In this document: positions 1 to 64,000 of the stretch, piece by piece
Layout of the letters: each line of letters opens with the position of its first letter
Position numbering within the stretch: the first letter of the stretch is position 1
DNA from: a virus
DNA length: 64,000 nt
Reading direction: 5' to 3' (one strand)
IMG/VR virus record: IMGVR_UViG_3300024520_000047
Location: 62,001-126,000 of that record
Translations under genes and position numbers: made by a program
The notes under the pieces: generated by a model
Told to the model about the DNA's origin: nothing
Seen by the model: only the letters and a program-made list of their open reading frames with translations
Databases searched by the model: none

Positions 1-1953
1 TTTATTAGTGCATCCACACCAACAGGAAATTTTATAACAGTATCAGGTTCTTCTTATATGGAAGGATTTACAGTTTATACACCAACAGATGATTCAGCGG
101 CATTATATTTTAATGACTCAACTGCGGGAATTGTAACATCATTTCACAATGTACACTTTAAAGGTTCTAGCGTTTCTGGTGGTACTGGTGTTACATTAGG
201 GAAAGGACTTGTGATGGACAGTGGATTAGGTAGTGGACCACCTCCAGCTAAAATTATTTATACTGAATTAAGATATGGTGGTGGTAATTTAGATAGGTTA
301 GTTGAGGTTAATAAGGGGATTTTTGCATTAGATGGAATGCACGTACCAGGTGGTGGTACAATTAATAAGGGAATTCAAGTAAATGGTGGTAGAGCACAAA
401 TGATTAATGTAAATATTGGTAACCCTGGTTGTGGTATAGCATTAAGTGTTAGTGGTACATCTTCAAACAAACCAACAGTTGCTGGATTTGGTTTTAATAT
501 ATTTAATGTCCCAACAGGGATAGAAATAACATCAGATGATTATGATGTTGAGGTTCAACAAGGTAGATTAGATGCTGGAACTACAAACATATTAGTGTCA
601 AGTGGTGTAACGGGGTCAAATGGTAAATTAAATCTAACTGCGTTTTCAATGGATTCAACAAAGTTGTCTATTCCATATGGTTGGGTTAATTCACCACATA
701 CATTTCAATTTTCAGATATTGGTGAGTCACAAAATTTATCACCAATATTACGAAGTTGGTCAAACTTTGAAGTTGGACACGCAAATAAGGGGTTTGAAAC
801 TAATCTTGGTCGTGGTTCTGAATATCAGAATGGGGTGCATGTTATAACAAGTGGTGCTAGTGGTCCCGTGGTTGTTACCACAACAGCAAAAACAGAAGGT
901 GATTTATTTTCATTCCAATCATTAACTGCTGGAGAACAAATATATTTGGGTAGTTCTCAAAGGTATCCTAGTGGTGATTATCTTAATTTTAATGGTTTTG
1001 AGGTTGAGTATACGGGGTCAACTGGTGGAACATATACAATAGAGTATTATTCTGGTGGTACATGGGTAGATATAAAATATCAAGTTGTACACCATAATTT
1101 AGGGTATAATTATGCAAACACATTATTTTCAAGAAATGTTGGTACTTTGGAGGATATTAGATTTGGTGTAGAGGAAAATAATGGTTGGTCGACCACTACA
1201 ATTGATGGTCAAGAGGGTAAATGGATTAGAATAACAATGGTTACACCACCCGCATCTTTACCACAAATTGATTTAGTGTGGTTGGAACCATCACATACAG
1301 AAGTTAATGATAATGGTATATTAAATTTTTATGGTAACGCACTTTATAAAGATAGTTTAATTTCTGCAGGTAATATATTTGGGGAGTCTGGTGGGGTAGT
1401 AACGGGACTATTCGATGTTGGTACTCCTATACCTAGTACAACTGGGTGGGAACATACAGCAAAAAACTCTGAATTAAATCAAAGTGGAGATGCAATATAC
1501 ATGCAAGCAATATTACCCAGAGGGCTCTGTACAGCATATCCACTAACCATAAAACCTTATTATATTTTAGAAGGGAGTGCTCCCATCAATACTACACCAA
1601 CACTAATAACCTCTTTTATAACACGTGAAGTGTCCAGTGTAAAAATTACTGACCCAACGGGAGGAATTATTAATACACCCCGAACAGTAGCGAATACCCA
1701 TACATTAACATCTAATGCCGCCGTCGCAATAACTTCTGACTTAGTTAGTGGTGTACCAACTAGTGATTATTCAGATAAAGCTCACACCCTCAATAATATA
1801 TCATTTGATATTGATGAATACTACGAAGGGGATGCAATATTCATTAGATTAGAATTAGATGATGATGGTCAACCAAATCAAAATGTTATTATTTATGCAG
1901 TAGAAGTAGAAGTAGTAAAATGGGCATTAGGTGAAAGAATTAGAGTTGAATAA
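1..1953 (+). CDS. Tail-fibre / receptor-binding-like virion protein, 5'-truncated by the window edge
   Basis: The frame is open from base 1, so the first ATG inside the window (base 58) is probably not the true start and the N-terminus lies outside. The visible 651 codons are rich in Gly, Ser, Thr and Asn with short beta-strand-like segments. The first half has the rhythm of a right-handed beta-helix (repeated short hydrophobic strands separated by Gly/Asn turns), as in phage fibres and depolymerases. The second half carries a compact beta domain (NGFEVEYTGSTGGTYTIEYY, then WIRITMV) and ends with ...GERIRVE. No catalytic motif is recognisable. It is followed after 11 nt by another fibre-like gene on the same strand. 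The fibre role is inferred from composition and position. Confidence 0.6.
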   Translation, partial: FISASTPTGNFITVSGSSYMEGFTVYTPTDDSAALYFNDSTAGIVTSFHNVHFKGSSVSGGTGVTLGKGLVMDSGLGSGPPPAKIIYTELRYGGGNLDRLVEVNKGIFALDGMHVPGGGTINKGIQVNGGRAQMINVNIGNPGCGIALSVSGTSSNKPTVAGFGFNIFNVPTGIEITSDDYDVEVQQGRLDAGTTNILVSSGVTGSNGKLNLTAFSMDSTKLSIPYGWVNSPHTFQFSDIGESQNLSPILRSWSNFEVGHANKGFETNLGRGSEYQNGVHVITSGASGPVVVTTTAKTEGDLFSFQSLTAGEQIYLGSSQRYPSGDYLNFNGFEVEYTGSTGGTYTIEYYSGGTWVDIKYQVVHHNLGYNYANTLFSRNVGTLEDIRFGVEENNGWSTTTIDGQEGKWIRITMVTPPASLPQIDLVWLEPSHTEVNDNGILNFYGNALYKDSLISAGNIFGESGGVVTGLFDVGTPIPSTTGWEHTAKNSELNQSGDAIYMQAILPRGLCTAYPLTIKPYYILEGSAPINTTPTLITSFITREVSSVKITDPTGGIINTPRTVANTHTLTSNAAVAITSDLVSGVPTSDYSDKAHTLNNISFDIDEYYEGDAIFIRLELDDDGQPNQNVIIYAVEVEVVKWALGERIRVE

Positions 1954-1964
1954 CATTATAAAAA

Positions 1965-2951
1965 ATGGCAGTAGCAAACTTATTATTATACGAAACAGGA
2001 TTTACGGGAACGGCATTTACTGTAGTTCATAATCTAGATAGGTTAAATCTAGATTATAGAATTGTATGTAGTGGGTCTAGTAGGCCTGATTTAATAGATA
2101 AAATTAATTTTACTACCGGAAATGAAAGAAATAGTTTTAGTGTTACTTTAACATCATCTAATGTAGGTATAATTCAATTATTAGACTATAATAAATATGC
2201 CCTTAATTTACCATCCCCAGAAAGAATTAATATAGGTTCACAGATGGGTTTTGTTAGTGGAACCACCCTTAATGGTACCACACTAGAATTAGGCAGAACT
2301 GGAGGTCTACCACCATTTTCAACAAACTTATCAAGTATAGATAAAGATAGGTATGTGACGGGTGCAACATTAAACTCAACAACTTTAGAATTAGAAAGAA
2401 ATGGTGGTTTGCCAGCTGTTACGGTTGATTTAGCAAATATTGATACAGATAAATTTGTTAGTGGTGGAACATTTAATACTGGAACAAGCAGTATAGATTT
2501 TATTGGTAATTCTTCGGATACGACATTTAGTGTGGGGATGGGGATTATTCAACACGATAGACAAAGCGTAAGTGCCACCATGGCTGGAGTAACACAGACA
2601 AGCTATACGGCAATACCAACACTTGACTTAACAACAGGCAATTTGGGGGGGACTGGAGATTATATTATGACTTTTAATTGTTATTTTGAAACGTCTAAAA
2701 AAGAGAGGGAGGTATCTTTTATAATGTCTGGTAATAGTTTTGGTCAATTATCTAATTCTGAAAGAGTTCAAAGAATTAGTAAGGATGAAGATAAGGACCC
2801 CTATACATTAGCCACCTCCGCTTATGTTGAAAATTTATCAAGTGGAAATGTAATTACGGTAGCATTCAAAAATAGTGGTAATGGTACTATCACCATATCT
2901 AATTCTACTTTAACCATAGATGGAATAAGAACAACAAATAACATATCATGA
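1965..2951 (+). CDS. Fibre-like virion protein with short internal repeats
   Basis: 328 aa. Residues about 95-170 hold two clear copies and one degenerate copy of a unit of the form SG-x-TLN-x-TTLEL-x-R-x-GGLP ... ID-x-D(K/R), typical of repeated stalk modules in phage fibres. The C-terminal part (about 195-328) is a beta-rich Ser/Thr/Asn domain that could be a tip or trimerisation domain. It begins 11 nt after the upstream fibre gene and ends 1 nt before the next ATG, so the three genes are probably one transcript. No Shine-Dalgarno is visible before the ATG. The function (host adsorption) is inferred. Confidence 0.55.
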   Translation: MAVANLLLYETGFTGTAFTVVHNLDRLNLDYRIVCSGSSRPDLIDKINFTTGNERNSFSVTLTSSNVGIIQLLDYNKYALNLPSPERINIGSQMGFVSGTTLNGTTLELGRTGGLPPFSTNLSSIDKDRYVTGATLNSTTLELERNGGLPAVTVDLANIDTDKFVSGGTFNTGTSSIDFIGNSSDTTFSVGMGIIQHDRQSVSATMAGVTQTSYTAIPTLDLTTGNLGGTGDYIMTFNCYFETSKKEREVSFIMSGNSFGQLSNSERVQRISKDEDKDPYTLATSAYVENLSSGNVITVAFKNSGNGTITISNSTLTIDGIRTTNNIS

Positions 2952-2952
2952 T

Positions 2953-3687
2953 ATGAATTATAATTTATTTGGATACGATATAAATGGTGAAACGGTGGGT
3001 GTTGATTTACAAAGTTGGCACTTAGAAGATTTAAATGGTAACGAGTCCTTTGTTTTGGTTAGTGGTCAAACATTAAGTGGGTATACAAATATTACCTCTA
3101 TAGAAAATATGTATAATTTAGGTATTAAACCTTGTGATACATATCAAACATGGCAAAAAGGTGTGAGATTATGTGGTTATGAAACTGGTTGGTCAGCGAT
3201 GACAAATACAGAAAAAGATTATATTATTGATGCATATGCTTATCCTGAAGGTTCTACAGAAATAATAACTTATTTAATGAGCTCAAAGGGAATGACACAA
3301 AATGAAGCCGAAAGTTATTTAATTAATAAGTGGCATACTTACTGGAATAGTTTCTTAGAAGATTGCCCACAAAGATGGAGTAACGCAGCTAAAGTTACTG
3401 TGGGGTATTTACCGTTTAGTGCATCATCACAATTATTAGACACAGTAAATGTTTTAGTTGATAAATACTTAATTGCTGGGAGACTAGGTATCGGCTATGG
3501 GGACACAAGTGATGGTTTAATGAATTTTATTATGTCGTCAAGTGGTTACGTTGGAAACGGATTAGAAGAATATTGTGTGGCACACGGTTTCATTTTGAAA
3601 AAAAATGATTATAATAGTTTTAGAAATGATTTACAAAATACAATTATTGACCCTTATTTTTGGTCAGAAATTGAACGGTACATCTAA
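2953..3687 (+). CDS. Unknown protein in the fibre gene cluster
   Basis: 244 aa. I do not recognise a family. The first 60 residues are beta-rich (YNLFGYDINGETVGVDL); the rest looks helical and globular with scattered Trp and Tyr (TWQKGVRLCGYETGW, KWHTYWNSFLEDCPQRW). There is no signal peptide or membrane helix. The ATG is one base after the TGA of the preceding fibre gene, which suggests translational coupling and a role with the fibres, for example a fibre chaperone or a virion component. That role is a guess from position only. Confidence 0.45.
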   Translation: MNYNLFGYDINGETVGVDLQSWHLEDLNGNESFVLVSGQTLSGYTNITSIENMYNLGIKPCDTYQTWQKGVRLCGYETGWSAMTNTEKDYIIDAYAYPEGSTEIITYLMSSKGMTQNEAESYLINKWHTYWNSFLEDCPQRWSNAAKVTVGYLPFSASSQLLDTVNVLVDKYLIAGRLGIGYGDTSDGLMNFIMSSSGYVGNGLEEYCVAHGFILKKNDYNSFRNDLQNTIIDPYFWSEIERYI

Positions 3688-3713
3688 ATAATTTTTTAAA
3701 ACTTTTTAAGCTA

Positions 3714-4370
3714 GTGGAAACAACAATTAAATTTAAAATGGTGGATACTTGTAGTATCCAACTGGGAGACCACTTTAATACTATGGTAGGTAATTATATA
3801 ACCATAGCAAAAGTCATAAACCCAGATAGAGTAATACTTCACCACGATAATGAAAATCATAAGTATATTGAGGCTAATCAAAAACAATATTACGGTTTAA
3901 TAGAAGCGTTAGCAAATAGTAATCTATTAAAAAATAATAGTAAAATTGTTGACTTAGGGTGTGGCCTATGTACAACACTATATAATTTAAGTTTACAATT
4001 TTTACATTATAATATAAATGCCAATTTTTATGGAATAGAACATAATAAAGAGTTAATAGATACTTTTACTAATTATTTAAGTCCCTTATGGACTAGTAAT
4101 AAACCGTCTTTATCCTTAGAAGATATAATGAAAAGTGACCTAACCAATTATGATTTAATTTTATCATACCAACCACTTAAAGGTGATAACGTTAGAAACA
4201 TGTATAATAAAATTTCTAATGAAATGAAAAGTGGTTCTATTTTTTATGAACACAGACATAAGGAGAAGGAATGTAGGGAAATATTAAATAATTGTATGTC
4301 TAAAAATAACATAGAACCTATAACTTTGCTATTTGGGGGTGAAAAACAACCTCTATTTATAAAAAAATAA
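3714..4370 (+). CDS. SAM-dependent methyltransferase-like protein
   Basis: 218 aa from a GTG at 3714; an in-frame ATG at 3738 is an equally good start. A class I methyltransferase core is visible: motif I KIVDLGCGLCTTLYNLS (residues 78-94), an acidic residue ending strand 2 in NFYGIEHNKELID (E109), and a strand-4-like segment YDLILSYQPL. No DPPY/NPPF motif or C5-cytosine PC motif is present, so a DNA base methylase is not supported; the substrate is unknown. It is the last + strand gene of the left block and meets the minus-strand block tail to tail with about 20 nt between. Confidence 0.6.
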   Translation: METTIKFKMVDTCSIQLGDHFNTMVGNYITIAKVINPDRVILHHDNENHKYIEANQKQYYGLIEALANSNLLKNNSKIVDLGCGLCTTLYNLSLQFLHYNINANFYGIEHNKELIDTFTNYLSPLWTSNKPSLSLEDIMKSDLTNYDLILSYQPLKGDNVRNMYNKISNEMKSGSIFYEHRHKEKECREILNNCMSKNNIEPITLLFGGEKQPLFIKK

Positions 4371-4390
4371 AAACCACATAATTAATATAT

Positions 4391-4774
4391 TCAATTAAGG
4401 CAAATTGGTCCTGTTGTGGATGGTTGGAATACCTTTAAAGACTGTAATTCTTCTCTAAATTTTTGTGTAAAAACTATTTTAGGTACACCATCTTCCCCCT
4501 TTTCAATTATAATGTCCTCATTCTCACTTAATAAATGCAAGCCATCTCTCATTATTTGTGCGTGAAGTATTTCCAACATATCTAATATTTGTTTTTTGGA
4601 AATTGTAGGGTCACCATACTCATTATAGTTAGATAGTGCCACCCTCTCTACCTCAACCATAAACATATCAAATTCAACACCAGGAAATTTAGACAATAAA
4701 CCGTCCTGTGCTTGGGGATTTTTTTTGAAAAAATCACGTAACGTTTTCAAGTATATGTGAATATCTACTTCCAT
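4391..4774 (-). CDS. Hypothetical protein
   Basis: 127 aa, mostly helical and acidic (LKTLRDFFKKNPQAQDGLL near the N-terminus; SKKQILDMLEILHAQIM mid-protein), ending with a short beta-like segment and ICLN. No family recognised, no signal or membrane segment. A TATTTATA box lies 4 nt before the ATG. It is the last gene of the minus-strand block before the convergent methyltransferase gene. Confidence 0.5.
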   Translation of the reverse strand: MEVDIHIYLKTLRDFFKKNPQAQDGLLSKFPGVEFDMFMVEVERVALSNYNEYGDPTISKKQILDMLEILHAQIMRDGLHLLSENEDIIIEKGEDGVPKIVFTQKFREELQSLKVFQPSTTGPICLN

Positions 4775-4843
4775 AATATATAAATATTTTTATTATTACA
4801 ATAATAATAAAAATTTTCTATTTAACAAAATAAAAAATAATTT

Positions 4844-6169
4844 TTACTTAACCAGAACAATTTCTCCTTGGTCTATTTTTGATTGTAGTAATGGTGGAAT
4901 TTGAACTTTGGGAGAATTACGTATATTGATTACCTCTAAATTTTTAAGATTGACTAAAGACTCTGGGAGTGATTCTAAATCTGGATTATTGGGGACTGAA
5001 ATGAACTGTAACTCTTTAAGTCTATTTCCTAAATCTTCAGGCATTGACTTTAATATTCCTTCAACATGTAATACTTGTAATTTAGGGAAATCTAAAATTT
5101 GTGGATGTAAAGGCATGGAGGGTATATCCTCATCATCCCCTCTCCTGTTTCCTTTTTCAAAATCAAATCTAATTAATGTCTTAGGTAATTTATCAAAGAA
5201 TTCATCAAAGCCATATAAAGCAATAAATCTAGAAACTGAATCATTCGGGTAGTTGATTTGGACTTTGTCTCCAAAATCCTTATTTAAGGACTTGGCAAAT
5301 TCATGTTTAAAGAATTCTTTAAGTTCTAACCCGTCCTCTTGTAACCATTTTTCTAAACTAATTGACCTATCATCGTGGTCCATAAATTGATTACTGGGAA
5401 AATGAAATTGATATTTGGGTCGGGGTTCACCCATACCTCTACCACTTCCTACAATATCGTTTTTATCTCTAATAATATATAAGGGTCCTTGTTTAGAATA
5501 GGTGTCGTAATAATTCCATCCAGTTGAAGCTGTACACCATCTTGTTAAAGGAGCACCTGCCATATCACAACTTACTTCTTTGGTCATTGGCGCAACTACC
5601 TCCCAACGGTCTCCATCGTACATATAATCCACATCCTCTCGCTTTCTTCTTTCCTTTTCTTCAGATTTAGTGACCACTTCCTCTTCCATAGAAAAATCTT
5701 TGGTTAGGTCGTATAATTCATCTACATCATTAATTTGATTGATGTCTCTTTTGTTTGCGTCTATTCTACCTTTAAATCGGTCGAACTTCGCTAAATCCTC
5801 AGTCACTTTATATAAATCCTCAACAAATCTCTCTTGTAGGGTTTTAATTACATCATTCCATTCGGGGGTACCATAACTAAATTCTTCATCAGCTTTTTGT
5901 TGCAACCCTAAATATTGTTTGATTATCCATTGAGTGTAGGACCCAACTTTTTCTATATTACCATCATCTATATCGGCATCTTCCTCTGCCTTACTCGTTG
6001 GGTCAGCTAACATAATAGCTCTCATAACATCCAAAGGAACTTTGGCTGGTATAACTTTCCCATTCTTTTTCTTCTTAGGTTTAGTATACCTATCAATGAA
6101 AATCTCATACCGTGATACTTCCTCGGTAATAATTTCCTCAACTTGCATAAGAAGACTTGTAAAACTCAT
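4844..6169 (-). CDS. 'WCTA'-motif protein with C-terminal leucine-rich repeats
   Basis: 441 aa. Three parts are visible. Residues 1-60 are helical with a basic KPKKKK stretch and the phrase MRAIMLADPTSK. Residues about 205-270 form a conserved-looking domain with LTRWCTAS, then YYDTYSKQGPLYIIRD and YQFHFPSNQFMDHDD; I have seen this arrangement in phage hypothetical proteins but know no assigned activity. Residues about 320-435 are leucine-rich repeats (LPKTLIRFDF, LQVLHVEG, LKELQFISVPNN, LESLPESLVNLKNLEVINI), a protein-binding scaffold fold uncommon in phages. Whether the central domain is catalytic is unknown. A TATTTATT box lies 13 nt before the ATG. Confidence 0.55.
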   Translation of the reverse strand: MSFTSLLMQVEEIITEEVSRYEIFIDRYTKPKKKKNGKVIPAKVPLDVMRAIMLADPTSKAEEDADIDDGNIEKVGSYTQWIIKQYLGLQQKADEEFSYGTPEWNDVIKTLQERFVEDLYKVTEDLAKFDRFKGRIDANKRDINQINDVDELYDLTKDFSMEEEVVTKSEEKERRKREDVDYMYDGDRWEVVAPMTKEVSCDMAGAPLTRWCTASTGWNYYDTYSKQGPLYIIRDKNDIVGSGRGMGEPRPKYQFHFPSNQFMDHDDRSISLEKWLQEDGLELKEFFKHEFAKSLNKDFGDKVQINYPNDSVSRFIALYGFDEFFDKLPKTLIRFDFEKGNRRGDDEDIPSMPLHPQILDFPKLQVLHVEGILKSMPEDLGNRLKELQFISVPNNPDLESLPESLVNLKNLEVINIRNSPKVQIPPLLQSKIDQGEIVLVK

Positions 6170-6211
6170 AAACGATTTTTATAATAAATATCCAGTTATA
6201 AGATAAATTCA

Positions 6212-6496
6212 CTAACAACTTAAGTTATATCTCGTAACAATTTTTTTAGATACATTATCTTGATTACCTTCTTTACAGACCATAGAGTAAGCCTTCTTAA
6301 TTGCTGCGAAAGCATCTGTAAAATTTCCCTTTACCAAATTCTTTCCTCTGTAAATTCTACCTTCGGTAGAACCTTTGGTATTTTTTGTACCCGCATGCCC
6401 CCTTACAGTTTTAGGCATTACCGTTTTTTGACGTACATCATACGTTCCGATTCTACATATATAAGAACCCATTTTTGTTGCTTTACTTACACGCAT
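6212..6496 (-). CDS. Small basic hypothetical protein with its own host-type promoter
   Basis: 94 aa, rich in Lys, Arg, Gly and Thr (KATKMGSYICRIGTYDVRQK; PKTVRGHAGTKNTKGSTEG) with a helical C-terminal half (FTDAFAAIKKAYSMVCKEG). The composition would suit nucleic-acid binding but no family is recognised. A strong Bacteroidota-type promoter lies 30-60 nt upstream, so it is probably transcribed separately by host-type RNA polymerase and may be an early gene. Confidence 0.5.
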   Translation of the reverse strand: MRVSKATKMGSYICRIGTYDVRQKTVMPKTVRGHAGTKNTKGSTEGRIYRGKNLVKGNFTDAFAAIKKAYSMVCKEGNQDNVSKKIVTRYNLSC

Positions 6497-6525
6497 TTTT
6501 AATTTTTTTAAAGATTAATAAAGTA

Positions 6526-6556
6526 CAAAGATAACAAATTTTTTTTTATCTACCAA
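6526..6556 (-). promoter_or_regulatory. Bacteroidota-type promoter for the 94-aa gene
   Basis: On the minus strand, TATCTTTG (6533-6526) matches the Bacteroidota -7 element TAnnTTTG exactly. A TTG at 6556-6554 is separated from it by 20 nt, the expected -33 spacing. The start codon at 6496 leaves a leader of roughly 20-25 nt. The -33 element lies in the last codons of the upstream gene. Confidence 0.6.
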
Positions 6557-7712
6557 CTTCTTTTAAGTAATTTTTTTGTGTTAACTCCCACGACATATCT
6601 ATAATATCCCAATAAAATAATTGTTCTTCTTTTATTTTTCCTTGATTCCACAGTTTTTCATACCGTCTCAAAGCCTTTGGTTTCCACCATTTACAAGTAT
6701 ATTGGACATCCTCTTCAAATTTTTTCTTTAATCTTAAGGAAGTCTCTGGTATTTCACTCTTTAAAAATTCATTTCCATTTTCATATAATTGTGCTAAAAA
6801 TACCCCCCTTTTAAATCCATGGTCATATGTAGACGGTTTGATTCCACAATGTTTGAAAACTTTATTAATAATATTTTGTTTAGGGCCCGTCGCACTAATT
6901 GCTTTTTTATGTTCTTCTGGGTAGTTTTCTTTCAACCATTGGTTCCACGGTAAATAGACACCATCATCTGGTTTAAGTCTAACTTGCCCCGCAGTTTCAC
7001 CTAATGTTTTAAAATGAGGCATTCCATTATACATTGAATGAACCCCATATAATGAAGTAGTCCCTACAGCAATTAATTTATCCCCATATTTTTCTTCCCA
7101 TGCATCTCTAATGGTTTTACAGGTAGTAAGAGCAGCAATTAATTTTCCCATTATTAAATTATACCCTCCCGGTTGTGTGGAGACAATGGTAGTCGCAATA
7201 CAGGTATTGTTCAATTTATGATTATCAAACTTATCTTTTTTGGTCCACCCTATATAGTGGTCTCTTACTTTAATACTAGTTACATCGGACCCTATACATA
7301 TCTGACCTAAAATCTTTTGGGTAGGCCTGTCCTTTACCCAAAATTTCATATTCCTTCCAGGATTCGCTACCCATTCCATAGTATGAATAAGTTTGCGCAC
7401 ATTAACCCATTGAGTTACTCCTTTACCCTTTTCTGCTTTTTCAACATAGGGGTCCAACTCTTCTATTTCTTTTATAGTTTGGTGGATGTCCCAGATATTA
7501 GTAGGTGCCCACAATTCTTTTTTATAATCAAATAAAGTTTTTTTTATTTTGGACATTTTTCCTCCTTTATTCATTTCTTGCCACTTCTTATATAAAGTTT
7601 GTTCTTCTACTGTCATTTCTTTCAGCATATCTAAATTTTCTATAAGTTTTTCTTTCATGCCTTCAAAATCAAAGGTCTCTTCTTCTTGAAATAATTCCAA
7701 CTGATTTTCCAT
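6546..7712 (-). CDS. DUF4338 / DruA-like protein
   Basis: 388 aa. The core (about 130-270) contains KILGQICIGSDVTSIKVRD, HYIGW, a stretch N-T-C-I-A-T..., NLIMGKLIAALTTCKTIRDA, WEEKYGDKLIAVGTTSLYG and FKTLGETAGQVRLKPDDG. The order RD-x-(F/Y)IGW, then N...R/T-C-x-hydrophobic, then G-K-L, W-x-x-(K/R)YG and a (T/E)-T-S-x-Y-G strand matches my recollection of the DUF4338 family, which includes DruA of the Druantia defence system and many phage homologues. Molecular activity is unassigned in most members. The ATG follows the stop of a 55-aa gene after one base. The N-terminal about 100 residues are a charged helical region. Family assignment is moderate, function open. Confidence 0.55.
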   Translation of the reverse strand: MENQLELFQEEETFDFEGMKEKLIENLDMLKEMTVEEQTLYKKWQEMNKGGKMSKIKKTLFDYKKELWAPTNIWDIHQTIKEIEELDPYVEKAEKGKGVTQWVNVRKLIHTMEWVANPGRNMKFWVKDRPTQKILGQICIGSDVTSIKVRDHYIGWTKKDKFDNHKLNNTCIATTIVSTQPGGYNLIMGKLIAALTTCKTIRDAWEEKYGDKLIAVGTTSLYGVHSMYNGMPHFKTLGETAGQVRLKPDDGVYLPWNQWLKENYPEEHKKAISATGPKQNIINKVFKHCGIKPSTYDHGFKRGVFLAQLYENGNEFLKSEIPETSLRLKKKFEEDVQYTCKWWKPKALRRYEKLWNQGKIKEEQLFYWDIIDMSWELTQKNYLKEVGR

Positions 7713-7713
7713 A

Positions 7714-7881
7714 CTATATAAATAAATTTTTAATGTCCAGAATTAAACTAATTAACCCATACCCAGTTAAAATAGTATAGATTATTATTAAAATAAAAAC
7801 TAATTTTTCTTTTTTCCCTTTAACCACCTCAGTAGTATTTAAATCTTGGAGTGGTTTATTTTTACATCCTTTACAAGCCAT
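7714..7881 (-). CDS. Small membrane protein with N-terminal CxxC
   Basis: 55 aa. The N-terminus is MACKGCKNKPLQD (a CxxC pair at residues 3 and 6), then a Lys-rich stretch and one strongly hydrophobic helix (LVFILIIIYTILTGYGLISLI, residues about 27-47). It fits exactly between the dnaJ stop (7884) and the start of the next gene (7712), with 2-nt and 1-nt gaps, which supports it as a real gene. A single-pass inner-membrane protein with a cytoplasmic metal- or thiol-binding tip is the simplest reading. Confidence 0.6.
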   Translation of the reverse strand: MACKGCKNKPLQDLNTTEVVKGKKEKLVFILIIIYTILTGYGLISLILDIKNLFI

Positions 7882-7883
7882 AA

Positions 7884-8849
7884 TTATATATTAAAATTTT
7901 CACTTTTTCTTAAATTATTTAATAATTCTTCTTCATCTATAGTTATAGAGAGTGGTGTAGTTGGCTTTATAAAGACAAATAAATTTCCCTTAAACCCATC
8001 TGGGGATGTAGCCGTGTAAAATCCCTTTCCTTTTAACTGAAGAGGTTTATCATAATCCTGATATTTTGGAGTTGCTACTTTTAATGGCCCATCAAAATGT
8101 GGTATTATTATTTCCTTCCCCAATATTAAATTAACAAAACTCATTTCTACCTCATACCTTAAATCTGCACCTTGTCGCTGGAAATGTTGATGTTGGTTAA
8201 CTACTAAGATAAGAATTATATCTCCATCAATGCCTCCCCAAATACCGTGACCTTTTCCACGTAATCTCATCATGTGTCCTTCTTCTATTCCTTTAGGTAT
8301 TTTAAATTTTATTTCTTCTATTATTTCATTTCCACCATTTAAAAATCCTACACCAAAACAATCATTACAAACAGTATTGATTAGTTGTCTAAAAAATCCG
8401 TTACCCGCCATTCTTTCAATTACACCAGCACCGTTACATATGGGGCACGATTTATTATTTGAGACTCGTCTATGGGTTTTTATTATTTTTTCATTTCCAA
8501 AATAACAATCTTCAAGTGTTACAGTAACTTTTACTTTTATATCGTTACCTTTTCTATGTCGAGGGCGTTGCTGCATTCCATCACGACCAAAAAATCTTTC
8601 AAATATATCAAAAGGGTCACTACCACGATTTGAGAAAAAATCGTGTAATTGTGGTCCTCCATTATCGTATTGTGCTTTTTTAGTTGTGTCACTAAGTACA
8701 CCATACGCTTCAGAAATCTCTTTAAATTTTTCTTCCCCTTGGGGATTTTTATCTGGGTGATACTTTAAAGAAAGTTTACGATAACTTTTTTTTATTTCTT
8801 CAGTGGTGGCGTCTTTACTTATGCCAAGTATTTCATAATAATTTTTCAT
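7884..8849 (-). CDS. dnaJ: DnaJ-type co-chaperone with a reduced zinc domain
   Basis: 321 aa. Residues 1-65 are a J-domain with the invariant HPD at 31-33, which stimulates DnaK/Hsp70 ATPase. A Gly/Phe-rich linker ([21 protein letters not shown]) follows. The Cys-rich region holds only two of the four CxxCxGxG motifs (CPICNGAG at 135-142 and CNDCFGVG at 161-168), so it can form one zinc centre, not the usual two. The C-terminal substrate-binding beta domains are present ([30 protein letters not shown]). Phage DnaJ proteins probably assist replication-complex or virion folding together with host DnaK. The start codon abuts the divergent gene at 8850. Confidence 0.9.
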
Positions 8850-9482
8850 ATGTTAGAAACTAAATATCAAATAGTAATTTTTAATAATCAATCCAAAAAA
8901 AGGATAATTGCTACATCTAATATCTATAGCAACATAAATAAAAAATATAACAAAATAACTAAAAAATCAAATGTTATATTTCCTATTAAATATAATAAAA
9001 AAAAAGAATGTGTGTTTGAGATAGCTTTAGTGTGTATAGGAAAATGTAAAACTAAACCAATTCATAAACGTGATGACTTAGGGAGACTTATCGAAATCAC
9101 CACTAAAAATAAAAAATACCACATATTAAAAATAAAGGGTTTTGAGATAGAAGAAAAAATATATGACCACCAGCAAAGAAAAAGAATCTATTTTGAAGAA
9201 TTATTCGTAAACTATCTGTCCAGTAAAAATATTATACAAATGTATAGTTTAAATAATAAAATTATTGTTCAAAACAATAATGAATATTTTCTTTTTAGTT
9301 TAAAAAATGTATCTGAATCTCAAAGATTTATGGATATTATACAAGAATATTTTTCTAATATAAAAAAATATAATTGTCTACTAAGTAGAGACTTGTCTAC
9401 AGCACAAAGAAAAGAAATTTATAATCTATTAGAGGATAAAGGGTTTGAGAGGTCTTTATTGTATAAACACTACACCTACTAA
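8850..9482 (+). CDS. Hypothetical basic protein, divergent from dnaJ
   Basis: 210 aa, very Lys/Asn/Ile rich. The first 75 residues look like beta-strands ([37 protein letters not shown]); the C-terminus is helical ([20 protein letters not shown]). No family recognised. Its ATG (8850-8852) directly follows the reverse-strand ATG of dnaJ (8849-8847), so there is no intergenic DNA and its promoter must lie within dnaJ. Its last four bases overlap the convergent gene at 9479. Confidence 0.5.
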
Positions 9483-9910
9483 TCCTTTTTAAACTTAAAC
9501 AACGCAGTCCCTATTTGTAATTCATACTCATCAGGGATATCTGTACTATGAATTACAATATCTCCATCGGTATTAATTTCTTCTATCTCTCGTAAAATTT
9601 TAATAAAGTCTTGTTCATTCACTGTAAGTTCTACACACACATTTTGTGTTTCAAAAGGAAACTCATCAATATTTTCAGATATATTTAAAAAATGAGCTAA
9701 ATACCCTTCTGGAAGTGGTTTACTGTCCTTATATTTTTCTTCTAAATACTCATCACTAAATTGAGGCATCTTGGTGGGGGGTTTATTTATATCATCTTTA
9801 TTAAAAGATTTAATATTATCAATTAGACTATTTTTGTGTTTCTGGGTTTGTTGATTGTCGTTCTCTATCTGTTGATTTAACCACTTTATCTTTTGGTTTA
9901 TCTGTGCCAT
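9479..9910 (-). CDS. Hypothetical protein
   Basis: 143 aa. The N-terminal 45 residues are Gln/Asn/Lys rich and probably coiled (KIKWLNQQIENDNQQTQKHK); the second half is a small acidic alpha/beta domain (CVELTVNEQDFIKILREIEE; DIVIHSTDIPDEYELQIGTA). No family recognised. Its start overlaps the preceding gene by 83 nt in another frame, an unusually long overlap that may mean the real start is an internal one. Confidence 0.45.
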   Translation of the reverse strand: MAQINQKIKWLNQQIENDNQQTQKHKNSLIDNIKSFNKDDINKPPTKMPQFSDEYLEEKYKDSKPLPEGYLAHFLNISENIDEFPFETQNVCVELTVNEQDFIKILREIEEINTDGDIVIHSTDIPDEYELQIGTALFKFKKD

Positions 9911-10307
9911 TTGAAGATTTATTTAAGTTCGGTAAGGGACTAAGTTTAACATTAAAATCAATATTCTTTAATTCTTCTAAATTCTTGGACTGGAACAATT
10001 CTTCTAATTCTCTAGTCTTAGCTTGTAATAATTTATCTTTTTCTTCTTTATCTTTATTAAATTTAATAATTCTTAATAATTCATTTTCCAGAAATTTTAC
10101 ACTCTCTAAGGCATATCCACAATAAAAAGAAGCTAAACACCCTTCAGTGCTATTTGTATTTACTTTTATCGCAATCTTATCTTTATCGTATAGGCCTTCA
10201 TAAGCCCAATGAGATGGGAATTTTAAATCTATGATAAAATAATTCTCATGTTTTCTTATACCATAAAAGGTGTCTCCAAACTTTTGTATATTTTCAAATA
10301 AATTCAT
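9828..10307 (-). CDS. Hypothetical protein
   Basis: 159 aa. The N-terminal half is an alpha/beta domain (FGDTFYGIRKHENYFIIDLK; FPSHWAYEGLYDKDKIAIKV), followed by a charged helix (KFNKDKEEKDKLLQAKTREL) and a disordered Lys/Ser/Thr tail. No family recognised. The ATG shares one base with the TAA of the upstream small membrane gene (TAATG), implying coupled translation. Confidence 0.5.
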   Translation of the reverse strand: MNLFENIQKFGDTFYGIRKHENYFIIDLKFPSHWAYEGLYDKDKIAIKVNTNSTEGCLASFYCGYALESVKFLENELLRIIKFNKDKEEKDKLLQAKTRELEELFQSKNLEELKNIDFNVKLSPLPNLNKSSNGTDKPKDKVVKSTDRERQSTNPETQK

Positions 10308-10486
10308 TAATATAAAATATAACTTAAAAAATAAGAAACTGAAGTAACTATAATAATTTCATCCACATAATTTAAAATAATTTTCTTAGGGGGGTTGCTC
10401 AATAGTTTAATCATTATTAAAACTAGATATTTTAACATTTCTAATGTAGAAGCAATGAATAGTATCAATAATATTAAACTTACCAC
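10307..10486 (-). CDS. Small two-helix membrane protein (GTG start)
   Basis: 59 aa if begun at the GTG at 10486; the next in-frame Met is residue 17. Two hydrophobic segments are seen (VSLILLILFIASTLEMLKYL and IIIVTSVSYFLSYILY) around a short NPPKK loop. It begins 6 nt after the histone-like gene and its TAA overlaps the next ATG (TAATG), so its frame is fixed by both neighbours. A holin-like or other membrane role is possible but unsupported. Confidence 0.5.
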   Translation of the reverse strand: MVSLILLILFIASTLEMLKYLVLIMIKLLSNPPKKIILNYVDEIIIVTSVSYFLSYILY

Positions 10487-10492
10487 ATTCTT

Positions 10493-10666
10493 TTAATTTT
10501 TACTGTGATTTAAAATTTCCTTTCTAAGTTCTTGACAAAGCATCTTTAATTCTTGAGCTTCTTTTCGTGCACGTATTCCTGCACTTTTATTATCTTTTTC
10601 AAAAAATTTACTGGTGTCTACAGATAAATTCTCCACTAATTCTTTAATTTTTCCTAAAGTTTCCAT
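10493..10666 (-). CDS. Histone H1 / Hc1-like small DNA-binding protein
   Basis: 57 aa. Its pattern (KIKELVENLSVDTSKFFEKD, then NKSAGIRARKEAQELK, then LCQELRKEIL) matches the small 'histone H1-like' (Hc1, PF07432) proteins common in Bacteroidota, where K(x)nAGxRxRKxxQELKxxxQExRKE is the hallmark. In the family the helical basic protein binds DNA, but the physiological role is poorly known. Here it could condense DNA or modulate the host nucleoid. It begins a unit with the 59-aa membrane gene and the two genes after it. Confidence 0.65.
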   Translation of the reverse strand: METLGKIKELVENLSVDTSKFFEKDNKSAGIRARKEAQELKMLCQELRKEILNHSKN

Positions 10667-10700
10667 GTGTTTTTAACTAATTTTTTTTATTTATTATCTA

Positions 10701-10718
10701 ACCTATAATTATATAGGT
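10701..10718. promoter_or_regulatory. AT-rich perfect inverted repeat (operator-like)
   Basis: ACCTATA-ATTA-TATAGGT is a perfect 7-bp inverted repeat around a 4-nt centre. It lies in the 91-nt gap between the 156-aa gene and the start of the histone-like gene (ATG at 10666), 35 nt before that start. There is no T-run on the minus strand right after it, so it looks more like an operator or mRNA hairpin than a terminator. Confidence 0.35.
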
Positions 10719-10757
10719 AGTAAGAAAAAATAACTCTAGTGGTGTGGGAAGTCAACT

Positions 10758-11228
10758 TTATTGGAGAAGATTATTTTCTAATGTTTTGTATAAATCAGTA
10801 TAAATATCTAATTCTGACTTAGTTTTCTTATCATCTATCTTAAATAGGGTGGAAAAAAATTTATCTACTTTATTAATTGTGTATTCATATTTTTCACCAT
10901 AAAAAGATTCTAGAAAAAAATTCCAAAAATAATCATAGTGTTCGCCTTCTTTTTTAAAGAAAATGCCTTCCTTATTCAAATCTACAATTACTTTACACCA
11001 ACACCATTTAAAATGATTTACAATATCTTCTTCAGTATGTGCGATATCTTTGCCTAAGTAAGTTTTATTAACTATAAGGTATAGTGATTTTACAAAGAAA
11101 AAAAATAATTCTGATTTTTCAACAATAATATCATTTGCTTTAAACCAAATATCCAAATCTTTCTTTGGAATGGGTTCGGTTACATACCTATAAAATTCTA
11201 TTGGGGATAATCCTTTTGATTTGCTCAT
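10758..11228 (-). CDS. Conserved-looking phage hypothetical protein
   Basis: 156 aa, helical, rich in aromatic residues: DIWFKANDIIVEKSELFFFF, then NKTYLGKD..., EDIVNHFKWCWCKVIVDLNK and YDYFWNFFLESFYG. The NHFKWCW segment and the layout resemble hypothetical proteins I associate with T4-like phages, function unknown. No signal peptide. A strong terminator just upstream (11284-11310) separates it from the next gene block, so it needs its own promoter; a TATATTTAA stretch lies in the 50 nt before the ATG. Confidence 0.55.
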   Translation of the reverse strand: MSKSKGLSPIEFYRYVTEPIPKKDLDIWFKANDIIVEKSELFFFFVKSLYLIVNKTYLGKDIAHTEEDIVNHFKWCWCKVIVDLNKEGIFFKKEGEHYDYFWNFFLESFYGEKYEYTINKVDKFFSTLFKIDDKKTKSELDIYTDLYKTLENNLLQ

Positions 11229-11283
11229 ATTAAAAATGTAATTAAATTGTTAAAATTTTAAATATATAATTTAAACTTATTAC

Positions 11284-11310
11284 AAAAAACCCCCAGAATT
11301 TGGGGGTTTT
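11284..11310 (-). terminator. Rho-independent terminator after the virion-internal gene block
   Basis: AAAACCCCC and GGGGGTTTT form a perfect 9-bp stem around a 7-nt loop, and the minus strand continues with two more T. It sits 39 nt after the stop of the 402-aa gene and would end the transcript that includes 14574-11349. The stem is symmetric enough to work in both directions. Confidence 0.85.
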
Positions 11311-11348
11311 AGTATAAAAAAATAAATTGTTATTTCCTCAATATTTTT

Positions 11349-12557
11349 TTAAGGTAACGGTATATTATTATCATTCAAATATTGTGTAAACCACTCTAAA
11401 GCTTGTTCATCTCCCACAGCTTGTAAGTCCTCATAAGTTTTTTTAAGTACTGATGGGTTTTTCATTGCGTCTTCAGGAATTTCTATAAGTTGTCCATCAG
11501 CTGACTTATATTCCGCGTATGGAAATTGTTGCTCTTTACCAGCTATTGCATCAGCGGGTTTTCCTTTACCCATCGCTAACAATAACTCATTTTCATCATG
11601 TTTGCTGGCGTATGCTATAATTTGGTCATCCTCTAATTTAACTCTTTTCATCCACGCATATTGGCAATCTAAGGGTTTTGCTTGTAAAATTGCTAGAAAA
11701 ACATCTTCTAGATATTGTTCTTTTGTTCCTCCAGTAGCATCATCACCACCAAAATTTTGCCATTTTTCAAAATCTCCTGGTTGGTTATTATACATTAGAA
11801 AATCTGATGTACAATTAGAGGTGTCATAAGGTCCTTCAATCCCTAATGATGCCATAACTTCTTCACAGGTAGGGAAAGGTAATTCATTTGGATTTTCCAT
11901 ACATGGGTTATTTTTGCTTATTTCTTCAAATTTCTCTTTCACCTCTTCGGATTCCCCTGTACTTTCTCCTTGACGGGCATCAGGAAATTTATTATCTAAC
12001 AAACTATTAGCTTTCTTATTAGTTTCCAACGAAATCCAATCTTCATCGCCTTTTTTTCTTGTATGCCAAATACCGTCTATTACTGTATATTCGTAGGTGT
12101 TATCACCTTTAATGTTATATGCTTTAGTACTATCTTTAGATGCTGTATCATCTTCTGGTTTTTCCTCTGTCTTAACTGTAGTTTCTACTTTTTTAATAAC
12201 TTCTTGTTTTTGTTCTGGAGTAACATTTCTCGGTACAATCATAAATGCATATACATCTTTATTCTTTCCATCTTTTCTGGTAGAAAATATCAACTGGTCA
12301 GGAGTTAAATCTTTAATGCCTGTCTCCATTTTAATGTACTGAAATACGTCATCATCTGCTTGTAAATTATCTTTATCAAATTGAAATCCTCTTTTTGCTA
12401 CTAACCTCCAATCGTTATCCCCTTTCTTTCTAATTTTAAGCTTGTCCCCAAATAATCCACCACGTTTAACTGTAGTTTGTTCAGAGATTACTGGAGTACC
12501 CATTAATTCCATTATTCTTGAGTATTCTTCATTTAGATTTTGTTTTGTATAATTCAT
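11349..12557 (-). CDS. Probable virion-internal protein with N-terminal helical tag
   Basis: 402 aa. The N-terminus LNEEYSRIMELMGTPVISEQ resembles the short helical motif LTEQIDRIKQMILF in the 836-aa protein of this window. A motif RKKGDxDWxxL appears twice (about residues 43-53 and 166-176), suggesting an internal duplication. A charged linker (about 125-150) and an acidic C-terminal globular domain with several Cys (CMENP, CEEVM, LDCQYAWMKRV) follow. No enzyme family recognised. It overlaps the upstream gene by 4 nt and is followed by a terminator. Packaging in the capsid is inferred from the tag-like N-terminus and the neighbours. Confidence 0.5.
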   Translation of the reverse strand: MNYTKQNLNEEYSRIMELMGTPVISEQTTVKRGGLFGDKLKIRKKGDNDWRLVAKRGFQFDKDNLQADDDVFQYIKMETGIKDLTPDQLIFSTRKDGKNKDVYAFMIVPRNVTPEQKQEVIKKVETTVKTEEKPEDDTASKDSTKAYNIKGDNTYEYTVIDGIWHTRKKGDEDWISLETNKKANSLLDNKFPDARQGESTGESEEVKEKFEEISKNNPCMENPNELPFPTCEEVMASLGIEGPYDTSNCTSDFLMYNNQPGDFEKWQNFGGDDATGGTKEQYLEDVFLAILQAKPLDCQYAWMKRVKLEDDQIIAYASKHDENELLLAMGKGKPADAIAGKEQQFPYAEYKSADGQLIEIPEDAMKNPSVLKKTYEDLQAVGDEQALEWFTQYLNDNNIPLP

Positions 12558-13225
12558 TTTCTTTTATTATTTAATAATGATTTTACTTCTTTAATAGCTT
12601 CCGCTACCATATAATTAGGATTTGGTTTTTGTTTCCCGTATCTATTTGGTATAGCTTCACTCCATTCATCACTTTTTAATTTATTGTATTTTCTTTTAAC
12701 TTTTTTAATTACCTTATCACCCAACTTAGATGGTACTGTATTACCTATTGGTTGACCGTCAGTTCCTTTGGTTGTTTCGTTTCCAGTCATACTTGACCCT
12801 TCTATATAATCTCTAACTCTCTTTTTAAAACTATCTGAAGGTTCAGTTTGGTACTCTGCATCTTCTAATCCCATTCCTCTCCAGTCTTCTATATATTCTT
12901 CTTGTTCTGAACTATTTCTATACATAGGAGATTCATAATCCGTTTTAGAATTGTTTTGGTGTGGGAAATCAGGGTGAGAATTATTTTTGAAATTTAAATA
13001 GTCTTTAATTTTACCAGCAACTAATTTCATTGCTTCACTATTTTGTTGTCCTGCTGTCTTTAAAGTTTTGTCCGTTTCTACTTTACCGGGAAAATTATTA
13101 GAATCTTTAGCTTCCTGTAATTTAGTTTTAAGTCTCTTTTTTAATAAGTCTTTTTTAACCATAGGCTTTAACTCTTTTTCTAAAATTTTACTAACTCTTC
13201 TATCTAATTGTATGTTTTTTCTCAT
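12554..13225 (-). CDS. Hypothetical basic protein, possibly virion-internal
   Basis: 223 aa, strongly basic and low in complexity: Lys-rich helix at the N-terminus (KILEKELKPMVKKDLLKKRL), a disordered Ser/Asn/Glu middle and a final helix YMVAEAIKEVKSLLNN that loosely resembles the C-terminal helical motifs of the 836-aa and 113-aa proteins. No family recognised. It overlaps the 402-aa gene by 4 nt and shares its operon. A TATTTATA box lies 21 nt before the ATG. Confidence 0.5.
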   Translation of the reverse strand: MRKNIQLDRRVSKILEKELKPMVKKDLLKKRLKTKLQEAKDSNNFPGKVETDKTLKTAGQQNSEAMKLVAGKIKDYLNFKNNSHPDFPHQNNSKTDYESPMYRNSSEQEEYIEDWRGMGLEDAEYQTEPSDSFKKRVRDYIEGSSMTGNETTKGTDGQPIGNTVPSKLGDKVIKKVKRKYNKLKSDEWSEAIPNRYGKQKPNPNYMVAEAIKEVKSLLNNKRK

Positions 13226-13262
13226 TTGAATGTCTTTTGTATATCATATAAATATATTGTAA

Positions 13263-14315
13263 TTATGATTCGTACTTAGGTTTGTTACCTTTCATAGTAT
13301 AATATTTACCAATGGGGCGGTCCATTTTTGTAACCCCAACTATGCCCGCGTCTGGGTCTGTAACTGGAGACTTATAAAAAGCTCTTCTAATCATCTCATC
13401 CATTTCTTCTTCATTTGTAGTTTTTTTCTTTTTTTCTGCCCTCATTTTCTTTTTCCTATTCTTTTCTAAATCCTCACGAAATTTGCTTTCAAGTTCAGTG
13501 ATAATTATGTTTTTTAAATAAGAAACAGGTTTACTTGTTTTTTTAGAAACATTTTCAATTGCTTCTTTTATGGTCTTATTCTCATAAAATTCTAATGCGT
13601 TAATATCCCCCTGATTACAATAGGGGAAATGACTACATTTTTTCTTTACTCGTACATAAGTTCCACCAGGTCCACCCCATTTTGGGAAATTGGGGTCCTG
13701 AACGGCTTTCCAATTCTTATAGTTTTTAGCCCATATCTGTGGTTGTGAATATGACCCCGATGAACCCGCACCGGTCTGTTCATCCATCTCTTCTTCTTCA
13801 TTTAAAGGTTTGTTCTGAACTGTCGAACCTTGTTTGTCTGGGTCCCAACCCATAGGGGGGGCATAGGCACCAGCAGAACCACTACTAGTTTGTTCACCCA
13901 TCTCTTCTTCGCCTTGGATTGTGTCTTCGTGAGCCTTTGCAGAAAACGGAGAAACATTATCTATGTTTATTTCTTCATTGTTTGCGTGGTCTGAAATATA
14001 ATCATGTAATTTTTCACCATAGATTCCATATAATCTTTTAATTAAAGCCTTGGGATTTTTCCTTAAATATCGTAATACTGGTGGTGGTACATCTTCACCA
14101 TATTGTCCAAATACTCCTTGTATTTCTTTTTCTCTTGGTGTGGGTGTAAATTTTGATTTACTATAAGTGTCTTTCATTTCTCCCGATTCATTGGTTACTT
14201 GGGTAAGATTACTTCTAGCTTTAGCCCCCTTTGCTCCACCACCCATAGGGAGTTCATCTAATACATTTTGTGTCATATTACTAGCGTCTCTTTTATATTT
14301 TTGAACTGTATTCAT
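13263..14315 (-). CDS. Probable head / scaffold-associated protein with repeated 'EQT-GS-G-Y' motif
   Basis: 350 aa. The N-terminal third carries a helical segment (VLRYLRKNPKALIKRLYGIY). Two copies of an acidic-then-Gly/Ser motif follow: EEEMGEQTSSGSAGAYAPPM and EEEMDEQTGAGSSGSYSQPQ, each followed by W. A third, shorter NEEEMDEMIRR occurs near the C-terminus. A segment KKKCSHFPYCNQGDINALEF precedes a helix that ends in a highly basic KNRKKKMRAEKKKK stretch. I recall similar acidic/Gly-Ser-Tyr and FPYCNQGD segments in proteins of large marine phages. Possible roles are scaffold or internal head protein, or a target of the prohead protease; none is proven. Confidence 0.5.
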   Translation of the reverse strand: MNTVQKYKRDASNMTQNVLDELPMGGGAKGAKARSNLTQVTNESGEMKDTYSKSKFTPTPREKEIQGVFGQYGEDVPPPVLRYLRKNPKALIKRLYGIYGEKLHDYISDHANNEEINIDNVSPFSAKAHEDTIQGEEEMGEQTSSGSAGAYAPPMGWDPDKQGSTVQNKPLNEEEEMDEQTGAGSSGSYSQPQIWAKNYKNWKAVQDPNFPKWGGPGGTYVRVKKKCSHFPYCNQGDINALEFYENKTIKEAIENVSKKTSKPVSYLKNIIITELESKFREDLEKNRKKKMRAEKKKKTTNEEEMDEMIRRAFYKSPVTDPDAGIVGVTKMDRPIGKYYTMKGNKPKYES

Positions 14316-14316
14316 A

Positions 14317-14574
14317 TTATTTTACATTTTTTATCTGTGCATCCCAGAAACTTCTACGTAACCAAAATGTTTTATATAATTCAATTAAAACTTTAGTACT
14401 TACATCAACCATTTCAGCTCTGTTAGTTTTCGCTAATTTCCCATTCTTCTTTTTGAGTTCAGATTCAACCACATCCACCACATCTTTTTCAAATTTGGCA
14501 GACCCTAAGAAATCTTTCAATTCTTTTCTAGCAATTCTTTCTATTTCTTTTTTATCGGTAGCGGTTAATCCCAT
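14317..14574 (-). CDS. Small hypothetical protein of the head-associated block
   Basis: 85 aa, all-helical, alternating charged and hydrophobic (KKEIERIARKELKDFLGSAK; VVDVVESELKKKNGKL) and ending with an aromatic stretch LYKTFWLRRSFWDAQI. It has no signal sequence. It ends one base before the 350-aa gene starts, so the two are co-translated. A TATTTATA box lies 13 nt before the ATG (14588-14595), making it the likely first gene of the unit that ends at the terminator at 11284. Function unknown. Confidence 0.55.
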   Translation of the reverse strand: MGLTATDKKEIERIARKELKDFLGSAKFEKDVVDVVESELKKKNGKLAKTNRAEMVDVSTKVLIELYKTFWLRRSFWDAQIKNVK

Positions 14575-14587
14575 AATTACATTTTAC

Positions 14588-14595
14588 TATAAATA
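14588..14595 (-). promoter_or_regulatory. TATTTATA box upstream of the 85-aa gene
   Basis: Minus-strand TATTTATA, 13 nt before the ATG at 14574. One of a set of same-sense boxes that precede genes in this window. A promoter role is inferred from recurrence only. Confidence 0.3.
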
Positions 14596-14612
14596 TAATG
14601 AAAGAAGAGAAG

Positions 14613-15065
14613 TTATAAGATGATTTGGAGAATAATAAGGCCAATACTGACTGCTGCACCACCCACTAGAAAACCGTTTTTTTGTCTTTTATATTTTTTA
14701 GCTTTTTTTTCTGACATTAAACGTAAATCTTCTTTATGTTGGATAACCTGATTAAGGTTTTGAATATCTTGTAAAAAGATTTGTTCTTTGGATTTGTATT
14801 GTGTTATAATACTGTCTTTAAGACTAAGTTGTTGTTTAGTGATTTCATAATTTATTTTTACTATGGACAGTTCTTCTTTACAGAAATCACCCAATTCAAT
14901 TTCCTCAATAGCTTTTAATAGATGCGTTTTAGGAATACACACAATAGTGTCCCCATTAATCGTAACGTTTTGAGAAATACTCGGTAATATCGCTGCTATT
15001 AAAAGTGCCAATGTTATCCAAAGTTTTCTTAAATTCAGTTTTAAGGGTAGATAATTTATCATCAT
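14613..15065 (-). CDS. Exported coiled-coil protein with C-terminal membrane anchor, spanin-like
   Basis: 150 aa. An N-terminal signal peptide (LRKLWITLALLIAAILPSIS then Q-N-V) is followed by a periplasmic helical coiled coil (QLSLKDSIITQYKSKEQIFL) and a C-terminal hydrophobic helix (GFLVGGAAVSIGLIILQIIL) after a Lys/Arg-rich stretch. No lipobox Cys is present. The start lies 110 nt inside the upstream gene in another frame, and no usable later start precedes the signal peptide, so the nesting is real if the gene is real. Nested genes with this architecture next to an amidase are typical of spanin pairs that disrupt the outer membrane at lysis. Confidence 0.55.
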   Translation of the reverse strand: MMINYLPLKLNLRKLWITLALLIAAILPSISQNVTINGDTIVCIPKTHLLKAIEEIELGDFCKEELSIVKINYEITKQQLSLKDSIITQYKSKEQIFLQDIQNLNQVIQHKEDLRLMSEKKAKKYKRQKNGFLVGGAAVSIGLIILQIIL

Positions 15066-15309
15066 TTTCTTTAATATTTTTATTTAAACCTTCAATAGAA
15101 TCTGAAAGTAAAATAATATTATTGTTATACAATTCTCTTTGTTTTGCATTAGTTTGTATAACCTTTTGTAGGCTATCTATCTTATTATTTAATATATATT
15201 CATTAACTGCTTCTGTACTAGATTCGGGTCTAGTCAGTATGCTAAAAACTAAAGCTATTATTAATACTACTATTAATATAAGTTGGTAATGTTTCAATAC
15301 CTTGTTCAT
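14956..15309 (-). CDS. Membrane-anchored coiled-coil protein, i-spanin-like
   Basis: 117 aa. One N-terminal transmembrane helix (LILIVVLIIALVFSIL, residues about 10-25) is followed by a long periplasmic coiled coil (NNKIDSLQKVIQTNAKQREL; EGLNKNIKENDDKLSTLKTE). This is the layout of an inner-membrane spanin subunit (Rz-like). The last 110 nt also encode the start of the downstream exported protein in another frame. It lies three genes from the amidase, within one lysis-like neighbourhood. Assignment is by architecture, since spanins share little sequence. Confidence 0.55.
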   Translation of the reverse strand: MNKVLKHYQLILIVVLIIALVFSILTRPESSTEAVNEYILNNKIDSLQKVIQTNAKQRELYNNNIILLSDSIEGLNKNIKENDDKLSTLKTEFKKTLDNIGTFNSSDITEYFSKRYD

Positions 15310-15313
15310 AATC

Positions 15314-15907
15314 TTATATTTCTGGTCCCAAATCTTCTTCGGTTGTTGTTTCTGTTTTTCTTCGACTTGCTAAAAGTTTTGCCCATTTTCCAGAAAATAC
15401 TGTAAAATACGTTTTTAATTTTTCTAACAATTCAACAAATTCTACATCTATTTTTACCATATTAGCATTGCCAATATATACACCATCTACTTCCGCAATA
15501 GAATAGTAAAATCTTATATCGAACTTAAGAAGTTCCCCGGACCACTCTACATTATTTTTATATATGTTTAAAGGATGAAATTCTGCCATATCGGATACCT
15601 GTTCTACAAATTCATCCATAGTTTCTTGGTACACAGATTGTTCATCACCTGTAAGTTCTAATTCTTGTTCTGTCATTCCATGAACAATAATTTTACCACC
15701 ACTTACCGTATATTCTTTAGTTTTTTCTTCTTTTTCTTTGGGTGTTTTAATTTCATCGTCTTGGATGGCAGTTTCAAAATCCACACTGTCTTCTTCTACT
15801 TGTTCTTTTATAAGCCTAGAAACATTAAGGATTTGTTTCATATCTTCGTATGCGGTGTTACCATATTTTCCATCTATGGTTCTTCTATTATAAGTTTTCT
15901 TATTCAT
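15314..15907 (-). CDS. Hypothetical phage protein
   Basis: 197 aa. The N-terminus is basic (KKTYNRRTIDGKYGNTAYED), an acidic linker follows (about 40-65), and the C-terminal half is an alpha/beta domain (LKFDIRFYYSIAEVDGVYIG) with a helix (LLEKLKTYFTVFSGKWAKLL). No family recognised. It overlaps the amidase gene by 8 nt at its start and ends 4 nt before the spanin-like gene, so it shares their transcript. A virion or lysis-related role is only positional. Confidence 0.5.
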   Translation of the reverse strand: MNKKTYNRRTIDGKYGNTAYEDMKQILNVSRLIKEQVEEDSVDFETAIQDDEIKTPKEKEEKTKEYTVSGGKIIVHGMTEQELELTGDEQSVYQETMDEFVEQVSDMAEFHPLNIYKNNVEWSGELLKFDIRFYYSIAEVDGVYIGNANMVKIDVEFVELLEKLKTYFTVFSGKWAKLLASRRKTETTTEEDLGPEI

Positions 15908-16499
15908 CTATATATTGTTTTAATTTTTCAAAATCAAAAGAAGGACTCAAGTCTGTCCATAACTCATTGTAATTACTTCTAGTCACTATGCCTTTAAAAT
16001 CTTCTACCCCATCTATTCTAGTGTTATGACCTATTAATTTTAAAGATATATTTAATTCAGTACATAACCTTTTAATAAGTTTTGCAGTTGCCTTTATTTG
16101 TTTATCTGAATATGCCGCCCAATAAGTGTGGTCTCTCCATCTTTTTTGGTAGACATCTCCTTTATAAATATCACCAATCCAATTGGCGTACTTATTATTT
16201 AATTGATTATATTTTAACCATCCCAAATTTTCTAAACAAATAACTATTACCTTTTTATCAAGATATTCTACCCCAATAAAATCTGAATAATAATTTTCAT
16301 CAAAATTTTGAATTGTCTCCCCGTCATTAGAAATTATATAGGTGGGTATTTTTCTATAATCACCATCTAATCTATGAATCAAAGAATTTTTATAATAATT
16401 TAATGGGCGAGAAGTATGACATAATACAATTTGTTCTTTAAAATGTTTATCGTTATGACAAAACAAATTATCTACACTATGCTGGACCATCGTTTCCAC
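15900..16499 (-). CDS. N-acetylmuramoyl-L-alanine amidase (Amidase_2-like endolysin)
   Basis: 199 aa. The features of zinc amidases of the PGRP/T7-lysozyme fold are visible: EQIVLCHTSR with a likely zinc ligand H28, then IPTYIISNDGETIQNFDEN, the strand VIVICLENLGWL, and the second His in KLIGHNTRIDG (H158), followed by FKGIVTRSNY where the last ligand or catalytic residue would lie. The family cuts the amide bond between MurNAc and the stem peptide. No signal peptide is present, so release would need a holin. The third ligand is not obvious, so activity is likely rather than certain. It lies beside a multi-pass membrane protein and spanin-like genes. Confidence 0.7.
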   Translation of the reverse strand: METMVQHSVDNLFCHNDKHFKEQIVLCHTSRPLNYYKNSLIHRLDGDYRKIPTYIISNDGETIQNFDENYYSDFIGVEYLDKKVIVICLENLGWLKYNQLNNKYANWIGDIYKGDVYQKRWRDHTYWAAYSDKQIKATAKLIKRLCTELNISLKLIGHNTRIDGVEDFKGIVTRSNYNELWTDLSPSFDFEKLKQYIDE

Positions 16500-17658
16500 T
16501 ACGTTTTTTATATTTTAATATCTTTTTTTTGTGTTTATCAATATCCTCAGGGGAGGTAGGAATCGTGGCTTTAACACTCTCGGCTTTTCCCTCTTCCTCT
16601 GCCCCTGATTTAGAAGGTGTCTGAGAAAGTTGTGAATTTTCTTTTTCATCCCCCTTTTTCTTATTTAAACCTAACGTTTCTTCTAATTTTTTCAAGTCTT
16701 TTTCAGTAGGTTTTATGGGCGGTGGTTCCTTTATATCTTTTTCCTTACTCCCTATTATTGTACTTAAGTGGTTTTTTTGTTCTTCTGTTAGCTCTTCTGG
16801 TACTTTAGAAAAGTTATCTTTTTCTTGAGATTTGTTAGTTATAATTAATTTGGTACTATTAGCATTTCGACTAAATGCAAAATTCATCGCTACTATCATT
16901 GCTATAGCTAATGGGTCAAATACAAAAATAATTAATAATAAAAACCAGTTCACCACCTTATCCATTGATTTACCAGTTAATTCAGAAATATACTTTAGTG
17001 GGCCTAATTCTCTTTGTTCTTCATTAGAAATTTGTAATTCTACCAATTGTATATCTAGTTTTAAAATAGAGTCTTGGACCACTTCTAATTTTTTATTAAG
17101 TGTATCACGTTCTTGAATAGTTAATGTGAGTTCCTTTTTAAGGTCACGGCGTGCACTAGAAGAGCTTGTGGTAATTACTTGTTGTGTTTCTCTGTCAACA
17201 TATTGTACTTGATGGGGGTTTGATAAAGAAACCCTTAAATCAGAAATAGATTGATTTAATTGTAATTTCTCAGTTTGGAAATCTTTTTTATTGTCTTGGT
17301 AGGTAATTTGTTTTTGTTGTAAAACAGCTAATCCTTTATCTAATAATTCAGATTGAACTGCGGTTTGTTGGTAGGCGTTAGAGAGAAATCCATAAATTCC
17401 ACCTGATGTAATTACCATTAGGATGAATACCGCAACTACAAAATAGAAACGGAGAAATTTATTAATGGTAGTCCAGTATTGGTATAGTAAGGATGCAACC
17501 ACCAATTTAGCCACTTCTAGACTTCCAGCCATTATAATGACTTCAAATTGTGCACCCGCAAATAATTTACTTAAACCAAAAACTGAATAAAATGCTGCAC
17601 ACCCCGCAACACTTAAAGCAGAAAGGGCAATAAGAATAGGGAATAATATTTTTTTCAT
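16477..17658 (-). CDS. Four-helix membrane protein with coiled coil, conserved-looking in large phages
   Basis: 393 aa. Transmembrane helices at about 5-27, 38-60, 70-93 and 235-260 (ILFPILIALSALSVAGCAAF; EVAKLVVASLLYQYWTTINK; FYFVVAVFILMVITSGGIYG; WFLLLIIFVFDPLAIAMIVA). Between the third and fourth lies a coiled coil of about 120 residues; the C-terminal 130 residues are charged and disordered. I associate this layout with membrane proteins of T4-like marine phages of unknown role. Its 3' end overlaps the amidase by 23 nt, so a lysis or membrane-remodelling role is possible, but it is much larger than a classical holin. A TATTTATT box lies 17 nt before the ATG. Confidence 0.6.
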   Translation of the reverse strand: MKKILFPILIALSALSVAGCAAFYSVFGLSKLFAGAQFEVIIMAGSLEVAKLVVASLLYQYWTTINKFLRFYFVVAVFILMVITSGGIYGFLSNAYQQTAVQSELLDKGLAVLQQKQITYQDNKKDFQTEKLQLNQSISDLRVSLSNPHQVQYVDRETQQVITTSSSSARRDLKKELTLTIQERDTLNKKLEVVQDSILKLDIQLVELQISNEEQRELGPLKYISELTGKSMDKVVNWFLLLIIFVFDPLAIAMIVAMNFAFSRNANSTKLIITNKSQEKDNFSKVPEELTEEQKNHLSTIIGSKEKDIKEPPPIKPTEKDLKKLEETLGLNKKKGDEKENSQLSQTPSKSGAEEEGKAESVKATIPTSPEDIDKHKKKILKYKKRSGNDGPA

Positions 17659-17687
17659 AGACTTTTTTTATATACAATAAATATCTT

Positions 17688-18482
17688 TTACTGTATATAA
17701 TCTAACAAAACTCTACTTTCGTTACGTAGTTTTCTTAAAGCCTTTTCTTTTATTTGTCTTACTCTCTCTTTTGTTAAATTAAAATCTTCACCAATATCCG
17801 ATAAAGTTCGTGGGGTTCCACTTAATCCAAAATAATCAGATATGATAATAATTTCTCTTTCATCTAAAATACCCATTATCCTTTTTAATTCATTTTTAAA
17901 TTGTTGGGTGGTGTCCCCGATATCTTCTGGATTTTTTGCATCCTCATTTTTAATTAGAGATAATAATGTGTCACCATCTTCATTAATAGGTTTTCCTAGA
18001 TTAACAGTATAAGGTAAATTAGATAACTTATCGTTTAACATACCCCCGTCTTCTCGTTCATTTTTTTTAGCTCTATGTAATTCTTGAACTACATTTGCAG
18101 GTAATCTTATTGTCCGTGCATGTTCATTTAAACATTGGAGGATAGATTGTTTAATCCACCACACCGCATAAGAAATGAAACGATACCCCTTTGACCAGTC
18201 GAAATTATTAATGGCTTTCATTAATCCATAATTTCCTTCCGCTATCAGGTCTGGAAAATCAACTCCTTGATTTTGGTATTCTTTTGCAACACTAATTACA
18301 AATCTTAAATTACCCACCATTAATTCTTCTTCAATTTTCTTTTTTTGTTCTGGGCTTGGGTTATTTAACATAATATGTGCAAGACATTTTTCTCGTTCTA
18401 CCGTTAATACATCTAATTTTCTCACATCTTTCAAATAATGTGAAATTTCATCTTGGTTAATAAATGGTCCTGTTTTTTTCAT
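17688..18482 (-). CDS. Primary-type (RpoD-like) RNA polymerase sigma factor
   Basis: 264 aa. Region 1.2 is short; region 2 is nearly textbook: NLRFVISVAKEYQNQGVDFP (58-77), DLIAEGNYGLMKA, and the promoter-melting segment GYRFISYAVWWIKQSI (99-114). Region 3 keeps the RTIRLP start but is shortened and divergent (about 135-165). Region 4 ends in a helix-turn-helix, TLSDIGEDFNLTKERVRQIK (226-245), that reads the -35/-33 element. Overall it follows the short group-1 sigma of Bacteroidota, so it may recognise host-like TAnnTTTG promoters or a phage variant. No T4 gp55-type late sigma was seen. Repeats in its upstream region may regulate it. Confidence 0.9.
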   Translation of the reverse strand: MKKTGPFINQDEISHYLKDVRKLDVLTVEREKCLAHIMLNNPSPEQKKKIEEELMVGNLRFVISVAKEYQNQGVDFPDLIAEGNYGLMKAINNFDWSKGYRFISYAVWWIKQSILQCLNEHARTIRLPANVVQELHRAKKNEREDGGMLNDKLSNLPYTVNLGKPINEDGDTLLSLIKNEDAKNPEDIGDTTQQFKNELKRIMGILDEREIIIISDYFGLSGTPRTLSDIGEDFNLTKERVRQIKEKALRKLRNESRVLLDYIQ

Positions 18483-18493
18483 AAATTTAATTT

Positions 18494-18553
18494 TATTGTC
18501 ATATACCTAATCAATTAGCATACCATATATAATTAACTGACATATTGTCATAT
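18494..18553. repeat. Pair of 11-bp direct repeats upstream of the sigma gene
   Basis: TATTGTCATAT occurs at 18494-18504 and again at 18543-18553, both within the 78-nt gap before the sigma factor start (18482) and the neighbouring stop. Between them lies the small inverted repeat CTAAT-CA-ATTAG (18507-18518). The layout suggests regulator binding sites, inferred from position only. Confidence 0.4.
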
Positions 18554-18560
18554 CTGTATG

Positions 18561-19094
18561 TTATTTACCACTAACTGAATCTAGGAATTTTTTTTCATCT
18601 AAGGTCAATGAATCTATACCTTTATCGTAAATTTTTTCTAAAACCTCGTCCAAAGTATAAGTCTTTTTTGTACTTTTATTTACTGCTTTATTTATAAATT
18701 GATTAGTATATTCTTGTAATGTTTCATTAATGTGATATAAATTTTCTCCTAATTTTTCTTTAACAATATCTTCATCTCGTTTTAAAGTATTACCTCTTAA
18801 ATTAGTTAAATGCTTTTCAAGTTCTTCATCTAACCTCATTCCTAATTTACGTGGTTTAGGTACTAAAAAATAACTAAGAATATTTTCATCAAAAGTAGTA
18901 TTTAAATAAAAATGGATGTCTTCTAAAGTATCATAACTTTCAAAATGTGCCAATATCAGATTATCGTGATGAACATATTTTAAATATGGTCCACCAATAA
19001 CAAACCCTAAAGTACTGACTATTTGGTTTAAAGAGGTTTTAATATCTTTAAAATCTCCTAAAATAAATAAAAGATAACTTTTTTTTCTTTTCAT
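18561..19094 (-). CDS. Hypothetical protein with a DUF6576-like C-terminal tail
   Basis: 177 aa. The N-terminal 90 residues form an alpha/beta domain (KSYLLFILGDFKDIKTSLNQ; DNLILAHFESYDTLEDIHFY), reminiscent of a small ferredoxin-like fold. The last 30 residues, TLDEVLEKIYDKGIDSLTLD then EKKFLDSVSGK, match a short helical tail often found at the end of Bacteroidota proteins, for example after rhomboid proteases (DUF6576-like). The tail supports a Bacteroidota connection; function unknown. A good host-type promoter is present upstream. Confidence 0.55.
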   Translation of the reverse strand: MKRKKSYLLFILGDFKDIKTSLNQIVSTLGFVIGGPYLKYVHHDNLILAHFESYDTLEDIHFYLNTTFDENILSYFLVPKPRKLGMRLDEELEKHLTNLRGNTLKRDEDIVKEKLGENLYHINETLQEYTNQFINKAVNKSTKKTYTLDEVLEKIYDKGIDSLTLDEKKFLDSVSGK

Positions 19095-19097
19095 ATC

Positions 19098-19105
19098 TAT
19101 AAATA
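19098..19105 (-). promoter_or_regulatory. TATTTATA box upstream of the 177-aa gene
   Basis: Minus-strand TATTTATA, 3 nt before the ATG at 19094 and downstream of the TAnnTTTG promoter. Its position overlapping the leader suggests that here it may act in translation initiation, or be chance in AT-rich DNA. Confidence 0.2.
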
Positions 19106-19116
19106 GTTTTATTTAA

Positions 19117-19147
19117 CAAATATAGTAATATTTATTAGTATAACCAA
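19117..19147 (-). promoter_or_regulatory. Bacteroidota-type promoter for the 177-aa gene
   Basis: Minus-strand TATATTTG at 19124-19117 matches TAnnTTTG. TTG at 19147-19145 lies 20 nt upstream, giving the same -33/-7 spacing as the promoter at 6526-6556. It lies in the 71-nt divergent gap before the 836-aa gene. Confidence 0.6.
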
Positions 19148-19165
19148 ATTAATTTTATAAAAATT

Positions 19166-21676
19166 ATGTCCGATAATTTAATGCCACAATATCATTTTGA
19201 TGATTCAAAAGATACTCACCGTATTGGTGTTAAAAAAAACAAATTAACACATCATCGAGACCCCGAAGATAATGTAAAGGAGTTTGAGTTAAATACGGGT
19301 GTACCCGTGGAAAAATACGGTAAAGATGAAAATCGTATAACATACGATAGTGCGTCATATGAAGGAGAACCATGGTTTATTAGTAAATCATTTAATGATG
19401 AGGAAACCAATAAAAGGCCTTTACACCCCACAAAAGATTATTTACACCCTCATGATAGTCACACAGGTGATGACCATTTAGAAATGGGGACTGGTAACTA
19501 CTATCCCCAATATAAAGTGCCTTTTATGGATAATAATAATGTAGATAGTGTAAATTATGATGAGGATGGGAAATTAAAATTAGATAAAAAAATAAATGAA
19601 ACCATTTCACCTTCTGTCAATATTTATAATAAAAATAAAAATAATAATAGTATGAGTAATTTAACTGAACAAATAGATAGAATTAAACAAATGATTCTAT
19701 TCAAAGAAGGCATGAGTTTTAAGGATGTAAAAAACTTAACTGAACAAGAAAAATCCGACTCTACAGCTGTTGCACCATCTTCAGATGGTGGTGATTCAAG
19801 TGTTACTGTAGACAAAGCAGAACCTTCTGTAGGTGCAGCAAAAGCTGCAGAGGTCTCTAAACTAACTAAGTCAGCGGAGAGGGAAAAAACCCCATTAGTA
19901 GAACCCTCTAAGGAAGAGCCTTCTAAGGAAGAACCAAAAGAGGAACCAAAAGAGGAACCAAAAGAGGAACCAAAAGAGGAACCAAAAGAGGAACCAAAAG
20001 AGGAGCCAAAAGAGGAGCCAAAAGAGGAAGAGCCGGTTGAGGAAGCTCCTGAAGAAGCCCCTGCAAACCCAACCACAGTACAATTAACACAACCCATTAT
20101 CGCGACTGTTACAGGCGTAAAAGAAGGTCTAGCATCTATGTTATCTGACCCTGAAGTACAACGAGCCATTAATAATATTAAAAACTTTAAAGCGGACCCA
20201 GAGAAAAAAGCCACCTTATATGATGAATTTATAGCGGCCTCCCGACATTACGGAGAGGTACCAGGTACAATCGGAGTGGACCAAGAAAAAACTGAAGCTT
20301 ATAATGATTATGTTTCAAAATATGTTCCTTATTATGCACTAGCAATACCTGAAGGTCAATTAAGTAGAGCTAACACATTAGACGCTACTATGGAAAATGC
20401 TAATGTAGGGTTGGATAATATTATTGACGCTGGGGTGGGATTAGATTACGCATACACTCTGGGTAAAACAGCAGGTGCTAACGCTTGGATGGCGTATGCT
20501 GCGTTATCACAATTAGTAAATGCTAATATTTACATAGAAAGAGCAAATTATTTAGCTAGTGATGAAGGTCAAGCTGCATTCGAACAAGCAAACACAGATA
20601 ATGTTAATTTTTATGGTACTTACATTACGCCTAATACCCAAGAGTATTGGTTACCTAATGTTTATCCAGAATATTCTACCCTAAGTAGTGATATCGGCAC
20701 TATGGAAAGTAATTTTACCTACACCGCTCCTGAACCTGCTCCATCTGAAGAAGAGGGTCCACGAGGGGAGAAACCTACAGAGGAAGAAGAAGAAGGCCCA
20801 GACAAAGAAGAGAGCCCTAAAGGAGAATCATCTAAATCTATTATTATACCATTTCAGGGTACTAATTATGAATTAAATACTGGTGGTATTTCAAGAGATA
20901 GTAAATTTACAAAAAATGACGCTACAATAAAATCTGGAAAAGAAGGACCAGAATTAACTCTAAATGCAGAACACGCGAAATACGGTAAAGGATATTATAA
21001 TGGTGTAATGAACCCAGATAATAATGTATTTTATGTAACATTTTATAATGATAGAGGTGATGGTCAGAACAAATATAAAATAGAAGCAAAATTAAGTAAA
21101 TATAAAGTTAAGAGTAGACAAAAAGCCCCAGCTAGAACAAGTAAAACAGCTATGAGTCGTGGTTCATATGATTCACCAATGGGTATAGTTGGTACTAGTG
21201 GTAAATTTACCGGTGTAAGTCCAAAAGCCATGGGTCCTTTTAATCAAGACCCATATGCCCAACAATCATCCAACGCTGAAGAAGAAGGTGATGACGAATC
21301 TAAAAAGAAAGAAAATTTAGCAGAAAGACGATTACCTAGAGGATATTATAAAAATAGAAAACCTAAAGTTATGAAAAGACCTAAACAATTAACAGAAGCA
21401 CCAATTAGAAAATCTAAAGGAAAAAAAATTATTAAACTTAGAGAATCAGATTTATATCGGATTGTAGAAAGAGTTCTTAATGAAAATAAAAAAGGTAAAG
21501 GATGTGCAGAATCTGAAGGTGGTTCTGGATGTATCAAAAAAGGAAGTTATACAGATAAATCTGGTAAGAAATATACTTGGCATATCTTAAATAATAAAAA
21601 AGGTGGTATCTGGAGAGGTTGTACTAGTAGAAAAGATTGTGAAGAAATATTAGATGCCTTCCACGCTAACTCTTAA
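19166..21676 (+). CDS. 836-aa mosaic protein with helical tag motifs, probably virion-internal
   Basis: Segments in order: residues 1-150, a polar His/Asp-rich N-terminal domain; a low-complexity NKNKNNN linker; an internal Met163 followed by MSNLTEQIDRIKQMILFKEG; a Ser/Ala/Glu region; a KEEP repeat (about 256-287); an Ala/Tyr-rich helical domain (about 305-510); a second acidic linker; a beta-rich domain (about 550-650); the motif SRGSYDSPMGIVG; the helical motif IKLRESDLYRIVERVLNE (about 756-773); and a C-terminal domain ending in DCEEILDAFHANS. No enzyme motif found. The tags recur in other proteins here, pointing to a shared targeting signal. It is divergent from the 177-aa gene. The Met163 region resembles a former gene start, so the protein may be a fusion or have two products. 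Confidence 0.55.
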   Translation: MSDNLMPQYHFDDSKDTHRIGVKKNKLTHHRDPEDNVKEFELNTGVPVEKYGKDENRITYDSASYEGEPWFISKSFNDEETNKRPLHPTKDYLHPHDSHTGDDHLEMGTGNYYPQYKVPFMDNNNVDSVNYDEDGKLKLDKKINETISPSVNIYNKNKNNNSMSNLTEQIDRIKQMILFKEGMSFKDVKNLTEQEKSDSTAVAPSSDGGDSSVTVDKAEPSVGAAKAAEVSKLTKSAEREKTPLVEPSKEEPSKEEPKEEPKEEPKEEPKEEPKEEPKEEPKEEPKEEEPVEEAPEEAPANPTTVQLTQPIIATVTGVKEGLASMLSDPEVQRAINNIKNFKADPEKKATLYDEFIAASRHYGEVPGTIGVDQEKTEAYNDYVSKYVPYYALAIPEGQLSRANTLDATMENANVGLDNIIDAGVGLDYAYTLGKTAGANAWMAYAALSQLVNANIYIERANYLASDEGQAAFEQANTDNVNFYGTYITPNTQEYWLPNVYPEYSTLSSDIGTMESNFTYTAPEPAPSEEEGPRGEKPTEEEEEGPDKEESPKGESSKSIIIPFQGTNYELNTGGISRDSKFTKNDATIKSGKEGPELTLNAEHAKYGKGYYNGVMNPDNNVFYVTFYNDRGDGQNKYKIEAKLSKYKVKSRQKAPARTSKTAMSRGSYDSPMGIVGTSGKFTGVSPKAMGPFNQDPYAQQSSNAEEEGDDESKKKENLAERRLPRGYYKNRKPKVMKRPKQLTEAPIRKSKGKKIIKLRESDLYRIVERVLNENKKGKGCAESEGGSGCIKKGSYTDKSGKKYTWHILNNKKGGIWRGCTSRKDCEEILDAFHANS
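19931..20026. repeat. 12-bp tandem repeat encoding Glu-Glu-Pro-Lys
   Basis: Eight tandem copies of GA(A/G)CCAAAAGAG, the first six identical and the last two with one change (GAG for GAA). It codes for a stretch of about eight Lys-Glu-Glu-Pro units. The near identity suggests recent expansion by slippage and possible length variation among relatives. The strand opposite is open but codes only for a Phe/Gly/Ser mirror of the repeat. Confidence 0.9.
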
Positions 21677-21700
21677 ATAAGATTAAAAACCAAAACTATT

Positions 21701-21763
21701 ATGTGTGACTGTAAAGAATGTAACTGTGGTACAAAATGTAAATGTACTTGTTGCAATTGTTAA
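21701..21763 (+). CDS. 20-residue cysteine-rich, metallothionein-like peptide
   Basis: ATG at 21701 to TAA at 21761-21763 encodes 20 residues, of which nine are Cys, at positions 2, 4, 7, 9, 13, 15, 17, 18 and 20. The others are mainly Lys, Asn, Thr, Asp, Glu and Gly, with no hydrophobic or aromatic residue besides Met1. The CxC, CxxC and CC spacings are those of metallothioneins and would suit Zn(II), Cu(I) or Cd(II) thiolate binding. The short reading frame ends just before a strong terminator and follows the 836-aa gene by 24 nt, so it would be the last gene of that transcript. No Shine-Dalgarno is seen. The regular Cys pattern is hard to explain unless coding; a role in metal buffering is inferred. 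Confidence 0.6.
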   Translation: MCDCKECNCGTKCKCTCCNC

Positions 21764-21780
21764 AAACTAAATAATTAATT

Positions 21781-21810
21781 AAAAGGGGATTGAACGATTC
21801 CCTTTTTTTA
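21781..21810 (+). terminator. Rho-independent terminator after the Cys-rich peptide
   Basis: AAAAGGG and CCCTTTT pair around GATTGAACGATT, whose ends GAT/ATT may extend the stem imperfectly, followed by a run of T. It ends the + strand transcript of the 836-aa gene and Cys-rich peptide. Confidence 0.75.
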
Positions 21811-21814
21811 TTTA

Positions 21815-21822
21815 TATTTATA
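21815..21822 (+). promoter_or_regulatory. TATTTATA box upstream of the 113-aa gene
   Basis: Plus-strand TATTTATA, 10 nt before the ATG at 21833 and directly after the preceding terminator. The gene must have its own promoter after that terminator, which makes this one of the better-placed boxes. Confidence 0.35.
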
Positions 21823-21832
21823 ACTAAAGACC

Positions 21833-22174
21833 ATGGAGAAACCATACATATCAGAATTAGACATTAAGAAAGCCGTCAAAAAAGTATTGGCAGAAGACAA
21901 TAGATTGCCCGTAGACGACTATGAGTTTGAGATGGACGATTCTACCTATGATGACATTTATGAACACCAAGGACCTGTAAGACACTTTAGGGGGTCTATC
22001 TACTATGATGGGTATGTTCCTGAGACTGATGACGTAGAGTATGACCGGAAGGTTGCACAAAAACTTTTAGAGTATGAAAGAAATAAATTAGGAAGTGCTG
22101 AAACGTATGTTGGGGGTGTTGGTTTTAAAAATCGTGGTAACCTTATTGAGCCTTTCGATAATATGGATTTCTAA
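21833..22174 (+). CDS. Small acidic protein with N-terminal helical tag motif
   Basis: 113 aa. The N-terminus YISELDIKKAVKKVLAEDN is close to the IKLRESDLYRIVERVLNE motif near the C-terminus of the 836-aa protein (shared pattern I-x-E-x-D-hydrophobic-(x)3-V-(x)2-VL-x-E). The rest is acidic and polar with many Tyr and Asp and a C-terminus IEPFDNMDF. It lies between a terminator and the convergent gp46 gene; the two stop codons overlap in the sequence CTAA. A virion or scaffold role is inferred from the tag only. Confidence 0.5.
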   Translation: MEKPYISELDIKKAVKKVLAEDNRLPVDDYEFEMDDSTYDDIYEHQGPVRHFRGSIYYDGYVPETDDVEYDRKVAQKLLEYERNKLGSAETYVGGVGFKNRGNLIEPFDNMDF

Positions 22175-24489
22175 ACAATACAGGACACATTACTTACTTT
22201 CTTAACAGTAATTGTCTGGTCTGACCATTCCTTAATTAAATTATTATGAGAAATTACAAAGATTCTTTCAAAGTAATCTTTAATCTTCATAAAGAACTTG
22301 CCCACCAATTCTAAATTTTCATCACTTACTTTTGCAAATGCTTCATCAAAGCAAACAATATTAGGTTTAGGTAATGCACACACTTTAGATAATACAGAGC
22401 GTAAAGCTAATGACGCTATAGTTTTTTCATAACCACTACCAGAAGACATTAATTTCTCAATAGATGTATCATTGTCTATCATCCAAAATTCCAATTCATT
22501 ACGGTCATTAATTCTTAATTGTAATGTAAATTCACAACTATCCGATAGTAACCTATTTAATTCACTATTAAGATAGGGAATTGTATTTCGTAATATAAGT
22601 TTAGAAATTCCATTTTTCCCATAAGCAATTAAATAAGCCTTAAATATTTTATCAACCTCTTCTTCTTTTTTAATTTCATTAATCCTACCAACATTTTCTT
22701 TAATGCTAACTTTATGTTGTTTTATGTTTCCCTTAGTTTCACTAATTTTAATTTTAAAACCATCTATCTCAGCGGTTAATGTATCCAATAAAGTTCTAGC
22801 GGAAATAAGTTTCTTTTCTATTTCTTGATTTTCCTCTAATTTAATTTTGTTAGATTCCCACTCTTTGAGAGTGTTTTGTTTTTGAATTAAATTCAAACTT
22901 TCTTCTTTAATTTCTAAATCAATTTTTATTTTACGTAATTTATCTCTTTCATAGGTGTCCCACTTTATCTCTATATCACTTAATTCCATATTTTTTTCTA
23001 ATAATTCTTTTCTAGATGTTTGTAAGGTAAGTAATTCCTCAGTTATTTCGTGAAGTTCTTTAAGTTTCTTTTCAATTTCAGAACTGTGGTCCACATCATC
23101 TAATTTTCTATTACACGTTGGGCAAATTTCACCATCCTCTAAAGCTTGTATTAATTCTTCTAATTCACTAACCTGTTTGGTTGTTAATTTTTCTTGTACT
23201 TCTAGGTTTGTTAATTCTTTTTTTAATTCAGTATGTTTTTCTTCATCGTGTTTGGTAGGAGGTTTAGATATGTGAATTTCCTCTAATCTGGTTTGGTGTG
23301 TTTCAATTTTATTCTCTATATTGCCAATTTCTGTTTTAATATTTGTAGGATTAACTTTTAATAATTCGGAGGCAATCTCATTATGTTTGCTATAAAGTAA
23401 TTTTTCTTTATACTCCATTCCATTTTCATACCTCTCGTTAAGTTCTATAATTTTATTTTCATACTCTTCAATATTTTCTATAAATGCACCACTTTCATCT
23501 TCATAATTTTTATTTTCTTCTTTTAAAGTTTGTGTGTCATATAAATTAGAAATTAACTTTTTATTCCATTCAGAATATATTTCTTTAGCGGTTTCTTCTT
23601 TTTTTCTTAAATGGTCTAACCCTATAAATCTTGTTAATATTTGGCCTCTATGTGTGGGTTTAGCTTCTAGTAAGTCTTCCAGATTATTGGATGTTGTAAG
23701 TATGGTTAATAAAAAATCATCCATAGTTCCTATAGATTTTTTTAAAAACTCTTCTGTTTCTCGTCGTTGTTCTCCTTGTAAATTTTGTAAGGTGCCTTCC
23801 GCTAATCTTTTACTCAAGTTAAGTTCAGTCCTAACACTCCACTCACCCTTTTTAGTTAATTTTCTTATTATTCCTCGTTCTATAATGTAATTTTCACCAT
23901 CAATTTCTACCTCACCCTTAACTAATACGATATCTTTATCGGTAAACCTATTAAAGACCTCAATAGCTTTATTGGACTTAGTAGTTACATTAAAAAATAA
24001 AAAAAGAAGAAGGTCTACAGTTAATGTAGTTTTACCACCAAAATTAGAAGGTGTAGAATCTATGACCGTTATACCATTATATTTAGTAAAATCTATTCTA
24101 TTATTTTCACCAAAAGAAAGAAAATTATTAAATTCAATCCACTTAATAAACCATTTCTTATGTTGTGATATATCTTGGGTTGATACTTTTTCCTCCACTC
24201 TAGAATCTAACTTCATTAACTTATCCCAATTAACATCTACATCGTGGTCTTTTAAAAATTCTTTTACTAGTTGCTTTTGGTAGTTGGGGTCAACGACATT
24301 TTCTGTGACAGCTTGGGTTGTGGTGGTTTCTCCAATTCCATTAATGCGAGTCACCACATTAACCCTTTCAGAATTATATTTCTTTCTAAAATAAGTTTTT
24401 AATCTTTTTATTTTTTCTTGGGTGAAATTTTCGGGACTATCTTCCCATATAACTTTTATATAGGGGTTATCTAAAGTGGTAGGGTCCAT
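22171..24489 (-). CDS. 46: SbcC/Rad50-like ATPase, T4 gp46 homologue, with an extra N-terminal domain
   Basis: 772 aa, against about 560 in T4. Residues 1-110 are an extension not part of gp46: YIKVIWEDSPENFTQEKIKR and more. The ATPase begins at KKWFIKWIEFNNFLSFGENN. Walker A is SNFGGKTTL (148-156), with Ser where the first Gly is usual. Long coiled coils flank a zinc hook CPTC (about 456-459). The C-terminal lobe has the ABC signature LMSSGSGYEKT, Walker B NIVCFDEAF and the H-loop VISHNN. With gp47 it forms the Mre11/Rad50-type complex that resects DNA ends for recombination-dependent replication. gp47 lies two genes downstream in the reading direction's upstream side (25381-26163). Confidence 0.9.
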   Translation of the reverse strand: MDPTTLDNPYIKVIWEDSPENFTQEKIKRLKTYFRKKYNSERVNVVTRINGIGETTTTQAVTENVVDPNYQKQLVKEFLKDHDVDVNWDKLMKLDSRVEEKVSTQDISQHKKWFIKWIEFNNFLSFGENNRIDFTKYNGITVIDSTPSNFGGKTTLTVDLLLFLFFNVTTKSNKAIEVFNRFTDKDIVLVKGEVEIDGENYIIERGIIRKLTKKGEWSVRTELNLSKRLAEGTLQNLQGEQRRETEEFLKKSIGTMDDFLLTILTTSNNLEDLLEAKPTHRGQILTRFIGLDHLRKKEETAKEIYSEWNKKLISNLYDTQTLKEENKNYEDESGAFIENIEEYENKIIELNERYENGMEYKEKLLYSKHNEIASELLKVNPTNIKTEIGNIENKIETHQTRLEEIHISKPPTKHDEEKHTELKKELTNLEVQEKLTTKQVSELEELIQALEDGEICPTCNRKLDDVDHSSEIEKKLKELHEITEELLTLQTSRKELLEKNMELSDIEIKWDTYERDKLRKIKIDLEIKEESLNLIQKQNTLKEWESNKIKLEENQEIEKKLISARTLLDTLTAEIDGFKIKISETKGNIKQHKVSIKENVGRINEIKKEEEVDKIFKAYLIAYGKNGISKLILRNTIPYLNSELNRLLSDSCEFTLQLRINDRNELEFWMIDNDTSIEKLMSSGSGYEKTIASLALRSVLSKVCALPKPNIVCFDEAFAKVSDENLELVGKFFMKIKDYFERIFVISHNNLIKEWSDQTITVKKVSNVSCIV

Positions 24490-24495
24490 TATATA

Positions 24496-24804
24496 TTATT
24501 TGTTTGGTCGATTCTCTTCAAACCATTCTATTATAGCATTAATGGCCCATACACCACCACTAGCTAACATTCCATCAAAAAATACATTTAAATGGGGAAT
24601 ATTTGTTAATGGACTAGTGGGTGAAAATAAAATAAAAGAAAATAGAAACCCAACCCATGTAGAAGTACACATAACACAACCTAGTAAATCCCCAATAAAC
24701 TTAGAGTGAGAGGTTAACCAGTTTCTACTCTTATCAAAAATACTCCCGTATACCAATATTTGCGTCATTCCATATGCTGCTATCATCCATATTATTAAAT
24801 CCAT
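24496..24804 (-). CDS. Small membrane protein, DUF1360-like
   Basis: 102 aa. Hydrophobic helices at about 3-22, 44-62 and 75-92 (IIWMIAAYGMTQILVYGSIF; STWVGFLFSFILF; DGMLASGGVWAINAIIEWF). The segment LLGCVMCTSTWVGF matches the LLxCxxCxxxWxG core that I associate with DUF1360 membrane proteins, which occur in bacteria and phages. Function unknown. It lies between gp46 and a coiled-coil gene, with gaps of 6 and 2 nt, in the recombination operon. Confidence 0.6.
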   Translation of the reverse strand: MDLIIWMIAAYGMTQILVYGSIFDKSRNWLTSHSKFIGDLLGCVMCTSTWVGFLFSFILFSPTSPLTNIPHLNVFFDGMLASGGVWAINAIIEWFEENRPNK

Positions 24805-24806
24805 AA

Positions 24807-25415
24807 TTAATCTTTATATAATTCATCATCTAATCTAGATGATTTTAGGTGAGTTGCTTTAGTTCCACTAAATCTTCTAAAGTGATTTAAAACATCCTCA
24901 TACTCTTCAATCTTTTCTTGAAGTTCTTTTATTTGTTGTTTAAGGGTGGTGTTATCATCAGTAAAATTTTGTAATTCTGATTTTTGTTTACCATATTCTT
25001 TAAACTTTTTAACCCATTCCTCATTATCTGTTGTTAATCTACCAACTTCTATAGTTAAAGAATTAACCTTCTCTGAATATTCCCGTAATTGTGTATCATC
25101 AGTAACTAATTTTTCTATTTCCACAATTTTTTCAACAGGCACTTCCACAATTTTTTCAACAATTTTCTCAACAGGTACTTTTATAATTTTCTCCACTTCT
25201 TTTACTATTTCTTTTTCCACCTCTTTTTCTATAATTTCTTTTCCAGCTTTAACTGGCGTACGTCCAAATTTTTCAATAGCAAAACCACCCTTTAAACATC
25301 CTAAAATTAAATTATTTTTATCCTCTATTTTATTTAATTCACAAAACATCTCCATTTCCTTATTTAAATGTGAAGGTATTTTAAAAATTTGTGAGTGTTT
25401 CGTTTTCATTTTCAA
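24807..25415 (-). CDS. Coiled-coil protein with Val-Pro-Val-Glu-Lys repeats
   Basis: 202 aa. Residues 1-50 form a small N-terminal domain (SQIFKIPSHLNKEMEMFCEL), perhaps a ribbon-helix-like fold. Residues about 60-105 are heptad-like repeats KEVEKI-I-K-VPVEKIVE-K-IVE-VPVEKIVE. A second coiled coil runs from about 110 to 175. No enzymatic motif. Its first 35 nt overlap the 3' end of the gp47 gene in another frame. The position between gp46 and gp47 suggests a partner of that complex, but nothing in the sequence proves it. Confidence 0.55.
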   Translation of the reverse strand: MKMKTKHSQIFKIPSHLNKEMEMFCELNKIEDKNNLILGCLKGGFAIEKFGRTPVKAGKEIIEKEVEKEIVKEVEKIIKVPVEKIVEKIVEVPVEKIVEIEKLVTDDTQLREYSEKVNSLTIEVGRLTTDNEEWVKKFKEYGKQKSELQNFTDDNTTLKQQIKELQEKIEEYEDVLNHFRRFSGTKATHLKSSRLDDELYKD

Positions 25416-26163
25416 TATCTGCTATATCAGTAATCTTAAAATTTAGATAGGGTGATTTATTATCTATATCTTTAAAAATATACTTATCCGTTTGGACTTC
25501 GTAAATACCATAACCATGATTTCTGACTGCTTCACCAAAATTCTGTTGTATTAAGGACCCTATCATATATGCTTTTTTACCATTAGGGATATCTACCACT
25601 TGTCGTTTATGAATGTCTCCCGCCAACACCAAATCACATCCAGAAAACTCTTGGGTGTTATATCCGTCTTCAAAAGCAAATCCCATATCGGTAACTAAAC
25701 CTTGTATTGGCCCATGGAATAAACCTATATATGTATGTTCTTTTGTTGGTGTGAAAGCTGGCTTGTGGTTATGATTAACCAATGAATATATTACCCACAT
25801 TATGTTCTCATCTTCCATAACACCATTTTCTTTTAAATAAATAATATTTTCATTATTCATAGTAAAAATTAAGGGACTCAGGGTGTCTAACCTTTCTAAA
25901 TTATTTTCTAAAAAATCATGATTACCTATCAAAACTAAGGTTTTACAAATATTTGCACATTCCTTTAATGTCCAAATAACCATATCTACCAATTCTGGTG
26001 TCATTTGATTTTTAGAATGAACCAAATCTCCAGTAAATATAATCCTATCAGGTTGTAATTCTTTCCATTCTTTAAAGCAAGCACTTAATATTTCTCTATA
26101 ATGTTTATGGTCTTTAAAGAGTTTAATGTGTAAATCAGAAAAATGTATTAACTTATTAATCAT
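25381..26163 (-). CDS. 47: SbcD/Mre11-like nuclease, T4 gp47 homologue
   Basis: 260 aa, shorter than T4 gp47 (about 339). All metallophosphoesterase motifs are visible in order: FSDLHIK (motif I), IIFTGDLVHSK (II), LVLIGNHDF (III), GLFHGP (IV) and VLAGDIHKRQ (V), with YMIGSLIQQNFGE following. These bind two metal ions (usually Mn) for dsDNA exonuclease and ssDNA endonuclease activity. The C-terminal capping region is reduced. The start overlaps the upstream nuclease gene by 4 nt. Works with gp46 in end resection and recombination-dependent replication. Confidence 0.92.
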   Translation of the reverse strand: MINKLIHFSDLHIKLFKDHKHYREILSACFKEWKELQPDRIIFTGDLVHSKNQMTPELVDMVIWTLKECANICKTLVLIGNHDFLENNLERLDTLSPLIFTMNNENIIYLKENGVMEDENIMWVIYSLVNHNHKPAFTPTKEHTYIGLFHGPIQGLVTDMGFAFEDGYNTQEFSGCDLVLAGDIHKRQVVDIPNGKKAYMIGSLIQQNFGEAVRNHGYGIYEVQTDKYIFKDIDNKSPYLNFKITDIADIENENETLTNF

Positions 26164-26933
26164 TTATTATCCTTATAATGTTCTAATAAAGATACCACCT
26201 CTTCCCTATAATCTCTACATTTAATGGGTTCATATTTTTCATTATTTTCATTAAACCACACAATATAAGAATCCCCCAATTGGAGGTTAGTGTTTTCTTC
26301 TATCAAATATCTATATAAAGATAGTTGTAATGAGTAGGTATTAAACTCACACACATCCAAATGAGAGATAGGCTCTTTAAATTGTTGCCACTTATTATTT
26401 CTTTTTATCTCTTTGTTAGTTTTCCAATCCCAAATTTGTAATTCATTAACTTTATTATTCCAAAATAACTGGTCTACCATCCCACAGACACCACACACAT
26501 CATCACCAACAATTAATTCAGATTTGATGGGTATTAGTTTACCATACGATTCTTCATAAAATTTATCAAATAAATTTTTAATTTTATTAAAAGCAGTTTC
26601 TACGTCATTATTTCCTAACACTCTAACAATCTTTTCCTTGGGGTATGGAAACACTTTATTGTTAAAATAATTTTCAGCATAGTTATGTAATAAATTTCCC
26701 TTTTCACAGGAGTAGTCTGCTTTATATTTCCATTCTTTTAATATTTCTTCCTTTGTAATCCCCCTATCTTTAGATTTTTTTTCTGACCAGTAATCACTAT
26801 CAAAAGGTTGTTTAAACTTACCTATAAGTCTAGTTGCGGAAAGCATTTCTTGTCCGTCAATATAATATGTGTGTGGTTCATCATAATATTTAATATTATT
26901 AAATACACTAAGTTCTATTCCAATATCTATCAT
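26160..26933 (-). CDS. PD-(D/E)XK nuclease, RecB/Cas4-like
   Basis: 257 aa. Motifs of the PDDEXK superfamily are visible: KGNLLHNYAE (H83), SELIVGDDVCGVCGMVDQL (E139 and catalytic D154), ELQIWDWKTNKEI (D169-W-K171) and YSLQLSLYRYLIE (Q203xxxY207, the RecB-family motif). The N-terminal YYIDGQEMLSATRLIGKF is typical of phage exonucleases of this type. There is no four-Cys iron-sulphur cluster as in Cas4. It probably acts as a DNA exonuclease in recombination or genome processing. It overlaps both neighbours by 4 nt, so it is coupled to gp47 and the primase. Confidence 0.85.
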   Translation of the reverse strand: MIDIGIELSVFNNIKYYDEPHTYYIDGQEMLSATRLIGKFKQPFDSDYWSEKKSKDRGITKEEILKEWKYKADYSCEKGNLLHNYAENYFNNKVFPYPKEKIVRVLGNNDVETAFNKIKNLFDKFYEESYGKLIPIKSELIVGDDVCGVCGMVDQLFWNNKVNELQIWDWKTNKEIKRNNKWQQFKEPISHLDVCEFNTYSLQLSLYRYLIEENTNLQLGDSYIVWFNENNEKYEPIKCRDYREEVVSLLEHYKDNK

Positions 26934-27853
26934 GTCTCTAATTGTAATATGTCTTCATTTCTTATCTTACCATTAAGTTCCGCAATATCTTTATCTTTAG
27001 GCATTTTCACTACCCTAATTCTACCACGTAATTTACCTCCATTTAATTTTTCAAATAATTTTATAGAATCTTCCCAAGCATCGCCATCTAAACATATAAT
27101 AATCTGTGCTGTTGCCTGTTCATATAATTTTTCCCATAAATTATCACTTACCACTTTACCCAATAATGGTATACTATTTTCTAAAAAAAACATATCAAAT
27201 ACACCTTCAACTAAAAATATATCTTTATCCCAATCTATATTCTCTTCATTAAAAATGATAACACTTTTTTCTTGTTCAGGATTTTTATATTTAAGTTTGG
27301 TATTAATATAACTCCTCCCAACAAAATATTGTAATTTTCCAGTGGGTGTATAACTAGGTACTATAATTCTAAATTTATATTCTCCTTGGGTGGTAAATCC
27401 TATATCGTATTTTTCTATTAACTCTTTTCCTATATTTCTTTTTTTAAGATAATTTAGTGCTTGTTTTGCATTTAAATCATAGGGGGACACTTCACTTAAT
27501 TTAGTAAACCCATAAGGTAACTTTATATTCTTATTATATTTTTTTTGTTTTGGGGCAAATTCTTCAGGACATACAAGTTCAAAATTTTTAAATTGTGTGG
27601 TGTCTCCCCAGTCTTTAATGATACGTGAAATATGACCGTGGGTGTCATGTGTTTCAGTACAGGCCCAACATTTATATACCCCCATATGATAATTAATTTC
27701 TAAATTACCTTTACCGTCTCCTTTTTCTAAACCTTTAATGTCGTAGGAACAAACTGGGCAGTCAAATGATATTTGGCCTTTGTTGGGGTAGTGCTGATGA
27801 TATTCTCCGAATATCTCTTCTAATATTTCTATAATAAGTTCGTAATCTTCCAC
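26930..27853 (-). CDS. DnaG-type DNA primase (T4 gp61-like role)
   Basis: 307 aa. An N-terminal zinc-binding module has Cys at 32, 35, 62 and 65 (DCPVCSYD ... YKCWACTE). The RNA polymerase core includes EYKFRIIVPSY (159-169) and LQYFVGRSYI. The Toprim fold has DIFLVEGVFDMFF with E216 and IIICLDGDAWED with the DxD pair D256/D258. The C-terminal helicase-binding domain is very short or absent, so the protein is about half the length of bacterial DnaG, as usual for phage primases. Makes RNA primers for lagging-strand synthesis. Its position next to gp46/gp47 matches a T4-type replisome, although helicase and polymerase are outside the window. Confidence 0.9.
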   Translation of the reverse strand: MEDYELIIEILEEIFGEYHQHYPNKGQISFDCPVCSYDIKGLEKGDGKGNLEINYHMGVYKCWACTETHDTHGHISRIIKDWGDTTQFKNFELVCPEEFAPKQKKYNKNIKLPYGFTKLSEVSPYDLNAKQALNYLKKRNIGKELIEKYDIGFTTQGEYKFRIIVPSYTPTGKLQYFVGRSYINTKLKYKNPEQEKSVIIFNEENIDWDKDIFLVEGVFDMFFLENSIPLLGKVVSDNLWEKLYEQATAQIIICLDGDAWEDSIKLFEKLNGGKLRGRIRVVKMPKDKDIAELNGKIRNEDILQLET

Positions 27854-27887
27854 ACTTAATTATAATTTTATTAAACGAGAATGTCAA

Positions 27888-28484
27888 TTACCATAATTCG
27901 TTTTGTAACATATGTCCTCGCACGCAAGTATATGCGTCAGCCATATCAAAACATTCTTTTTTTAAATTTCCTTTGGGGGTGAGGGGAGGCCAAATAATGT
28001 GGGGTTCTAATATTTTTACTTGTTCCCATACAGCTAATTTTTTATCGGTGTCTTTAGGAAAACCACCAAATAAGACTTTTTTACCTTTGTCATTATAACT
28101 GTATAACGCGGGATGTGCATATTTTCTAGAATTATAGGTTGATATGAATGTGGGTATAACCCCTAGAATGTCGTATACGGTTTTTACAATCATTGAGTTG
28201 TATCTTAATAAAGCACCTACCGTATATAGATTATTAGATGTTAATAAGGGTTCTTCAATTATAACTTTAACTACCCCGAGACCTTTTAATTCTTCTAATT
28301 TTTTTTCAAAAGCTTCTGCTTTTTTTAAATGTTCTTCTATTTTATCTTCAGGTCTAGGATTAACGCGTGGGGAAAAATGGGTCAATTCCAATAACTTTTG
28401 ACTCTTTAAACCAAAAAGGGCCCATCCAATTGTTTTTGTAGAAATGTCTAACCCTAATACTTTGGGTTCGTTTTTTAATGCCAT
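27888..28484 (-). CDS. RuvC-like Holliday junction resolvase
   Basis: 198 aa. RNase H-fold features: KVLGLDISTKTIGWALFG with catalytic D13, VVKVIIEEPLL with E77/E78, and the C-terminal KECFDMADAYTC with D180 and D183. These four acidic residues are the RuvC-family metal site. The enzyme would cut four-way junctions and branched DNA before packaging, replacing T4 gp49 (endonuclease VII), which is unrelated in fold. The first base of its ATG overlaps the last base of the tail gene stop at 28484, so it is the first replication gene after the virion block. Confidence 0.85.
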   Translation of the reverse strand: MALKNEPKVLGLDISTKTIGWALFGLKSQKLLELTHFSPRVNPRPEDKIEEHLKKAEAFEKKLEELKGLGVVKVIIEEPLLTSNNLYTVGALLRYNSMIVKTVYDILGVIPTFISTYNSRKYAHPALYSYNDKGKKVLFGGFPKDTDKKLAVWEQVKILEPHIIWPPLTPKGNLKKECFDMADAYTCVRGHMLQNELW

Positions 28485-29611
28485 TAAAATCTGAATTTTA
28501 AATTAAAATATGATGAATTTGCCTTATATTTTTCAATTGGCCTATCTGGTTTTGCAATTGCTAACATGTCACCATTATCATCATACAACCCAATCGCTGT
28601 AATGTAAACAGGTTTGTTTACACTTCCTAGGTCATACTCCCCATTTGTGATTATGGGGTTCAAGGGTGCAGCGGTAGGATTTTTGGTTAAATAAAATTCA
28701 TTTCCACTTGCAGTACATAAGACATCAAGTACCCATTGTTTCTCAAAACTATAGAATGTTACTTGTGCATCACTACTACTAAATGAAGCCTGGGTTATGG
28801 CACTATATACGTATGTGGTACCTGTACATCCAGTGCCCGCAGGTATACATGTAGCGGCCGTCGATGCAGACCAATTAATATTTTGTGTTACAGCAGAACT
28901 AGTTAATACTATAAAACCCTTATCTAAATAACATACACCGATAGGTCTATCTACTCCACTGCCCGCATCTGTTGCGGTTGCTACCTGCTTATCTTGTGCA
29001 AAACTAAAATAGGTTGTAGAGTCGGGATACCCAGCTGGAGGTGAGGTAGTTGTATACCCATCAGACCATGATGTTGTTGGATTAGTAACAGGTCTACCAA
29101 AACCGTCTGCAAATAAAAAAGATACATTAGTACTTGGTGTGTCAACAGCAGGTGTTAGATTTTGATTTAAAACTGATGGATGTCCAAATCTTTCAGCTTC
29201 TACACTAGGGTCACTAGAAGCATCCCAAGGTAAATAATAAGAACTATAACAGTCAAAAGTACCACCAGTCACATGTGGTAATGTTAATTTAATTGTCCTA
29301 CCGTCTATTAATTCACCGTAGGTATTTTTAGGTATTTCTATTACTACCACATTAGTGGCGTCATCTATATCCTGTAATGCATTTGCACCCCATTCTAAAT
29401 CCCAACCATTAACTTCAAAATTAGCTGCAGGTAATCCAAACGAAGAATATAAATTAGAGAATGGTCTTCCATTATTTGGGTTACGTTGAGCGACTGTGAA
29501 TTTAAGTGCTGACCCAGTAACTTCGTTATACCCATTAAAATTAGGGTTTAATGTCCCAAACGGTATAATTTCTGACTCAACTGTCTTTGATGTTATTGGT
29601 TTAAAATCCAT
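28484..29611 (-). CDS. Tail / baseplate-associated virion protein
   Basis: 375 aa, rich in Thr, Ser, Asn and Tyr. The last 45 residues, with PVYITAIGLYDDNGDMLAIA then KPDRPIEKY and a final LKFRF, closely match the C-terminus of the 818-aa virion protein at 34995 (ITEIGLFDNDKDLMAIAKLK ... IKIDF). A shared end-domain of this kind suggests a common docking function on the baseplate or fibres. No enzyme motif. The stop overlaps the RuvC start. Confidence 0.65.
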   Translation of the reverse strand: MDFKPITSKTVESEIIPFGTLNPNFNGYNEVTGSALKFTVAQRNPNNGRPFSNLYSSFGLPAANFEVNGWDLEWGANALQDIDDATNVVVIEIPKNTYGELIDGRTIKLTLPHVTGGTFDCYSSYYLPWDASSDPSVEAERFGHPSVLNQNLTPAVDTPSTNVSFLFADGFGRPVTNPTTSWSDGYTTTSPPAGYPDSTTYFSFAQDKQVATATDAGSGVDRPIGVCYLDKGFIVLTSSAVTQNINWSASTAATCIPAGTGCTGTTYVYSAITQASFSSSDAQVTFYSFEKQWVLDVLCTASGNEFYLTKNPTAAPLNPIITNGEYDLGSVNKPVYITAIGLYDDNGDMLAIAKPDRPIEKYKANSSYFNLKFRF

Positions 29612-29638
29612 TTTTAAATATTTTTTATTTTTTTATTA

Positions 29639-30025
29639 TTAAGGTATTAATTCGTTACCACTAAGTTTAAGAAACTGTACACCAGAAAAAAAGAATTTTA
29701 CATAAGCACGTGCATCGATTACCTGATTACTTCCACTATCCTTACTATAGTTAATGGCTTGAGGTGAATAAACAAATAGGTTTACACCTTCTTTAGTGGT
29801 ATCTCTAACTGGGTTAATGGTTGAAATAAATTTAGTAGACACTAATGTAGTCGTTGCGTTCTCCCCCGGAGTATGTTTATCTGTTGCTGGTATACGTGCA
29901 CTTTGAGATATAGAATTATCTACATAATTAATTGCACTTTTATATGGTACACCCGACATCCCATTAGGGGTAAACCCAAAATTAGCTTTAAAGTAATTTA
30001 TTCTTGTTGTTGTATCACTTGCCAT
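29639..30025 (-). CDS. Small virion protein
   Basis: 128 aa from ATG 30025 (MASDTTTRINYFKANFGFTP). A longer frame opens at 30064 but would overlap the upstream gene by 38 nt; 30025 leaves a 1-nt gap and is preferred. The sequence is beta-rich and polar (NLFVYSPQAINY; AYVKFFFSGVQFLKLSG). No family recognised. Its place between two tail genes suggests a tail or baseplate component. Confidence 0.55.
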   Translation of the reverse strand: MASDTTTRINYFKANFGFTPNGMSGVPYKSAINYVDNSISQSARIPATDKHTPGENATTTLVSTKFISTINPVRDTTKEGVNLFVYSPQAINYSKDSGSNQVIDARAYVKFFFSGVQFLKLSGNELIP

Positions 30026-30026
30026 T

Positions 30027-31691
30027 TTATACTGATTTAAATTCAATAAAAGTTTTATATCCAACTACCCCTGTTGTAACAAAGTCTGTCGGATTTGTTG
30101 TGTATTCAGACATAGTTGTGTACCCACCCCCATAAAATCTTGCTTCGGTCTGACTGGTATCTAACGCTCTATAAAGAATAGGTGAGGTATCTCGTGTAAA
30201 ATTCTCGTACAAAGCCGGAAAACTTAAAATAAAGTTAAGTGTTAGGGTTGCATTAATTGTGGATGTGTCTGAAGCATCCGCAACTTGTAAATTAAAAGGA
30301 ACCGTATAAATTTTATTAATTCCTGTTCCAGAAACACTAACAAAATTAACAAATTCACTTTCTAATGCAGTAAAGAATTTTTCTATTTCATATAATAATG
30401 TGGTTACCCCCATTTTAGGTTCTAAATTATTATTAACAGGATTAGGTATACTTTTAAATGTAGAAATAAAATTAGTTATCCCGGGTTGTTTTTCATATTG
30501 TGGGGTGCCCGCCATAAACATACCAAATGTTTCCCATGCAGATGTTGATTCTGTTGCAGAACGACCATCAAGATTACCAGACATAGATTTAAATAAGGTT
30601 GCGGTAGTGGGTGTTACATTAATTTGGTTTGTCTGTAAAATATAATACGCGTTAGTGTCGGGATTATTATCCAATATATATCTAGCTGTAGGGATTACAG
30701 TATCTAAATTAGTAGCATTATTAAACTGAGTTTGTACTGGTGAACCAGCCGTTTGTGCTTGGTATATGTTATAAAAACCACCCGTATCTGCGTTAAACCC
30801 ATACTGGGGGTAATATACCACATTGGGTTGTAAAATTGAAGCAAATGTATAACCAAAATCAATTGCTCCACTAATATCTATCCCTAAAGCACCTGCACCC
30901 GCAAATTTACCACCATTCACTTCATATAAACTATTAGTCATAGAGAATGGTGAAGAAAATTTAATCGCTTGAGTTGAGACCCCGAGTTGTGGGCCATCAC
31001 CAATTACTTCTTGTTGATTGCTATTCATATAAACAGCACCAAAGAATCTCTTAAATAAAGTTTCACTATTATTACCTACTAATTTTATTTTAGTCTGGGT
31101 GGGTGCGAGTGAACCTCCGGTTTTCTTAAATATTCTATGTACAACATTTAAATTCGTGTCCTTACCTTGTTCTTCTAATGTCTCAAAAAATTCTTTCATA
31201 TTTAATGACCAAGCTGCCCCACTCCCATCAAAAATAGCATTAAAATAATCAGTAAATTGACTCATATTTAAACCACCAAATTCGTGATGATTGGCATTAT
31301 ATAAAGCTAATACTTTAAACATAGCTAAATAATCGTGTAAATATACATTTACTGTAGCTTTATTTGTCCAAGTATAGTTTCCATATTCTTTATACCCCAA
31401 CATCATTTGACTAGTCTGTGTAAGTAAATCAGAAGCTCCTTCTATGTAGGTAATTTTATCTTTTATATCATATCCGTCATTAACGCCAAAAATACAATTT
31501 AAATGACTGCCTGTAACTCCAGGTACGAACCCACTACTTAAATTTTGACTATTTCTGTAGTCTTTATCGCTGTCTCCTAAAGCAAATTTAACAATTTGGT
31601 CGGCTAAACTACCTTGCAATAGAAATTTTCTCCCTCTTTCTGTGACGTGAAGGTCTAAATATTCTGTTGTTGCACTTGTAACGTATCCCAT
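30027..31691 (-). CDS. Tail/baseplate protein of the 'TDxGR-LGD' N-terminal family
   Basis: 554 aa. The N-terminal segment YLDLHVTERGRKFLLQGSLA followed by VKFALGDSDKDY is shared with the proteins at 31755 and 34995 (consensus L-x-V-x-(V/L)-T-(D/E)-x-G-(R/K)-K-x-L ... F-x-LGD-x-D). The rest is a large polar domain with Asn/Gly loops (FGGLNMSQFTDYFNAIFDGS). I believe this N-terminal domain is common in tail or baseplate proteins of T4-like phages from Bacteroidota and marine samples. It probably anchors each paralogue to the same site on the tail. Confidence 0.65.
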   Translation of the reverse strand: MGYVTSATTEYLDLHVTERGRKFLLQGSLADQIVKFALGDSDKDYRNSQNLSSGFVPGVTGSHLNCIFGVNDGYDIKDKITYIEGASDLLTQTSQMMLGYKEYGNYTWTNKATVNVYLHDYLAMFKVLALYNANHHEFGGLNMSQFTDYFNAIFDGSGAAWSLNMKEFFETLEEQGKDTNLNVVHRIFKKTGGSLAPTQTKIKLVGNNSETLFKRFFGAVYMNSNQQEVIGDGPQLGVSTQAIKFSSPFSMTNSLYEVNGGKFAGAGALGIDISGAIDFGYTFASILQPNVVYYPQYGFNADTGGFYNIYQAQTAGSPVQTQFNNATNLDTVIPTARYILDNNPDTNAYYILQTNQINVTPTTATLFKSMSGNLDGRSATESTSAWETFGMFMAGTPQYEKQPGITNFISTFKSIPNPVNNNLEPKMGVTTLLYEIEKFFTALESEFVNFVSVSGTGINKIYTVPFNLQVADASDTSTINATLTLNFILSFPALYENFTRDTSPILYRALDTSQTEARFYGGGYTTMSEYTTNPTDFVTTGVVGYKTFIEFKSV

Positions 31692-31754
31692 TTTTTCTTT
31701 TCTATTATATAATTATCTTAACTTTTATTTCCGAATAGTAAATCATTCTACATT

Positions 31755-34700
31755 TTAAGCTAATCTCGTATATTGATACCCATATTTCGGTGTACCAGTG
31801 ATTTTATATCTATGTGTTTCAAAAAACATAAGATTATGAACTGACATAGCTAGTCCAATACATAAAATATAAGTATCCATACCATTATCAGTAATTTTAA
31901 ATTCGTCTCCCAGATTTGAATGTGCTCGTGCATAGGACGTACTACCACCAATATACTTTGGTTTATTACTATTTACTTTAATTTTAGTTAAAGGTACACA
32001 TGGTTGGGTTACTTTAATAGACCCACTAGTTTTATAACCACTTTCTATTACCCAATAAAAACTCCCACCATTAGCTTCTGTTATTCTATTATGCCCATAT
32101 TGTCCTACAGAATATAATTCTAAATCAAATTCAGTATCTCCATTTTTATTTAAATAATTATGAAAAATTACATCATAGCCAATACTATATTTATTTGTGT
32201 ATCGTGAAGAAAAAGAATTAGTGTCTCGTGCTGGTTCTAAACTCATTAAGTTAGCGTTGGGTGAATTAAGTCCACTCATTAAAGGAGATGTTTCGTCAGG
32301 AACTTCATATGTTTGGTGTCTGCTCAATCTTTGTGAACTAGTCCCATCCTCCCCAATGGGTGGGTCACCACTAATTAGTATAGATGTAGATAGGGGTGCA
32401 GGACCACATAATGCCTCACCGGTTGGTGTGGTGCTAGTACAACATTCGGGACTATAAGTTCCATCTGGACATAAACACCCAGCATTAGGGTCTGGAGTAA
32501 TTAAAACAGGTCCTTTTATGTCTAAAAATACTGAAGGCAAACATTGGCATTCAGTACATCCAGTTGTAAGTACCATTGATAATGAAGTGCTGCCACTTAA
32601 AAACTCATCTAAATCCGCTGCAAAAGTACCACCAGAAAATATATCTCCTATATTTGTACACCTATCTAATGCCCCCGCCAATGGAGGTGTCGGTAATGTA
32701 CACCCAACGGTTGGATTAAAATCCCATCCCCAATTCCTCAATCCTCTTACAGTATTTAATCCTGTTTGTGCTGCTCCAACATCTATTTGGCTATTTACCC
32801 CATAAGTTGCACTATACCAATCATTCCACCCTAAAGAACTTCCCAATTGTGATGGGTCAAAAGGCTCTGTTGCTGAACCTGGTTCATATAATACGGTGGG
32901 ATTATAATTTACAGCAGTAATAGCACTATATGGATTTGAATGGGTTATTGCTGATAATGTACCTAATTGAGATATCACTGTTGGATTATCTCCCTTTGCG
33001 TTAAATGTTGCTTCTGAAATGGTATTACCATACATAGCACCATACAAATGTAAAGGAAATGCTTGTACCGATGAATTTTGACTACCGACTACAGGATAAA
33101 CAAAACCTCTAAATGCATTATAAAAAGAATAGGTTTTATGAAATAAGTCTTGGCTATATAACCATGAAGGTGTGGGTTGTGGATTTTTAGCTGTATCATT
33201 AAAATAATCAGCGTCAAACCCCATACTATTATTATTACAACACGCCCATTGATTCCAATCATCCGCTATGCCATAAGGGGGATAGTGAGCTTGATTTCCA
33301 GTAGCCTCTGCCCCACATGTGGTATATCTATTCCCACAGGGTCCCCCCCTATTTCCACCATGATACCCTAAATTTTGATTAAGTCTCCAAGTTATATCAT
33401 TGGGGTTAGTTCCTTGCATTAGACCATTATAAAAATTTAATAGTCCAAGAGTTGTAGTTTGTGTTTGAAGTGGCGTGGGATTTGTTAAATCATACCAAAC
33501 CTTATTTCCTAATGCACAAAATCCACCATTAGAGAATCTTGGTTGTGCCTCTGATTCATCAAATATATTAACAATCATAACATTGCGGTCCATACCTCTA
33601 TATTTTTCGCAAGGAACATTTATATGATTAACCCTAATAGTACATGTTCCCGCTGAAATACCGGGACTTAATTCGATATATGGTCCGAGAAAACTATCTG
33701 CACGGACACCCTCCACTCTACCTTCAGTTATGGTATTATCAAATGGACTACAATCTTGACATCCAAATAAGCCAGGTCCCTCATAACCCACATCAGGGCA
33801 ACAATTACCTTCACATAAGTTAAAGACTTCCCCCCCATTTAAATTAAGACCAGAACTTAGGGGTGGTGTCCCAGGCCACGCTGCTGCCACAGATTCCGCA
33901 GTATATCCACTTAAATACGTTTCTCCTGAAAATACATTTGGGTCAAATGTCATACCAGGAGTTAACGTATTGGCAGTAAAAGTTATGCCCGTGTATTCTA
34001 CAATACCTGAACTATAGGAAATAGAACCACCACCCACACCTAAAGTGTTAAAAGTACAACCTGTGGTCCAAAACTCCGCTCTACCTCCAGTTGCTGTAGA
34101 AATAGCATTTGGTGGCAGTACTGGAAACCCCGTATAGTCTCCAGTTCTTACCCCTCTACCATCCGCTTGTAAATATAATCCAGTAACTGGTTCTGGATAT
34201 TTAAGGGTAGGAGGTTCATCCATACCGTTTAAGTTGATGGATGGTGGTGTAAAAGTGCCTCCGTAACCATAAGTCGTATTAGTACACTCATTGCCTGTTG
34301 AATAGGTGGTAACTAGATTTTGGTCTGCGCCACAAAATGTTATTCTTGTACTATGGTTATTATTAGGACCATTTGCTGCCCAATCCCACGAATCCAATTT
34401 ACCATTCCAAGGATAATAAGATGTATTGAGCCACGCTTCACCATATACTGGTATGTGGAATATCTTTCCGGTGTAATTGGGTGTACTAGCCGTAACCCCA
34501 GCAAACCATTCGGTTAATCCATCTTTTGCTGCCTGAGCGTTATCAATACCCGTCGAGCTAACATCATAAAAACAATATACATTAGTACACGATAAAATTG
34601 TGGCGGTGGTCGCAGTAGTTAAAATACAATTAATTAATTTCTGACCTCTATGTCCTCTAACATCAGGCATATCGAACCAACAATTACCACTTAATGAACC

Positions 34701-34985
34701 ATTTTCTGGTCTACAATCATTGTTGGGTGGACCTAAACCATCATCATTAATCAATCCCTGTGTGGTCCCATATACTGGGTCTAATGGGTACCCTGATGGT
34801 ACTGGTGATATACCGTCAACCCAAACTGAGCTGGTACGTCTATAATCATAATCTCGGTCATCTAATGAAAATTGACTTACTAGGTCGAAGAGTCCTTTAG
34901 AGTTTTCTCTAAGCATTAACTCCTTTCCTTTGTCAGTTAAGAAAAGTTCTAGGGTATGTAATTTATCTAGTTCTAGAAACCCCAT
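31755..34985 (-). CDS. Large virion adhesin-like protein with VWA-like domain
   Basis: 1076 aa. Begins with the same family domain (LELFLTDKGKELMLRENSKG, then LVSQFSLDDRDYDY, residues 12-48). From about 118 comes a Rossmann-like strand with a MIDAS-like phrase VYCFYDVSSTGIDNAQAAKD (D141), then TGKIFHIPVYGEAWLN, and further on FVYPVVGSQ and AFPLHLYGAMYGNT. These phrases recur in the 3101-aa protein. Cys-rich turns (CCPDVGYEGPGLFGCQDC; CLCPDGTYSPECC) divide the rest. The C-terminal region is beta-rich. VWA domains bind proteins through a metal ion, so host-surface or inter-subunit binding is a fair inference. Gene order and size fit a baseplate or fibre protein. Confidence 0.6.
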   Translation of the reverse strand: MGFLELDKLHTLELFLTDKGKELMLRENSKGLFDLVSQFSLDDRDYDYRRTSSVWVDGISPVPSGYPLDPVYGTTQGLINDDGLGPPNNDCRPENGSLSGNCWFDMPDVRGHRGQKLINCILTTATTATILSCTNVYCFYDVSSTGIDNAQAAKDGLTEWFAGVTASTPNYTGKIFHIPVYGEAWLNTSYYPWNGKLDSWDWAANGPNNNHSTRITFCGADQNLVTTYSTGNECTNTTYGYGGTFTPPSINLNGMDEPPTLKYPEPVTGLYLQADGRGVRTGDYTGFPVLPPNAISTATGGRAEFWTTGCTFNTLGVGGGSISYSSGIVEYTGITFTANTLTPGMTFDPNVFSGETYLSGYTAESVAAAWPGTPPLSSGLNLNGGEVFNLCEGNCCPDVGYEGPGLFGCQDCSPFDNTITEGRVEGVRADSFLGPYIELSPGISAGTCTIRVNHINVPCEKYRGMDRNVMIVNIFDESEAQPRFSNGGFCALGNKVWYDLTNPTPLQTQTTTLGLLNFYNGLMQGTNPNDITWRLNQNLGYHGGNRGGPCGNRYTTCGAEATGNQAHYPPYGIADDWNQWACCNNNSMGFDADYFNDTAKNPQPTPSWLYSQDLFHKTYSFYNAFRGFVYPVVGSQNSSVQAFPLHLYGAMYGNTISEATFNAKGDNPTVISQLGTLSAITHSNPYSAITAVNYNPTVLYEPGSATEPFDPSQLGSSLGWNDWYSATYGVNSQIDVGAAQTGLNTVRGLRNWGWDFNPTVGCTLPTPPLAGALDRCTNIGDIFSGGTFAADLDEFLSGSTSLSMVLTTGCTECQCLPSVFLDIKGPVLITPDPNAGCLCPDGTYSPECCTSTTPTGEALCGPAPLSTSILISGDPPIGEDGTSSQRLSRHQTYEVPDETSPLMSGLNSPNANLMSLEPARDTNSFSSRYTNKYSIGYDVIFHNYLNKNGDTEFDLELYSVGQYGHNRITEANGGSFYWVIESGYKTSGSIKVTQPCVPLTKIKVNSNKPKYIGGSTSYARAHSNLGDEFKITDNGMDTYILCIGLAMSVHNLMFFETHRYKITGTPKYGYQYTRLA

Positions 34986-34994
34986 ATATCTATA

Positions 34995-37451
34995 TTAAAA
35001 ATCAATTTTTATAGACCAAGTCTGGGTACCAACTCTTTTAGTGGGATTTTTAAGTTTTGCAATAGCCATTAAGTCTTTATCGTTATCAAAAAGACCAATT
35101 TCTGTTATACGAACAGCGTCACCTGTTGTCCATGTTGGATTAAGAGAAGTATTAAATTGGTTTTTAGCCAATGTAATATCATATCTCATTTCGTAAATAG
35201 TTGCCATTATATCCGTATTTAAACTACCATAAAAGAAATATTCATCACCAAACTGTAAATTAGTTGGTTCTTGGCTATTATTTAATGGGATATTAATATA
35301 ATCATGTAAATTATAGGTTGAAGCACTTATAACAGTATCGTTAGTTAAATAAAATGGACAATTTGATATTAACTCAGAACCGTCAATCGGGGTACCGCCA
35401 CTTGTATATGTCGGTATTTGAGATGTTATGTCTAAAATTTGCCATTGGGCTGGGTCTGGTGGAACACCGTAAGAAGTCTTTTGGAAAATAATATTAAATT
35501 TATCCACTTGGACACCTGAGCCACTATATGGTAAACATAAGGAATTATTATACGCTCTAATATAAGGAAATTCCGAACCAAAATTCATTACAATGTCTCT
35601 ATTACCCGCGGATGTATCACCAATAATTTTATTATAGTAATTACAGTGAAGGCCTGATGTATGGCCAGAACTACTCTCCAACATGTAGGTTAACCAAACC
35701 TGTTCCATATTAGGTAACCCATTAAAGAAACCTAATGAACTATTATTAGTGTCACATCCAGTTCCTGCGGGAATTAATTCAAGTTTTGGCATTGGTAATG
35801 TCCAATTTCTATTTGATTTATAACTCAACGCAGCAACCAATTCTTGGTCATCTATTACTATTATTTGTAAATCTGGGAATACTTTACCGACTCTATTTGG
35901 TATTGAGGTGGAACCAGTAATTGTCGCTACATTATCATCCCACAAATGGAAATACCTAATACCGGGATAATTCATATCAGCATTTGGTGTAGATTCTATA
36001 TATTGGGGGTCTGAAATGTTAGCAAAACCAGGTGGGCTCACATAAAATGTTTGACCTAATGTACATTCATCTCCAGCTCCAGTTCCTGTTCCACTCCCAT
36101 CATTACCACCTTTTTTCTTATGCCACATCAAGGTTGGTAGATGTAATTTAAAATTTTGTTCTTCACCAACGGCGTTAGAAGCTCCTTGTCCTGTAGGTTC
36201 TAATGCAAATTTCTCACCATAAAAATTAGAAATAGTTTCATTACTATAATGTAGTATAGCAATACATCTTTGTTCTGATGGTAATATGGTTCTTATTTTT
36301 CCAAATGAATCTCTTATGTATGTTCCAGAACTTTGTGGAAGATATCCGGGTATAGGGGGGGTGGCTTGCCCATAAAAATCATTTACATTTGTGGTGTCGA
36401 ATTGTCCACTATCACTATTATACCCAAGCCATTCTTTAGTACCACAATAACCACTAGAGCCATAATCGTTTACTGTCTCAAACAAAGCCGTATTTACTCC
36501 TGCAACCGTACCCCAATTTAAAGTAGTGTTACTAGTTTCATATAATTGTGTCCAATTAATATTCATATTCCACACATTCACATCCGCTACTGAAACATCA
36601 CAATTATTATCGAAAGATAATGAACCTGGTGACCAATATGGTATGGGTGTATCTTCTCCATAAAAATTAAGGATTCCGCCTGAAGGATATATAATCACAT
36701 GTGAACATCCTGAATTAGCGGGGAACATACTATAATCTGGTAAAGTGCGGTCTACAGGTACTCTAATAGTAGTTTCAGTATTAGCACTAGCAATGATAGT
36801 ACCTCCAGTCATATCTGTAACACCAGATGTAACGGTATAAAATAAATAAGGCACTGGATTATTTTGTGGGATATTAAGAAGGTCTGTTCCACAATTTGGA
36901 ACAGTGGTTTGGTATGGATTTATATACTGTACCATTAATATATCCCCCACTACTGGAGTATAATCAATACTATTACATGTCCCACTCATTAAAACCATTT
37001 CACTCCCACCTGTCATACTCGTAAGTGGATAACACCAATTGGGTGATAAAGCGTATTCCGCACTAGTAAAAGCAGAGTAAGGGATTGTGGTGTCCCCACT
37101 AAAAAACCCTCTTTGTCTTGCAGTATTATAAACTGTATTTTCTGAATGCATATCAGTTAAAACAGCATAAGTTTGACCACTATCTGCCCCAATAGGGATG
37201 GGGTATTTGACTTGCATTTTATTTCTTTCTCTTGCTTGGTTAGCAATATTTTGTGCATTCCATTTTGGTTCTGTAACGAAAATGCCGTTAGAGTTTGTTA
37301 AAACATCAGTGTAACAATTATAACACATTTCACTATCTCCTAACTGAAATAGGCTTAATGTTAATTGACCTTTAGATAGTTTTTTTCTGCCGGCATCGGT
37401 TACTCTCACATTTATTAAACCACTGCTTGCTGTTTTTAATATATAACTCAT
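34995..37451 (-). CDS. Large tail/baseplate virion protein with shared N- and C-terminal modules
   Basis: 818 aa. Combines both shared modules: N-terminal GLINVRVTDAGRKKLSKGQL followed by FQLGDSEMCYNCY (residues 11-42), and C-terminal VRITEIGLFDNDKDLMAIAK (about 780-800) ending in WSIKIDF. The middle is a mosaic of beta-rich segments with paired Cys. It thus links the protein with only the N-terminal module (30027) and the one with only the C-terminal module (28484), which suggests module exchange. A TATTTATA box lies 17 nt before the ATG. Function inferred as tail-fibre attachment or the fibre itself. Confidence 0.65.
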   Translation of the reverse strand: MSYILKTASSGLINVRVTDAGRKKLSKGQLTLSLFQLGDSEMCYNCYTDVLTNSNGIFVTEPKWNAQNIANQARERNKMQVKYPIPIGADSGQTYAVLTDMHSENTVYNTARQRGFFSGDTTIPYSAFTSAEYALSPNWCYPLTSMTGGSEMVLMSGTCNSIDYTPVVGDILMVQYINPYQTTVPNCGTDLLNIPQNNPVPYLFYTVTSGVTDMTGGTIIASANTETTIRVPVDRTLPDYSMFPANSGCSHVIIYPSGGILNFYGEDTPIPYWSPGSLSFDNNCDVSVADVNVWNMNINWTQLYETSNTTLNWGTVAGVNTALFETVNDYGSSGYCGTKEWLGYNSDSGQFDTTNVNDFYGQATPPIPGYLPQSSGTYIRDSFGKIRTILPSEQRCIAILHYSNETISNFYGEKFALEPTGQGASNAVGEEQNFKLHLPTLMWHKKKGGNDGSGTGTGAGDECTLGQTFYVSPPGFANISDPQYIESTPNADMNYPGIRYFHLWDDNVATITGSTSIPNRVGKVFPDLQIIVIDDQELVAALSYKSNRNWTLPMPKLELIPAGTGCDTNNSSLGFFNGLPNMEQVWLTYMLESSSGHTSGLHCNYYNKIIGDTSAGNRDIVMNFGSEFPYIRAYNNSLCLPYSGSGVQVDKFNIIFQKTSYGVPPDPAQWQILDITSQIPTYTSGGTPIDGSELISNCPFYLTNDTVISASTYNLHDYINIPLNNSQEPTNLQFGDEYFFYGSLNTDIMATIYEMRYDITLAKNQFNTSLNPTWTTGDAVRITEIGLFDNDKDLMAIAKLKNPTKRVGTQTWSIKIDF

Positions 37452-37468
37452 CTTTTATTTTATTTATT

Positions 37469-37476
37469 TATAAATA
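37469..37476 (-). promoter_or_regulatory. TATTTATA box upstream of the 818-aa gene
   Basis: Minus-strand TATTTATA, 17 nt before the ATG at 37451. It is part of TATTTATAAATA, so it also contains the T4-like late-promoter octamer TATAAATA on the same strand. It lies in a 69-nt gap, one of the few real gaps in the virion block. Confidence 0.35.
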
Positions 37477-37520
37477 TTATAACTATTATTTTTGCTTAAA
37501 GTAAACTCATTAACATACCA

Positions 37521-40500
37521 TTAATATACTATTACTGAGTCACCATCATTATCATCAACTTCTGCTAAATAAAAAATATCTGGTTTAATTTCAAATGAAT
37601 ACGTTGGTGATATTTTAGAATTAAACATACTTGCTCTCTTCATCACTAACGGGTAATCATTAATTATTTCAACATTATAGGTGTAAGTTCCTGGTTCTGG
37701 GACTACTACCTTACATTCTACAGTCCCCAATCCTGTGACTGGGAATCCATACGCGTTAGTTCCAGTTTTTAAACTACCGTCTTCTTCTACTATTCTAGTA
37801 ACTGGATATTCTTTCTTTTGTACTACATTACCATCTGAATCATAAACAGTAAAAATAGCGTTACTAGAATATATAAATGACATATTATTCACTTCTACCA
37901 TAATAATTGGGTTTTTAGTAAATGCAATTCCTGTTAATGTGACATCGGTGAAATAAAATGTGGTAAGTACATCATTCACATCTAAGCCACCCGGATAAGT
38001 AATATTTAAAAGTTGTAGAGTATTGTTATTTAATCTCTTAAAATCCCCACCTTCTTGTAATACAACACCGTTTAAAGCTACACCTATGGCACCTCTAGGT
38101 ATTGGATATAATTGAACATAATAGTTTAATCCGTTAGTGTAAATGGTATTTACGGTATCATAAGTTCCTGTTACGACAGGGACTGTTGCTGGAACTAAAA
38201 TTCTATTAATCTCATATGATTGTGGTGTATTAGCTACACCATAAATAAATTGTAATACATCATCTTCAGATAGAACATTTGCTGGGAATGTAAAAACATC
38301 ACCGTCTCTAAAATAATCAGCGTCACCAACAAAGGTACCTGGAAATAATGTAAGTCCGTTTAATGTTACCTGAACTTGTCCTTGTGCTGGTAATTCTAGT
38401 ACAATAGTAAAAGGCTTATCTGCCATTAAAAATGGAACTATAGTATCACCAGTAGTGGTCCCTGAAGCAGATTTTACAATAGCTTGTTGTATGTTCAAAC
38501 TAGAACACGCAAGGGGGTTACCATAATCGAAAGAATTGGTTAATAAATTTATCTCGGGTTCTGGAGGTAAAACATTAAATATAAAATCGGTCTCTTCATT
38601 ATAAATTCCCAAAACATTGTTGGGGTCATCACTACTTACAAACGAAGTGTCCCACCAAGTATTATATTTATCTTCTGGTGGACAATCTGTAGGGGGTATA
38701 ATTAAATTTCCTGTCCCTACTTCTAAATTCTGTATTTTAGATTTACTTATATAATTTGTTTTTATTAGGTATTGATAAACCTCATCTGCGGGTTCAAAAT
38801 CAATAATGTCTGTAAACGATAATGCTTCACCATTAACTTCCCAATCCTCTCTAAGAGAATAACTATCAATCATACCACTATCTATTATTCTCCCCGTTAT
38901 TGGGTTAATGTCAAATTTATTATCAATATAATTAAATGGATGAATCGTATAATAAGCTTTTACATCCTCATTTAACATATTAGTTATATTCTTATACCAT
39001 TTAAAAGATAATGTTATGGGTGTGTCATCCCCCTCTATATTTTGAAATATAGATGGGTCATAGATAACATATTTATCTACACTATCAGTTATTTTACCAC
39101 CACCTTTAGTCATTTCTACAGTAGGGTCTATTATAGTTTCCATAGTTGCTTTAACACCAGGATTAACCCACGGCACTGTTGGTTTTCCTATTCTACCACC
39201 CCCACCTAATGATTTAGTGTAATCGTTTGTGATATTTTTGGACATATCAATACCAAAAAAATTAGAATTATACAACGGAAATAATCTTGTTGCACTAGAA
39301 CCGTATCCACTACCAACAGTATAATCCCCACATTGTGTACCACTCAAAGCAATATGATAAAATCGTGTTGCGGGTTGTGAACTTTGTAGGTACCCTACAC
39401 TTTGAGCCCCTAAAAATCTCACTAAATCAAAATTGTCAGCATATGCGGGGGCACCACTTGTTTCACCAGTCCATGTAGTTTTATTTAATAAATTAAGATT
39501 CCATTCATAAGCTGGGTTGTATGCGTTTGGGGTACCTACATCGGCAAGAACCATAACGTCAGTCATCTGAATTCTGAAAATTTCACCTAGGGTACCACTC
39601 CTTTCAATTTTAACTCTAGTAGTTCCTTGGGAACCGTAAGTTCCCACACTAAAAGGGGAATTAGTTATTGGCCGTGAACCCACCAGTGATGATTCCGTAA
39701 GTAATGCGTCAGTACATGGTGAAGAAAAATCACCACAATATCTTACCTCCTCAATACCACTACTAAACCCATGCCTACTATCACCAGTATTAATTCGTAT
39801 GGAAACGTTTGCAGCTACCCCACCTTGAGTATTGTAATATAATGTTAACGTATGTGTGTGATTAACTTCACCGTATAAACCTAACTCATCCCTAAATCCA
39901 GCTAAAACTATACCAATATTATCGTTATCGGTACCGGTCGCACCCATAGTAACTTCATGCGTATAGTTACAATATTTACAATCACTCATTACATTTATAG
40001 GTATATTATTATTACCCGTTAACTGAAAAACATCACTCGCTACCCCATTCCACGCAATTACATCATTAGTGCCACCCGTAACAGTATAATCCTTTTGTGC
40101 ATCACCTAATGCGGCTGATGTGGTATATCTAGTAGCCGCGGTTAAAAGCTGTGACGCTACTGGATTGCCATCTATACCATAATCTTGTGTGGGATTAAAT
40201 GTTACCCAACTATTAGATATTCCATCGGCTAACCAATTATATAAAAATTTATTTATAGTTGTATTATAATAAAATTTTCCAATATCCGATAAAGCAGCTA
40301 AACCTCCAGGCCCTACATTAGCGCCTTCTGTCATGGGTGTAGATAAAGTACCTAAATACCAATCAGTATTACCATCAGTTCGTCTAGTAGCTGTCGTTCC
40401 AGTATAAAACCAAGCGTCGGGATTATCTACCTCAATGGAACCGTCTTTTTTATAACCACTATCATATCTAATTGTAAAACCAAAACCACTATAGAAATTT

Positions 40501-41192
40501 GGTCCGTATGCTACTGGAAATACAAATGTTGGATGGCTGTATTTGATTACCTTATCCCAACCAGTTAATATATCTGATGGTGTGAGTCCCGTGAATACTA
40601 CACCGGTACCACCAAAAATACTACTATTTAAAAAATAATCATCACTACATGTTCCATTAGAATTTAAATAGGTTGTGTCTACCTCTATCCCATCATACGC
40701 AGTTAAAGTGTAATTACCTGCGGGTAAATTTGAAAATGTGTGTTCTTCATTGCCGGTTAATCCAACATATGTTTTGTATGGAACACCATCCTGATAGAGA
40801 ATATATGTAAACTCTCCTTGGTCGTGTTCAAATGAATGTACCTTAATTGTACAAAAATCATTAATATTTGTTGTGCATCCAGAATTTGTGGTGGTAGCGG
40901 AAAGTGCGGGTTCTGGTTGTGTTTCTATTACAATAAAACTGGTATTAGCACTGAATATAGAATCGGTAACTGTGCCCGAATAAGTTCCTGCACATAAATC
41001 ATATATATTTAAAGTAGTTGCGGTATACCCACTGGGGCCCGCCCAATTTATATTATATGGAGAAGTGCCACCATCTAACGTTACCTCATCAATAAATCCA
41101 GTGCAACTATTAGATGTAATATTTTCTATAATATTTTGTTTATTATATGACCTAATATATGGTCCATCTGATATGTAATTAGAAATAGACAT
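37521..41192 (-). CDS. Large adhesin-like virion protein with SprB-like repeat
   Basis: 1223 aa. Residues about 31-78 match the SprB repeat pattern of flavobacterial gliding adhesins: GGTSPYNINWAGPSGYTATT, then LCAGTYSGTVTDS. A second beta-sandwich module follows (FTYILYQDGVPYKTYVG, FSNLPAGNYTLTAYDG). The long middle is beta-rich with a lectin-like region (about 200-600). The C-terminal third repeats a short unit, 'VTLNGLTLFPGTFVGDADYF' and 'VALNGVVLQEGGDFKRLNNN', each before a sentence of the form D-(V/D)-L-(x)n-(F/Y). These are typical of phage tail fibres. No enzyme motif. Presumed to be displayed on the tail and to bind host surface structures. Confidence 0.6.
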   Translation of the reverse strand: MSISNYISDGPYIRSYNKQNIIENITSNSCTGFIDEVTLDGGTSPYNINWAGPSGYTATTLNIYDLCAGTYSGTVTDSIFSANTSFIVIETQPEPALSATTTNSGCTTNINDFCTIKVHSFEHDQGEFTYILYQDGVPYKTYVGLTGNEEHTFSNLPAGNYTLTAYDGIEVDTTYLNSNGTCSDDYFLNSSIFGGTGVVFTGLTPSDILTGWDKVIKYSHPTFVFPVAYGPNFYSGFGFTIRYDSGYKKDGSIEVDNPDAWFYTGTTATRRTDGNTDWYLGTLSTPMTEGANVGPGGLAALSDIGKFYYNTTINKFLYNWLADGISNSWVTFNPTQDYGIDGNPVASQLLTAATRYTTSAALGDAQKDYTVTGGTNDVIAWNGVASDVFQLTGNNNIPINVMSDCKYCNYTHEVTMGATGTDNDNIGIVLAGFRDELGLYGEVNHTHTLTLYYNTQGGVAANVSIRINTGDSRHGFSSGIEEVRYCGDFSSPCTDALLTESSLVGSRPITNSPFSVGTYGSQGTTRVKIERSGTLGEIFRIQMTDVMVLADVGTPNAYNPAYEWNLNLLNKTTWTGETSGAPAYADNFDLVRFLGAQSVGYLQSSQPATRFYHIALSGTQCGDYTVGSGYGSSATRLFPLYNSNFFGIDMSKNITNDYTKSLGGGGRIGKPTVPWVNPGVKATMETIIDPTVEMTKGGGKITDSVDKYVIYDPSIFQNIEGDDTPITLSFKWYKNITNMLNEDVKAYYTIHPFNYIDNKFDINPITGRIIDSGMIDSYSLREDWEVNGEALSFTDIIDFEPADEVYQYLIKTNYISKSKIQNLEVGTGNLIIPPTDCPPEDKYNTWWDTSFVSSDDPNNVLGIYNEETDFIFNVLPPEPEINLLTNSFDYGNPLACSSLNIQQAIVKSASGTTTGDTIVPFLMADKPFTIVLELPAQGQVQVTLNGLTLFPGTFVGDADYFRDGDVFTFPANVLSEDDVLQFIYGVANTPQSYEINRILVPATVPVVTGTYDTVNTIYTNGLNYYVQLYPIPRGAIGVALNGVVLQEGGDFKRLNNNTLQLLNITYPGGLDVNDVLTTFYFTDVTLTGIAFTKNPIIMVEVNNMSFIYSSNAIFTVYDSDGNVVQKKEYPVTRIVEEDGSLKTGTNAYGFPVTGLGTVECKVVVPEPGTYTYNVEIINDYPLVMKRASMFNSKISPTYSFEIKPDIFYLAEVDDNDGDSVIVY

Positions 41193-41210
41193 TATTTATT
41201 ATATTTCATA

Positions 41211-44200
41211 TTAAGAATATTGGCTTCCTCCACCATAAGTTTTATTATTTTTACTGGTACCCAATACGACACCTCTAACATCATTTTGTGATACTTTATT
41301 ACCATATTTACTACCATCCCTACCTAACATTTTAATCCATTGACTTTGTGTTTTTTCTCCACAAGGATAATATTCTGGTGTCGTCTCCGTTGCACAACAC
41401 CATACTTGTGCTCCCAAATCATCTTGTGGTGGTACTTCAACAAAAGTATCTGTTCCACATTTATAATATGCCTTTCTACCATAAGTTAATGATGGTTTGG
41501 TTATATTATAATATGACGATTCCGTATTAATAACTTCATCATTAATTATAAGTTGTCCCGCTACAGTGTCAATATTTACATCTTCAATATTGCTAGGTGT
41601 AACTGAACTACCCAATGAATTAAGAATGCTGGTACTCAACGGTATAGTATTTAATTTATTGGTGTTTTGTGTCGCTGTAGGTAATATAGGTGATATTATT
41701 GGAAACACTCGACTAGTCCCTTTAACTCTAACTTTAGTATCTAATACATACATATACTCAGGATTAGATAACATTGGAGTTGATGTATCTTTAGATACTG
41801 GCAAATTAAGTTGTACCGTCATATTATTAAAGGTTATCATTTTATTTGCATTAATTTTTAAATTACTGGATTCACCACTTTCTATTTTTTTAACCCAATT
41901 ATTAGTTTTTTTAGAAGACTCAACTAAGGTGGTATTATCAATTAAAGTTTCTGACTTATTTGCTAAATCTACATATGAAAAAGATAATAAATTACTTAGG
42001 GTAATTGGTTCCGTCCTATAGTCTGTACTGATATCAGCAGTAGTGGTTTGTGTGGTGTATAAGGCACCCATCTCATTATTGGTATCTACTGGTTGTAATT
42101 GTCCATTAGTGTATAACGGTGTTATTTGTTTTGTAATGTCATTAGAATCCCAATATAATTTAATATCATTCACCAACGCTGATTGACAACTTTCTTCCGT
42201 AATAAGAAAATATGGGTATTCAGGATTACTACTATCTACTATGTTGGTACCTACGCGTACAGTCATTGTGGTTGCTGTTGTTGCGGTACTAGTCCATTTT
42301 GGGGTCGTTAATGATTCAATTTGTGCAGATGCAAATAACCTTTCACCTTCATTTAAAGTTATAGTTCCCGTATCTAAACTTGCAATAATATTTTTCTCTA
42401 TAAGAATTTCATCTGGTAAATTTGTAGTTATTGAGTTATAGTCGTAGGTATTTCTGTTTTCTTCTGTTTTATTAACTGGTATTGTAAGGAAAGTGTCCGC
42501 GTTTGAATTATCTGTCTCATTAGCTCCAACGGTATAACTAGCTAATGTAGTAGTCGCTGAAGTAACACCAGATAAGGATTTTTGTATAGTTAATCTAACT
42601 TGGAAATCTAAAATACCTGAATCCGCATTAAGTCCATCTACTGGAAAATATGTATTACTTTTGGTTCTACTGTTAACAAATGTTCCTTCTGTATTTCTAG
42701 TGGGTCTGAGTATATTACTCTTCCCATTAATAATAGCTGAGTTTAATAATGAATAATATTCATAATCATTACTTGGTACATTACCCTTATCTTTTGTGTA
42801 TGTTTTATATCTATCCAAATAATTCCACCATGTGGGGTCTTGATATTGGATATTAATTGTTGTTGTAAGTCTTGCCCTTAAACATATATCTTTAGTAGCT
42901 TGATAATATGAATATTGTGTTGGTGTTCTCTCCACATAATAAGGTCCACAATTAGTCCATAAAGCATTGGTTGGAACAAAGGGTATAAATCCTTTTGGGT
43001 TATTTATAAATTTAAATGGTTGTGATAATATTCTATCTGAATAAAATAATCGTGTATTTAAATTTATATCGTCTCCCACCATACATATGTCATGTACTTG
43101 GTCAGATGAAACTCTGGTTTGTGAAGTATCTGTATAAGCACTAAGATTTGTATAAGCTGAATACACTATACTTGTAAATGCACTCAATGTACTCCCTGTT
43201 TGTGTTTCCAAATAATCTCCCCAAGAACCTTGTGTGGTTAAGATAATGGAATTATTACCTGTGGGTATTGGTGCTTCACCAGATATGTTTTGTGAATTTG
43301 TAGCACTTCTTCTTAACTGAGTAGTTAAAGTAAAACCTTCAAACTCACCATCACTATTATAATTTATAGTCTTGGGATTAAATACTCCATTGGTGAGTCC
43401 TACACATCTGGTGGCCCACTCTTCATAATTACTATAAGTTCTGGTAGATGTACCTACTTTTTCTGTACCACCCGCTATTGATTTTTTTCTTAGACTAACA
43501 CCAAATTGTTTTAAATCACTAGGTGTTGTAAAACTAACCACCGTATTTCTATTTCTTTGGGTTTCTATAGTGTCTAACCATCCACCCAAATAAGTAACTT
43601 CTTTGCCGTCTTCAGTTTTAAAAACCTCAGATGTTGGTCCTGTAGTGGTACCTACTAATGTGGGACTGTTATACGGTTGTGGTGCACTAGATGTAAATGG
43701 GTCGAGTGTTGGTATTAAATAAACCTGACTATCTACAATTTCATAATCATTTACATTTAATTCTGTTTGATTTTTTAATAATTCTTTTGATATGTCTACT
43801 TCCAGTCTATTTCCAGTTACATTCCCTTTTGCAAAATCTACAACAGTACTTTTAATTACCCCAGTTTGATGTCTAGCAGCTGCACCTAAATTTGTTGGAC
43901 ATGAATTAGTTACTGGTACAGTTGTAAATATCTGGCTATTATCTACACCAGTATTCTGAAATTGTAAATAAGTACACTCATGTGTTCCACACACTACTTG
44001 TAATTGCATATTATAACTCCCAACTCTATCGTCACTTATAAAATTATAGTTAGGTGTATCTACAATCCAATCCATTTCTTGAAAAACTAAAGCTCCATTA
44101 ACACCAAACTGGCCTTGTGGGGGGATGATGAAATATCTATCACGTATGACGGGTGTGGTTTCTATAGCATTAGTACCGGTTCCATTATCCGTTAAATAAG

Positions 44201-47200
44201 TGCTATTACTTAGTTTTTCAAGATAAAATTTATTTCTATCTGAGGACATACTTTGAATTTGAAAACTTAGTGTGGTTGTTTCTTCAAACAAAGTTTTTAG
44301 TGTTGTTGAAAAACCGGCATAAGAGGTGTCAGATGTATCTATGATTGTATTTGTTTGGACATCTGGTATGTGAAGAAAATACCTTACTGCTGGATTATTG
44401 GTGGGGTCGGATATATCTCTATATTCCCATCTATAAAATTCTATTTGTGTACTATCAGTAATATTTAACTCATATTTTACCCTTCCTTCAAATATAAATA
44501 ATTTATTTTGTTGGCGATATCTATCAAAATATATAACCATCTCATCTGCCAAACAACAAGGGTTTAATATTGCTTTAGACCACTCAAGAGACTTTGCTTC
44601 ATTAGTTATGGCCCAAAATGTATCATCGGTACCTGTAGTCCACCAATTAGGTGGTGAGGTTTGTCCCGCATCTTCATTCATTTTGAAACCTTGTATATGT
44701 GCAGGAACATCATTAACACTAATTAAATAAAAATCTAACTCTACATTTTGTAATATAGAATTGCCTTCACCACTATAATCTGTTTCTTGGCATTCACAAA
44801 CCGCAACGGGGTCTTCACCCGGTGAAGGGGAATCTGGATTACATGCGTCTTCAGTGTCGTTGGTTACTACTACTATTTCTTCCGCCACACATTCCACCCA
44901 ACATTTTGAGTGTCCACCATCACATAAACTTAATGGAAATTGTGTGGTACCACAGTTATTAATGTTTGTCATTGTAAACGCATGACCCGCTAATAATGTA
45001 TTTTCTGGACAACATACCGTATCCCCTTCTTGATAGAAAATGCCAGCGTTCTCTCTACTCCAAACATTATTCCCAGTGCACGCACATGGGTCAACCATTT
45101 CCTCACAAATTTTGTATGTGGACTCAAAACAGTCTTGCCCTCCTACATTAAAAATACCATCTTTAAATGTTACTGGGTCTACAGTATAGGTAAATCCTGT
45201 AGGTATTGGGTTTTCTGGTATAACTATTTCCTGATATGGGTCACAATTATCACCTTCTGTAAAATTATTTCCACCTAAGAATGGTATACCACCGGGTTCA
45301 ATATCTACTGGTTGCCACCCACATGGTGGAGGCCAACAAGGTGGACCTGCAGGTGGTCCGGGTGGACCCCCCGGAGTAGGACCAGTAGTGGATGGTGGAG
45401 TTTCTTCTGGGTCTGGGTTGTAATTATCAGGATTACCATCAGTACCACTTTCACCACTAACCCATTCATAGAAATTACCATTTTGAACTATTATATCTCC
45501 AAACTCATACGTATCATTTATGTTCCATAGTGGTGCTGTAAATTCTTCATTTCCACAAACTCTTATACAAATATCACAGTTTACTAATGAAAGTGTACTG
45601 TTACCTTCTAAGAAAATAGCTAAGTCTTGTTGGAATTGTTGTTCAAAAAATAAAGCTGTGTCGGTACATACATTACGTGCCTGTGCAGTACACGTATTAC
45701 AAATATTAGTAACACAATTTGGGGTGCCATTACATCTATGACATCTTTGGTTTATACATGGATTAGGTGAAAAATTTGTGGGACAATCAGGACTAAAACA
45801 ATTTGGGTCGGTACAGTCCCCACACAGTGTTGTACATCCAGATACACCTAAATCATATTTTGCTCCCCATCCAAAATTATTAAGTCCAGAACCGACATAA
45901 CCACTCATTGTATTTGTAGCGGTTAATGCGGTATATGGGTTATGTAAGGTTATTGCTGTTAACGTTCCGCCAACTGTTGTTACAGTGGGATTTTCAATTA
46001 ATTGTGATGGGTCTACAGTCCCAGAAAACATTGCACCATAAACATGTAATGGAAACATCATTGTCTCATTCTGGTCTTGGTGTACAATGGGATACATAAA
46101 CGAATTAAATGTTGTGTATGATGCATGTGCAGAAGTAAAAGCACTGAAATCCTCAGAATATGGTGGAGTGGGTTGTATTACTGCGGTTGTTGTATTAATA
46201 AGTGGTGAGTTCCAATCATCCATTGGATTGTAAGGTAACCCTTGGGCGAGCTCCCACGCGGGTGGTGACCCCGTTTTGTCATTTGCCTCACATTGTGCCC
46301 CCGGGTCGAATGTCCCACCCCTACTTCCGTGGTAAGCGTTAACCACAGCCCCCGAAGATTCAACAACAAATGTAAACATTAAAACATTGGTAGATAAATT
46401 AGGTGGAAATGTATAAAATCCACCACTAACACCGGTCCCACCAACACAACTACCAACACTTGTTCCAGTATATGTGGTACCACTTGGTAAATTAGAAAAA
46501 TTATTTTGGGAGCCATATAATGTATTTTGCCAATTACAACATGTCGGAGTGTCAAAGGTCCCACCTGATATCGGAATAGTTGCCCATCTCAACCACCTTT
46601 CATCAGCTAAGGGTATGTGGTAAACATTACCTGTAAAACCAGATAAAGAAGTTGCCCAAGTGTTTATGCTATCTCTGGTTGCTAGAGCTGTATCAAATGG
46701 GTTTGATGATGTATCATAAAAAGCGTATATATCTGTATCTAGAGGAACTGGGGTTACTTGTACATTTGTTACATTTAAACAAATTTCTGACGTAAAATAA
46801 TGTGGGTCAACACCGTTATCTGAATTCCACGCGTCATTTCCAGCTGGATACGTAACACATTCTGTTGGTACAGTACGAATACACGAATCGGTACATAAAT
46901 CGTAGGTGTATCCAGAGGGGCATGTGTTGGTTTCGGTATTAAATATACCACCTACCTCATCTAAACTAGAAAAGATGGTGTTGGCTGTATATGCACTCAC
47001 CCCTGCGGGCGTAGCAAATATATCAAAATCTGTGTTTACAGTAAAAGTACCTACAGGGAATGGTCCAACTATTTCACAACCAAAAGACGCTGGACCAAAT
47101 GCTGTCGCGTTTGCACCTTCTAATAAGAGTGTATTACTTCCAGCATTTAAGGTAACGGGCCAAACCCACCAATAATTAAAATTTTGAAGAGCCCCAGCTG

Positions 47201-50200
47201 TACCATCCCAAGGATTTTCAACTATCTGTGTACCATTTAATGTAGCTCTTATTTGGTTATCCCCCGCCATTCCAAAAAGATATTCCCCATCAGCTGGTGC
47301 AGTTACACATCTTGAAAACCCAAAGAATTGAGTGGTACTAGTCATTGTTGCATTATTAACTCCGACTTGATTTAGTCTACCTTGGGTGGTTGTTCCAGCG
47401 GCGTCCCAAAACGGATTAGCCACCGTACCAATTACATTAAAATTAGCAGCTGTAGCACCACTTCCACATGTTGTGTAAGTACCCGGTATACAAAAGCGGG
47501 CACCAAATTGGCCATAACTACTAACCCCATCTGCCTTTACAATAGTCTCCCCTGTGGTTACAGTACTTGCGGTGTAGGTGACGCATGACTCACTTACTTC
47601 ATCATACGTATATCCCTCTGGACAATCACATATCTCTTCTCCCGTACCACACGGACCTTGCACAATTATACAATTTGGGTCTGTTAAGTTGGGTATATTT
47701 GGGTCTGTAATATCATTTATTAAATAATAACTTAATAGGTGATTTGGGTCCATTACATCTTGGGTAATACCACTTAGGATAGAGGTCATATCACCTAACC
47801 AGTCTGAGGTGTCTGGTATATCATATATTGTAGTACTACTATAATATATGTCGCCCATATATTCAGTACCACCTAAAGTTATTTTATTTTGCCATGTTGC
47901 ACCACTAAATAAAAGTCCACCACAAGTATTTGCCGCTTCTACTAATATATCATTAAATATGGGCTCACAACATGTTACAAATGAACCAAAACATTCTGTA
48001 TCATCACATAACGGTTCGTGTTTATAGACAAATTTATCTCTATGGAAAATAGAATTTTCATACTTAATACCACCCGTCCAAATAGTAGTTGCTGGAATAA
48101 ATTGTTCCACTAATCTAATCCAATAATCTCCAAGATTTTCTACATACGCAATCATTTTTTCGTATGTGTACTTATTGCTAGGAACACCACATACATTTTC
48201 ACTATCTAAATAATTTAAGTATATATTCAATAATGTGGGGTATCCACCACCATGTCCGTCATCTATAGTTAATCTATTTTTAACATTTATTAAAACTCTC
48301 CAAAATTTTTCAGCAAATTCAAAGAAAGATAATTTAGACGCATCTACAACAATTTCTGTCCAATCTGGACCACCTATGCCGGGATACGGGGATGATAATG
48401 CTGTAGGACCAAATGGACAACCATACCTTTTAGATAGATTCCACACATCCCACTCTAAGCCTTGACCAACATTAAGATATAATTCAACATTTTTAACATT
48501 TAATACAAGTTTATCTGTATTGGTGTAATAATAAGTTCCTCTATCTCTTAAATTATATTGTCTTAAATTGTAAGTGTCTTTTTTTACCCATGATTTTTTA
48601 TTGTCTGGCGTTCTAACAATTGGAAATCCTAAATTCATATCGGGAAATTTCCTATATAAATCCAAATATGGTTCTCCGTAAGTAAATTTATTTAATTTAG
48701 TTTTTAAAACAGGCGTATTTCCAGTAAACACGGAAGTGGCGGTATCAACAACCCTTTTACCCCTATGTTCAGTAGTCTCTTCAAACCACCCTTCTCCAGC
48801 TTGAAAATAAGCATCTGGACCATATCTTGGTTTTGTAGGAAACCCTCTTTCATCCACAGGATAAGCATACCTACCAACCTTAGTTTCTTTAACGACTGTT
48901 TCGTACCCGTATGTAAATCCAGTAATGGTAATGGGTGGGAATGTACCCGATAATTCAGTGAAATATGAATCTCTAACTGGTACTTCTTCAGTGTAGGTTC
49001 CATCAGAAATATACGCTATTCGTTCATTAAACTGTTTCATGTTAATTGGTGCTCCCGCCACATAAACATGTTCATTAAATTCAATTAGAGCTTCAGGTGC
49101 ACCAATAAATCTAAGCATAAACTCAATGCTTTTTCTGGTACCCTTAGATTTAAATAAATAAGCGGTATTAACTAATAGTCGTCTATATAATTCTGTATCT
49201 AATTCAGCTGGTGTGGGATTAGTAACTTGCCCTTCATATAACGTATCTGGATTTCTAGAAAAAATAGAATCTAAAAATCCCTTGTTTTCAATTGCTGACG
49301 GTGTTTTCCAACCTAGAGTTCTTGCAAAGTTTTTAAGTAAGGTATTGGGCATATTATCTACACCATCATAAGTTACATTGGTCATGTAAACTAATCCGTC
49401 TATATATTTCTTTATTACATCAAAACTTCTACCATATATCTTCAATACCTTATCTACTTTTTCATCTATAGTATCAAACTCCTTAAATGCTGCAGTAGTT
49501 AAAAATCTAGAAATTAAATTCGTTTTATATGAATCAAATGAATCACCAATATCATATAAATCTTCCAAATATTTTTCAAATGGGAAACCATTTATCCTAA
49601 TATTCCAAAAATCTGTAGTAGGCCAAGTAATTGACTTAGTAGCTTGTATTATTTTTCCACTATCTGTTTCGGTAGGTTGTTGGAATTTAGCGGTGTACTT
49701 GGGTGTACTTTTTCTTTCCACCAAAAATTTCTCCATGTCATTCAACTGGTCAAATGCCTTTTCTGTTTCTGTAGTGGTGGGTTTAATATAAAAGGAATCT
49801 ATTGTGGTAACGGAATTACCAAATGGTTTTCCGTCAACAGCTATAGTTAAAAACCCATTTGTTGTATTTCCTGATGTGGGTTTTAAATATTGTAAGGGAT
49901 ATTCTTTATCGTTATAAAATAACGCATATTTCTTAAAAGATAAAACTAAATTTCTAAGTTCAATACTATCACTAGAAGTTAGTGTATCTTTAGCTTGTTT
50001 GGTATAATCAATACTAAAAGGATTATATATCGTATATAGATTTAAATCTATGAATGTTTGATTGTCACTGGGTTCATATGTGATATTAACTGCGGTGTCT
50101 CCAGTATTATAGTCTGACCATGTTCTTACATTATTAAATAAGATGGCGGCAGGAAATTTCTTAATTACATTTTGGACTGCAACTTTAATTCGTTCTCTTA

Positions 50201-50516
50201 ATGAACCATATAAGGCGTAATTACTTACTTTTGACCTATCAAAATTTATAAAAACCTCTAAACTATTACTAACATATAACTTTGCTTGTGTTATATCCTC
50301 TATCTGTAAGGTATCTAATGTTATCGGTTCGGAAAAATTACCTAAGGAAAAATCTCTGGAATCTTTTGGTGCGGCATTCGAGTATATGCTAAAATTACCC
50401 AGGGTAAATTGAGAAGTGCCGTCCGTAAATTGGTTTCCAACTAACTTATCCCCAAATAGGTCTGCTCCATTACCCGGAATTTGTGGGGTATTACTATTAT
50501 AAATACCGTTCGCCAT
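41211..50516 (-). CDS. Giant baseplate/tail protein with tail protein I-like domain and VWA-like domain
   Basis: 3101 aa, the largest gene here. Residues about 1-330 are a baseplate-like N-terminus. Residues about 370-490 look like the phage tail protein I (P2 gpI) family: YGRSFDVIKKYIDGLVYMTN, LKNFARTLGWKTPS, LLVNTAYLFKSKGTRKSIEF and MLRFIGAPEALIEF. Two CPxGYTYD...C turns follow. A VWA-like domain starts near residue 1260 (IYAFYDTSSNPFDTALATRD, D1268; TGNVYHIPLADERWL), paralogous to that in the 1076-aa protein. A Pro-rich linker lies near 1705-1735 (PPGPPAGPPCWPPPCG). The remaining 1300 residues are beta-rich. The ATG overlaps the upstream stop (TAATG). It probably spans the baseplate wedge and a host-contact arm. 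Confidence 0.65.
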   Translation of the reverse strand: MANGIYNSNTPQIPGNGADLFGDKLVGNQFTDGTSQFTLGNFSIYSNAAPKDSRDFSLGNFSEPITLDTLQIEDITQAKLYVSNSLEVFINFDRSKVSNYALYGSLRERIKVAVQNVIKKFPAAILFNNVRTWSDYNTGDTAVNITYEPSDNQTFIDLNLYTIYNPFSIDYTKQAKDTLTSSDSIELRNLVLSFKKYALFYNDKEYPLQYLKPTSGNTTNGFLTIAVDGKPFGNSVTTIDSFYIKPTTTETEKAFDQLNDMEKFLVERKSTPKYTAKFQQPTETDSGKIIQATKSITWPTTDFWNIRINGFPFEKYLEDLYDIGDSFDSYKTNLISRFLTTAAFKEFDTIDEKVDKVLKIYGRSFDVIKKYIDGLVYMTNVTYDGVDNMPNTLLKNFARTLGWKTPSAIENKGFLDSIFSRNPDTLYEGQVTNPTPAELDTELYRRLLVNTAYLFKSKGTRKSIEFMLRFIGAPEALIEFNEHVYVAGAPINMKQFNERIAYISDGTYTEEVPVRDSYFTELSGTFPPITITGFTYGYETVVKETKVGRYAYPVDERGFPTKPRYGPDAYFQAGEGWFEETTEHRGKRVVDTATSVFTGNTPVLKTKLNKFTYGEPYLDLYRKFPDMNLGFPIVRTPDNKKSWVKKDTYNLRQYNLRDRGTYYYTNTDKLVLNVKNVELYLNVGQGLEWDVWNLSKRYGCPFGPTALSSPYPGIGGPDWTEIVVDASKLSFFEFAEKFWRVLINVKNRLTIDDGHGGGYPTLLNIYLNYLDSENVCGVPSNKYTYEKMIAYVENLGDYWIRLVEQFIPATTIWTGGIKYENSIFHRDKFVYKHEPLCDDTECFGSFVTCCEPIFNDILVEAANTCGGLLFSGATWQNKITLGGTEYMGDIYYSSTTIYDIPDTSDWLGDMTSILSGITQDVMDPNHLLSYYLINDITDPNIPNLTDPNCIIVQGPCGTGEEICDCPEGYTYDEVSESCVTYTASTVTTGETIVKADGVSSYGQFGARFCIPGTYTTCGSGATAANFNVIGTVANPFWDAAGTTTQGRLNQVGVNNATMTSTTQFFGFSRCVTAPADGEYLFGMAGDNQIRATLNGTQIVENPWDGTAGALQNFNYWWVWPVTLNAGSNTLLLEGANATAFGPASFGCEIVGPFPVGTFTVNTDFDIFATPAGVSAYTANTIFSSLDEVGGIFNTETNTCPSGYTYDLCTDSCIRTVPTECVTYPAGNDAWNSDNGVDPHYFTSEICLNVTNVQVTPVPLDTDIYAFYDTSSNPFDTALATRDSINTWATSLSGFTGNVYHIPLADERWLRWATIPISGGTFDTPTCCNWQNTLYGSQNNFSNLPSGTTYTGTSVGSCVGGTGVSGGFYTFPPNLSTNVLMFTFVVESSGAVVNAYHGSRGGTFDPGAQCEANDKTGSPPAWELAQGLPYNPMDDWNSPLINTTTAVIQPTPPYSEDFSAFTSAHASYTTFNSFMYPIVHQDQNETMMFPLHVYGAMFSGTVDPSQLIENPTVTTVGGTLTAITLHNPYTALTATNTMSGYVGSGLNNFGWGAKYDLGVSGCTTLCGDCTDPNCFSPDCPTNFSPNPCINQRCHRCNGTPNCVTNICNTCTAQARNVCTDTALFFEQQFQQDLAIFLEGNSTLSLVNCDICIRVCGNEEFTAPLWNINDTYEFGDIIVQNGNFYEWVSGESGTDGNPDNYNPDPEETPPSTTGPTPGGPPGPPAGPPCWPPPCGWQPVDIEPGGIPFLGGNNFTEGDNCDPYQEIVIPENPIPTGFTYTVDPVTFKDGIFNVGGQDCFESTYKICEEMVDPCACTGNNVWSRENAGIFYQEGDTVCCPENTLLAGHAFTMTNINNCGTTQFPLSLCDGGHSKCWVECVAEEIVVVTNDTEDACNPDSPSPGEDPVAVCECQETDYSGEGNSILQNVELDFYLISVNDVPAHIQGFKMNEDAGQTSPPNWWTTGTDDTFWAITNEAKSLEWSKAILNPCCLADEMVIYFDRYRQQNKLFIFEGRVKYELNITDSTQIEFYRWEYRDISDPTNNPAVRYFLHIPDVQTNTIIDTSDTSYAGFSTTLKTLFEETTTLSFQIQSMSSDRNKFYLEKLSNSTYLTDNGTGTNAIETTPVIRDRYFIIPPQGQFGVNGALVFQEMDWIVDTPNYNFISDDRVGSYNMQLQVVCGTHECTYLQFQNTGVDNSQIFTTVPVTNSCPTNLGAAARHQTGVIKSTVVDFAKGNVTGNRLEVDISKELLKNQTELNVNDYEIVDSQVYLIPTLDPFTSSAPQPYNSPTLVGTTTGPTSEVFKTEDGKEVTYLGGWLDTIETQRNRNTVVSFTTPSDLKQFGVSLRKKSIAGGTEKVGTSTRTYSNYEEWATRCVGLTNGVFNPKTINYNSDGEFEGFTLTTQLRRSATNSQNISGEAPIPTGNNSIILTTQGSWGDYLETQTGSTLSAFTSIVYSAYTNLSAYTDTSQTRVSSDQVHDICMVGDDINLNTRLFYSDRILSQPFKFINNPKGFIPFVPTNALWTNCGPYYVERTPTQYSYYQATKDICLRARLTTTINIQYQDPTWWNYLDRYKTYTKDKGNVPSNDYEYYSLLNSAIINGKSNILRPTRNTEGTFVNSRTKSNTYFPVDGLNADSGILDFQVRLTIQKSLSGVTSATTTLASYTVGANETDNSNADTFLTIPVNKTEENRNTYDYNSITTNLPDEILIEKNIIASLDTGTITLNEGERLFASAQIESLTTPKWTSTATTATTMTVRVGTNIVDSSNPEYPYFLITEESCQSALVNDIKLYWDSNDITKQITPLYTNGQLQPVDTNNEMGALYTTQTTTADISTDYRTEPITLSNLLSFSYVDLANKSETLIDNTTLVESSKKTNNWVKKIESGESSNLKINANKMITFNNMTVQLNLPVSKDTSTPMLSNPEYMYVLDTKVRVKGTSRVFPIISPILPTATQNTNKLNTIPLSTSILNSLGSSVTPSNIEDVNIDTVAGQLIINDEVINTESSYYNITKPSLTYGRKAYYKCGTDTFVEVPPQDDLGAQVWCCATETTPEYYPCGEKTQSQWIKMLGRDGSKYGNKVSQNDVRGVVLGTSKNNKTYGGGSQYS

Positions 50517-51427
50517 TATTGTTGTGCAATATTATTAAACGCTTTTGTAAAGTCTATATTATTACCTCTATCTTGTCTCACCTCATAAAGTGGTGCTCCA
50601 AATTGGTCTCGTGTTTCGTATAAATTATATTGCTTATATATATTATTATCACTATCGTAAATTGTATATATCCCATCACTAAGTGATTTAGTTTGATTTC
50701 CATATAACGCGATTCCTAGACTATCTACATCGTAGTCTACCATTTCAATTTCTATAGTTATTGGATTAAAATGTGTATTCGTTATAACCACATTCTGTGC
50801 TGGTTGACCAATGTAGGGTAAGGCTGTAGGTTTATTGGATGGGGCTGAGGTGGGTGTTAATGTACAAAAAAGTAAATTACTACCCCCGTTAATATACCTA
50901 TATCTAATCGCTTTTTGGTTACTATTTGTTAAATTTTGAGTTATTGGTTCACAAAAGAATGAAGATGTTACAATTCTATAAAAATTTGGTATCTTAGTTC
51001 CATCAGCATTTAAATATTCTATGCGGTAACCAACCAAACCATTATTTACAAACTTATTTCTAGAATTTAATGGTACATTATTAATATCAAAAACTAATCC
51101 TTTTACATTGGGTAATGATGATAAAACACCACAATCAGTAATAGTTGTTCTGATTTCTAAAGGTCTAATAACCAAAGTATATATACCTTTATTGTTAAAT
51201 TCATTATTAGGTAATCTTAAATTATATACCCCACCTAATAACTCAATACCATTATTTCCACCAGTATTTGCATTATGATAATAAGGACTTAAAATACTTT
51301 TTGCATCCAAAGTCGTTATTGTTGCCTGTTCTACACTTTCCCTAGAGGGGGTATAGAGTGATAATATTTCTACATCTTCTGGAGAAACATCTGATAATCT
51401 TTTTATTCCGTAAGTACCTAAAGCCAT
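50516..51427 (-). CDS. Tail/baseplate virion protein
   Basis: 303 aa. N-terminus MALGTYGIKRLSDVSPEDVE, then beta-rich segments (GIELLGGVYNLRLPNNEFNN; KGIYTLVIRPLEIRTTITDC) and a region FRIVTSSFFCEPITQNLTNS with a final YEVRQDRGNNIDFTKAF. No enzyme motif, no signal peptide. I do not recognise a named family, but it is coupled to the 3101-aa gene (TAATG overlap) and 6 nt after the 842-aa gene, so it is probably a baseplate partner of both. Confidence 0.6.
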   Translation of the reverse strand: MALGTYGIKRLSDVSPEDVEILSLYTPSRESVEQATITTLDAKSILSPYYHNANTGGNNGIELLGGVYNLRLPNNEFNNKGIYTLVIRPLEIRTTITDCGVLSSLPNVKGLVFDINNVPLNSRNKFVNNGLVGYRIEYLNADGTKIPNFYRIVTSSFFCEPITQNLTNSNQKAIRYRYINGGSNLLFCTLTPTSAPSNKPTALPYIGQPAQNVVITNTHFNPITIEIEMVDYDVDSLGIALYGNQTKSLSDGIYTIYDSDNNIYKQYNLYETRDQFGAPLYEVRQDRGNNIDFTKAFNNIAQQ

Positions 51428-51433
51428 ATTAAA

Positions 51434-53962
51434 TTATATTTGTCTTTTTATGTTATAAAATCCATAACCGTAAATTTCTAATCCACCAATTGTGTTTATT
51501 TCTCCTAATCTTTGGTTTGGTTCAAAAACCGATTGTTTACCTCTTTCAATAAATACTTCCGATTGTATTTCTGTGGGTTGGCAAACATTCATTAATACCT
51601 CTTCTTTTGTTAGGGGGTCCATACAGAGTTCTATCTCACTCCCATCTAAAAAATTTGTACCTTCTTCAGGAAAATCTGTAGAATATATACATGAGCCATC
51701 ATCTATTGTCGCCTCTGGGTTATAATTTAGTGCCACAGGGTCCGTACATCCTTCTTCAGAATAAAAACATGAGCCATCATCAAATATCGCTAAAGGGTTA
51801 AAATTTAAAGCTGAGGGGTCGGTGCAACCTGAACCAGAACCTGGTAAGTTATAATCACAACACTGTGCACGCGGCACTAAATTATCTTCTACAAATTGTA
51901 CATCAATTAAAGGTAATGGTGCGGCATCAGGGTTGGCTGGATTATTAATATTAAAAACGACATCACTGAAGGACTGTCCATCACAAAGTGTTTGGAAATT
52001 TGTTGCTTGTGGGTCAATGCAACCTAAACCATATTCACATAATGTTTGTACATGAACTGTAGCGTCTTCATTAAAATTTAATGCTGAATAACCAGGATAT
52101 ATAGGTGCTGGCCAACTTCCACCAATACTGGTACCACCATCATCCATACAACCAGGGGTAATATCTATATCACAAGAGCCATCCTCTATTATTTGTACTG
52201 TTAAATTTTGGGGAAATTGGGTTCCATTACTACTCAATGGAACACCTCCAGTCGAACCACATGATGTCTGGTCACACGGTATTCCTGTGACGGGGTCCAT
52301 ACACCATTGAGCGTTATCGGGTATTCCATCACCAGTTAAATCTATTACACAAAAATAATTATCACTGGTGGAGACACTACAACCATATTGTTGACTATAA
52401 CAACATGTTTCATTTCCAAATGGTAGTAGTGTGGTTATGGGCTCCCCTAAACAGTCTTTGGTATTTAAACTAGAATAATTATCTGCAGCTGGATTCATAC
52501 ACCCTTCATTTGTACAAGAACAAAGAGGTCTTTCATTAGAAGGCCAAGTACCACCCTGTCTTCTAGCAGACTTATCCCAAAAGTTTCCCGTACCATATAA
52601 TGAACTGCTGGGTTTTTGGTTTGTCATTTGGTTCCACGCACTTAACGATATCTCCCCACTACCACCACACGCCAACCAAATATTGTTTGTACATACGGTA
52701 GCATTTCCATAATTATCTAGATGGTTAGTTACAGTCGAAGGTTGTGGTATGTATTCATTGTTACTATTAAGACATACGGAACAATCTAAATTTCCCTCAT
52801 AACAAAAATCATCTGCGGTATCTAAATGATTAGTAGCGCCTCCGGGAGCATTAGGGTCGACTGGTGGGTCAGCATACTCATAACATGTTTGATTACCAAG
52901 AGAATCATATACGTATTTATTAGTTCTTAATTTTCCATCACAATTCATAAGAGCTAAAGGGTCATAACTGCCAAAATTTGGGTCTGTACACCCAAATGAT
53001 ACATAACCACAACAGAGGTCTGCTCCTTCTCGGTCTGTCGTGGAGTTATCTAACGTATAGAGGCTTTTCCTTCTCCACATAGTAGACACAGTATTTTGTT
53101 GTGCTGAACTTATTCTACCGAAAGCATTACCTACGTTCCATCCTGTATGTAAATAACCTTTAAAACCACCATTCACTAATTTGTCTAGATTTCTACCACT
53201 CGGGTATGCAATATTAATCTTACCGGCACTCCCCTTATAAGCAGACGAAGGAATATTATGACTTCCATTCCACCATCCGCCCGCATAAATTAATTTTGGC
53301 CCTGAATTCGCTTCACCGTCTACTACAGTTTCACAATCATACTGATTTTTATTGTCAAATCCTAAAGCAGACACTTCGGCAGGTATAGAAGCATTTCCAT
53401 ATACTGCAAAGTTGCTATAATAGCTTTCTAGTAATTGCATACAATTTTGAGGACACGCTCCATTTGCATTGCCTATATTTGTAGATGTTGCATTATTCAC
53501 AACATCTTGGGTAATTAACCCGTAAGAGTCTGGATTAGTACACCCAACATTTATGTTTGTACTAAAATAACAAAAGCTCCACTTATTCTTCCAGTCATTC
53601 CTTACACCTACACAGTGTCTGCAGGGCTCGTTTTTGGTGGGAGGTAAACATCCACTTCCTGGTATTGATTCGTGGGCCGACCAAGCTTGCATCGGACAAC
53701 CAACACACTTCCCTTTTGTTGCAAAAATTAATTGCCCTATTTCATAATCATAATATTCTTGCCATGGAGCAGCAGTTCCAATTCTTCCAAAAAAATCACA
53801 ACAAAATCCTTTATTCTGGTAAGTTCCAAGACCACTATGGTCAGGCACACCTCCCTCATCTTCACATTCATCATTAAATGTTGGCATAGCATTCCACCAC
53901 ATATTTGAGGGGCTGGGCCCGTGCACATATGCACCACACGGATTTTTTTTTCCTCTTGCCAT
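51434..53962 (-). CDS. Cys-rich virion protein with Cys-Thr-Asp-Pro...Asp-Gly-Ser-Cys repeats
   Basis: 842 aa. The C-terminal half has consecutive repeats of the form GCTDPxALN(F/Y)NPxAxxDDGSC. The best copies are GCTDPSALNFNPLAIFDDGS and GCTDPVALNYNPEATIDDGS, and at least four degenerate ones occur (GCTDPNFGSYDPLAL; GCMNPAADNYSS; GCIDPQATNFQTLCDG; GCMDDGG). Such Ca-binding-like, disulphide-prone repeats are frequent in secreted Bacteroidota proteins and in phage fibres from the same environments. The N-terminal half is also Cys-rich (PCGAYVHGPSPSNMWWN; CCDFFGRIGTAAPW). It probably forms a rigid fibre or decoration. Position in the baseplate block supports a virion role. Confidence 0.65.
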   Translation of the reverse strand: MARGKKNPCGAYVHGPSPSNMWWNAMPTFNDECEDEGGVPDHSGLGTYQNKGFCCDFFGRIGTAAPWQEYYDYEIGQLIFATKGKCVGCPMQAWSAHESIPGSGCLPPTKNEPCRHCVGVRNDWKNKWSFCYFSTNINVGCTNPDSYGLITQDVVNNATSTNIGNANGACPQNCMQLLESYYSNFAVYGNASIPAEVSALGFDNKNQYDCETVVDGEANSGPKLIYAGGWWNGSHNIPSSAYKGSAGKINIAYPSGRNLDKLVNGGFKGYLHTGWNVGNAFGRISSAQQNTVSTMWRRKSLYTLDNSTTDREGADLCCGYVSFGCTDPNFGSYDPLALMNCDGKLRTNKYVYDSLGNQTCYEYADPPVDPNAPGGATNHLDTADDFCYEGNLDCSVCLNSNNEYIPQPSTVTNHLDNYGNATVCTNNIWLACGGSGEISLSAWNQMTNQKPSSSLYGTGNFWDKSARRQGGTWPSNERPLCSCTNEGCMNPAADNYSSLNTKDCLGEPITTLLPFGNETCCYSQQYGCSVSTSDNYFCVIDLTGDGIPDNAQWCMDPVTGIPCDQTSCGSTGGVPLSSNGTQFPQNLTVQIIEDGSCDIDITPGCMDDGGTSIGGSWPAPIYPGYSALNFNEDATVHVQTLCEYGLGCIDPQATNFQTLCDGQSFSDVVFNINNPANPDAAPLPLIDVQFVEDNLVPRAQCCDYNLPGSGSGCTDPSALNFNPLAIFDDGSCFYSEEGCTDPVALNYNPEATIDDGSCIYSTDFPEEGTNFLDGSEIELCMDPLTKEEVLMNVCQPTEIQSEVFIERGKQSVFEPNQRLGEINTIGGLEIYGYGFYNIKRQI

Positions 53963-54032
53963 TATAAAATAAAGTTAAATATAAGTTTATATATGTTATT
54001 TATTTCCATATTCTTTTTTTTTTAATTATACA

Positions 54033-55298
54033 CTACCCTTCAATTTCCTCCACAACATTACATGGAACACATGGGACCCATAATGTACTTTCATGTGTTG
54101 GTTTACCCATACACTCATATAAGTTAGATGTGGTGGGATTACAATACCAACAACACCCATTATATGAAACTGTAGCTTGTCTAACATATGGTTTAATGTT
54201 GCTCCATTCACCAGAGGGAATTGTTTCACCAAACTCCGCACATTGACATGGGTCACTAGCGGTTTCATCACAACATTCCCACTCTAAATTATCCACATTC
54301 CACCCACTGCTATATGCTTGGAAATAAGTTTTATCATCTTTAAAGTCTGTATATGTAATATTATTAACCGTATAAGAAGTAAAGCTATCTGTAACTTCAA
54401 TTATCTCACCACTTAAATCTTCCACTAAAACTTGAGTCATTCCTGTAGGTGGTAAGGAATTGGGCCCATAAGTTGTAAACAACGAAAGTCTACTATCTGT
54501 TGTATACCCAGTAACCACATATGGGACATCAATACTATTAAAACTAAAAAAGTCATATACGTCGGGATTACTATCACCACTATAGATATAACTTTGATAA
54601 ATAGAATCACACGCAATTGGGTCCCCCATATTTGGTGGATGTATTTCTATTACACCAAAAGGGTTGGGTATATTTGCTTGTGATGTGTAGGGTAATGAAA
54701 TTATTTTTTTAATCGTCGTAGTGCCCCAGGGGTTAACTTGTTTTAATGAAATCGTATACCCTTCTAAATTAGCTCCAGCATACGTATGATTTGCACTCGT
54801 AACTCCCACAGTTAATGTAGTCACAGGTGTGTTGTCACCCCAATCAATTATATAATCACCAAACGTTAAAAATCGTTTAAACTCAGTATCAGAAGTATTA
54901 TGTACTGTAACTGTTAATCCTGTAGCAACATAAACAAAATTATTAATAACATCTCGTTGTACTATCAGACCATCAAATGGTGTGTATACCCCAATATCAT
55001 TAAAATCTTCAGTTAAAATAATTGGAACTGTAAACCCAGTTAAACAAGGGGGGTCTTTTGGTAATTGTGATTGTTGTGAAGCTATGGAACGCCATCTATT
55101 ACATATATAGTCTTCTTTAATCTGTGCTTTCCAATATTCACAATATCCACCGTTATTAAAATAGCAATTTTCACATTGGGGTGTGCTGGGAGATATAGGT
55201 TGTGGTAAGGCAGTATAACTGGGTGGTAACTGGGGGGGTATAACCTCAACCTGACCAGGGTAAAATCGTCGTTTAATTATGAAAGAGTACTTTTCCAT
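54033..55298 (-). CDS. Virion protein with Cys cluster and PKD-like domain
   Basis: 421 aa. Near the N-terminus (about 42-70) is a Cys cluster CENCYFNNGGYCEYW ... YICNRW (CxxC-x7-C-x(n)-C-x-x-W), a pattern that I recall in phage structural proteins and that could bind zinc or an iron-sulphur group. A PKD-like beta-sandwich follows (about 145-200): FGDYIIDWGDNTPV, then ANHTYAGANLEGYTISLK. The C-terminus has paired Cys (WECCDETASDPCQCAEFG; CCWYCNP). It overlaps the next gene by one base (TAATG). Ends in TAG. Likely a tail or baseplate component exposed to the outside. Confidence 0.6.
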   Translation of the reverse strand: MEKYSFIIKRRFYPGQVEVIPPQLPPSYTALPQPISPSTPQCENCYFNNGGYCEYWKAQIKEDYICNRWRSIASQQSQLPKDPPCLTGFTVPIILTEDFNDIGVYTPFDGLIVQRDVINNFVYVATGLTVTVHNTSDTEFKRFLTFGDYIIDWGDNTPVTTLTVGVTSANHTYAGANLEGYTISLKQVNPWGTTTIKKIISLPYTSQANIPNPFGVIEIHPPNMGDPIACDSIYQSYIYSGDSNPDVYDFFSFNSIDVPYVVTGYTTDSRLSLFTTYGPNSLPPTGMTQVLVEDLSGEIIEVTDSFTSYTVNNITYTDFKDDKTYFQAYSSGWNVDNLEWECCDETASDPCQCAEFGETIPSGEWSNIKPYVRQATVSYNGCCWYCNPTTSNLYECMGKPTHESTLWVPCVPCNVVEEIEG

Positions 55299-56317
55299 TA
55301 TGGTGAATTAAAATATTCGTAAAAGTTTAGTGATGTATTTTGAGTTGCACCAACCCTATCATTAGTAGCATTATACATAGTATATGTGTAATTATTTTTA
55401 TTTAATTCTACTCTATAATAAAAATAATTTTGTGTGGGAAAACTATAAGGTGTAGGTAAACTAGTCTGTGGTGTATTTAAAAATGAAGTTACTACACCAG
55501 TTTTTCCATTATAAAATTTACATGACATATAAAATACAGACAAATCTAAAAATGTATTTTCTTTTAACCAATAAATGTAATACCCATCATTATTATTAAA
55601 TGGGTCCAATTCAAACTGAGGAATGGGTGAATTTTGTTCATCTAATGGTTTACAATTCCATCTTCCACCTAAATTTCCGCTACACCCAGAGTTTAATGTA
55701 GGCATAAATAACTTTTTCCCATTAATCGGGTTAAGTAATATACTAACATACAATTGTTGTTCATTTCGTATTGGTGAATCGTATAGGTCCAGTTTAAAAA
55801 AACTTTTAACAAAACTTTTTTCATTCCTGTATGTTTCTTCCACAGTGAAATCTTGTAATTCATAACCGTATAACCCCGTATCTCCAGTTGTTATTATCCC
55901 TGACGGTATATACATTGGTGGTCCATCTGGTGGACCCGGATATGCTTCTTCCCACTGGTCAGGGCATGGTGCAGTAGGATTTAAAGTAGCGTCATTAAAT
56001 TGAAAAGTCTGATTTGGGGCTTTTCTATATGTAACATCAAAGCCTGTATTAGTGGAATCCAAAAGATAGCCAAAATTAAAATTATAAAATATGTTTGGGC
56101 TTGGGTCTCCATCAATAAGAGGAGCGTGGGCATATCGTGTAACCTCATAGTCTTTCTTTAAACCTAATAATTTAGCTAATGTTTCCTTTTCATAATCAGC
56201 TACCAAATCTCCCCTTCCCACTTCATCAGTTGTATTTTGAATGGGTATTATTAGGTCTCTATCAAGATTGTCGTCTTGGAGTCTATTAAGTCTTAATTTA
56301 TATTTATTCACAGCCAT
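55298..56317 (-). CDS. Tail/baseplate virion protein
   Basis: 339 aa. Begins MAVNKYKLRLNRLQDDNLDR; the rest is beta-rich with aromatic clusters (IFYNFNFGYLLDSTNTGFDV; EQQLYVSILLNPINGKKLFM) and a C-terminal LNKNNYTYTMYNATNDR. No family recognised and no enzyme motif. The start overlaps the upstream gene by 14 nt, and the stop overlaps the downstream ATG by one base. A structural role is inferred from this tight coupling to the other virion genes. Confidence 0.55.
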   Translation of the reverse strand: MAVNKYKLRLNRLQDDNLDRDLIIPIQNTTDEVGRGDLVADYEKETLAKLLGLKKDYEVTRYAHAPLIDGDPSPNIFYNFNFGYLLDSTNTGFDVTYRKAPNQTFQFNDATLNPTAPCPDQWEEAYPGPPDGPPMYIPSGIITTGDTGLYGYELQDFTVEETYRNEKSFVKSFFKLDLYDSPIRNEQQLYVSILLNPINGKKLFMPTLNSGCSGNLGGRWNCKPLDEQNSPIPQFELDPFNNNDGYYIYWLKENTFLDLSVFYMSCKFYNGKTGVVTSFLNTPQTSLPTPYSFPTQNYFYYRVELNKNNYTYTMYNATNDRVGATQNTSLNFYEYFNSP

Positions 56318-57995
56318 CTATAACTAAATTTTCTAATGTGTCCGATGCACCACTCACACTAATGGTGGTATTAAATGCAGTGGACCTTAATCTTCTATGG
56401 ACAAAAAATTCAATATCCCGTTTTGGGTAGTGTGAATTATTTAAAAACGGATAATCTACCCCATGACTTCCCTCAACAAATCCAATATCATATATGTCTC
56501 TCCATTTCCATATTTTTTCATCCTCAAAATATGTGGAATAGCTCGGTATATTTGCAACAATGTCTGATTGCCCTGTTTCGATATAATTTGAATATACTCT
56601 TATGGGGACATTATAATGTGGTTTATAAACATACCCCCACCCACTATCTAGATTATTACCAAAAATTGTATTCTTAAAATTAAAATTATGTCTAATTTCA
56701 CTAATTGTTCTTTCTTTTAATTCATACATATTATACTCGGTAAACGCACCTCTTAATTTATCACCTACTTGTAACGCTTTTCCTGAATTAATGTTGGGGT
56801 TTGGTGGGTTAGGTAAGATAATACCAGAAATTGGTTGTAAATCACCGGGATGTCCTCTAACAATCTGATTAGATAAATTATCGTGAACAAAATAATATGG
56901 ATAATTCCACGACCAACCATATGTGGGTGGATAATCAAAATACCCTAAATTATTTCTTAACATTACAGTAACAAATAAAGTAGTTAATGGCCTCTGTAAA
57001 TTGTCCAAGTATCTTTTTACATCAATATCTTCAATAAATGAATATAAATACGTAGGGTAGTCCACCTTAACACTTTCTCTTCCCACACCATCTGGATTAT
57101 CTAAACCTTTTTGAAACTTGCTTACGGTTTTAAATATTCCTTCAGCAAATGCACATTTATTTAAATTATAATCCTTAACATTCGTAATAATTTCATGTTC
57201 TATAACATAATAAGAAGAAATAGATTTTGTGTCATTAGGATTTAATTGTCGTTTAAATGTACCCAATGAATTTTGTGGTATTGTAGGTCCCACTAAATTA
57301 ACTACAGGAATAAAAACTGAAAATACATTTTTATCTGAATTTCTTGTTTGGTTTCCGATACTATATACCGGATAAGTGTCTACATTATTGGGAAACGTAT
57401 AACCATCAATGTTTAATTTAACGTATTGCCCCATTTTTAATCCATGTGGTGCCGCACAGTTAAATTCTATTAAAGTTTTACCACCCTTTCCAATATTATT
57501 AACAGAAAATGGAATTCCATCCGATGCCGTAAAATTTAAAACATCGCCCCCTTCTTCTGCTTGATATACCATTGGTTGTGTAGAGTTACACTCTGTGGGA
57601 ATGCTTATATATAAATTCCAATTAGTTTCATCACCAACAGATTCATCTACATCTGTTCTAATAAAATCAAATTCTTGAAACTCGGGAAACCCATTCCATG
57701 TTAAATAATTTATTGGTCCTACACTATATAAATTAAAAAATAATCTTGACGTAGTTTGAAATGCGGTCCCAGAATATGCGTTATCAATATATGGTTGTAA
57801 TTTCCCGTACACCCTATATAATGAAATGTTTTGTCTTTCATCATTAAATCTTTCACCTAAATTTAATGGAACACTTATGTCGCCCTCTATTAATTCGAGA
57901 GATTGTTGTTCTAACTCTATATTCAACTTCTGGTCTAATGGTGGTGCGCCTTTAAACTTTTGTTCCGCGGGTATTATTTTTATATTTTTACTCAT
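56304..57995 (-). CDS. Tail/baseplate virion protein
   Basis: 563 aa from ATG 57995 (MSKNIKIIPAEQKFKGAPPL). A further in-frame ATG at 58019 would add eight residues and deepen the overlap with the upstream gene from 8 to 32 nt; the shorter form is preferred. N-terminal IELEQQSLELIEGDISVPLN and a region RFNDERQNISLYRVYGKLQP, then a long beta-rich part. Clusters of aromatic residues (YGWSWNYPYYFVHDNLSNQI) near residue 370. No named family recognised. Shared transcript with the neighbours suggests a baseplate or tail-tube-end role. Confidence 0.55.
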   Translation of the reverse strand: MSKNIKIIPAEQKFKGAPPLDQKLNIELEQQSLELIEGDISVPLNLGERFNDERQNISLYRVYGKLQPYIDNAYSGTAFQTTSRLFFNLYSVGPINYLTWNGFPEFQEFDFIRTDVDESVGDETNWNLYISIPTECNSTQPMVYQAEEGGDVLNFTASDGIPFSVNNIGKGGKTLIEFNCAAPHGLKMGQYVKLNIDGYTFPNNVDTYPVYSIGNQTRNSDKNVFSVFIPVVNLVGPTIPQNSLGTFKRQLNPNDTKSISSYYVIEHEIITNVKDYNLNKCAFAEGIFKTVSKFQKGLDNPDGVGRESVKVDYPTYLYSFIEDIDVKRYLDNLQRPLTTLFVTVMLRNNLGYFDYPPTYGWSWNYPYYFVHDNLSNQIVRGHPGDLQPISGIILPNPPNPNINSGKALQVGDKLRGAFTEYNMYELKERTISEIRHNFNFKNTIFGNNLDSGWGYVYKPHYNVPIRVYSNYIETGQSDIVANIPSYSTYFEDEKIWKWRDIYDIGFVEGSHGVDYPFLNNSHYPKRDIEFFVHRRLRSTAFNTTISVSGASDTLENLVIDGCE

Positions 57996-60900
57996 CTTCT
58001 TTTGGTGGTAAATACTCATTTAAAAATCTATCGTAAGCTGATGCTCCTTGTCTCAACCCAAAATAATAAAATAATGTAGTACCTAATCTAATATCTTGGT
58101 TTGATAACGGTGCTGGTAAAGTAAAAACAAACTGTCCTTGGTCTGGTGGTCTTAAGTCTCCGCCATAAAATGATGGTGTACTCCAGTCCCCATCATGGTC
58201 ACCTTCTGGGGGTGTGGGGTTAGGTCGTGGGTACAAATTACCTTGTTGGTAACCAATTACTTCAATGGATGTATTATCACATATAGCCTGTGCTCCTTGA
58301 TTAAACGCATAATCGTTATTGAAGTTACCATACCCAATTCCTGCTTTTTGCCAAACATAATATGGGACTACTTGTGTATTTTCAATACCAAAAGAACCGC
58401 CCAACAAACAGTTTATTAAATCATAATCTTTTGTTAATAAAGGGTATACTGACGATATTGTTGTAATGCCGCCAATACCACTGCCGTAGAGTGATTGCCA
58501 TTGCCCACCTCCAGGTCCAAAACCATAGTAGGGGTCCTGAACGTCAGTAGTAAAAACTGACACTCCCGCCATATTATTTGTTGCTAACAATTGTGCAATA
58601 TCCCCATCAATTACTCTTCCTCTCCAAACTGCAGTTCCCATAGACCCTTTTCTCACATTTCCAACATTTCTATTGTAGGTCGCACCAGGTTCCGCGTCCG
58701 CTCCAAACCATTTATTAAGGCCAGACCACCTAAAATTATCAAAAACTTGTATGGATATTTTTCTTTCTATTTCTCTCCCTAATAATTCTTCACTGGGTTG
58801 GAAACTACTAGGTGTTAGTCTATCTATAAAAAAGCATTGTGTGTTCTCATTTGGATTATTTGATGCACAAATAGATGTTATACAGGGGTCCAAAGGACCT
58901 AGTTCACAAATAGTTGTTGGGAAATTAATTCCACAGTGTGCTACAGCTATAGCGCCAAATGCTTGAGAACCATGTACAGGCCAAGCCGTACTGCTGGCAA
59001 TATTTGGGTTCTGATGACCAAAACCCGTGGCTAATGAAAAGGGGGTACTCCTATAATAATAGTTTATCCCTTGGTCATCATCTTGTCTCCACACTACCCT
59101 ATCAGGATATAAGTAAATGGGGTTTGGGACTTCAGTTCCATCATCTAGTGTTTTTCTCCCTTTATTAGCAAATTTAAAATGATATAATGTACCATTAATC
59201 CAATTATTACTAAATTTCATATTAAATATGCCTTGACATAAACCAGTATAAATATTCGCTAATATTCTCCACCTATTCAAAGACCTAAACATCTGCCATA
59301 TATCGTTAAATAACCAAACAACTATTAATAATAAGGTAACTATCATATATATACCGAAAGCTATACCACCATAAGGGGGTGGTATAAAAACAGTTCCAAT
59401 CATAAAACCAATAACGCCCTTAACTCGGTCAGTTAAGGCTGGGTCAAATTGTAAAATCCAACAACCTCTGGGGGCACTATTATTTAATGCTCGCCAATGC
59501 TCGCCATTGCCCCCTCCTTGGGCAAATCCCAACATATCACATTTACTTATGCTATTTGGGTCATCCGCTATAACTTCTTGCATTTTACCCTTAACAGTAG
59601 TATATCCGGCAATATCCCATAGTGGAGGCATTACAAATTTATATGGTGGTCCACAGAAACATGGTTCACAATTTGGATAATCATATAATTTCTTTTGGAT
59701 ATAAAATGAGCCAAATAATACATCTATTAATGGATACATAACAAAAATAGCAACTAATATAATCATAACTATTTGGCCAATCCAAGACCCCAAATAAACA
59801 GCTAAACCAGGCGCAAAAGGATAGATGTATATCCATAATCCCATTAAGTTCATTGTATCCTCAGCATAAGCTGCAAAACTCATTACCGATAGAATTGCAC
59901 CAAACCCAATAGATAATGCCGCTAATAAAATGGTAACCATTTGTACTATTCTGGAAATTTGTTGTTGGGCAAAAAACGTATTTCCACCCCTAAAAGAATC
60001 ATTGACGGGAAATTCTTTATTGGTATCGGTGCATCTACTTTCTGCTGGAGGATTAATGGATTTAATTCCTATAAATCTCCATCTATTATTTGATTGGGGA
60101 TAAAGTGTCTCTGTGTCAGGTTGAACATTTTTCCTATAATTGTCTATAAAACTTGCAATTGTATATACTTTATTAGGTCCAAATTCATAAAAATAATCTT
60201 CACATTTATAAGCTGGGGAGTTTTCCCACGATAAATTAGAATCTAAAGGATAGTCCATAATATTATCCGAAAACGAATAACTAGGTGATGGCGAACCCGG
60301 TTCTGTATCATCTACATATTCTCTAATGTTTGGAATTAAATAACTTGCATTTCTTACTTCTGAACCACTCGAATCAAAACTAATTTTAAATCTATATTTT
60401 GCTTTAGTTGGAACGCCTTTTTTTGGGTCATTAGATATGACCTGTTCCCCATATTCGTTAGTTATTATAAAATCTAAGTTCATTGGTAACTGTGTAACCC
60501 ATGACCCATTACCGTCAATTACTTTACCCCCTTTTTCTAATGCAAAATATTCTAATTTTGGGGTACACCCATCATCTTCAGTTAAAATTGTATGTCTAAC
60601 AGATTCAATCACACCAGTTCCTGTAGTTAAATTACATAATTGTCCTTGATTTTTAGCTGGTGTCCCTTCAATGCCAACAAAATTACTATCATCATCTGTA
60701 ATTATAGAACCCATAAATGTCGCACTCGGGATTATTTCTACACCAGAATCTCTTAAATCAAAATCTATTCTTGATATTCCTATTTCACATAAATTATCAT
60801 CCCCCCAAAAAGGTACAACCTCAACAACTTTATTTTGTATTACTATTTGGGGTAACGTATCTAAATTTTCTGACTCTTTAAATTCTAATGCACTTTCAAA

Positions 60901-61479
60901 TTGTGAAGCGTCGATGCCTTGATTAATAAAATGATATGGTCTCATAGAATAACAACCAATGTTACTAACATCAATACTTGTATGGATTGTTTGGGTTCCT
61001 GTGGGAACGCCCCAAATCATAAAATCACCACTTTCATTAGTTTTTGTGGTATATTTATAATATTTTTCAAAAACCTCCAATACCACTGGATTATTTACAA
61101 CTTCATCCGCGGTAAAGAAATTACCGGTTGGGGTGTGGTTACATCCTTCAGAAACTTTAGGTAAAAGATTATATCTATAACCTTCTTCGTTTTTATCTGT
61201 TACTTGCTTATATGGGTATAATGTGGATATTATTGGGTCGTTTTCATCTTCTTCTGTAAGGGGAACAAAAACGGACACTTTAGCGTTAGGGATACCAAAA
61301 CCACCATTAGCTATAGCTCTCCCAACTACCACACCATAATCTGCACACATTCTGTTGTATATATCCGACTTTGATATTTTTAAACTTAGGATTTCAAGCA
61401 AATCAAAATCCTGTTCTAATCTTAGTTGGATATTCTTATCGTCGTTTACTGTAGTTCTTATTCTAACTGATTGAGGCAT
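57988..61479 (-). CDS. Large virion-block protein with carboxypeptidase-like domain and several membrane helices
   Basis: 1163 aa. Residues about 47-180 look like a carboxypeptidase regulatory-like beta-sandwich (GVVVGRAIANGGFGIPNAKV, then TNESGDFMIWGVPTGTQTIH). Residues about 505-590 carry three hydrophobic helices (MVTILLAALSIGFGAILSVM; WIYIYPFAPGLAVYLGSWIG; IVMIILVAIFVMYPLIDVLF), followed by a Cys-rich loop CEPCFCGPP. Residues about 685-726 hold one or two more (GVIGFMIGTVFIPPPYGGIA; YMIVTLLLIVVWLFNDIW). The C-terminal 400 residues are soluble-looking. A multi-pass protein among baseplate genes is unusual; it may insert in the host membrane during DNA injection. Next to gp6; preceded by a TATTTATT box. 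Confidence 0.6.
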   Translation of the reverse strand: MPQSVRIRTTVNDDKNIQLRLEQDFDLLEILSLKISKSDIYNRMCADYGVVVGRAIANGGFGIPNAKVSVFVPLTEEDENDPIISTLYPYKQVTDKNEEGYRYNLLPKVSEGCNHTPTGNFFTADEVVNNPVVLEVFEKYYKYTTKTNESGDFMIWGVPTGTQTIHTSIDVSNIGCYSMRPYHFINQGIDASQFESALEFKESENLDTLPQIVIQNKVVEVVPFWGDDNLCEIGISRIDFDLRDSGVEIIPSATFMGSIITDDDSNFVGIEGTPAKNQGQLCNLTTGTGVIESVRHTILTEDDGCTPKLEYFALEKGGKVIDGNGSWVTQLPMNLDFIITNEYGEQVISNDPKKGVPTKAKYRFKISFDSSGSEVRNASYLIPNIREYVDDTEPGSPSPSYSFSDNIMDYPLDSNLSWENSPAYKCEDYFYEFGPNKVYTIASFIDNYRKNVQPDTETLYPQSNNRWRFIGIKSINPPAESRCTDTNKEFPVNDSFRGGNTFFAQQQISRIVQMVTILLAALSIGFGAILSVMSFAAYAEDTMNLMGLWIYIYPFAPGLAVYLGSWIGQIVMIILVAIFVMYPLIDVLFGSFYIQKKLYDYPNCEPCFCGPPYKFVMPPLWDIAGYTTVKGKMQEVIADDPNSISKCDMLGFAQGGGNGEHWRALNNSAPRGCWILQFDPALTDRVKGVIGFMIGTVFIPPPYGGIAFGIYMIVTLLLIVVWLFNDIWQMFRSLNRWRILANIYTGLCQGIFNMKFSNNWINGTLYHFKFANKGRKTLDDGTEVPNPIYLYPDRVVWRQDDDQGINYYYRSTPFSLATGFGHQNPNIASSTAWPVHGSQAFGAIAVAHCGINFPTTICELGPLDPCITSICASNNPNENTQCFFIDRLTPSSFQPSEELLGREIERKISIQVFDNFRWSGLNKWFGADAEPGATYNRNVGNVRKGSMGTAVWRGRVIDGDIAQLLATNNMAGVSVFTTDVQDPYYGFGPGGGQWQSLYGSGIGGITTISSVYPLLTKDYDLINCLLGGSFGIENTQVVPYYVWQKAGIGYGNFNNDYAFNQGAQAICDNTSIEVIGYQQGNLYPRPNPTPPEGDHDGDWSTPSFYGGDLRPPDQGQFVFTLPAPLSNQDIRLGTTLFYYFGLRQGASAYDRFLNEYLPPKEDE

Positions 61480-61494
61480 AAAATATCTTTAACA

Positions 61495-61502
61495 AATAAA
61501 TA
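61495..61502 (-). promoter_or_regulatory. TATTTATT box upstream of the 1163-aa gene
   Basis: Minus-strand TATTTATT, 15 nt before the ATG at 61479, in the 73-nt gap after gp6. TAAATTTG, a match to TAnnTTTG, lies a further 20-30 nt upstream but with a poor -33 element (TTT). Confidence 0.3.
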
Positions 61503-61552
61503 GTTATCCTATTAAAATCAAATTTAATTAAGCTTAGAAATATGTAAACTAA

Positions 61553-63406
61553 TTACGAAATAGTAGTTTGAGTAGTAGTTTTAATTCTTACCGCGATGTC
61601 TTTGGTTGGAAATTTAACTTGAAATGACTGGTCTGGTTGTGCAAATATTATCCCGTCTATCAATTCAATTTGTTTTGTAGCTTCGTCTAAGTACCGTTGG
61701 GATACCTCATTACTAGAATATTGTCCACCAACCTTATTAAAAATTCGTAAGTCTATTAAATTAACAACCCCATCTTGTAATGATATATTTCTACTCAATT
61801 CCCCAATATAGACATCTTGACCCATTTCCTTATTATCAGGTGAAAAGAAATCGTTTACAGTGTCAATTATATTTGTCACTAACTCTCCTTGATTAAATGA
61901 TGGCTCAACTACAATATCAACATCTATTGATAAATCAATTACTTGTGCAGGTTGGGTAACGATATAATCGTTTAACATCCTATAATCAGATAAATATTCG
62001 GCAATATTCTTCATTAGTGTGGTACTAACTTTTGAAGTTAAACTCCCATCACTCGCATATGATAACAAATTTACTAAAATTTTATTCTCTTCTTCTATTA
62101 TTCCTGTTTTTGCTGGTGCACCAAAAATCCCCGGCATTCCGTTTATTAAAGACCGGTAATCACTTACGGTTACTGCTCTTTTTTGTGCTGAAAAATTAAA
62201 TCCAATATAATTTCTTATTTCTTCTATGGTGGGTTGATTTGCACCACCAACAGCGGCGGTCACATTATTGACATTAAGTGAATCTAAAACAGATGTGTTT
62301 ATATTTGAATTGGGCCCATTAATTACAAAATCTATAGTGCCAAAGCTATTTATAGTATTGGGTCCAATATTTGTAGCTTTTCCCCCACCAACTCTATATT
62401 GAATAAAAAGAGTGGTATTTGCTCTGGGTGTAGTACCTAAAGAGATATTATTCATATACCTACTTAAATCCATATTAAACCCTTGTTGGGTAAAATCACT
62501 TAAACTATCTTGTGCACTATTGGTACCACCACCCAATGTTAAAAAGAAAAATCCTTCTGGTGTATATTCAGTTATAAACCGTTGGTCTACAGTTTCCCAT
62601 TTTCCCACTTTTACGCCAGGCATATCGGATTGTTTAGTACTATCTATGGTGAATACCTTATCTTGTGCTAAGGCATCTACCTCATACCATTTATTTTGTG
62701 AGGTTAAAAATTCTGTGGATTTGGGAATTGCTTGGGTTGTTGTACCATCTTTTTGTATTATTGCACTCACACCAAGTATGTTTTTCTCAGGTAAAAATAT
62801 TTTTAAAAATGGCATTACATCTGTCTCAGTAATTGGTTTTCTAAATACTTTTGTTACACCATTAACAACAACTTCTCGTTTGGTTATATTATAACTAACT
62901 ATCGTACCATTAGAATTAAAGTTAGGTATCTTAGTTCGGTTAGGAAATCCAGTGGCGTCATATGGTGTGGAAAAATCTACATCATATATATTTTCAAAAA
63001 CTTGACCCGCTCCCATTGCTTGTGAACCACGCCTCAACGTTCCTAAATACCTGACATCTTCTTTATCCCCACCACCAGTAACTTGTGCGACTGGTACGGT
63101 AATAGTAAAATCACAAACCGAGACAGATGGTCTATTAGATGGTATTTTTAATCCATAAGTTCTAGCTATATTAAAAAGAGAAGACTTTTGATTTGCATAA
63201 TCTAATACTGTTTCTTGTAAACTTCTATCTATATGATAATGTAAATTATCTGCTACAGCAGCATTTAAATCAAGAAAAACAGAAAAAATGGATGCATCGT
63301 TTGCATTTTGTATTAAATCGGGATATTGTTGTTGGACATAATTTAAAAGTTCACTTCTAATACCAACAAAATCTCTTTCAGTGTAGGATATCTTATTATT
63401 TGCCAT
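61553..63406 (-). CDS. 6: Baseplate wedge protein, T4 gp6-like
   Basis: 617 aa, similar to T4 gp6 (about 660). N-terminus: YTERDFVGIRSELLNYVQQQ, then YPDLIQNANDASIFSVFLDL and AAVADNLHYHIDRSLQE, the signature start of gp6/J-like proteins. The central part has YRVGGGKATNIGPNTINSFG. The C-terminal wedge domain has FNFSAQKRAVTVSDYRSLIN, PGIFGAPAKTGIIEEENKIL and DYRMLNDYIVTQPAQVIDLS, all typical of the family. gp6 dimers join the wedges in the baseplate ring around the hub. It directly follows gp25 (1-nt gap), the order usual in contractile systems. Confidence 0.9.
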   Translation of the reverse strand: MANNKISYTERDFVGIRSELLNYVQQQYPDLIQNANDASIFSVFLDLNAAVADNLHYHIDRSLQETVLDYANQKSSLFNIARTYGLKIPSNRPSVSVCDFTITVPVAQVTGGGDKEDVRYLGTLRRGSQAMGAGQVFENIYDVDFSTPYDATGFPNRTKIPNFNSNGTIVSYNITKREVVVNGVTKVFRKPITETDVMPFLKIFLPEKNILGVSAIIQKDGTTTQAIPKSTEFLTSQNKWYEVDALAQDKVFTIDSTKQSDMPGVKVGKWETVDQRFITEYTPEGFFFLTLGGGTNSAQDSLSDFTQQGFNMDLSRYMNNISLGTTPRANTTLFIQYRVGGGKATNIGPNTINSFGTIDFVINGPNSNINTSVLDSLNVNNVTAAVGGANQPTIEEIRNYIGFNFSAQKRAVTVSDYRSLINGMPGIFGAPAKTGIIEEENKILVNLLSYASDGSLTSKVSTTLMKNIAEYLSDYRMLNDYIVTQPAQVIDLSIDVDIVVEPSFNQGELVTNIIDTVNDFFSPDNKEMGQDVYIGELSRNISLQDGVVNLIDLRIFNKVGGQYSSNEVSQRYLDEATKQIELIDGIIFAQPDQSFQVKFPTKDIAVRIKTTTQTTIS

Positions 63407-63407
63407 A

Positions 63408-63866
63408 TTATATATTAATTATCACAAAATCCTTAGTTTCGAAGGCATTATTACTAATAGTATAACTAATTTTAACTTTAGCTGTATTTTCTTTAGTTCC
63501 TTGTCCAGCAATTCTATATACTCTAGGGTCATTATCACTCACAATAGTTCCTGGTGTCTCTTCAGCTTCTAAAGCGGGTTCAACAACAACAGAATTTATG
63601 GTGAGGTTTGGTATATATTTTGTTACTTGTTCTCTTATTTCACCTTCTATGGAATCAAATGTTGGAGAATCTAACGGTTCGAAAATATACTCATACAATC
63701 TAGTTCCAAAATCTGGTAAATAATATCTGCTTCCCTTTCTAGTTAATAAAAGATGAATTAAATCAGCTTTAATTTCTTCTTCTGCATTATCTGTTAATTT
63801 CAAATAATCACCGACATCACTGTCTTGAAATGGGAAATCTATTCCATATGTTCCAAATTCAGGCAT
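63408..63866 (-). CDS. 25: Baseplate wedge protein, gp25 / GPW family
   Basis: 152 aa (T4 gp25 132). The family core is plain: NAEEEIKADLIHLLLTRKGS followed by RYYLPDFGTRLYEYIFEPLD (about 46-65), and EIREQVTKYIPNLTINSVVV. The C-terminal strand region has a Pro/Asp-rich insertion (about 105-130, ETPGTIVSDNDPRVY). gp25 nucleates sheath polymerisation at the baseplate in contractile tails, type VI secretion and related machines. A TATTTATA box lies 12 nt before the ATG. Confidence 0.95.
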   Translation of the reverse strand: MPEFGTYGIDFPFQDSDVGDYLKLTDNAEEEIKADLIHLLLTRKGSRYYLPDFGTRLYEYIFEPLDSPTFDSIEGEIREQVTKYIPNLTINSVVVEPALEAEETPGTIVSDNDPRVYRIAGQGTKENTAKVKISYTISNNAFETKDFVIINI

Positions 63867-63878
63867 AATTGTTTTTTA

Positions 63879-63886
63879 TATAAATA
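63879..63886 (-). promoter_or_regulatory. TATTTATA box upstream of the gp25 gene
   Basis: Minus-strand TATTTATA, 12 nt before the ATG at 63866. It is well placed as a late promoter element or a leader element for the gp25-gp6 unit. Confidence 0.35.
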
Positions 63887-63901
63887 CTCGTAACTTAGAA
63901 T

Positions 63902-64000
63902 CTATATTGATATTATCAAAACTTGTTTATTATAAAAATGTTCTTTATAGTGAAGACCATAATTTTCAACAATCTCTGTTACTATCCTTTTAACATTGGG
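63902..64000 (-). CDS. C-terminal end of a further minus-strand gene (partial)
   Basis: The minus strand is open from the window edge to a TAG at 63904-63902. It reads ...VKRIVTEIVENYGLHYKEHF... then YNKQVLIISI. Helical, charged, plausible as the C-terminus of the gene upstream of gp25. Too short to identify. The tight spacing (35 nt to the gp25 start) fits the rest of the block. Confidence 0.4.
   Translation of the reverse strand, partial: PNVKRIVTEIVENYGLHYKEHFYNKQVLIISI

Follow-up and report, generated by a model that had tools for sequence, protein, structure and literature searches.

A large, T4-related virus of bacteria, together with many relatives, carries the same few short, probably helical tags on dozens of otherwise unrelated proteins, and we consider it likely, although packaging and cleavage remain unproven in the absence of virion proteomics, that these tags are address labels that load proteins into the virus head. 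One of the tags matches the extreme C-terminus of the gp22-like scaffold on which the head is built, and sites of the type cut by the prohead protease are concentrated just after the tags. The sequence analysed here (the window) is a stretch of 64,000 nucleotides, which is part of a 245,874-bp T4-type phage record.

The first-pass annotation had proposed that two short helical motifs, A and B, shared by three otherwise unrelated proteins of the window are candidate capsid-inclusion tags comparable to the T4 capsid-targeting sequence (CTS). All four motif copies are present at the locations it gave, namely LTEQIDRIKQMILFKEG (motif A, residues 166-182) and IKLRESDLYRIVERVLNE (motif B, residues 756-773, 63 residues before the end) in the 836-aa ORF, LNEEYSRIMELMG (motif A, residues 8-20) in the 402-aa ORF, and ISELDIKKAVKKVLAED (motif B, residues 6-22) in the 113-aa ORF. 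The interpretation is supported, albeit by indirect evidence only and with two corrections: the tags belong to at least three exchangeable families rather than one, and both copies in the 836-aa protein are internal, which is exceptional. The relevant features of the window are as follows.

19166..21676, plus strand: 836-aa protein without database relatives, carrying tag A (residues 165-178) and tag B (residues 754-773) before a 63-aa C-terminal piece, with an acidic repeat between; helices are predicted with low confidence at 165-180 and 760-775.
19658..19699, plus strand: tag A copy NLTEQIDRIKQMIL (residues 165-178), which begins 2 residues after Met163 (19652), a possible alternative start; the next [LI]xE site is NLTE|QEK (residue 193).
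21425..21484, plus strand: tag B copy KIIKLRESDLYRIVERVLNE (residues 754-773), ending in a gp21-type site LNE|N; a further site QLTE|A lies at residue 744.
21833..22174, plus strand: 113-aa protein with a probable, marginal N-terminal tag B.
21836..21895, plus strand: tag B copy EKPYISELDIKKAVKKVLAE (residues 2-21), with a possible site LAE|D.
11349..12557, minus strand: 402-aa protein without database relatives, with an N-terminal tag A.
12498..12539, minus strand: tag A copy NLNEEYSRIMELMG (residues 7-20), followed by PVISE|QTT, a gp21-type site (residue 26); a low-confidence model has a helix at 5-18.
13263..14315, minus strand: 350-aa protein whose body matches proteins that carry N-terminal tag B in five relatives (E down to 7e-30), while its own N-terminus differs.
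4844..6169, minus strand: 441-aa protein whose body is related to proteins with N-terminal tag B or tag C in relatives; its own N-terminus, MSFTSLLMQVEEIITEE, is tag-C-like.

No relatives were found for the 836-aa protein in phages, or for either the 836-aa or the 402-aa protein in IMG/VR. The AlphaFold models of these two proteins have mean pLDDT values of 36 and 46, respectively, and we use them only to note the presence of helices at the tags.

In order to determine whether the motifs could have arisen by chance, we scored them with profiles trained on other contigs. For motif B, the copy in the 836-aa protein scores 28.4 bits, compared with a maximum of 17.4 in 20 shuffled proteomes, and six more proteins of this genome pass. 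The copy in the 113-aa protein scores only 11.0 (E about 0.45 per proteome), so that it is a probable but marginal member, helped by its N-terminal position. For motif A, the 402-aa copy scores 26.6 and the 836-aa copy 18.8 (E 0.00 and 0.10 per proteome), although the training tags for A were picked with the tags of the window genome and the test is not fully independent for those copies. Iterated profiles for tags A and C drifted into coiled coils, and seed-only and cross-contig profiles were used in their place. A BLASTP search with the 83-aa C-terminal piece of the 836-aa protein finds N-terminal tags of unrelated proteins in other phages (E 1e-4), whereas a tblastn search of phages with a short consensus peptide, which is too short for this purpose, gave no match. 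We therefore conclude that the motifs are real families, far larger than the three proteins first noticed.

Tag B is a phage-specific peptide. A DNA pattern for it ('MKIKLTESQLxxIIxE') hits 45 IMG/VR contigs, all of which read as the tag consensus, while the same codons in another order hit 0, and in 257 Gb of cellular genomes only one true tag appears, on a phage contig. Synonymous codons vary about as freely as elsewhere, indicating that conservation is at the peptide level, and a DNA-level element is rejected on these grounds. In 14 contigs, 114 of 1,562 proteins carry tag A or B, on 67 unrelated bodies and nearly always at a terminus; 90 of 93 B hits are N-terminal. None of 41 recognisable cytoplasmic enzymes is tagged. 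Of 24 records tested, 12 carry gp23 and 13 carry the S77 prohead protease, although most are fragments, and a related B' tag shows the same link. The genome of the window itself has PF03420 at 3.6e-24 and PF07068 at 8.2e-65, showing a T4-type head with a gp21-family (S77) prohead protease. Tagged genes lie in the head gene cluster between terminase and the conserved tag-A head gene.

The tags can be described as A (L-T/N-E-x-x-x-R-[IM]-K-x-[LM]-M), B (K-[IV]-x-L-T-E-S-[QED]-L-x-x-[IL]-[IV]) and C (MK-L-x-x-x-L-x-x-L-x-E, which resembles the T4 CTS), and they replace each other on homologous bodies. Our literature searches found no description of the LTESQL/LTESEL strings or of such tags in these phages.

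Tag A matches the C-terminus of the gp22-like scaffold and, in some relatives, of the S77 protease. A profile built from three cargo tags of the window genome ranks the scaffold first to third among C-termini in all ten contigs, and the 16 best of 1,429 C-termini are 10 scaffolds, 2 proteases and 4 short proteins. It should be noted that scaffold and tag A are both amphipathic helices and that the scaffold sequences are homologous, so the ten ranks are not ten independent tests. In the cultured Flavobacterium phage immuto the scaffold tail (SEQVSRWQKLAGII) and two cargo N-termini (SEQFRRMQKLAGII and SEQFKRMQFLAGII) change together: the immuto cargo scores 29.2 and 25.0 bits with the immuto scaffold tail against 6.4-7.5 with the tail of the window lineage, although this comparison covers two lineages only. 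No tag-A cargo was found with the scaffold tails of Mel-JY01 and LR756508, or of P-SSM2 and HTVC008M. The T4 control did not reproduce scaffold mimicry either, as the gp22 N-terminus finds the T4 CTS only weakly and not significantly. Tag B shows no reliable likeness to a head component; when it was compared with the N-terminal region of the scaffold (KQEIEELVKESLNE), the ranks were inconsistent (1 to 65), and we do not claim such mimicry.

Prohead-protease-type sites ([LI]xE) are enriched only just after the tags. Counting one protein per family, we observed 12 such sites after tag A against 2.6 expected (p 1.6e-5) and 46 after tag B against 8.2 expected (p 5e-20), with background levels further on. 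Part of the signal for tag B lies inside the conserved helix (its final E) and is thus not independent of the tag. Nine of nine major capsid proteins keep [LI]NE|A near residue 60, where T4 gp23 is cut.

Taken together, these observations are best explained if the tags are functional equivalents of the T4 CTS that put many unrelated cargo proteins into the prohead of this T4-type phage. We infer that during assembly the tag joins the scaffold core, or the inner coat site that the scaffold tail occupies, that the prohead then closes, and that the S77 protease cuts after [LI]xE and frees the cargo (peptidoglycan hydrolases, a P-loop kinase, a thioredoxin, small basic peptides and many unknowns) to stay with, and probably enter the host with, the DNA. 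A broader possibility, which we regard as only slightly more probable than not, is that of a natural, general protein-loading code, in which phages of this lineage attach copies of their own scaffold's end (tag A) and other interchangeable tags to dozens of gene products, so that almost any protein can be packed into the head, cut free and delivered to the host, with tag and scaffold evolving together. If packaging is correct, a large share of the hypothetical proteins of large environmental phages would become predicted virion cargo that can be read from the first 20 residues, head cargo would be a large and exchangeable gene set rather than three T4 internal proteins, the choice of cargo would be explained by copying of the scaffold's end, and new tags for loading proteins into phage heads would be at hand.

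An alternative, which seems unlikely but is the strongest of those considered, is that the tags are docking helices for some other shared hub, such as the tail, baseplate, membrane or a lysis complex. Most carriers with a recognisable domain are peptidoglycan-acting (M23, PG_binding, cell wall hydrolase, NlpC/P60, glucosaminidase, CHAP, tail lysozyme), and such hydrolases could also be endolysins used at lysis. However, the tag that matches a known structural protein matches the head scaffold and prohead protease and not a tail protein, prohead-type cleavage sites follow the tags, tags exchange with a T4-CTS-like tag on homologous bodies, and the thioredoxin and P-loop kinase carriers do not fit a lysis complex. 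It is less likely still that the tags have no trafficking role and represent a favourable start region or mobile 5' segment that spreads by recombination because it helps expression or folding. Tags do sit at the N-termini of many small neighbouring genes and on unrelated bodies, but the freedom of synonymous sites places selection on the peptide, C-terminal copies exist, and the tag changes together with the scaffold tail in immuto. Convergence of low-complexity amphipathic helices is contradicted for the families as a whole by the 45 contigs against 0 for the reordered pattern and by E values of about 0 for most carriers with a profile trained on other contigs, and remains possible only for single weak copies such as that of the 113-aa protein.

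The T4 CTS of IPI, IPII and IPIII and the propeptides of Alt are the closest known systems (PMC9026906, PMC3012670). The T4 CTS are N-terminal propeptides of 10-19 residues with affinity for the core that are cut by gp21 after L/I-X-E, and Alt is processed at both ends (PMC9026906). As in T4, short terminal segments are found on unrelated proteins, a gp21-family (S77) protease is present and an L/I-x-E site follows the tag. Tags A and B nevertheless differ in sequence and length from the T4 CTS (MKTYQEFIAE), which only tag C resembles, and we therefore regard them as working like the CTS and not as the same sequence family. Furthermore, there are several exchangeable tag classes per genome and up to about 20 A/B carriers per contig, against three IPs plus Alt in T4, and the likeness of tag A to the scaffold C-terminus was not found significantly in T4.

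In phage P1, the first 30 residues of DarB, an otherwise unrelated protein, suffice to send a reporter to the capsid (PMC9024508), although P1 is another phage type without a separate scaffold protein and no sequence family is shared. In the giant phages SPN3US and phiKZ, N-terminal propeptides of head proteins are removed by the prohead protease and a C-terminal propeptide is thought to target the protease itself into the prohead (PMC7411985, PMC10052503), but these are mostly long propeptides and not a short tag repeated on dozens of proteins. Finally, engineered P22 cargo enters the shell because it is fused to the truncated, coat-binding part of the scaffold (PMC9962691); that is a laboratory design with a large scaffold piece, whereas here we observe a natural tag of about 15 residues that is, by inference, cut off afterwards.

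We first read the whole of the 245,874-bp linear IMG/VR virus record (hereafter G000), of which the window comprises bases 62,001-126,000, as overlapping stretches and called 253 ORFs, with gene starts assigned mechanically. The window is 33% G+C. All four strings that the first-pass annotation had singled out as shared motifs are present where that annotation placed them, and the start it gave for this feature, 19652, corresponds to Met163 of the 836-aa ORF. Outside the window, the genome encodes tRNA-Arg(tct) and tRNA-Gly(acc) genes (L011:14317-14391 and L002:18991-19063; here and below, L numbers denote individual sequences examined).

In order to determine how widespread motif B is, we first built leave-one-out profiles within the genome, which ranked five of six seed copies directly behind the training copies and the copy in the 113-aa protein ninth. 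We then scanned IMG/VR with a DNA pattern for M-K-[IV]-x-L-[ST]-E-x-[QEDH]-L-x-x-I-[IV] and obtained 45 contigs. Every one of these reads as 'MKIKLTESQLxxIIxE', although the pattern allows much more, and the tag stands in front of clearly different proteins, whereas the same codons in another order gave 0 contigs. In 257 Gb of bacterial and archaeal genomes the pattern gave 11 matches, of which one is a true tag. This is found in L117 (QCKH01000009.1), a 63,985-bp phage contig filed under a Prochlorococcus single-cell genome, which has the same length and tag protein as the IMG/VR contig G019 (L049); it represents either a hint of the host or a co-sorted phage. The tag is thus phage-specific.

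We next fetched thirteen tagged records in order to examine the extent and modularity of the tags. In these and G000, 94 proteins carry tag B and 20 carry tag A near the N-terminus, and these 114 carriers, of 1,562 proteins, have bodies belonging to 67 unrelated families. An alignment of the 94 tag B carriers has the consensus MKIxLTESQxKxI and almost nothing after it. Of 93 tag B hits at 14 bits or more, 90 lie near the N-terminus, one lies at the C-terminus and two lie inside the protein, one of the latter being the 836-aa protein. Synonymous codon entropy at the tag positions is close to the genome average (for example, 2.34 against 2.24 bits for serine), indicating that the peptide and not the DNA is conserved. 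Runs of adjacent tag B genes occur at L063 15784-17084 (contig G016) and in its neighbors in contigs G019-G021, and some share an extended tag of about 35 residues (MRFDGKSTGLFSxEE) in front of different bodies, as seen by comparing L013 and L050. A 131-aa protein at L065:7851-8243 (G016 64848) has two tag-B-like segments in tandem at its N-terminus.

It is noticeable that homologous bodies carry different tags. In the tagged contigs, G003 33355 has tag B while G004 47173 has tag A (51% identity over 92 residues), and G009 11493 begins with MKVILSESQLKRIIESETKEFEKFADTRMGGAKKI (tag B) while G005 87921 begins with MKLTDILTESKSFDEFAEKRMGGASKI (tag C; 60% over 96 residues), and gp082 of the cultured Flavobacterium phage immuto begins with MRLLELLREAKEAIEDFAKTRGEGAAKI. 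Tag C resembles the T4 CTS, MKTYQEFIAE, and a simple pattern for it is found 27 times, against 6.7 +/- 2.2 in shuffled N-termini.

Several lines of evidence link the tags to the phage head. Of the 24 records tested (G000 and 23 tagged contigs, mostly fragments), 12 have gp23 and 13 have the S77 prohead protease, although these figures are not set against a base rate of the genes in IMG/VR. Tagged genes sit in the head cluster, for instance five between terminase and the conserved tag-A head gene in G016. We ranked all C-termini with a profile built from only three tag A cargo copies of G000. The gp22-like scaffold, encoded next to the protease and gp23, is first, second or third in each of ten contigs, although these homologous scaffolds are not independent tests, and the 16 best of 1,429 C-termini are ten scaffolds, two S77 proteases and four short proteins. 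A tag A profile from the cargo of other contigs finds the last residues of the G000 scaffold (YENPQITRMKEIMS, E 0.05 per proteome). In immuto the scaffold ends with SEVSEQVSRWQKLAGIIK, and this tail, used as query, finds just two convincing N-termini in that genome, namely gp083 MKKQILSEQFRRMQKLAGIITE and gp230 MKKQILSEQFKRMQFLAGIITE, with 29.2 and 25.0 bits, the next hit being at 12.2. With the window-lineage scaffold tail the same peptides score 6.4 and 7.5. Cargo tag and scaffold tail therefore changed together, although mimicry by tag A was seen in two lineages only and not in four others examined.

We also examined potential cutting sites, as T4 gp21 cuts after L/I-X-E (PMC9026906). In this lineage all nine major capsid proteins examined keep [LI]NE|A near residue 60, matching FLTE|A at 65 in T4 gp23. 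Taking one protein per body family, [LI]xE is enriched in the 15-30 residues from the start of tag A (12 against 2.6 expected, p 1.6e-5) and 15-24 from the start of tag B (46 against 8.2 expected, p 5e-20), and then falls to background. For tag B part of this signal is the tag's own final E, whereas for tag A the sites lie outside the helix, as in LMGTPVISE|QTT of the 402-aa protein.

The recognizable carriers are peptidoglycan hydrolases, a thioredoxin, a SprT-like protein, a zeta-toxin/AAA_33-type kinase, and tiny Arg/Lys-rich peptides. Among the last are tag B proteins of 44-48 aa made of the tag plus a strongly basic Arg/Lys tail (L110:3374-3514, G003 22371-22514; L088:6107-6238; L091:2136-2279), which are reminiscent of DNA-neutralizing internal head peptides. 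None of 41 homologs of immuto's cytoplasmic enzymes and none of 77 homologs of immuto's structural and lysis proteins (mostly terminase, portal, protease and capsid) is tagged. Since 7% of proteins are tagged, about 3 of 41 would be expected, and the absence of tagged cytoplasmic homologs is therefore modest support.

The exchangeability of the peptide tags, the scaffold likeness of tag A and the protease sites lead us to infer, without virion proteomics, that tag A cargo enters the prohead by occupying the partner site of the scaffold tail, that tag B cargo enters by an unidentified core contact, and that the protease frees both. The SPN3US protease is thought to reach the prohead through its C-terminal propeptide (PMC7411985), and P22 cargo fused to the coat-binding scaffold piece is packed in the laboratory (PMC9962691); both fit this inference. 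The 836-aa protein, with tag A at 165 and tag B at 754, may be a fusion of separately tagged pieces that the protease could separate (QLTE|A, VLNE|N), but this is speculative. Its gene also contains a tandem array of a 12-bp unit (window 19931-20029; 8.2 copies, 97% match) coding an acidic/proline (EEPK) repeat.

Tags A and B probably work like the T4 CTS and the P1 DarB signal (PMC9024508) but share no sequence family with them. By profile, tag B has no convincing match in T4, immuto, RM378, Mel-JY01, P-SSM2, HTVC008M and KVP40, the one weak T4 hit (E 0.07) covering half the model. A shorter variant, B' (MRLTERRLKKIVKEEIDKVLQE), occurs about 30 times in the 484-kb uncultured phage LR756508 and is also found in other gp23/S77 phages, and immuto has B'-like N-termini too (MKKSQLREIIRKELQ). 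In LR756508 (L128, L137, L138, L139), N-terminal B' and C tags are very dense on short consecutive ORFs around the protease, scaffold and capsid genes.

Follow-up and report, generated by a model that had tools for sequence, protein, structure and literature searches.

A nine-cysteine, putatively metallothionein-like peptide of 20 residues is encoded by phages and marine Flavobacteriaceae

A very short open reading frame on a viral contig of 245,874 bp is very probably a genuine gene for a free-standing micro-metallothionein-like peptide common to phages and marine Flavobacteriaceae, as judged from the sequences of the peptide and its relatives. The frame lies in a stretch of 64,000 nucleotides of that contig (hereafter, the window). 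Such genes are missed because gene finders skip frames this short, and the preliminary description of the window had suggested just such an overlooked small metallothionein-like gene. Our analysis supports this suggestion, in that the frame is a selected gene, overlooked due to its length, whose product is most simply read as metallothionein-like. What had escaped the preliminary description is that the peptide represents a widespread family, which marine Flavobacteriaceae also encode on their chromosomes.

A single cysteine-rich frame in the window

The features of the window needed in the following are:

19166 to 21676, plus strand: gene for an 836-aa protein with a KEEP-rich repeat; no family match above the cut-off
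21701 to 21763, plus strand: nine-cysteine peptide gene, 20 aa, MCDCKECNCGTKCKCTCCNC; supported by the translated sequence and its conservation
21781 to 21806, plus strand: hairpin resembling a terminator, with a T run behind it; one found against 0.3 expected in shuffled sequence
21833 to 22174, plus strand: gene for a 113-aa protein with no assigned function; served as the anchor in the search for orthologs

Translation of 21701–21763 returned the nine cysteines in 20 codons (45% of residues) that had first drawn attention to the frame, arranged as C-x-C-x2-C-x-C-x3-C-x-C-x-C-C-x-C between a clean ATG start and a TAA stop. The peptide thus combines CxC, CxxC and CC pairs, and it contains no aromatic residue. 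In the window (G+C content 33%), this is the one and only open reading frame of 15–40 aa with at least 30% cysteine, and none of that kind occurred in 60 × 64 kb (3.84 Mb) of fourth-order Markov sequence generated from it.

The peptide frame starts 25 nt past the end of the 836-aa gene, inside a gap of 156 nt that separates this gene (end, 21676) from the start of the 113-aa gene (21833), and the hairpin begins 17 nt past the peptide's stop codon. Both the gap and the rho-independent hairpin had been described correctly, the latter being present as the terminator-like structure listed above. The 836-aa gene and the peptide are probably co-transcribed, with the hairpin probably marking the end of their transcription unit. 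The 836-aa protein itself, which matched no known family, carries a repeat of the KEEP type, some 50 residues long, and a cysteine-containing C-terminal end (encoded at 21430–21676) after the motif KLRESDLYRIVERVLNE. This end is similar in the related locus L124, while L122 has an unrelated, cysteine-containing end in its place, as though modules at the C-terminus were exchanged.

Cysteine codons are under strong purifying selection

To find orthologous loci, we searched with the 113-aa gene, so that the peptide had no role in the search. Three of the eight loci obtained (L122, L123 and L124; 67–69% anchor identity) carried the peptide at the orthologous place, downstream of homologs of the 836-aa gene (family F4), and it was absent from the five more distant ones (L125–L129). 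All cysteines are kept in the peptide of the three carriers (MCDCKECNCTTKCECTCCNC), as is the hairpin/terminator. The window differs from this version at four codons—two synonymous changes, one G to T and one K to E—none of which affects a cysteine. L122 and L123 look like one and the same phage.

In many members of the family, the next gene encodes an FAD-dependent dehydrogenase (family F1; identified by a PHROG match). This allowed selection to be measured without ASCERTAINMENT on the peptide, at loci gathered by searching for the dehydrogenase instead. Among 80 phage loci collected this way, 19 contained the peptide, and all 19 retained nine of nine cysteines with the stop directly after; remnants with six to eight cysteines in the right place were found at none of the 80. 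Over the 17 distinct loci placed on the F1 tree, the cysteine codons underwent at least 25 synonymous TGT/TGC changes and not a single amino-acid change, against 40 amino-acid changes at the ten spacer codons. Were changes random, the probability of all 25 cysteine-codon changes being silent would be below 1e-14 over transition biases of 1 to 8. The preliminary description had proposed looking for purifying selection at the cysteine codons, and for broken frames or freely drifting cysteines in related genomes: the sequence comparison indicates strong selection of this kind on every cysteine, and neither form of decay was seen at these loci. A locus thus has either the complete gene or none at all, as would be expected of a strongly selected accessory gene; that it is accessory also follows from most phages of the dehydrogenase group being without it.

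Two further observations concern the region in front of the dehydrogenase gene. At L213, L214, L210 and L275, the slot just upstream of this gene is occupied by another small cysteine-containing peptide (for example, MKRFICDLVYALSFRNICFGWCGSKIKCDCNCNC), in some cases with a CxCxC tail. Moreover, a conserved RNA-like element lies between the late operon and the dehydrogenase gene in phages outside the window (L201–L280 and the L004–L187 group, e.g., L131), both with and without the peptide. It consists of a 5-bp hairpin with the loop AUUCAUAGC, an A-rich linker of 22–28 nt, the sequence GCUGUG complementary to the loop segment CAUAGC, and lastly a terminator. We compared 68 distinct sequences, retained on condition that at least four of the five stem pairs form. 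Across this set all five are maintained, with compensatory changes of several types, and the inner pair of the pseudoknot is G-C, A-U or U-A. Neither an Rfam search of five loci nor a tRNA search gave a match. The element looks like an undescribed H-type pseudoknot and is possibly a switch controlling read-through.

The cysteine spacing defines a family of phage peptides

We scanned IMG/VR for the cysteine spacing in TGY codons only, demanding neither a start nor a stop codon. This returned at least 120 stretches, many of them simple repeats; when spacer codons starting with T were excluded in a second scan, the repeats disappeared and 68 stretches were left. After filtering, the matches listed comprised 90 loci with 69 distinct peptides, made up of the phage loci from the two scans, the anchored loci L122–L124 and four chromosomal loci (see below). 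Most of the distinct peptides are 20 (n = 18), 21 (n = 33) or 22 (n = 14) aa long; three have 23 aa and one has 36. In nearly all non-repeat loci listed, an ATG stands one to four codons ahead of the first cysteine, and a stop codon comes straight after the last cysteine or within two codons of it (TAA in 83 of the 90 loci). The spacer residues drift, mostly among D, N, E, K, Q, G, T and S, and histidine occurs in just one of the 69 peptides.

A control scan with a closely similar spacing of equal degeneracy yielded two stretches, namely L070 and one repeat frame. L070 (minus strand, approximately 798–890) is a 36-residue, two-module member with 13 cysteines, MRNRQNCNCENCKCQKACNCMKCNCSKSCDCACCDC, in which the first half seems to have been duplicated. 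When we searched for the last seven cysteines and the stop only, the first cysteine was present in all 62 genuine members and the second in 61. The lone exception at the second position, L320 (minus strand), is a natural cysteine-to-tyrosine variant, MKDCNYQTCKCKTSCNCSCCVC.

The spacing is thus not a chance arrangement: it recurs across dozens of phage loci, as the preliminary description had proposed checking, and these form a family of dozens of conserved relatives. Because the spacing scans selected for TGY codons, it is the anchored, dehydrogenase-gene, antiporter-locus (see below) and last-seven-cysteine tests alone that carry less or no such bias.

The peptide is a chromosomal gene in marine Flavobacteriaceae

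The stricter pattern, which excludes spacer codons starting with T, was also run over 84,980 species genomes, where it matched five stretches. Four are real and come from metagenome-assembled or single-cell genomes of marine Bacteroidota; the fifth is a repeat frame of Ruminococcus and not a member of the family. In one genus of small-genome marine Flavobacteriaceae, 18 of 25 genomes carry the peptide, and in all 18 it adjoins the same gene, which we take from our own reading of the sequences to encode a CaCA-type (calcium/sodium) antiporter; several copies are near genes we likewise read as glnA and a pirin-like gene. A search for the antiporter gave no match in the seven genomes of the genus without the peptide and found the gene in six of six tested carriers, which served as a positive control. 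Assembly incompleteness is a likely cause of the seven absences, since these assemblies measure only 0.8–1.3 Mb. At other loci, the peptide was detected in two of 15 genomes of another family (G002 and G233) and in one further genome of the same family (G013).

Among the bacterial copies, the cysteine codons show at least 30 silent changes and the spacers 50 amino-acid changes. As the bacterial set was found through the cysteine pattern, it is the shared locus that carries the weight of the argument here. Gene transfer probably accounts for the relation between the phage and bacterial copies. Their identical nine-cysteine spacing, length and stop position make common descent likely, the peptide being too short for a tree to prove it. 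A search of the bacterial genus for the phage dehydrogenase, as a possible link between host and phage, gave no match.

A metallothionein-like reading and its alternatives

The peptide has the composition by which metallothioneins are recognized—roughly 30% or more cysteine, CxC, CxxC and CC pairs, and no aromatic residues—and its cysteine pattern is selectively kept in the dehydrogenase-gathered set. By every feature that sequence can test, it would therefore be called metallothionein-like, while standing outside any known sequence family. With nine thiols at fixed spacing, polar spacers, and neither aromatic residues nor a hydrophobic core, a metal-thiolate cluster is the only evident fold. 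The reduced peptide would fold only around soft metal ions, giving a single cluster; by analogy, its nine thiolates should be enough to coordinate three Zn(II) or Cd(II) ions tetrahedrally (M3Cys9) or to hold about six Cu(I). In phages, the peptide would be made together with the neighboring gene of its transcription unit (the 836-aa gene in the window) and may buffer or take up zinc or copper, or protect thiols, during infection, and in the bacterium it may be a small stand-alone metal buffer. Recognized metal-resistance or metal-uptake genes were found among none of the bacterial and phage neighbors examined.

An unlikely alternative to this reading is that of a host-takeover or counter-defense peptide, which during infection would strip a particular protein of zinc or copper or supply these metals to it. 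The many phage contexts of the gene, which is gained and lost as a unit and leaves no decayed copies, would suit such a role; however, no target is indicated, and the same gene is stably inherited on the chromosomes of a bacterial genus, which suggests a general buffer instead. We likewise consider it rather improbable that the peptide acts as a disulfide or thiol buffer, an oxidant scavenger or a thioredoxin-like partner in which metal binding is incidental. Nine cysteines in 20 residues and the FAD dehydrogenase gene behind many relatives could point that way, yet the dehydrogenase sits behind a separate terminator, most phages that have it are without the peptide, and CxC, CxxC and CC motifs fixed at nine positions are what multinuclear metal clusters need.

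Very improbable is the idea, raised in the preliminary description, of a cysteine-sensing leader, in which stalling on the cysteine codons would set the terminator and control the downstream gene. The window does show the matching order of frame, terminator 17 nt on and plus-strand gene, and polycysteine leader frames acting as cysteine attenuators exist in mycobacteria according to work cited in PMC9094748 (Canestrari et al. 2020). As they appear in that citation, the mycobacterial frames resemble our peptide in being very short, cysteine-rich and missed by annotation, and differ from it in that they act in cis, whereas the peptide occurs in varied contexts, often without a terminator, and with a fixed cysteine spacing that an attenuator does not need. 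No terminator lies within 130 nt of any of the 23 chromosomal copies, seven of which face a convergent gene; in the phage group of 88 copies, a convergent gene is faced by 14 (one of these, L199, being a duplicate chromosomal locus), and about 23 lead directly into the following gene with no terminator. Downstream genes are unrelated from one context to the next, and elsewhere in phages the peptide is found inside operons or at the ends of operons with holin-like or other genes. Given that it can lie within an operon, at the end of one or next to a convergent gene, the peptide is therefore not a cysteine attenuator, a class defined by a 5′ leader with an attenuator. Finally, a random cysteine-rich frame, arising by chance or as an artefact, is practically excluded by the cysteine conservation at loci gathered without using the peptide and by the lack of a comparable frame in the Markov sequence made from the window.

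Discussion

Profile searches of Pfam, NCBIfam and PHROGs with the peptide gave no significant family, as is expected of 20 residues, which can hardly reach significance. NCBIfam and PHROGs returned no match at all. What profile resemblance there was pointed solely to metallothioneins: Metallothio_2 scored best in Pfam (E = 0.54) and wheat Ec (2KAK; E = 3.8) among PDB chains, both of them insignificant and not establishing homology. Against cultured-phage records, tblastn with the peptide or a joined two-peptide query found no match, for which low-complexity masking may be the reason, and blastn of the coding DNA returned short chance matches only.

Comparison with known metallothioneins nevertheless offers points of reference. 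The vertebrate beta domain has nine cysteines and forms an M3Cys9 cluster; our peptide shares the number of cysteines (enough for a three-metal cluster), the CxC and CxxC pairs, the shortness and the lack of aromatic residues, but has another spacing, 20 rather than about 30 residues, no second domain and no detectable sequence relation. For wheat Ec, a plant type 4 metallothionein, the best profile alignment pairs CxCGxxCxCxxCxC with CxCGxxCxCxCCxC, although Ec is longer, has two domains and, as stated, does not score significantly. Neurospora copper thionein, with about 25 residues and seven cysteines, is similarly a very short peptide rich in CxC with a single cluster, as we propose for ours, and differs in cysteine number, spacing and eukaryotic origin. 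The bacterial SmtA/BmtA proteins are over twice as long, with a different Cys/His pattern and a folded zinc-finger part, and membership in their family (PF02069) was rejected, as there was no match to it and histidine is so nearly absent. As regards function, bmtA of marine Synechococcus is a precedent for the putative role of the peptide, in that it shows how metallothioneins can be of importance to bacteria storing zinc in seawater (PMC9337993).

Our peptide looks like one of the smallest metallothionein-like proteins and, if this is true, would be among the shortest genetically encoded metal-cluster peptides. It would also found a metallothionein-like family of phages; on this category we found no paper in the open literature, where a search for phage or flavobacterial metallothioneins returned nothing relevant. 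Gene-length cut-offs hid the family in both phage and bacterial annotation, and its recovery illustrates that genes below 30 codons can be found and validated by spacing combined with anchored comparison. The peptide is, moreover, a sharply defined and cheaply synthesized test object. More speculatively, and less likely than not, a new class of metallothioneins of about 20 residues would form a gene pool common to marine Bacteroidota and to phages whose genomes range from small to very large, through which phages might take over, store or release the scarce zinc or copper of their host during infection. If true, this would link phage infection to the handling of trace metals in the ocean.

Follow-up and report, generated by a model that had tools for sequence, protein, structure and literature searches.

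Tail-docking domains are usually regarded as a single uninterrupted unit with which the fibre begins. In the P2 tail fibre gpH (N-terminal domain, PF12571), the two segments relevant here lie about 40 residues apart on one chain, within a single N-terminal stretch of about 150 residues, whereas at the locus described below the corresponding segments are not both inside such a stretch: they lie about 730 residues apart in an 818-residue chain (gene A) and on different chains, as separate proteins, in genes C and E. Two baseplate wedge proteins, gp105 of Listeria phage A511 and the phi812 arm segment, are single short chains; gp105 is described as holding receptor-binding proteins (PMC11406892). 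Rhodothermus phage RM378, Microcystis phage Mel-JY01, Flavobacterium phage immuto, and LR756508 carry the two segments on separate neighbouring genes, as here, with other numbers of each segment and very diverged protein bodies, all of them hypothetical or unannotated. A limited literature search, judged by titles, found no fitting published report of a split tail-docking domain.

The window analysed here is a stretch of 64,000 nucleotides from the IMG/VR virus record IMGVR_UViG_3300024520_000047. The virus is a T4-like tailed phage according to its Gp23 (E 8e-65) and Portal_T4 (E 2e-81) matches, both above cut-off. Five genes, A to E, all on the minus strand, form a cluster downstream of the gp25- and gp6-type baseplate wedge genes. 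Below, N-end and C-end denote the terminal segments shared among these genes, and one-chain E denotes the single protein of about 400 residues, with both ends, that represents E in many relatives. The features are as follows.

34995..37451, minus strand: gene A, 818 aa, bearing both ends; its docking domain is read as closed in cis
37317..37451, minus strand: N-end of A, residues 1-45
34998..35123, minus strand: C-end of A, residues 777-818
31755..34985, minus strand: gene B, 1076 aa, N-end only, C-end not found in B
34836..34985, minus strand: N-end of B, residues 1-50
30027..31691, minus strand: gene C (C554), 554 aa, N-end only; its start corresponds to the N-half of one-chain E
31428..31691, minus strand: C residues 1-88, homologous to one-chain E 1-89 (prob 98.0, E 2.9e-13)
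29639..30025, minus strand: gene D, between C and E
28484..29611, minus strand: gene E (E375), 375 aa, C-end only; corresponds to the remainder of one-chain E
28490..29605, minus strand: E residues 3-374, homologous to one-chain E 91-399 (prob 100, E 4e-69)
28487..28618, minus strand: C-end of E, residues 332-375
61553..63866, minus strand: gp6-type and gp25-type baseplate wedge genes (phrog_6, E 4e-19; phrog_261, E 4e-19)

Gene D probably starts at the ATG at 30025 instead of the TTG at 30064, judging from its orthologues in loci L002-L013, which start at the residue corresponding to this ATG.

The first-pass annotation of this DNA had proposed that A, B, and C share an N-terminal module and that A and E share a C-terminal module, with both modules present in the 818-aa gene. 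Profile-profile comparisons confirmed an N-end of about 45 residues in A, B, and C and a C-end of about 42 residues in A and E, and the modules are related in alignment rather than by mere short matches. The N-ends aligned over 44 columns between A and C (prob 91.9, E 7e-7) and over 47 columns between B and C (prob 95.7, E 1e-8). The A/B comparison gave a weak match from 15 and 13 sequences (prob 1.8), its top match being nonetheless in register (1-46 versus 1-50), and became clear with larger sequence sets (prob 83.1, E 9e-6). The C-end of A (777-818) matched E 332-375 with prob 95.4 and E 1.7e-8. A search of the whole 245,874-base record, which is possibly incomplete, using the N-end and C-end profiles (E <= 10) returned the N-ends of A, B, and C and the C-ends of A and E and none further. 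The additional claim that everything between the ends differs holds for the middles of B and C, whose only resemblance to A or E in that comparison lay in the ends (other matches had prob <1), but fails for A versus E. Over about 300 residues, most of E shows remote homology to the C-terminal part of A, with 271 columns aligned for the A of the window type (prob 98.3, E 1.7e-14) and 310 columns for the 710-residue A of relatives (prob 99.9, E 1.7e-32).

Both ends match halves of the gpH attachment-domain family, in the same order as in gpH. Pooled N-ends aligned with gpH 7-46 (prob 79.6, score 30.6; mean 10.6 and maximum 15.3 in 30 column shuffles) and pooled C-ends with gpH 86-109 (prob 96.1, score 49.4; shuffle maximum 15.2), using a gpH profile of 11 sequences from which 80 P2-like loci, all near-copies, were left out. 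For the C-half, single families also matched, A 781-809 to gpH 88-119 with prob 75.7 and E 333-362 to gpH 85-113 with prob 91.6. For the N-half they were weak (prob 11 for A, 15-20 for C, and 20 for one-chain E), only the pooled N-ends reaching the value above; A 16-41 aligned with gpH 8-39 at prob 11.1 and E 0.003, and the N-end of B alone gave no match to gpH. The PF12571 (Phage_tail_fib) cut-off of 23 bits was missed by A (12.3), by the best of 24 one-chain E members (14.5), and by the best match in the entire record (13.7). Together with the position of the cluster downstream of baseplate wedge genes, the gpH match fits the earlier description of the modules as conserved docking ends. That annotation overlooked both the match of the two ends to gpH halves and the equivalence of the one-chain and two-chain forms of E.

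This equivalence emerged from the relatives. E is a single protein of about 400 residues with both ends in 62 loci, none of which was found to have a separate N-only gene, and the two-protein form (C plus E) occurs in 43 loci, the window included; both counts are of distinct protein sets rather than contigs, and a contig cut differently may count twice. In uncultured phages, 66 distinct two-ended E proteins of this length were found. The junction between the parts matched by C554 and E375 falls near residue 90 of one-chain E. In a second split lineage (10 loci), an N-only gene of 80-88 aa is followed 2-11 bases on by a C-only gene, and in both lineages the N-half terminates around residue 83-89 of one-chain E. 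The loci beyond the 62 and 43 had the arrangements C-NC (9), NC-N-N (3), N (2), and N-C (1) and are mostly cut contigs or truncated frames; a scan for C alone gave one locus. Truncated frames occur in L250, L268, L289, and L290: the L268 and L289 frames raise the C-only E class from 31 to 33 distinct proteins, and the L250 and L290 frames the 600-residue class from 10 to 12. An E tree free of the misfiled frames of these four loci, built by a quick method and containing long branches, comprised three groups, E1, E2, and E3, with the named phages split; a single clade of E1 and E3 was not rejected (p 0.475). Two fusions (giving A and one-chain E) that start from a split ancestor would cost about the same small number of steps as fissions of a joined one.

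The two forms could also have arisen by neutral gene fission, or by a neutral fusion giving the one-chain form, with the N-half protein having since taken another role. Such a history would suit the roughly 465 residues of C554 past residue 88, which have no counterpart in one-chain E, and the intervention of gene D between C and E. We nevertheless regard it as improbable, since the ends conserve their hallmark residues whether the protein is split or one chain, and since a bare N-half of 80-88 residues persists beside the C-half in the other split lineage.

For a structure model of one-chain E (74 rows, mean pLDDT 83.1, pTM 0.68), the ten best entries (Z 6.2-9.7) were all proteins from the tail, baseplate, or neck of tailed viruses. 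These aligned from residue 6-25 to residue 396-400 of one-chain E, one of them being a 107-residue chain with 96 residues aligned; lower-ranked entries, from Z 4.5 downward, mostly covered about 105-330. A511 gp105 (6hhk; Z 8.0 over 112 residues) and the phi812 arm segment (9fko; Z 7.7 over 116 residues) aligned across both ends and lack the large looped-out body, although Z values of about 8 may reflect no more than a widespread arrangement. The model thereby supports the reading that the two ends of one-chain E would fold as one domain, their packing being read from the aligned ranges. A Foldseek search of the PDB with the model returned no entry at E <= 0.001, and the AlphaFold2 model of A (15 rows) was of low confidence (mean pLDDT 39.9). 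PDB sequence searches gave nothing with gpH (E <= 1), the E family (E <= 5), or the C-end profile (E <= 10) and only chance-level matches (E 0.13 and worse) with the N-end profile, and a single gp105 sequence showed no similarity to either end profile or to one-chain E.

Based on these comparisons, we consider it reasonably probable that N-end and C-end together make up a single gpH-like tail-docking domain, each supplying one half; in A it would close in cis, and from C and E we predict assembly in trans. In A, the halves would stand at both chain ends with the body looped out between them, forming a self-closed domain that fixes the body to the baseplate; one-chain E of relatives would likewise close in cis. 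In the window, C554 would supply the N-half at its start and E375 the C-half at its end. Because one-chain E is present here as two proteins, the domain is then most likely completed between C554 and E375, and we infer that it docks to the baseplate. If so, the virus joins two proteins to hang parts on its tail. A docking domain divided in this way would be relevant to the means by which large phages accommodate numerous receptor-binding parts.

A different reading, which we think rather unlikely, takes the N-end and the C-end as independent small elements, each with its own baseplate site or oligomer role, with no joint domain when split and with the one-chain form a convenience of co-expression. 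It draws on the N-end of gene B, which has no obvious partner, and on residue couplings, which gave no signal between the ends. Of the top 10, 20, and 100 couplings of the N-part, 1, 2, and 10 involved the C-end, against 2.0, 4.1, and 20.5 expected with the rest of E as control (Meff 67); such pairs thus fell below expectation and lend no support to end-to-end contact. The true N/C pairing did exceed 20 within-family permutations in coupling, an excess that is confounded by shared ancestry and proves nothing, since the permutation breaks that ancestry too. The ends being independent is at odds with the match of both pooled ends, in order, to one gpH domain, with the alignment of the one-chain model to short single proteins across both ends, and with an N-half boundary at about the same place in two lineages.

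Unequal numbers of the two ends also speak for independent elements: the N/C counts are 3/2 in the record of the window, 1/5 in Mel-JY01, and 2/1 and 1/2 elsewhere. They imply for a divided docking domain that strict one-to-one pairing cannot be general. Several fibres could share one socket half if the domain can be divided and closed between proteins. We would only tentatively suggest a mix-and-match socket, itself a doubtful proposition, in which a common N-half partners several C-half proteins with their own bodies and so mounts different arms or fibres on one type of baseplate site; Mel-JY01, with one N-half and five C-halves, would be the extreme, and the opposite case would be RM378 and the window phage, which have N-halves to spare.

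Queried by tblastn, A, C, and E gave no match at E <= 0.01 among 50,697 phage records; one-chain E of a relative (L187) weakly reached Mel-JY01 (E 2e-4), LR756508 (5e-3), and RM378 (1e-2), and immuto was reached in turn from Mel-JY01 proteins. In the cultured phage immuto, the halves directly precede annotated tail fibre and tail spike genes. The divided docking domain would provide a first guess at function for the hypothetical proteins of RM378, Mel-JY01, and immuto, and the candidate trans pairs are C554 with E375 and immuto_163 with immuto_164.

The first-pass annotation had further read the cluster as a cassette system, in which receptor-contact domains are swapped between conserved ends through recombination. 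B and C do share ends with other genes and have unrelated middles, as such swapping would produce, but for A, C, and E the idea is contradicted by gene order, orthologous middles, and end trees, and we consider it very improbable. The order both-N-N-C is fixed across 43 loci, counted as distinct protein sets. The middles are orthologous, with identities to the window of 42-76% for A (14 relatives), 44-76% for E (11 relatives), and 22-63% for C (12 relatives), and those of A and E are themselves homologous. The ends cluster by gene rather than by genome, with the minimum possible number of changes in trees built on few columns each: 7 changes for eight gene groups among 77 sampled N-ends and 5 changes for six groups among 59 C-ends, the latter with the misfiled L250 row left out (6 with it). 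More in keeping with swapping is an insert of gene B that recurs in a gene of 3101 residues and is matched in only 10 of the 33 distinct B proteins; it is the sole exchange-like event that we observed.

The window covers bases 62001-126000 of a virus record that comprises 245,874 bases and carries T4-type capsid and portal genes. Cluster A-E is encoded on the minus strand, with gp25- and gp6-type baseplate wedge genes upstream and RuvC-like, primase and SbcC-like genes past it. The genes of the cluster are as follows.

34995-37451, minus strand: gene A, 818 aa
31755-34985, minus strand: gene B, 1076 aa
30027-31691, minus strand: gene C, 554 aa (C554)
29639-30025, minus strand: gene D, probably starting at the ATG at 30025, directly 3' of the C stop, a better fit to the orthologues than the listed TTG at 30064, which overlaps gene C
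28484-29611, minus strand: gene E, 375 aa (E375)

Profile comparison confirmed the first-pass observation of an N-terminal end common to A, B and C (N-end, ~45 residues) and a C-terminal end common to A and E (C-end, ~42 residues). The N-ends of A and B matched with a probability of 1.8 in the first comparison and of 83.1 with more sequences, and the whole record contained three N-ends and two C-ends at E <= 10. The further statement that everything between the ends differs is true of B and C alone, since A and E are remote homologues over 271-310 columns.

Relatives were collected by scans with A (15 loci) and C (1 locus) and by profile scans with E (best 80 of 92), A (37) and one-chain E, a ~400-residue relative with both ends (best 80 of 176); many of these loci overlap the same contigs, and counts were made after removal of identical protein sets. 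Two genes, each with both ends, were found in 62 loci, and the window's kind, with one gene bearing both ends, two bearing an N-end and one bearing a C-end, in 43; 15 further loci outside both kinds were cut, truncated or incomplete. In 33 of the 43, the C gene is long and lies 410-523 bases from E, and gene D fills this gap in the loci inspected for it (L002-L013). The other form (10 of 43) has an N-only gene of 80-88 residues located 2-11 bases ahead of a C-only gene.

In profile comparison, the first 89 residues of one-chain E matched C554 (probability 98.0, E 2.9e-13) and residues 91-399 matched E375 (probability 100, E 4e-69), whereas the match of C to A was confined to the ~45-residue end. 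The N-only gene of 80-88 residues from the other split form likewise aligned with one-chain E, over 77 columns. These matches indicate that C and E are one protein in two pieces, where the first-pass annotation saw a module common to two genes. The joined form and the two split forms each made one group in the E-core tree, and a single clade of the two split forms was not rejected (p-AU 0.475), a result that fits either fission or fusion.

The proposal that receptor-contact domains are swapped between conserved docking ends was not supported by trees of the ends. Eight gene groups among 77 N-ends required seven changes and six groups among 59 C-ends required five, the minimum in each case, and orthologues retained their own middles. 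Taken by themselves, C required 2 changes in the N-end tree, not falling on one side of a branch, and window-kind E required 2 in the C-end tree.

The C-end of A weakly matched PHROGs tail fibres (E 0.039) and A weakly matched the Pfam attachment domain PF12571 (E 0.17); these matches gave the first hints. Against a profile of 11 P2 gpH-type tail-fibre starts, controlled with 30 column shuffles and reversed gpH, the pooled N-ends aligned to residues 7-46 of gpH and the pooled C-ends to its residues 86-109, with scores roughly double and triple the top shuffle score, respectively; reversed gpH gave no match to the pooled ends. As single families, A and one-chain E each showed both gpH matches in the correct order, the N-half weakly (probability 11 and 20), and B as a family of its own did not match the gpH profile. 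The PF12571 cut-off was not reached, and membership in that family is not claimed. The ends are plausibly docking ends, and would form a docking domain of a known kind in a split arrangement that is plausibly new. By eye, A511 gp105 (L299, 19025-19546) has the gpH pattern, with 'AIG' at a turn, followed by a 'TGL.E' segment rich in proline and then by 'VGVF'; profile comparison gave just E 0.03 and probability 1.7.

An AF2 model of one-chain E of L187 (74 rows; mean pLDDT 83.1, pTM 0.68) aligned in VIA-align with ten entries at Z 6.2-9.7, each a tail, baseplate or neck protein from a tailed virus, over ranges beginning at residue 6-25 and ending at 396-400. These ten include the haloarchaeal virus HFTV1 tail (Z 9.7 over 119 residues), A511 gp105 (Z 8.0 over 112 residues) and a 107-residue neck protein with Z 6.9 over 96 residues. 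Rows at Z 4.5 and less mostly covered about residues 105-330, with T4 gp6 and other baseplate chains among those on this middle part, and two of the listed lower rows also spanned both ends (Z 2.2-2.4). From these first and last aligned residues, one-chain E would have two parts, a body domain set apart from a docking domain built from both ends. In a viral model library, ten models matched at E < 0.001, and weaker matches of ~70 columns (E 0.04 and up) included several tail-collar fibre proteins.

Ends were also counted in 21 further records at E <= 0.01: eight of the split kind had three N-ends and two C-ends, nine of the joined kind had two of each, and the N- and C-ends numbered 2 and 1 in RM378, 1 and 5 in Mel-JY01, and 1 and 2 in both immuto and LR756508. 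These unequal numbers argue against a fixed one-to-one pairing of the halves; they allow a shared socket half, a candidate that we consider rather unlikely. Residue couplings between N- and C-ends showed no enrichment, and the N-end of gene B has no evident partner, which counts against the predicted assembly of the docking domain in trans. Unannotated proteins with the same N-ends or C-ends occur in the cultured phages RM378 of Rhodothermus (p127-p129; L292, 11761-14342), Mel-JY01 (L293, 10097-17917) and immuto (L294, 12001-14757), and the immuto halves have baseplate wedge genes on one side and annotated tail fibre and tail spike genes on the other.

Gene B has no Pfam match, and phrog_37948 (virion protein) matches its residues 124-186. 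Its large insert (32550-34589, residues ~133-812) is homologous to and collinear with 45912-46736, residues 1261-1535 of a 3101-aa gene, with 38% over 126 columns at E 1e-14 and 28% over 123 columns at E 9e-9. At E <= 1e-4 the insert had no match in the B protein of L006 (425 aa), two forms of 778-781 aa and 20 short forms (258-337 aa), and it was matched in just 10 of 33 distinct B proteins, those of 1005-1145 aa. Elsewhere in the window, an 836-aa gene at 19166-21676, with no PHROGs match at E <= 0.01, lies on the plus strand among mostly minus-strand genes and contains a run of EEPK-type repeats.
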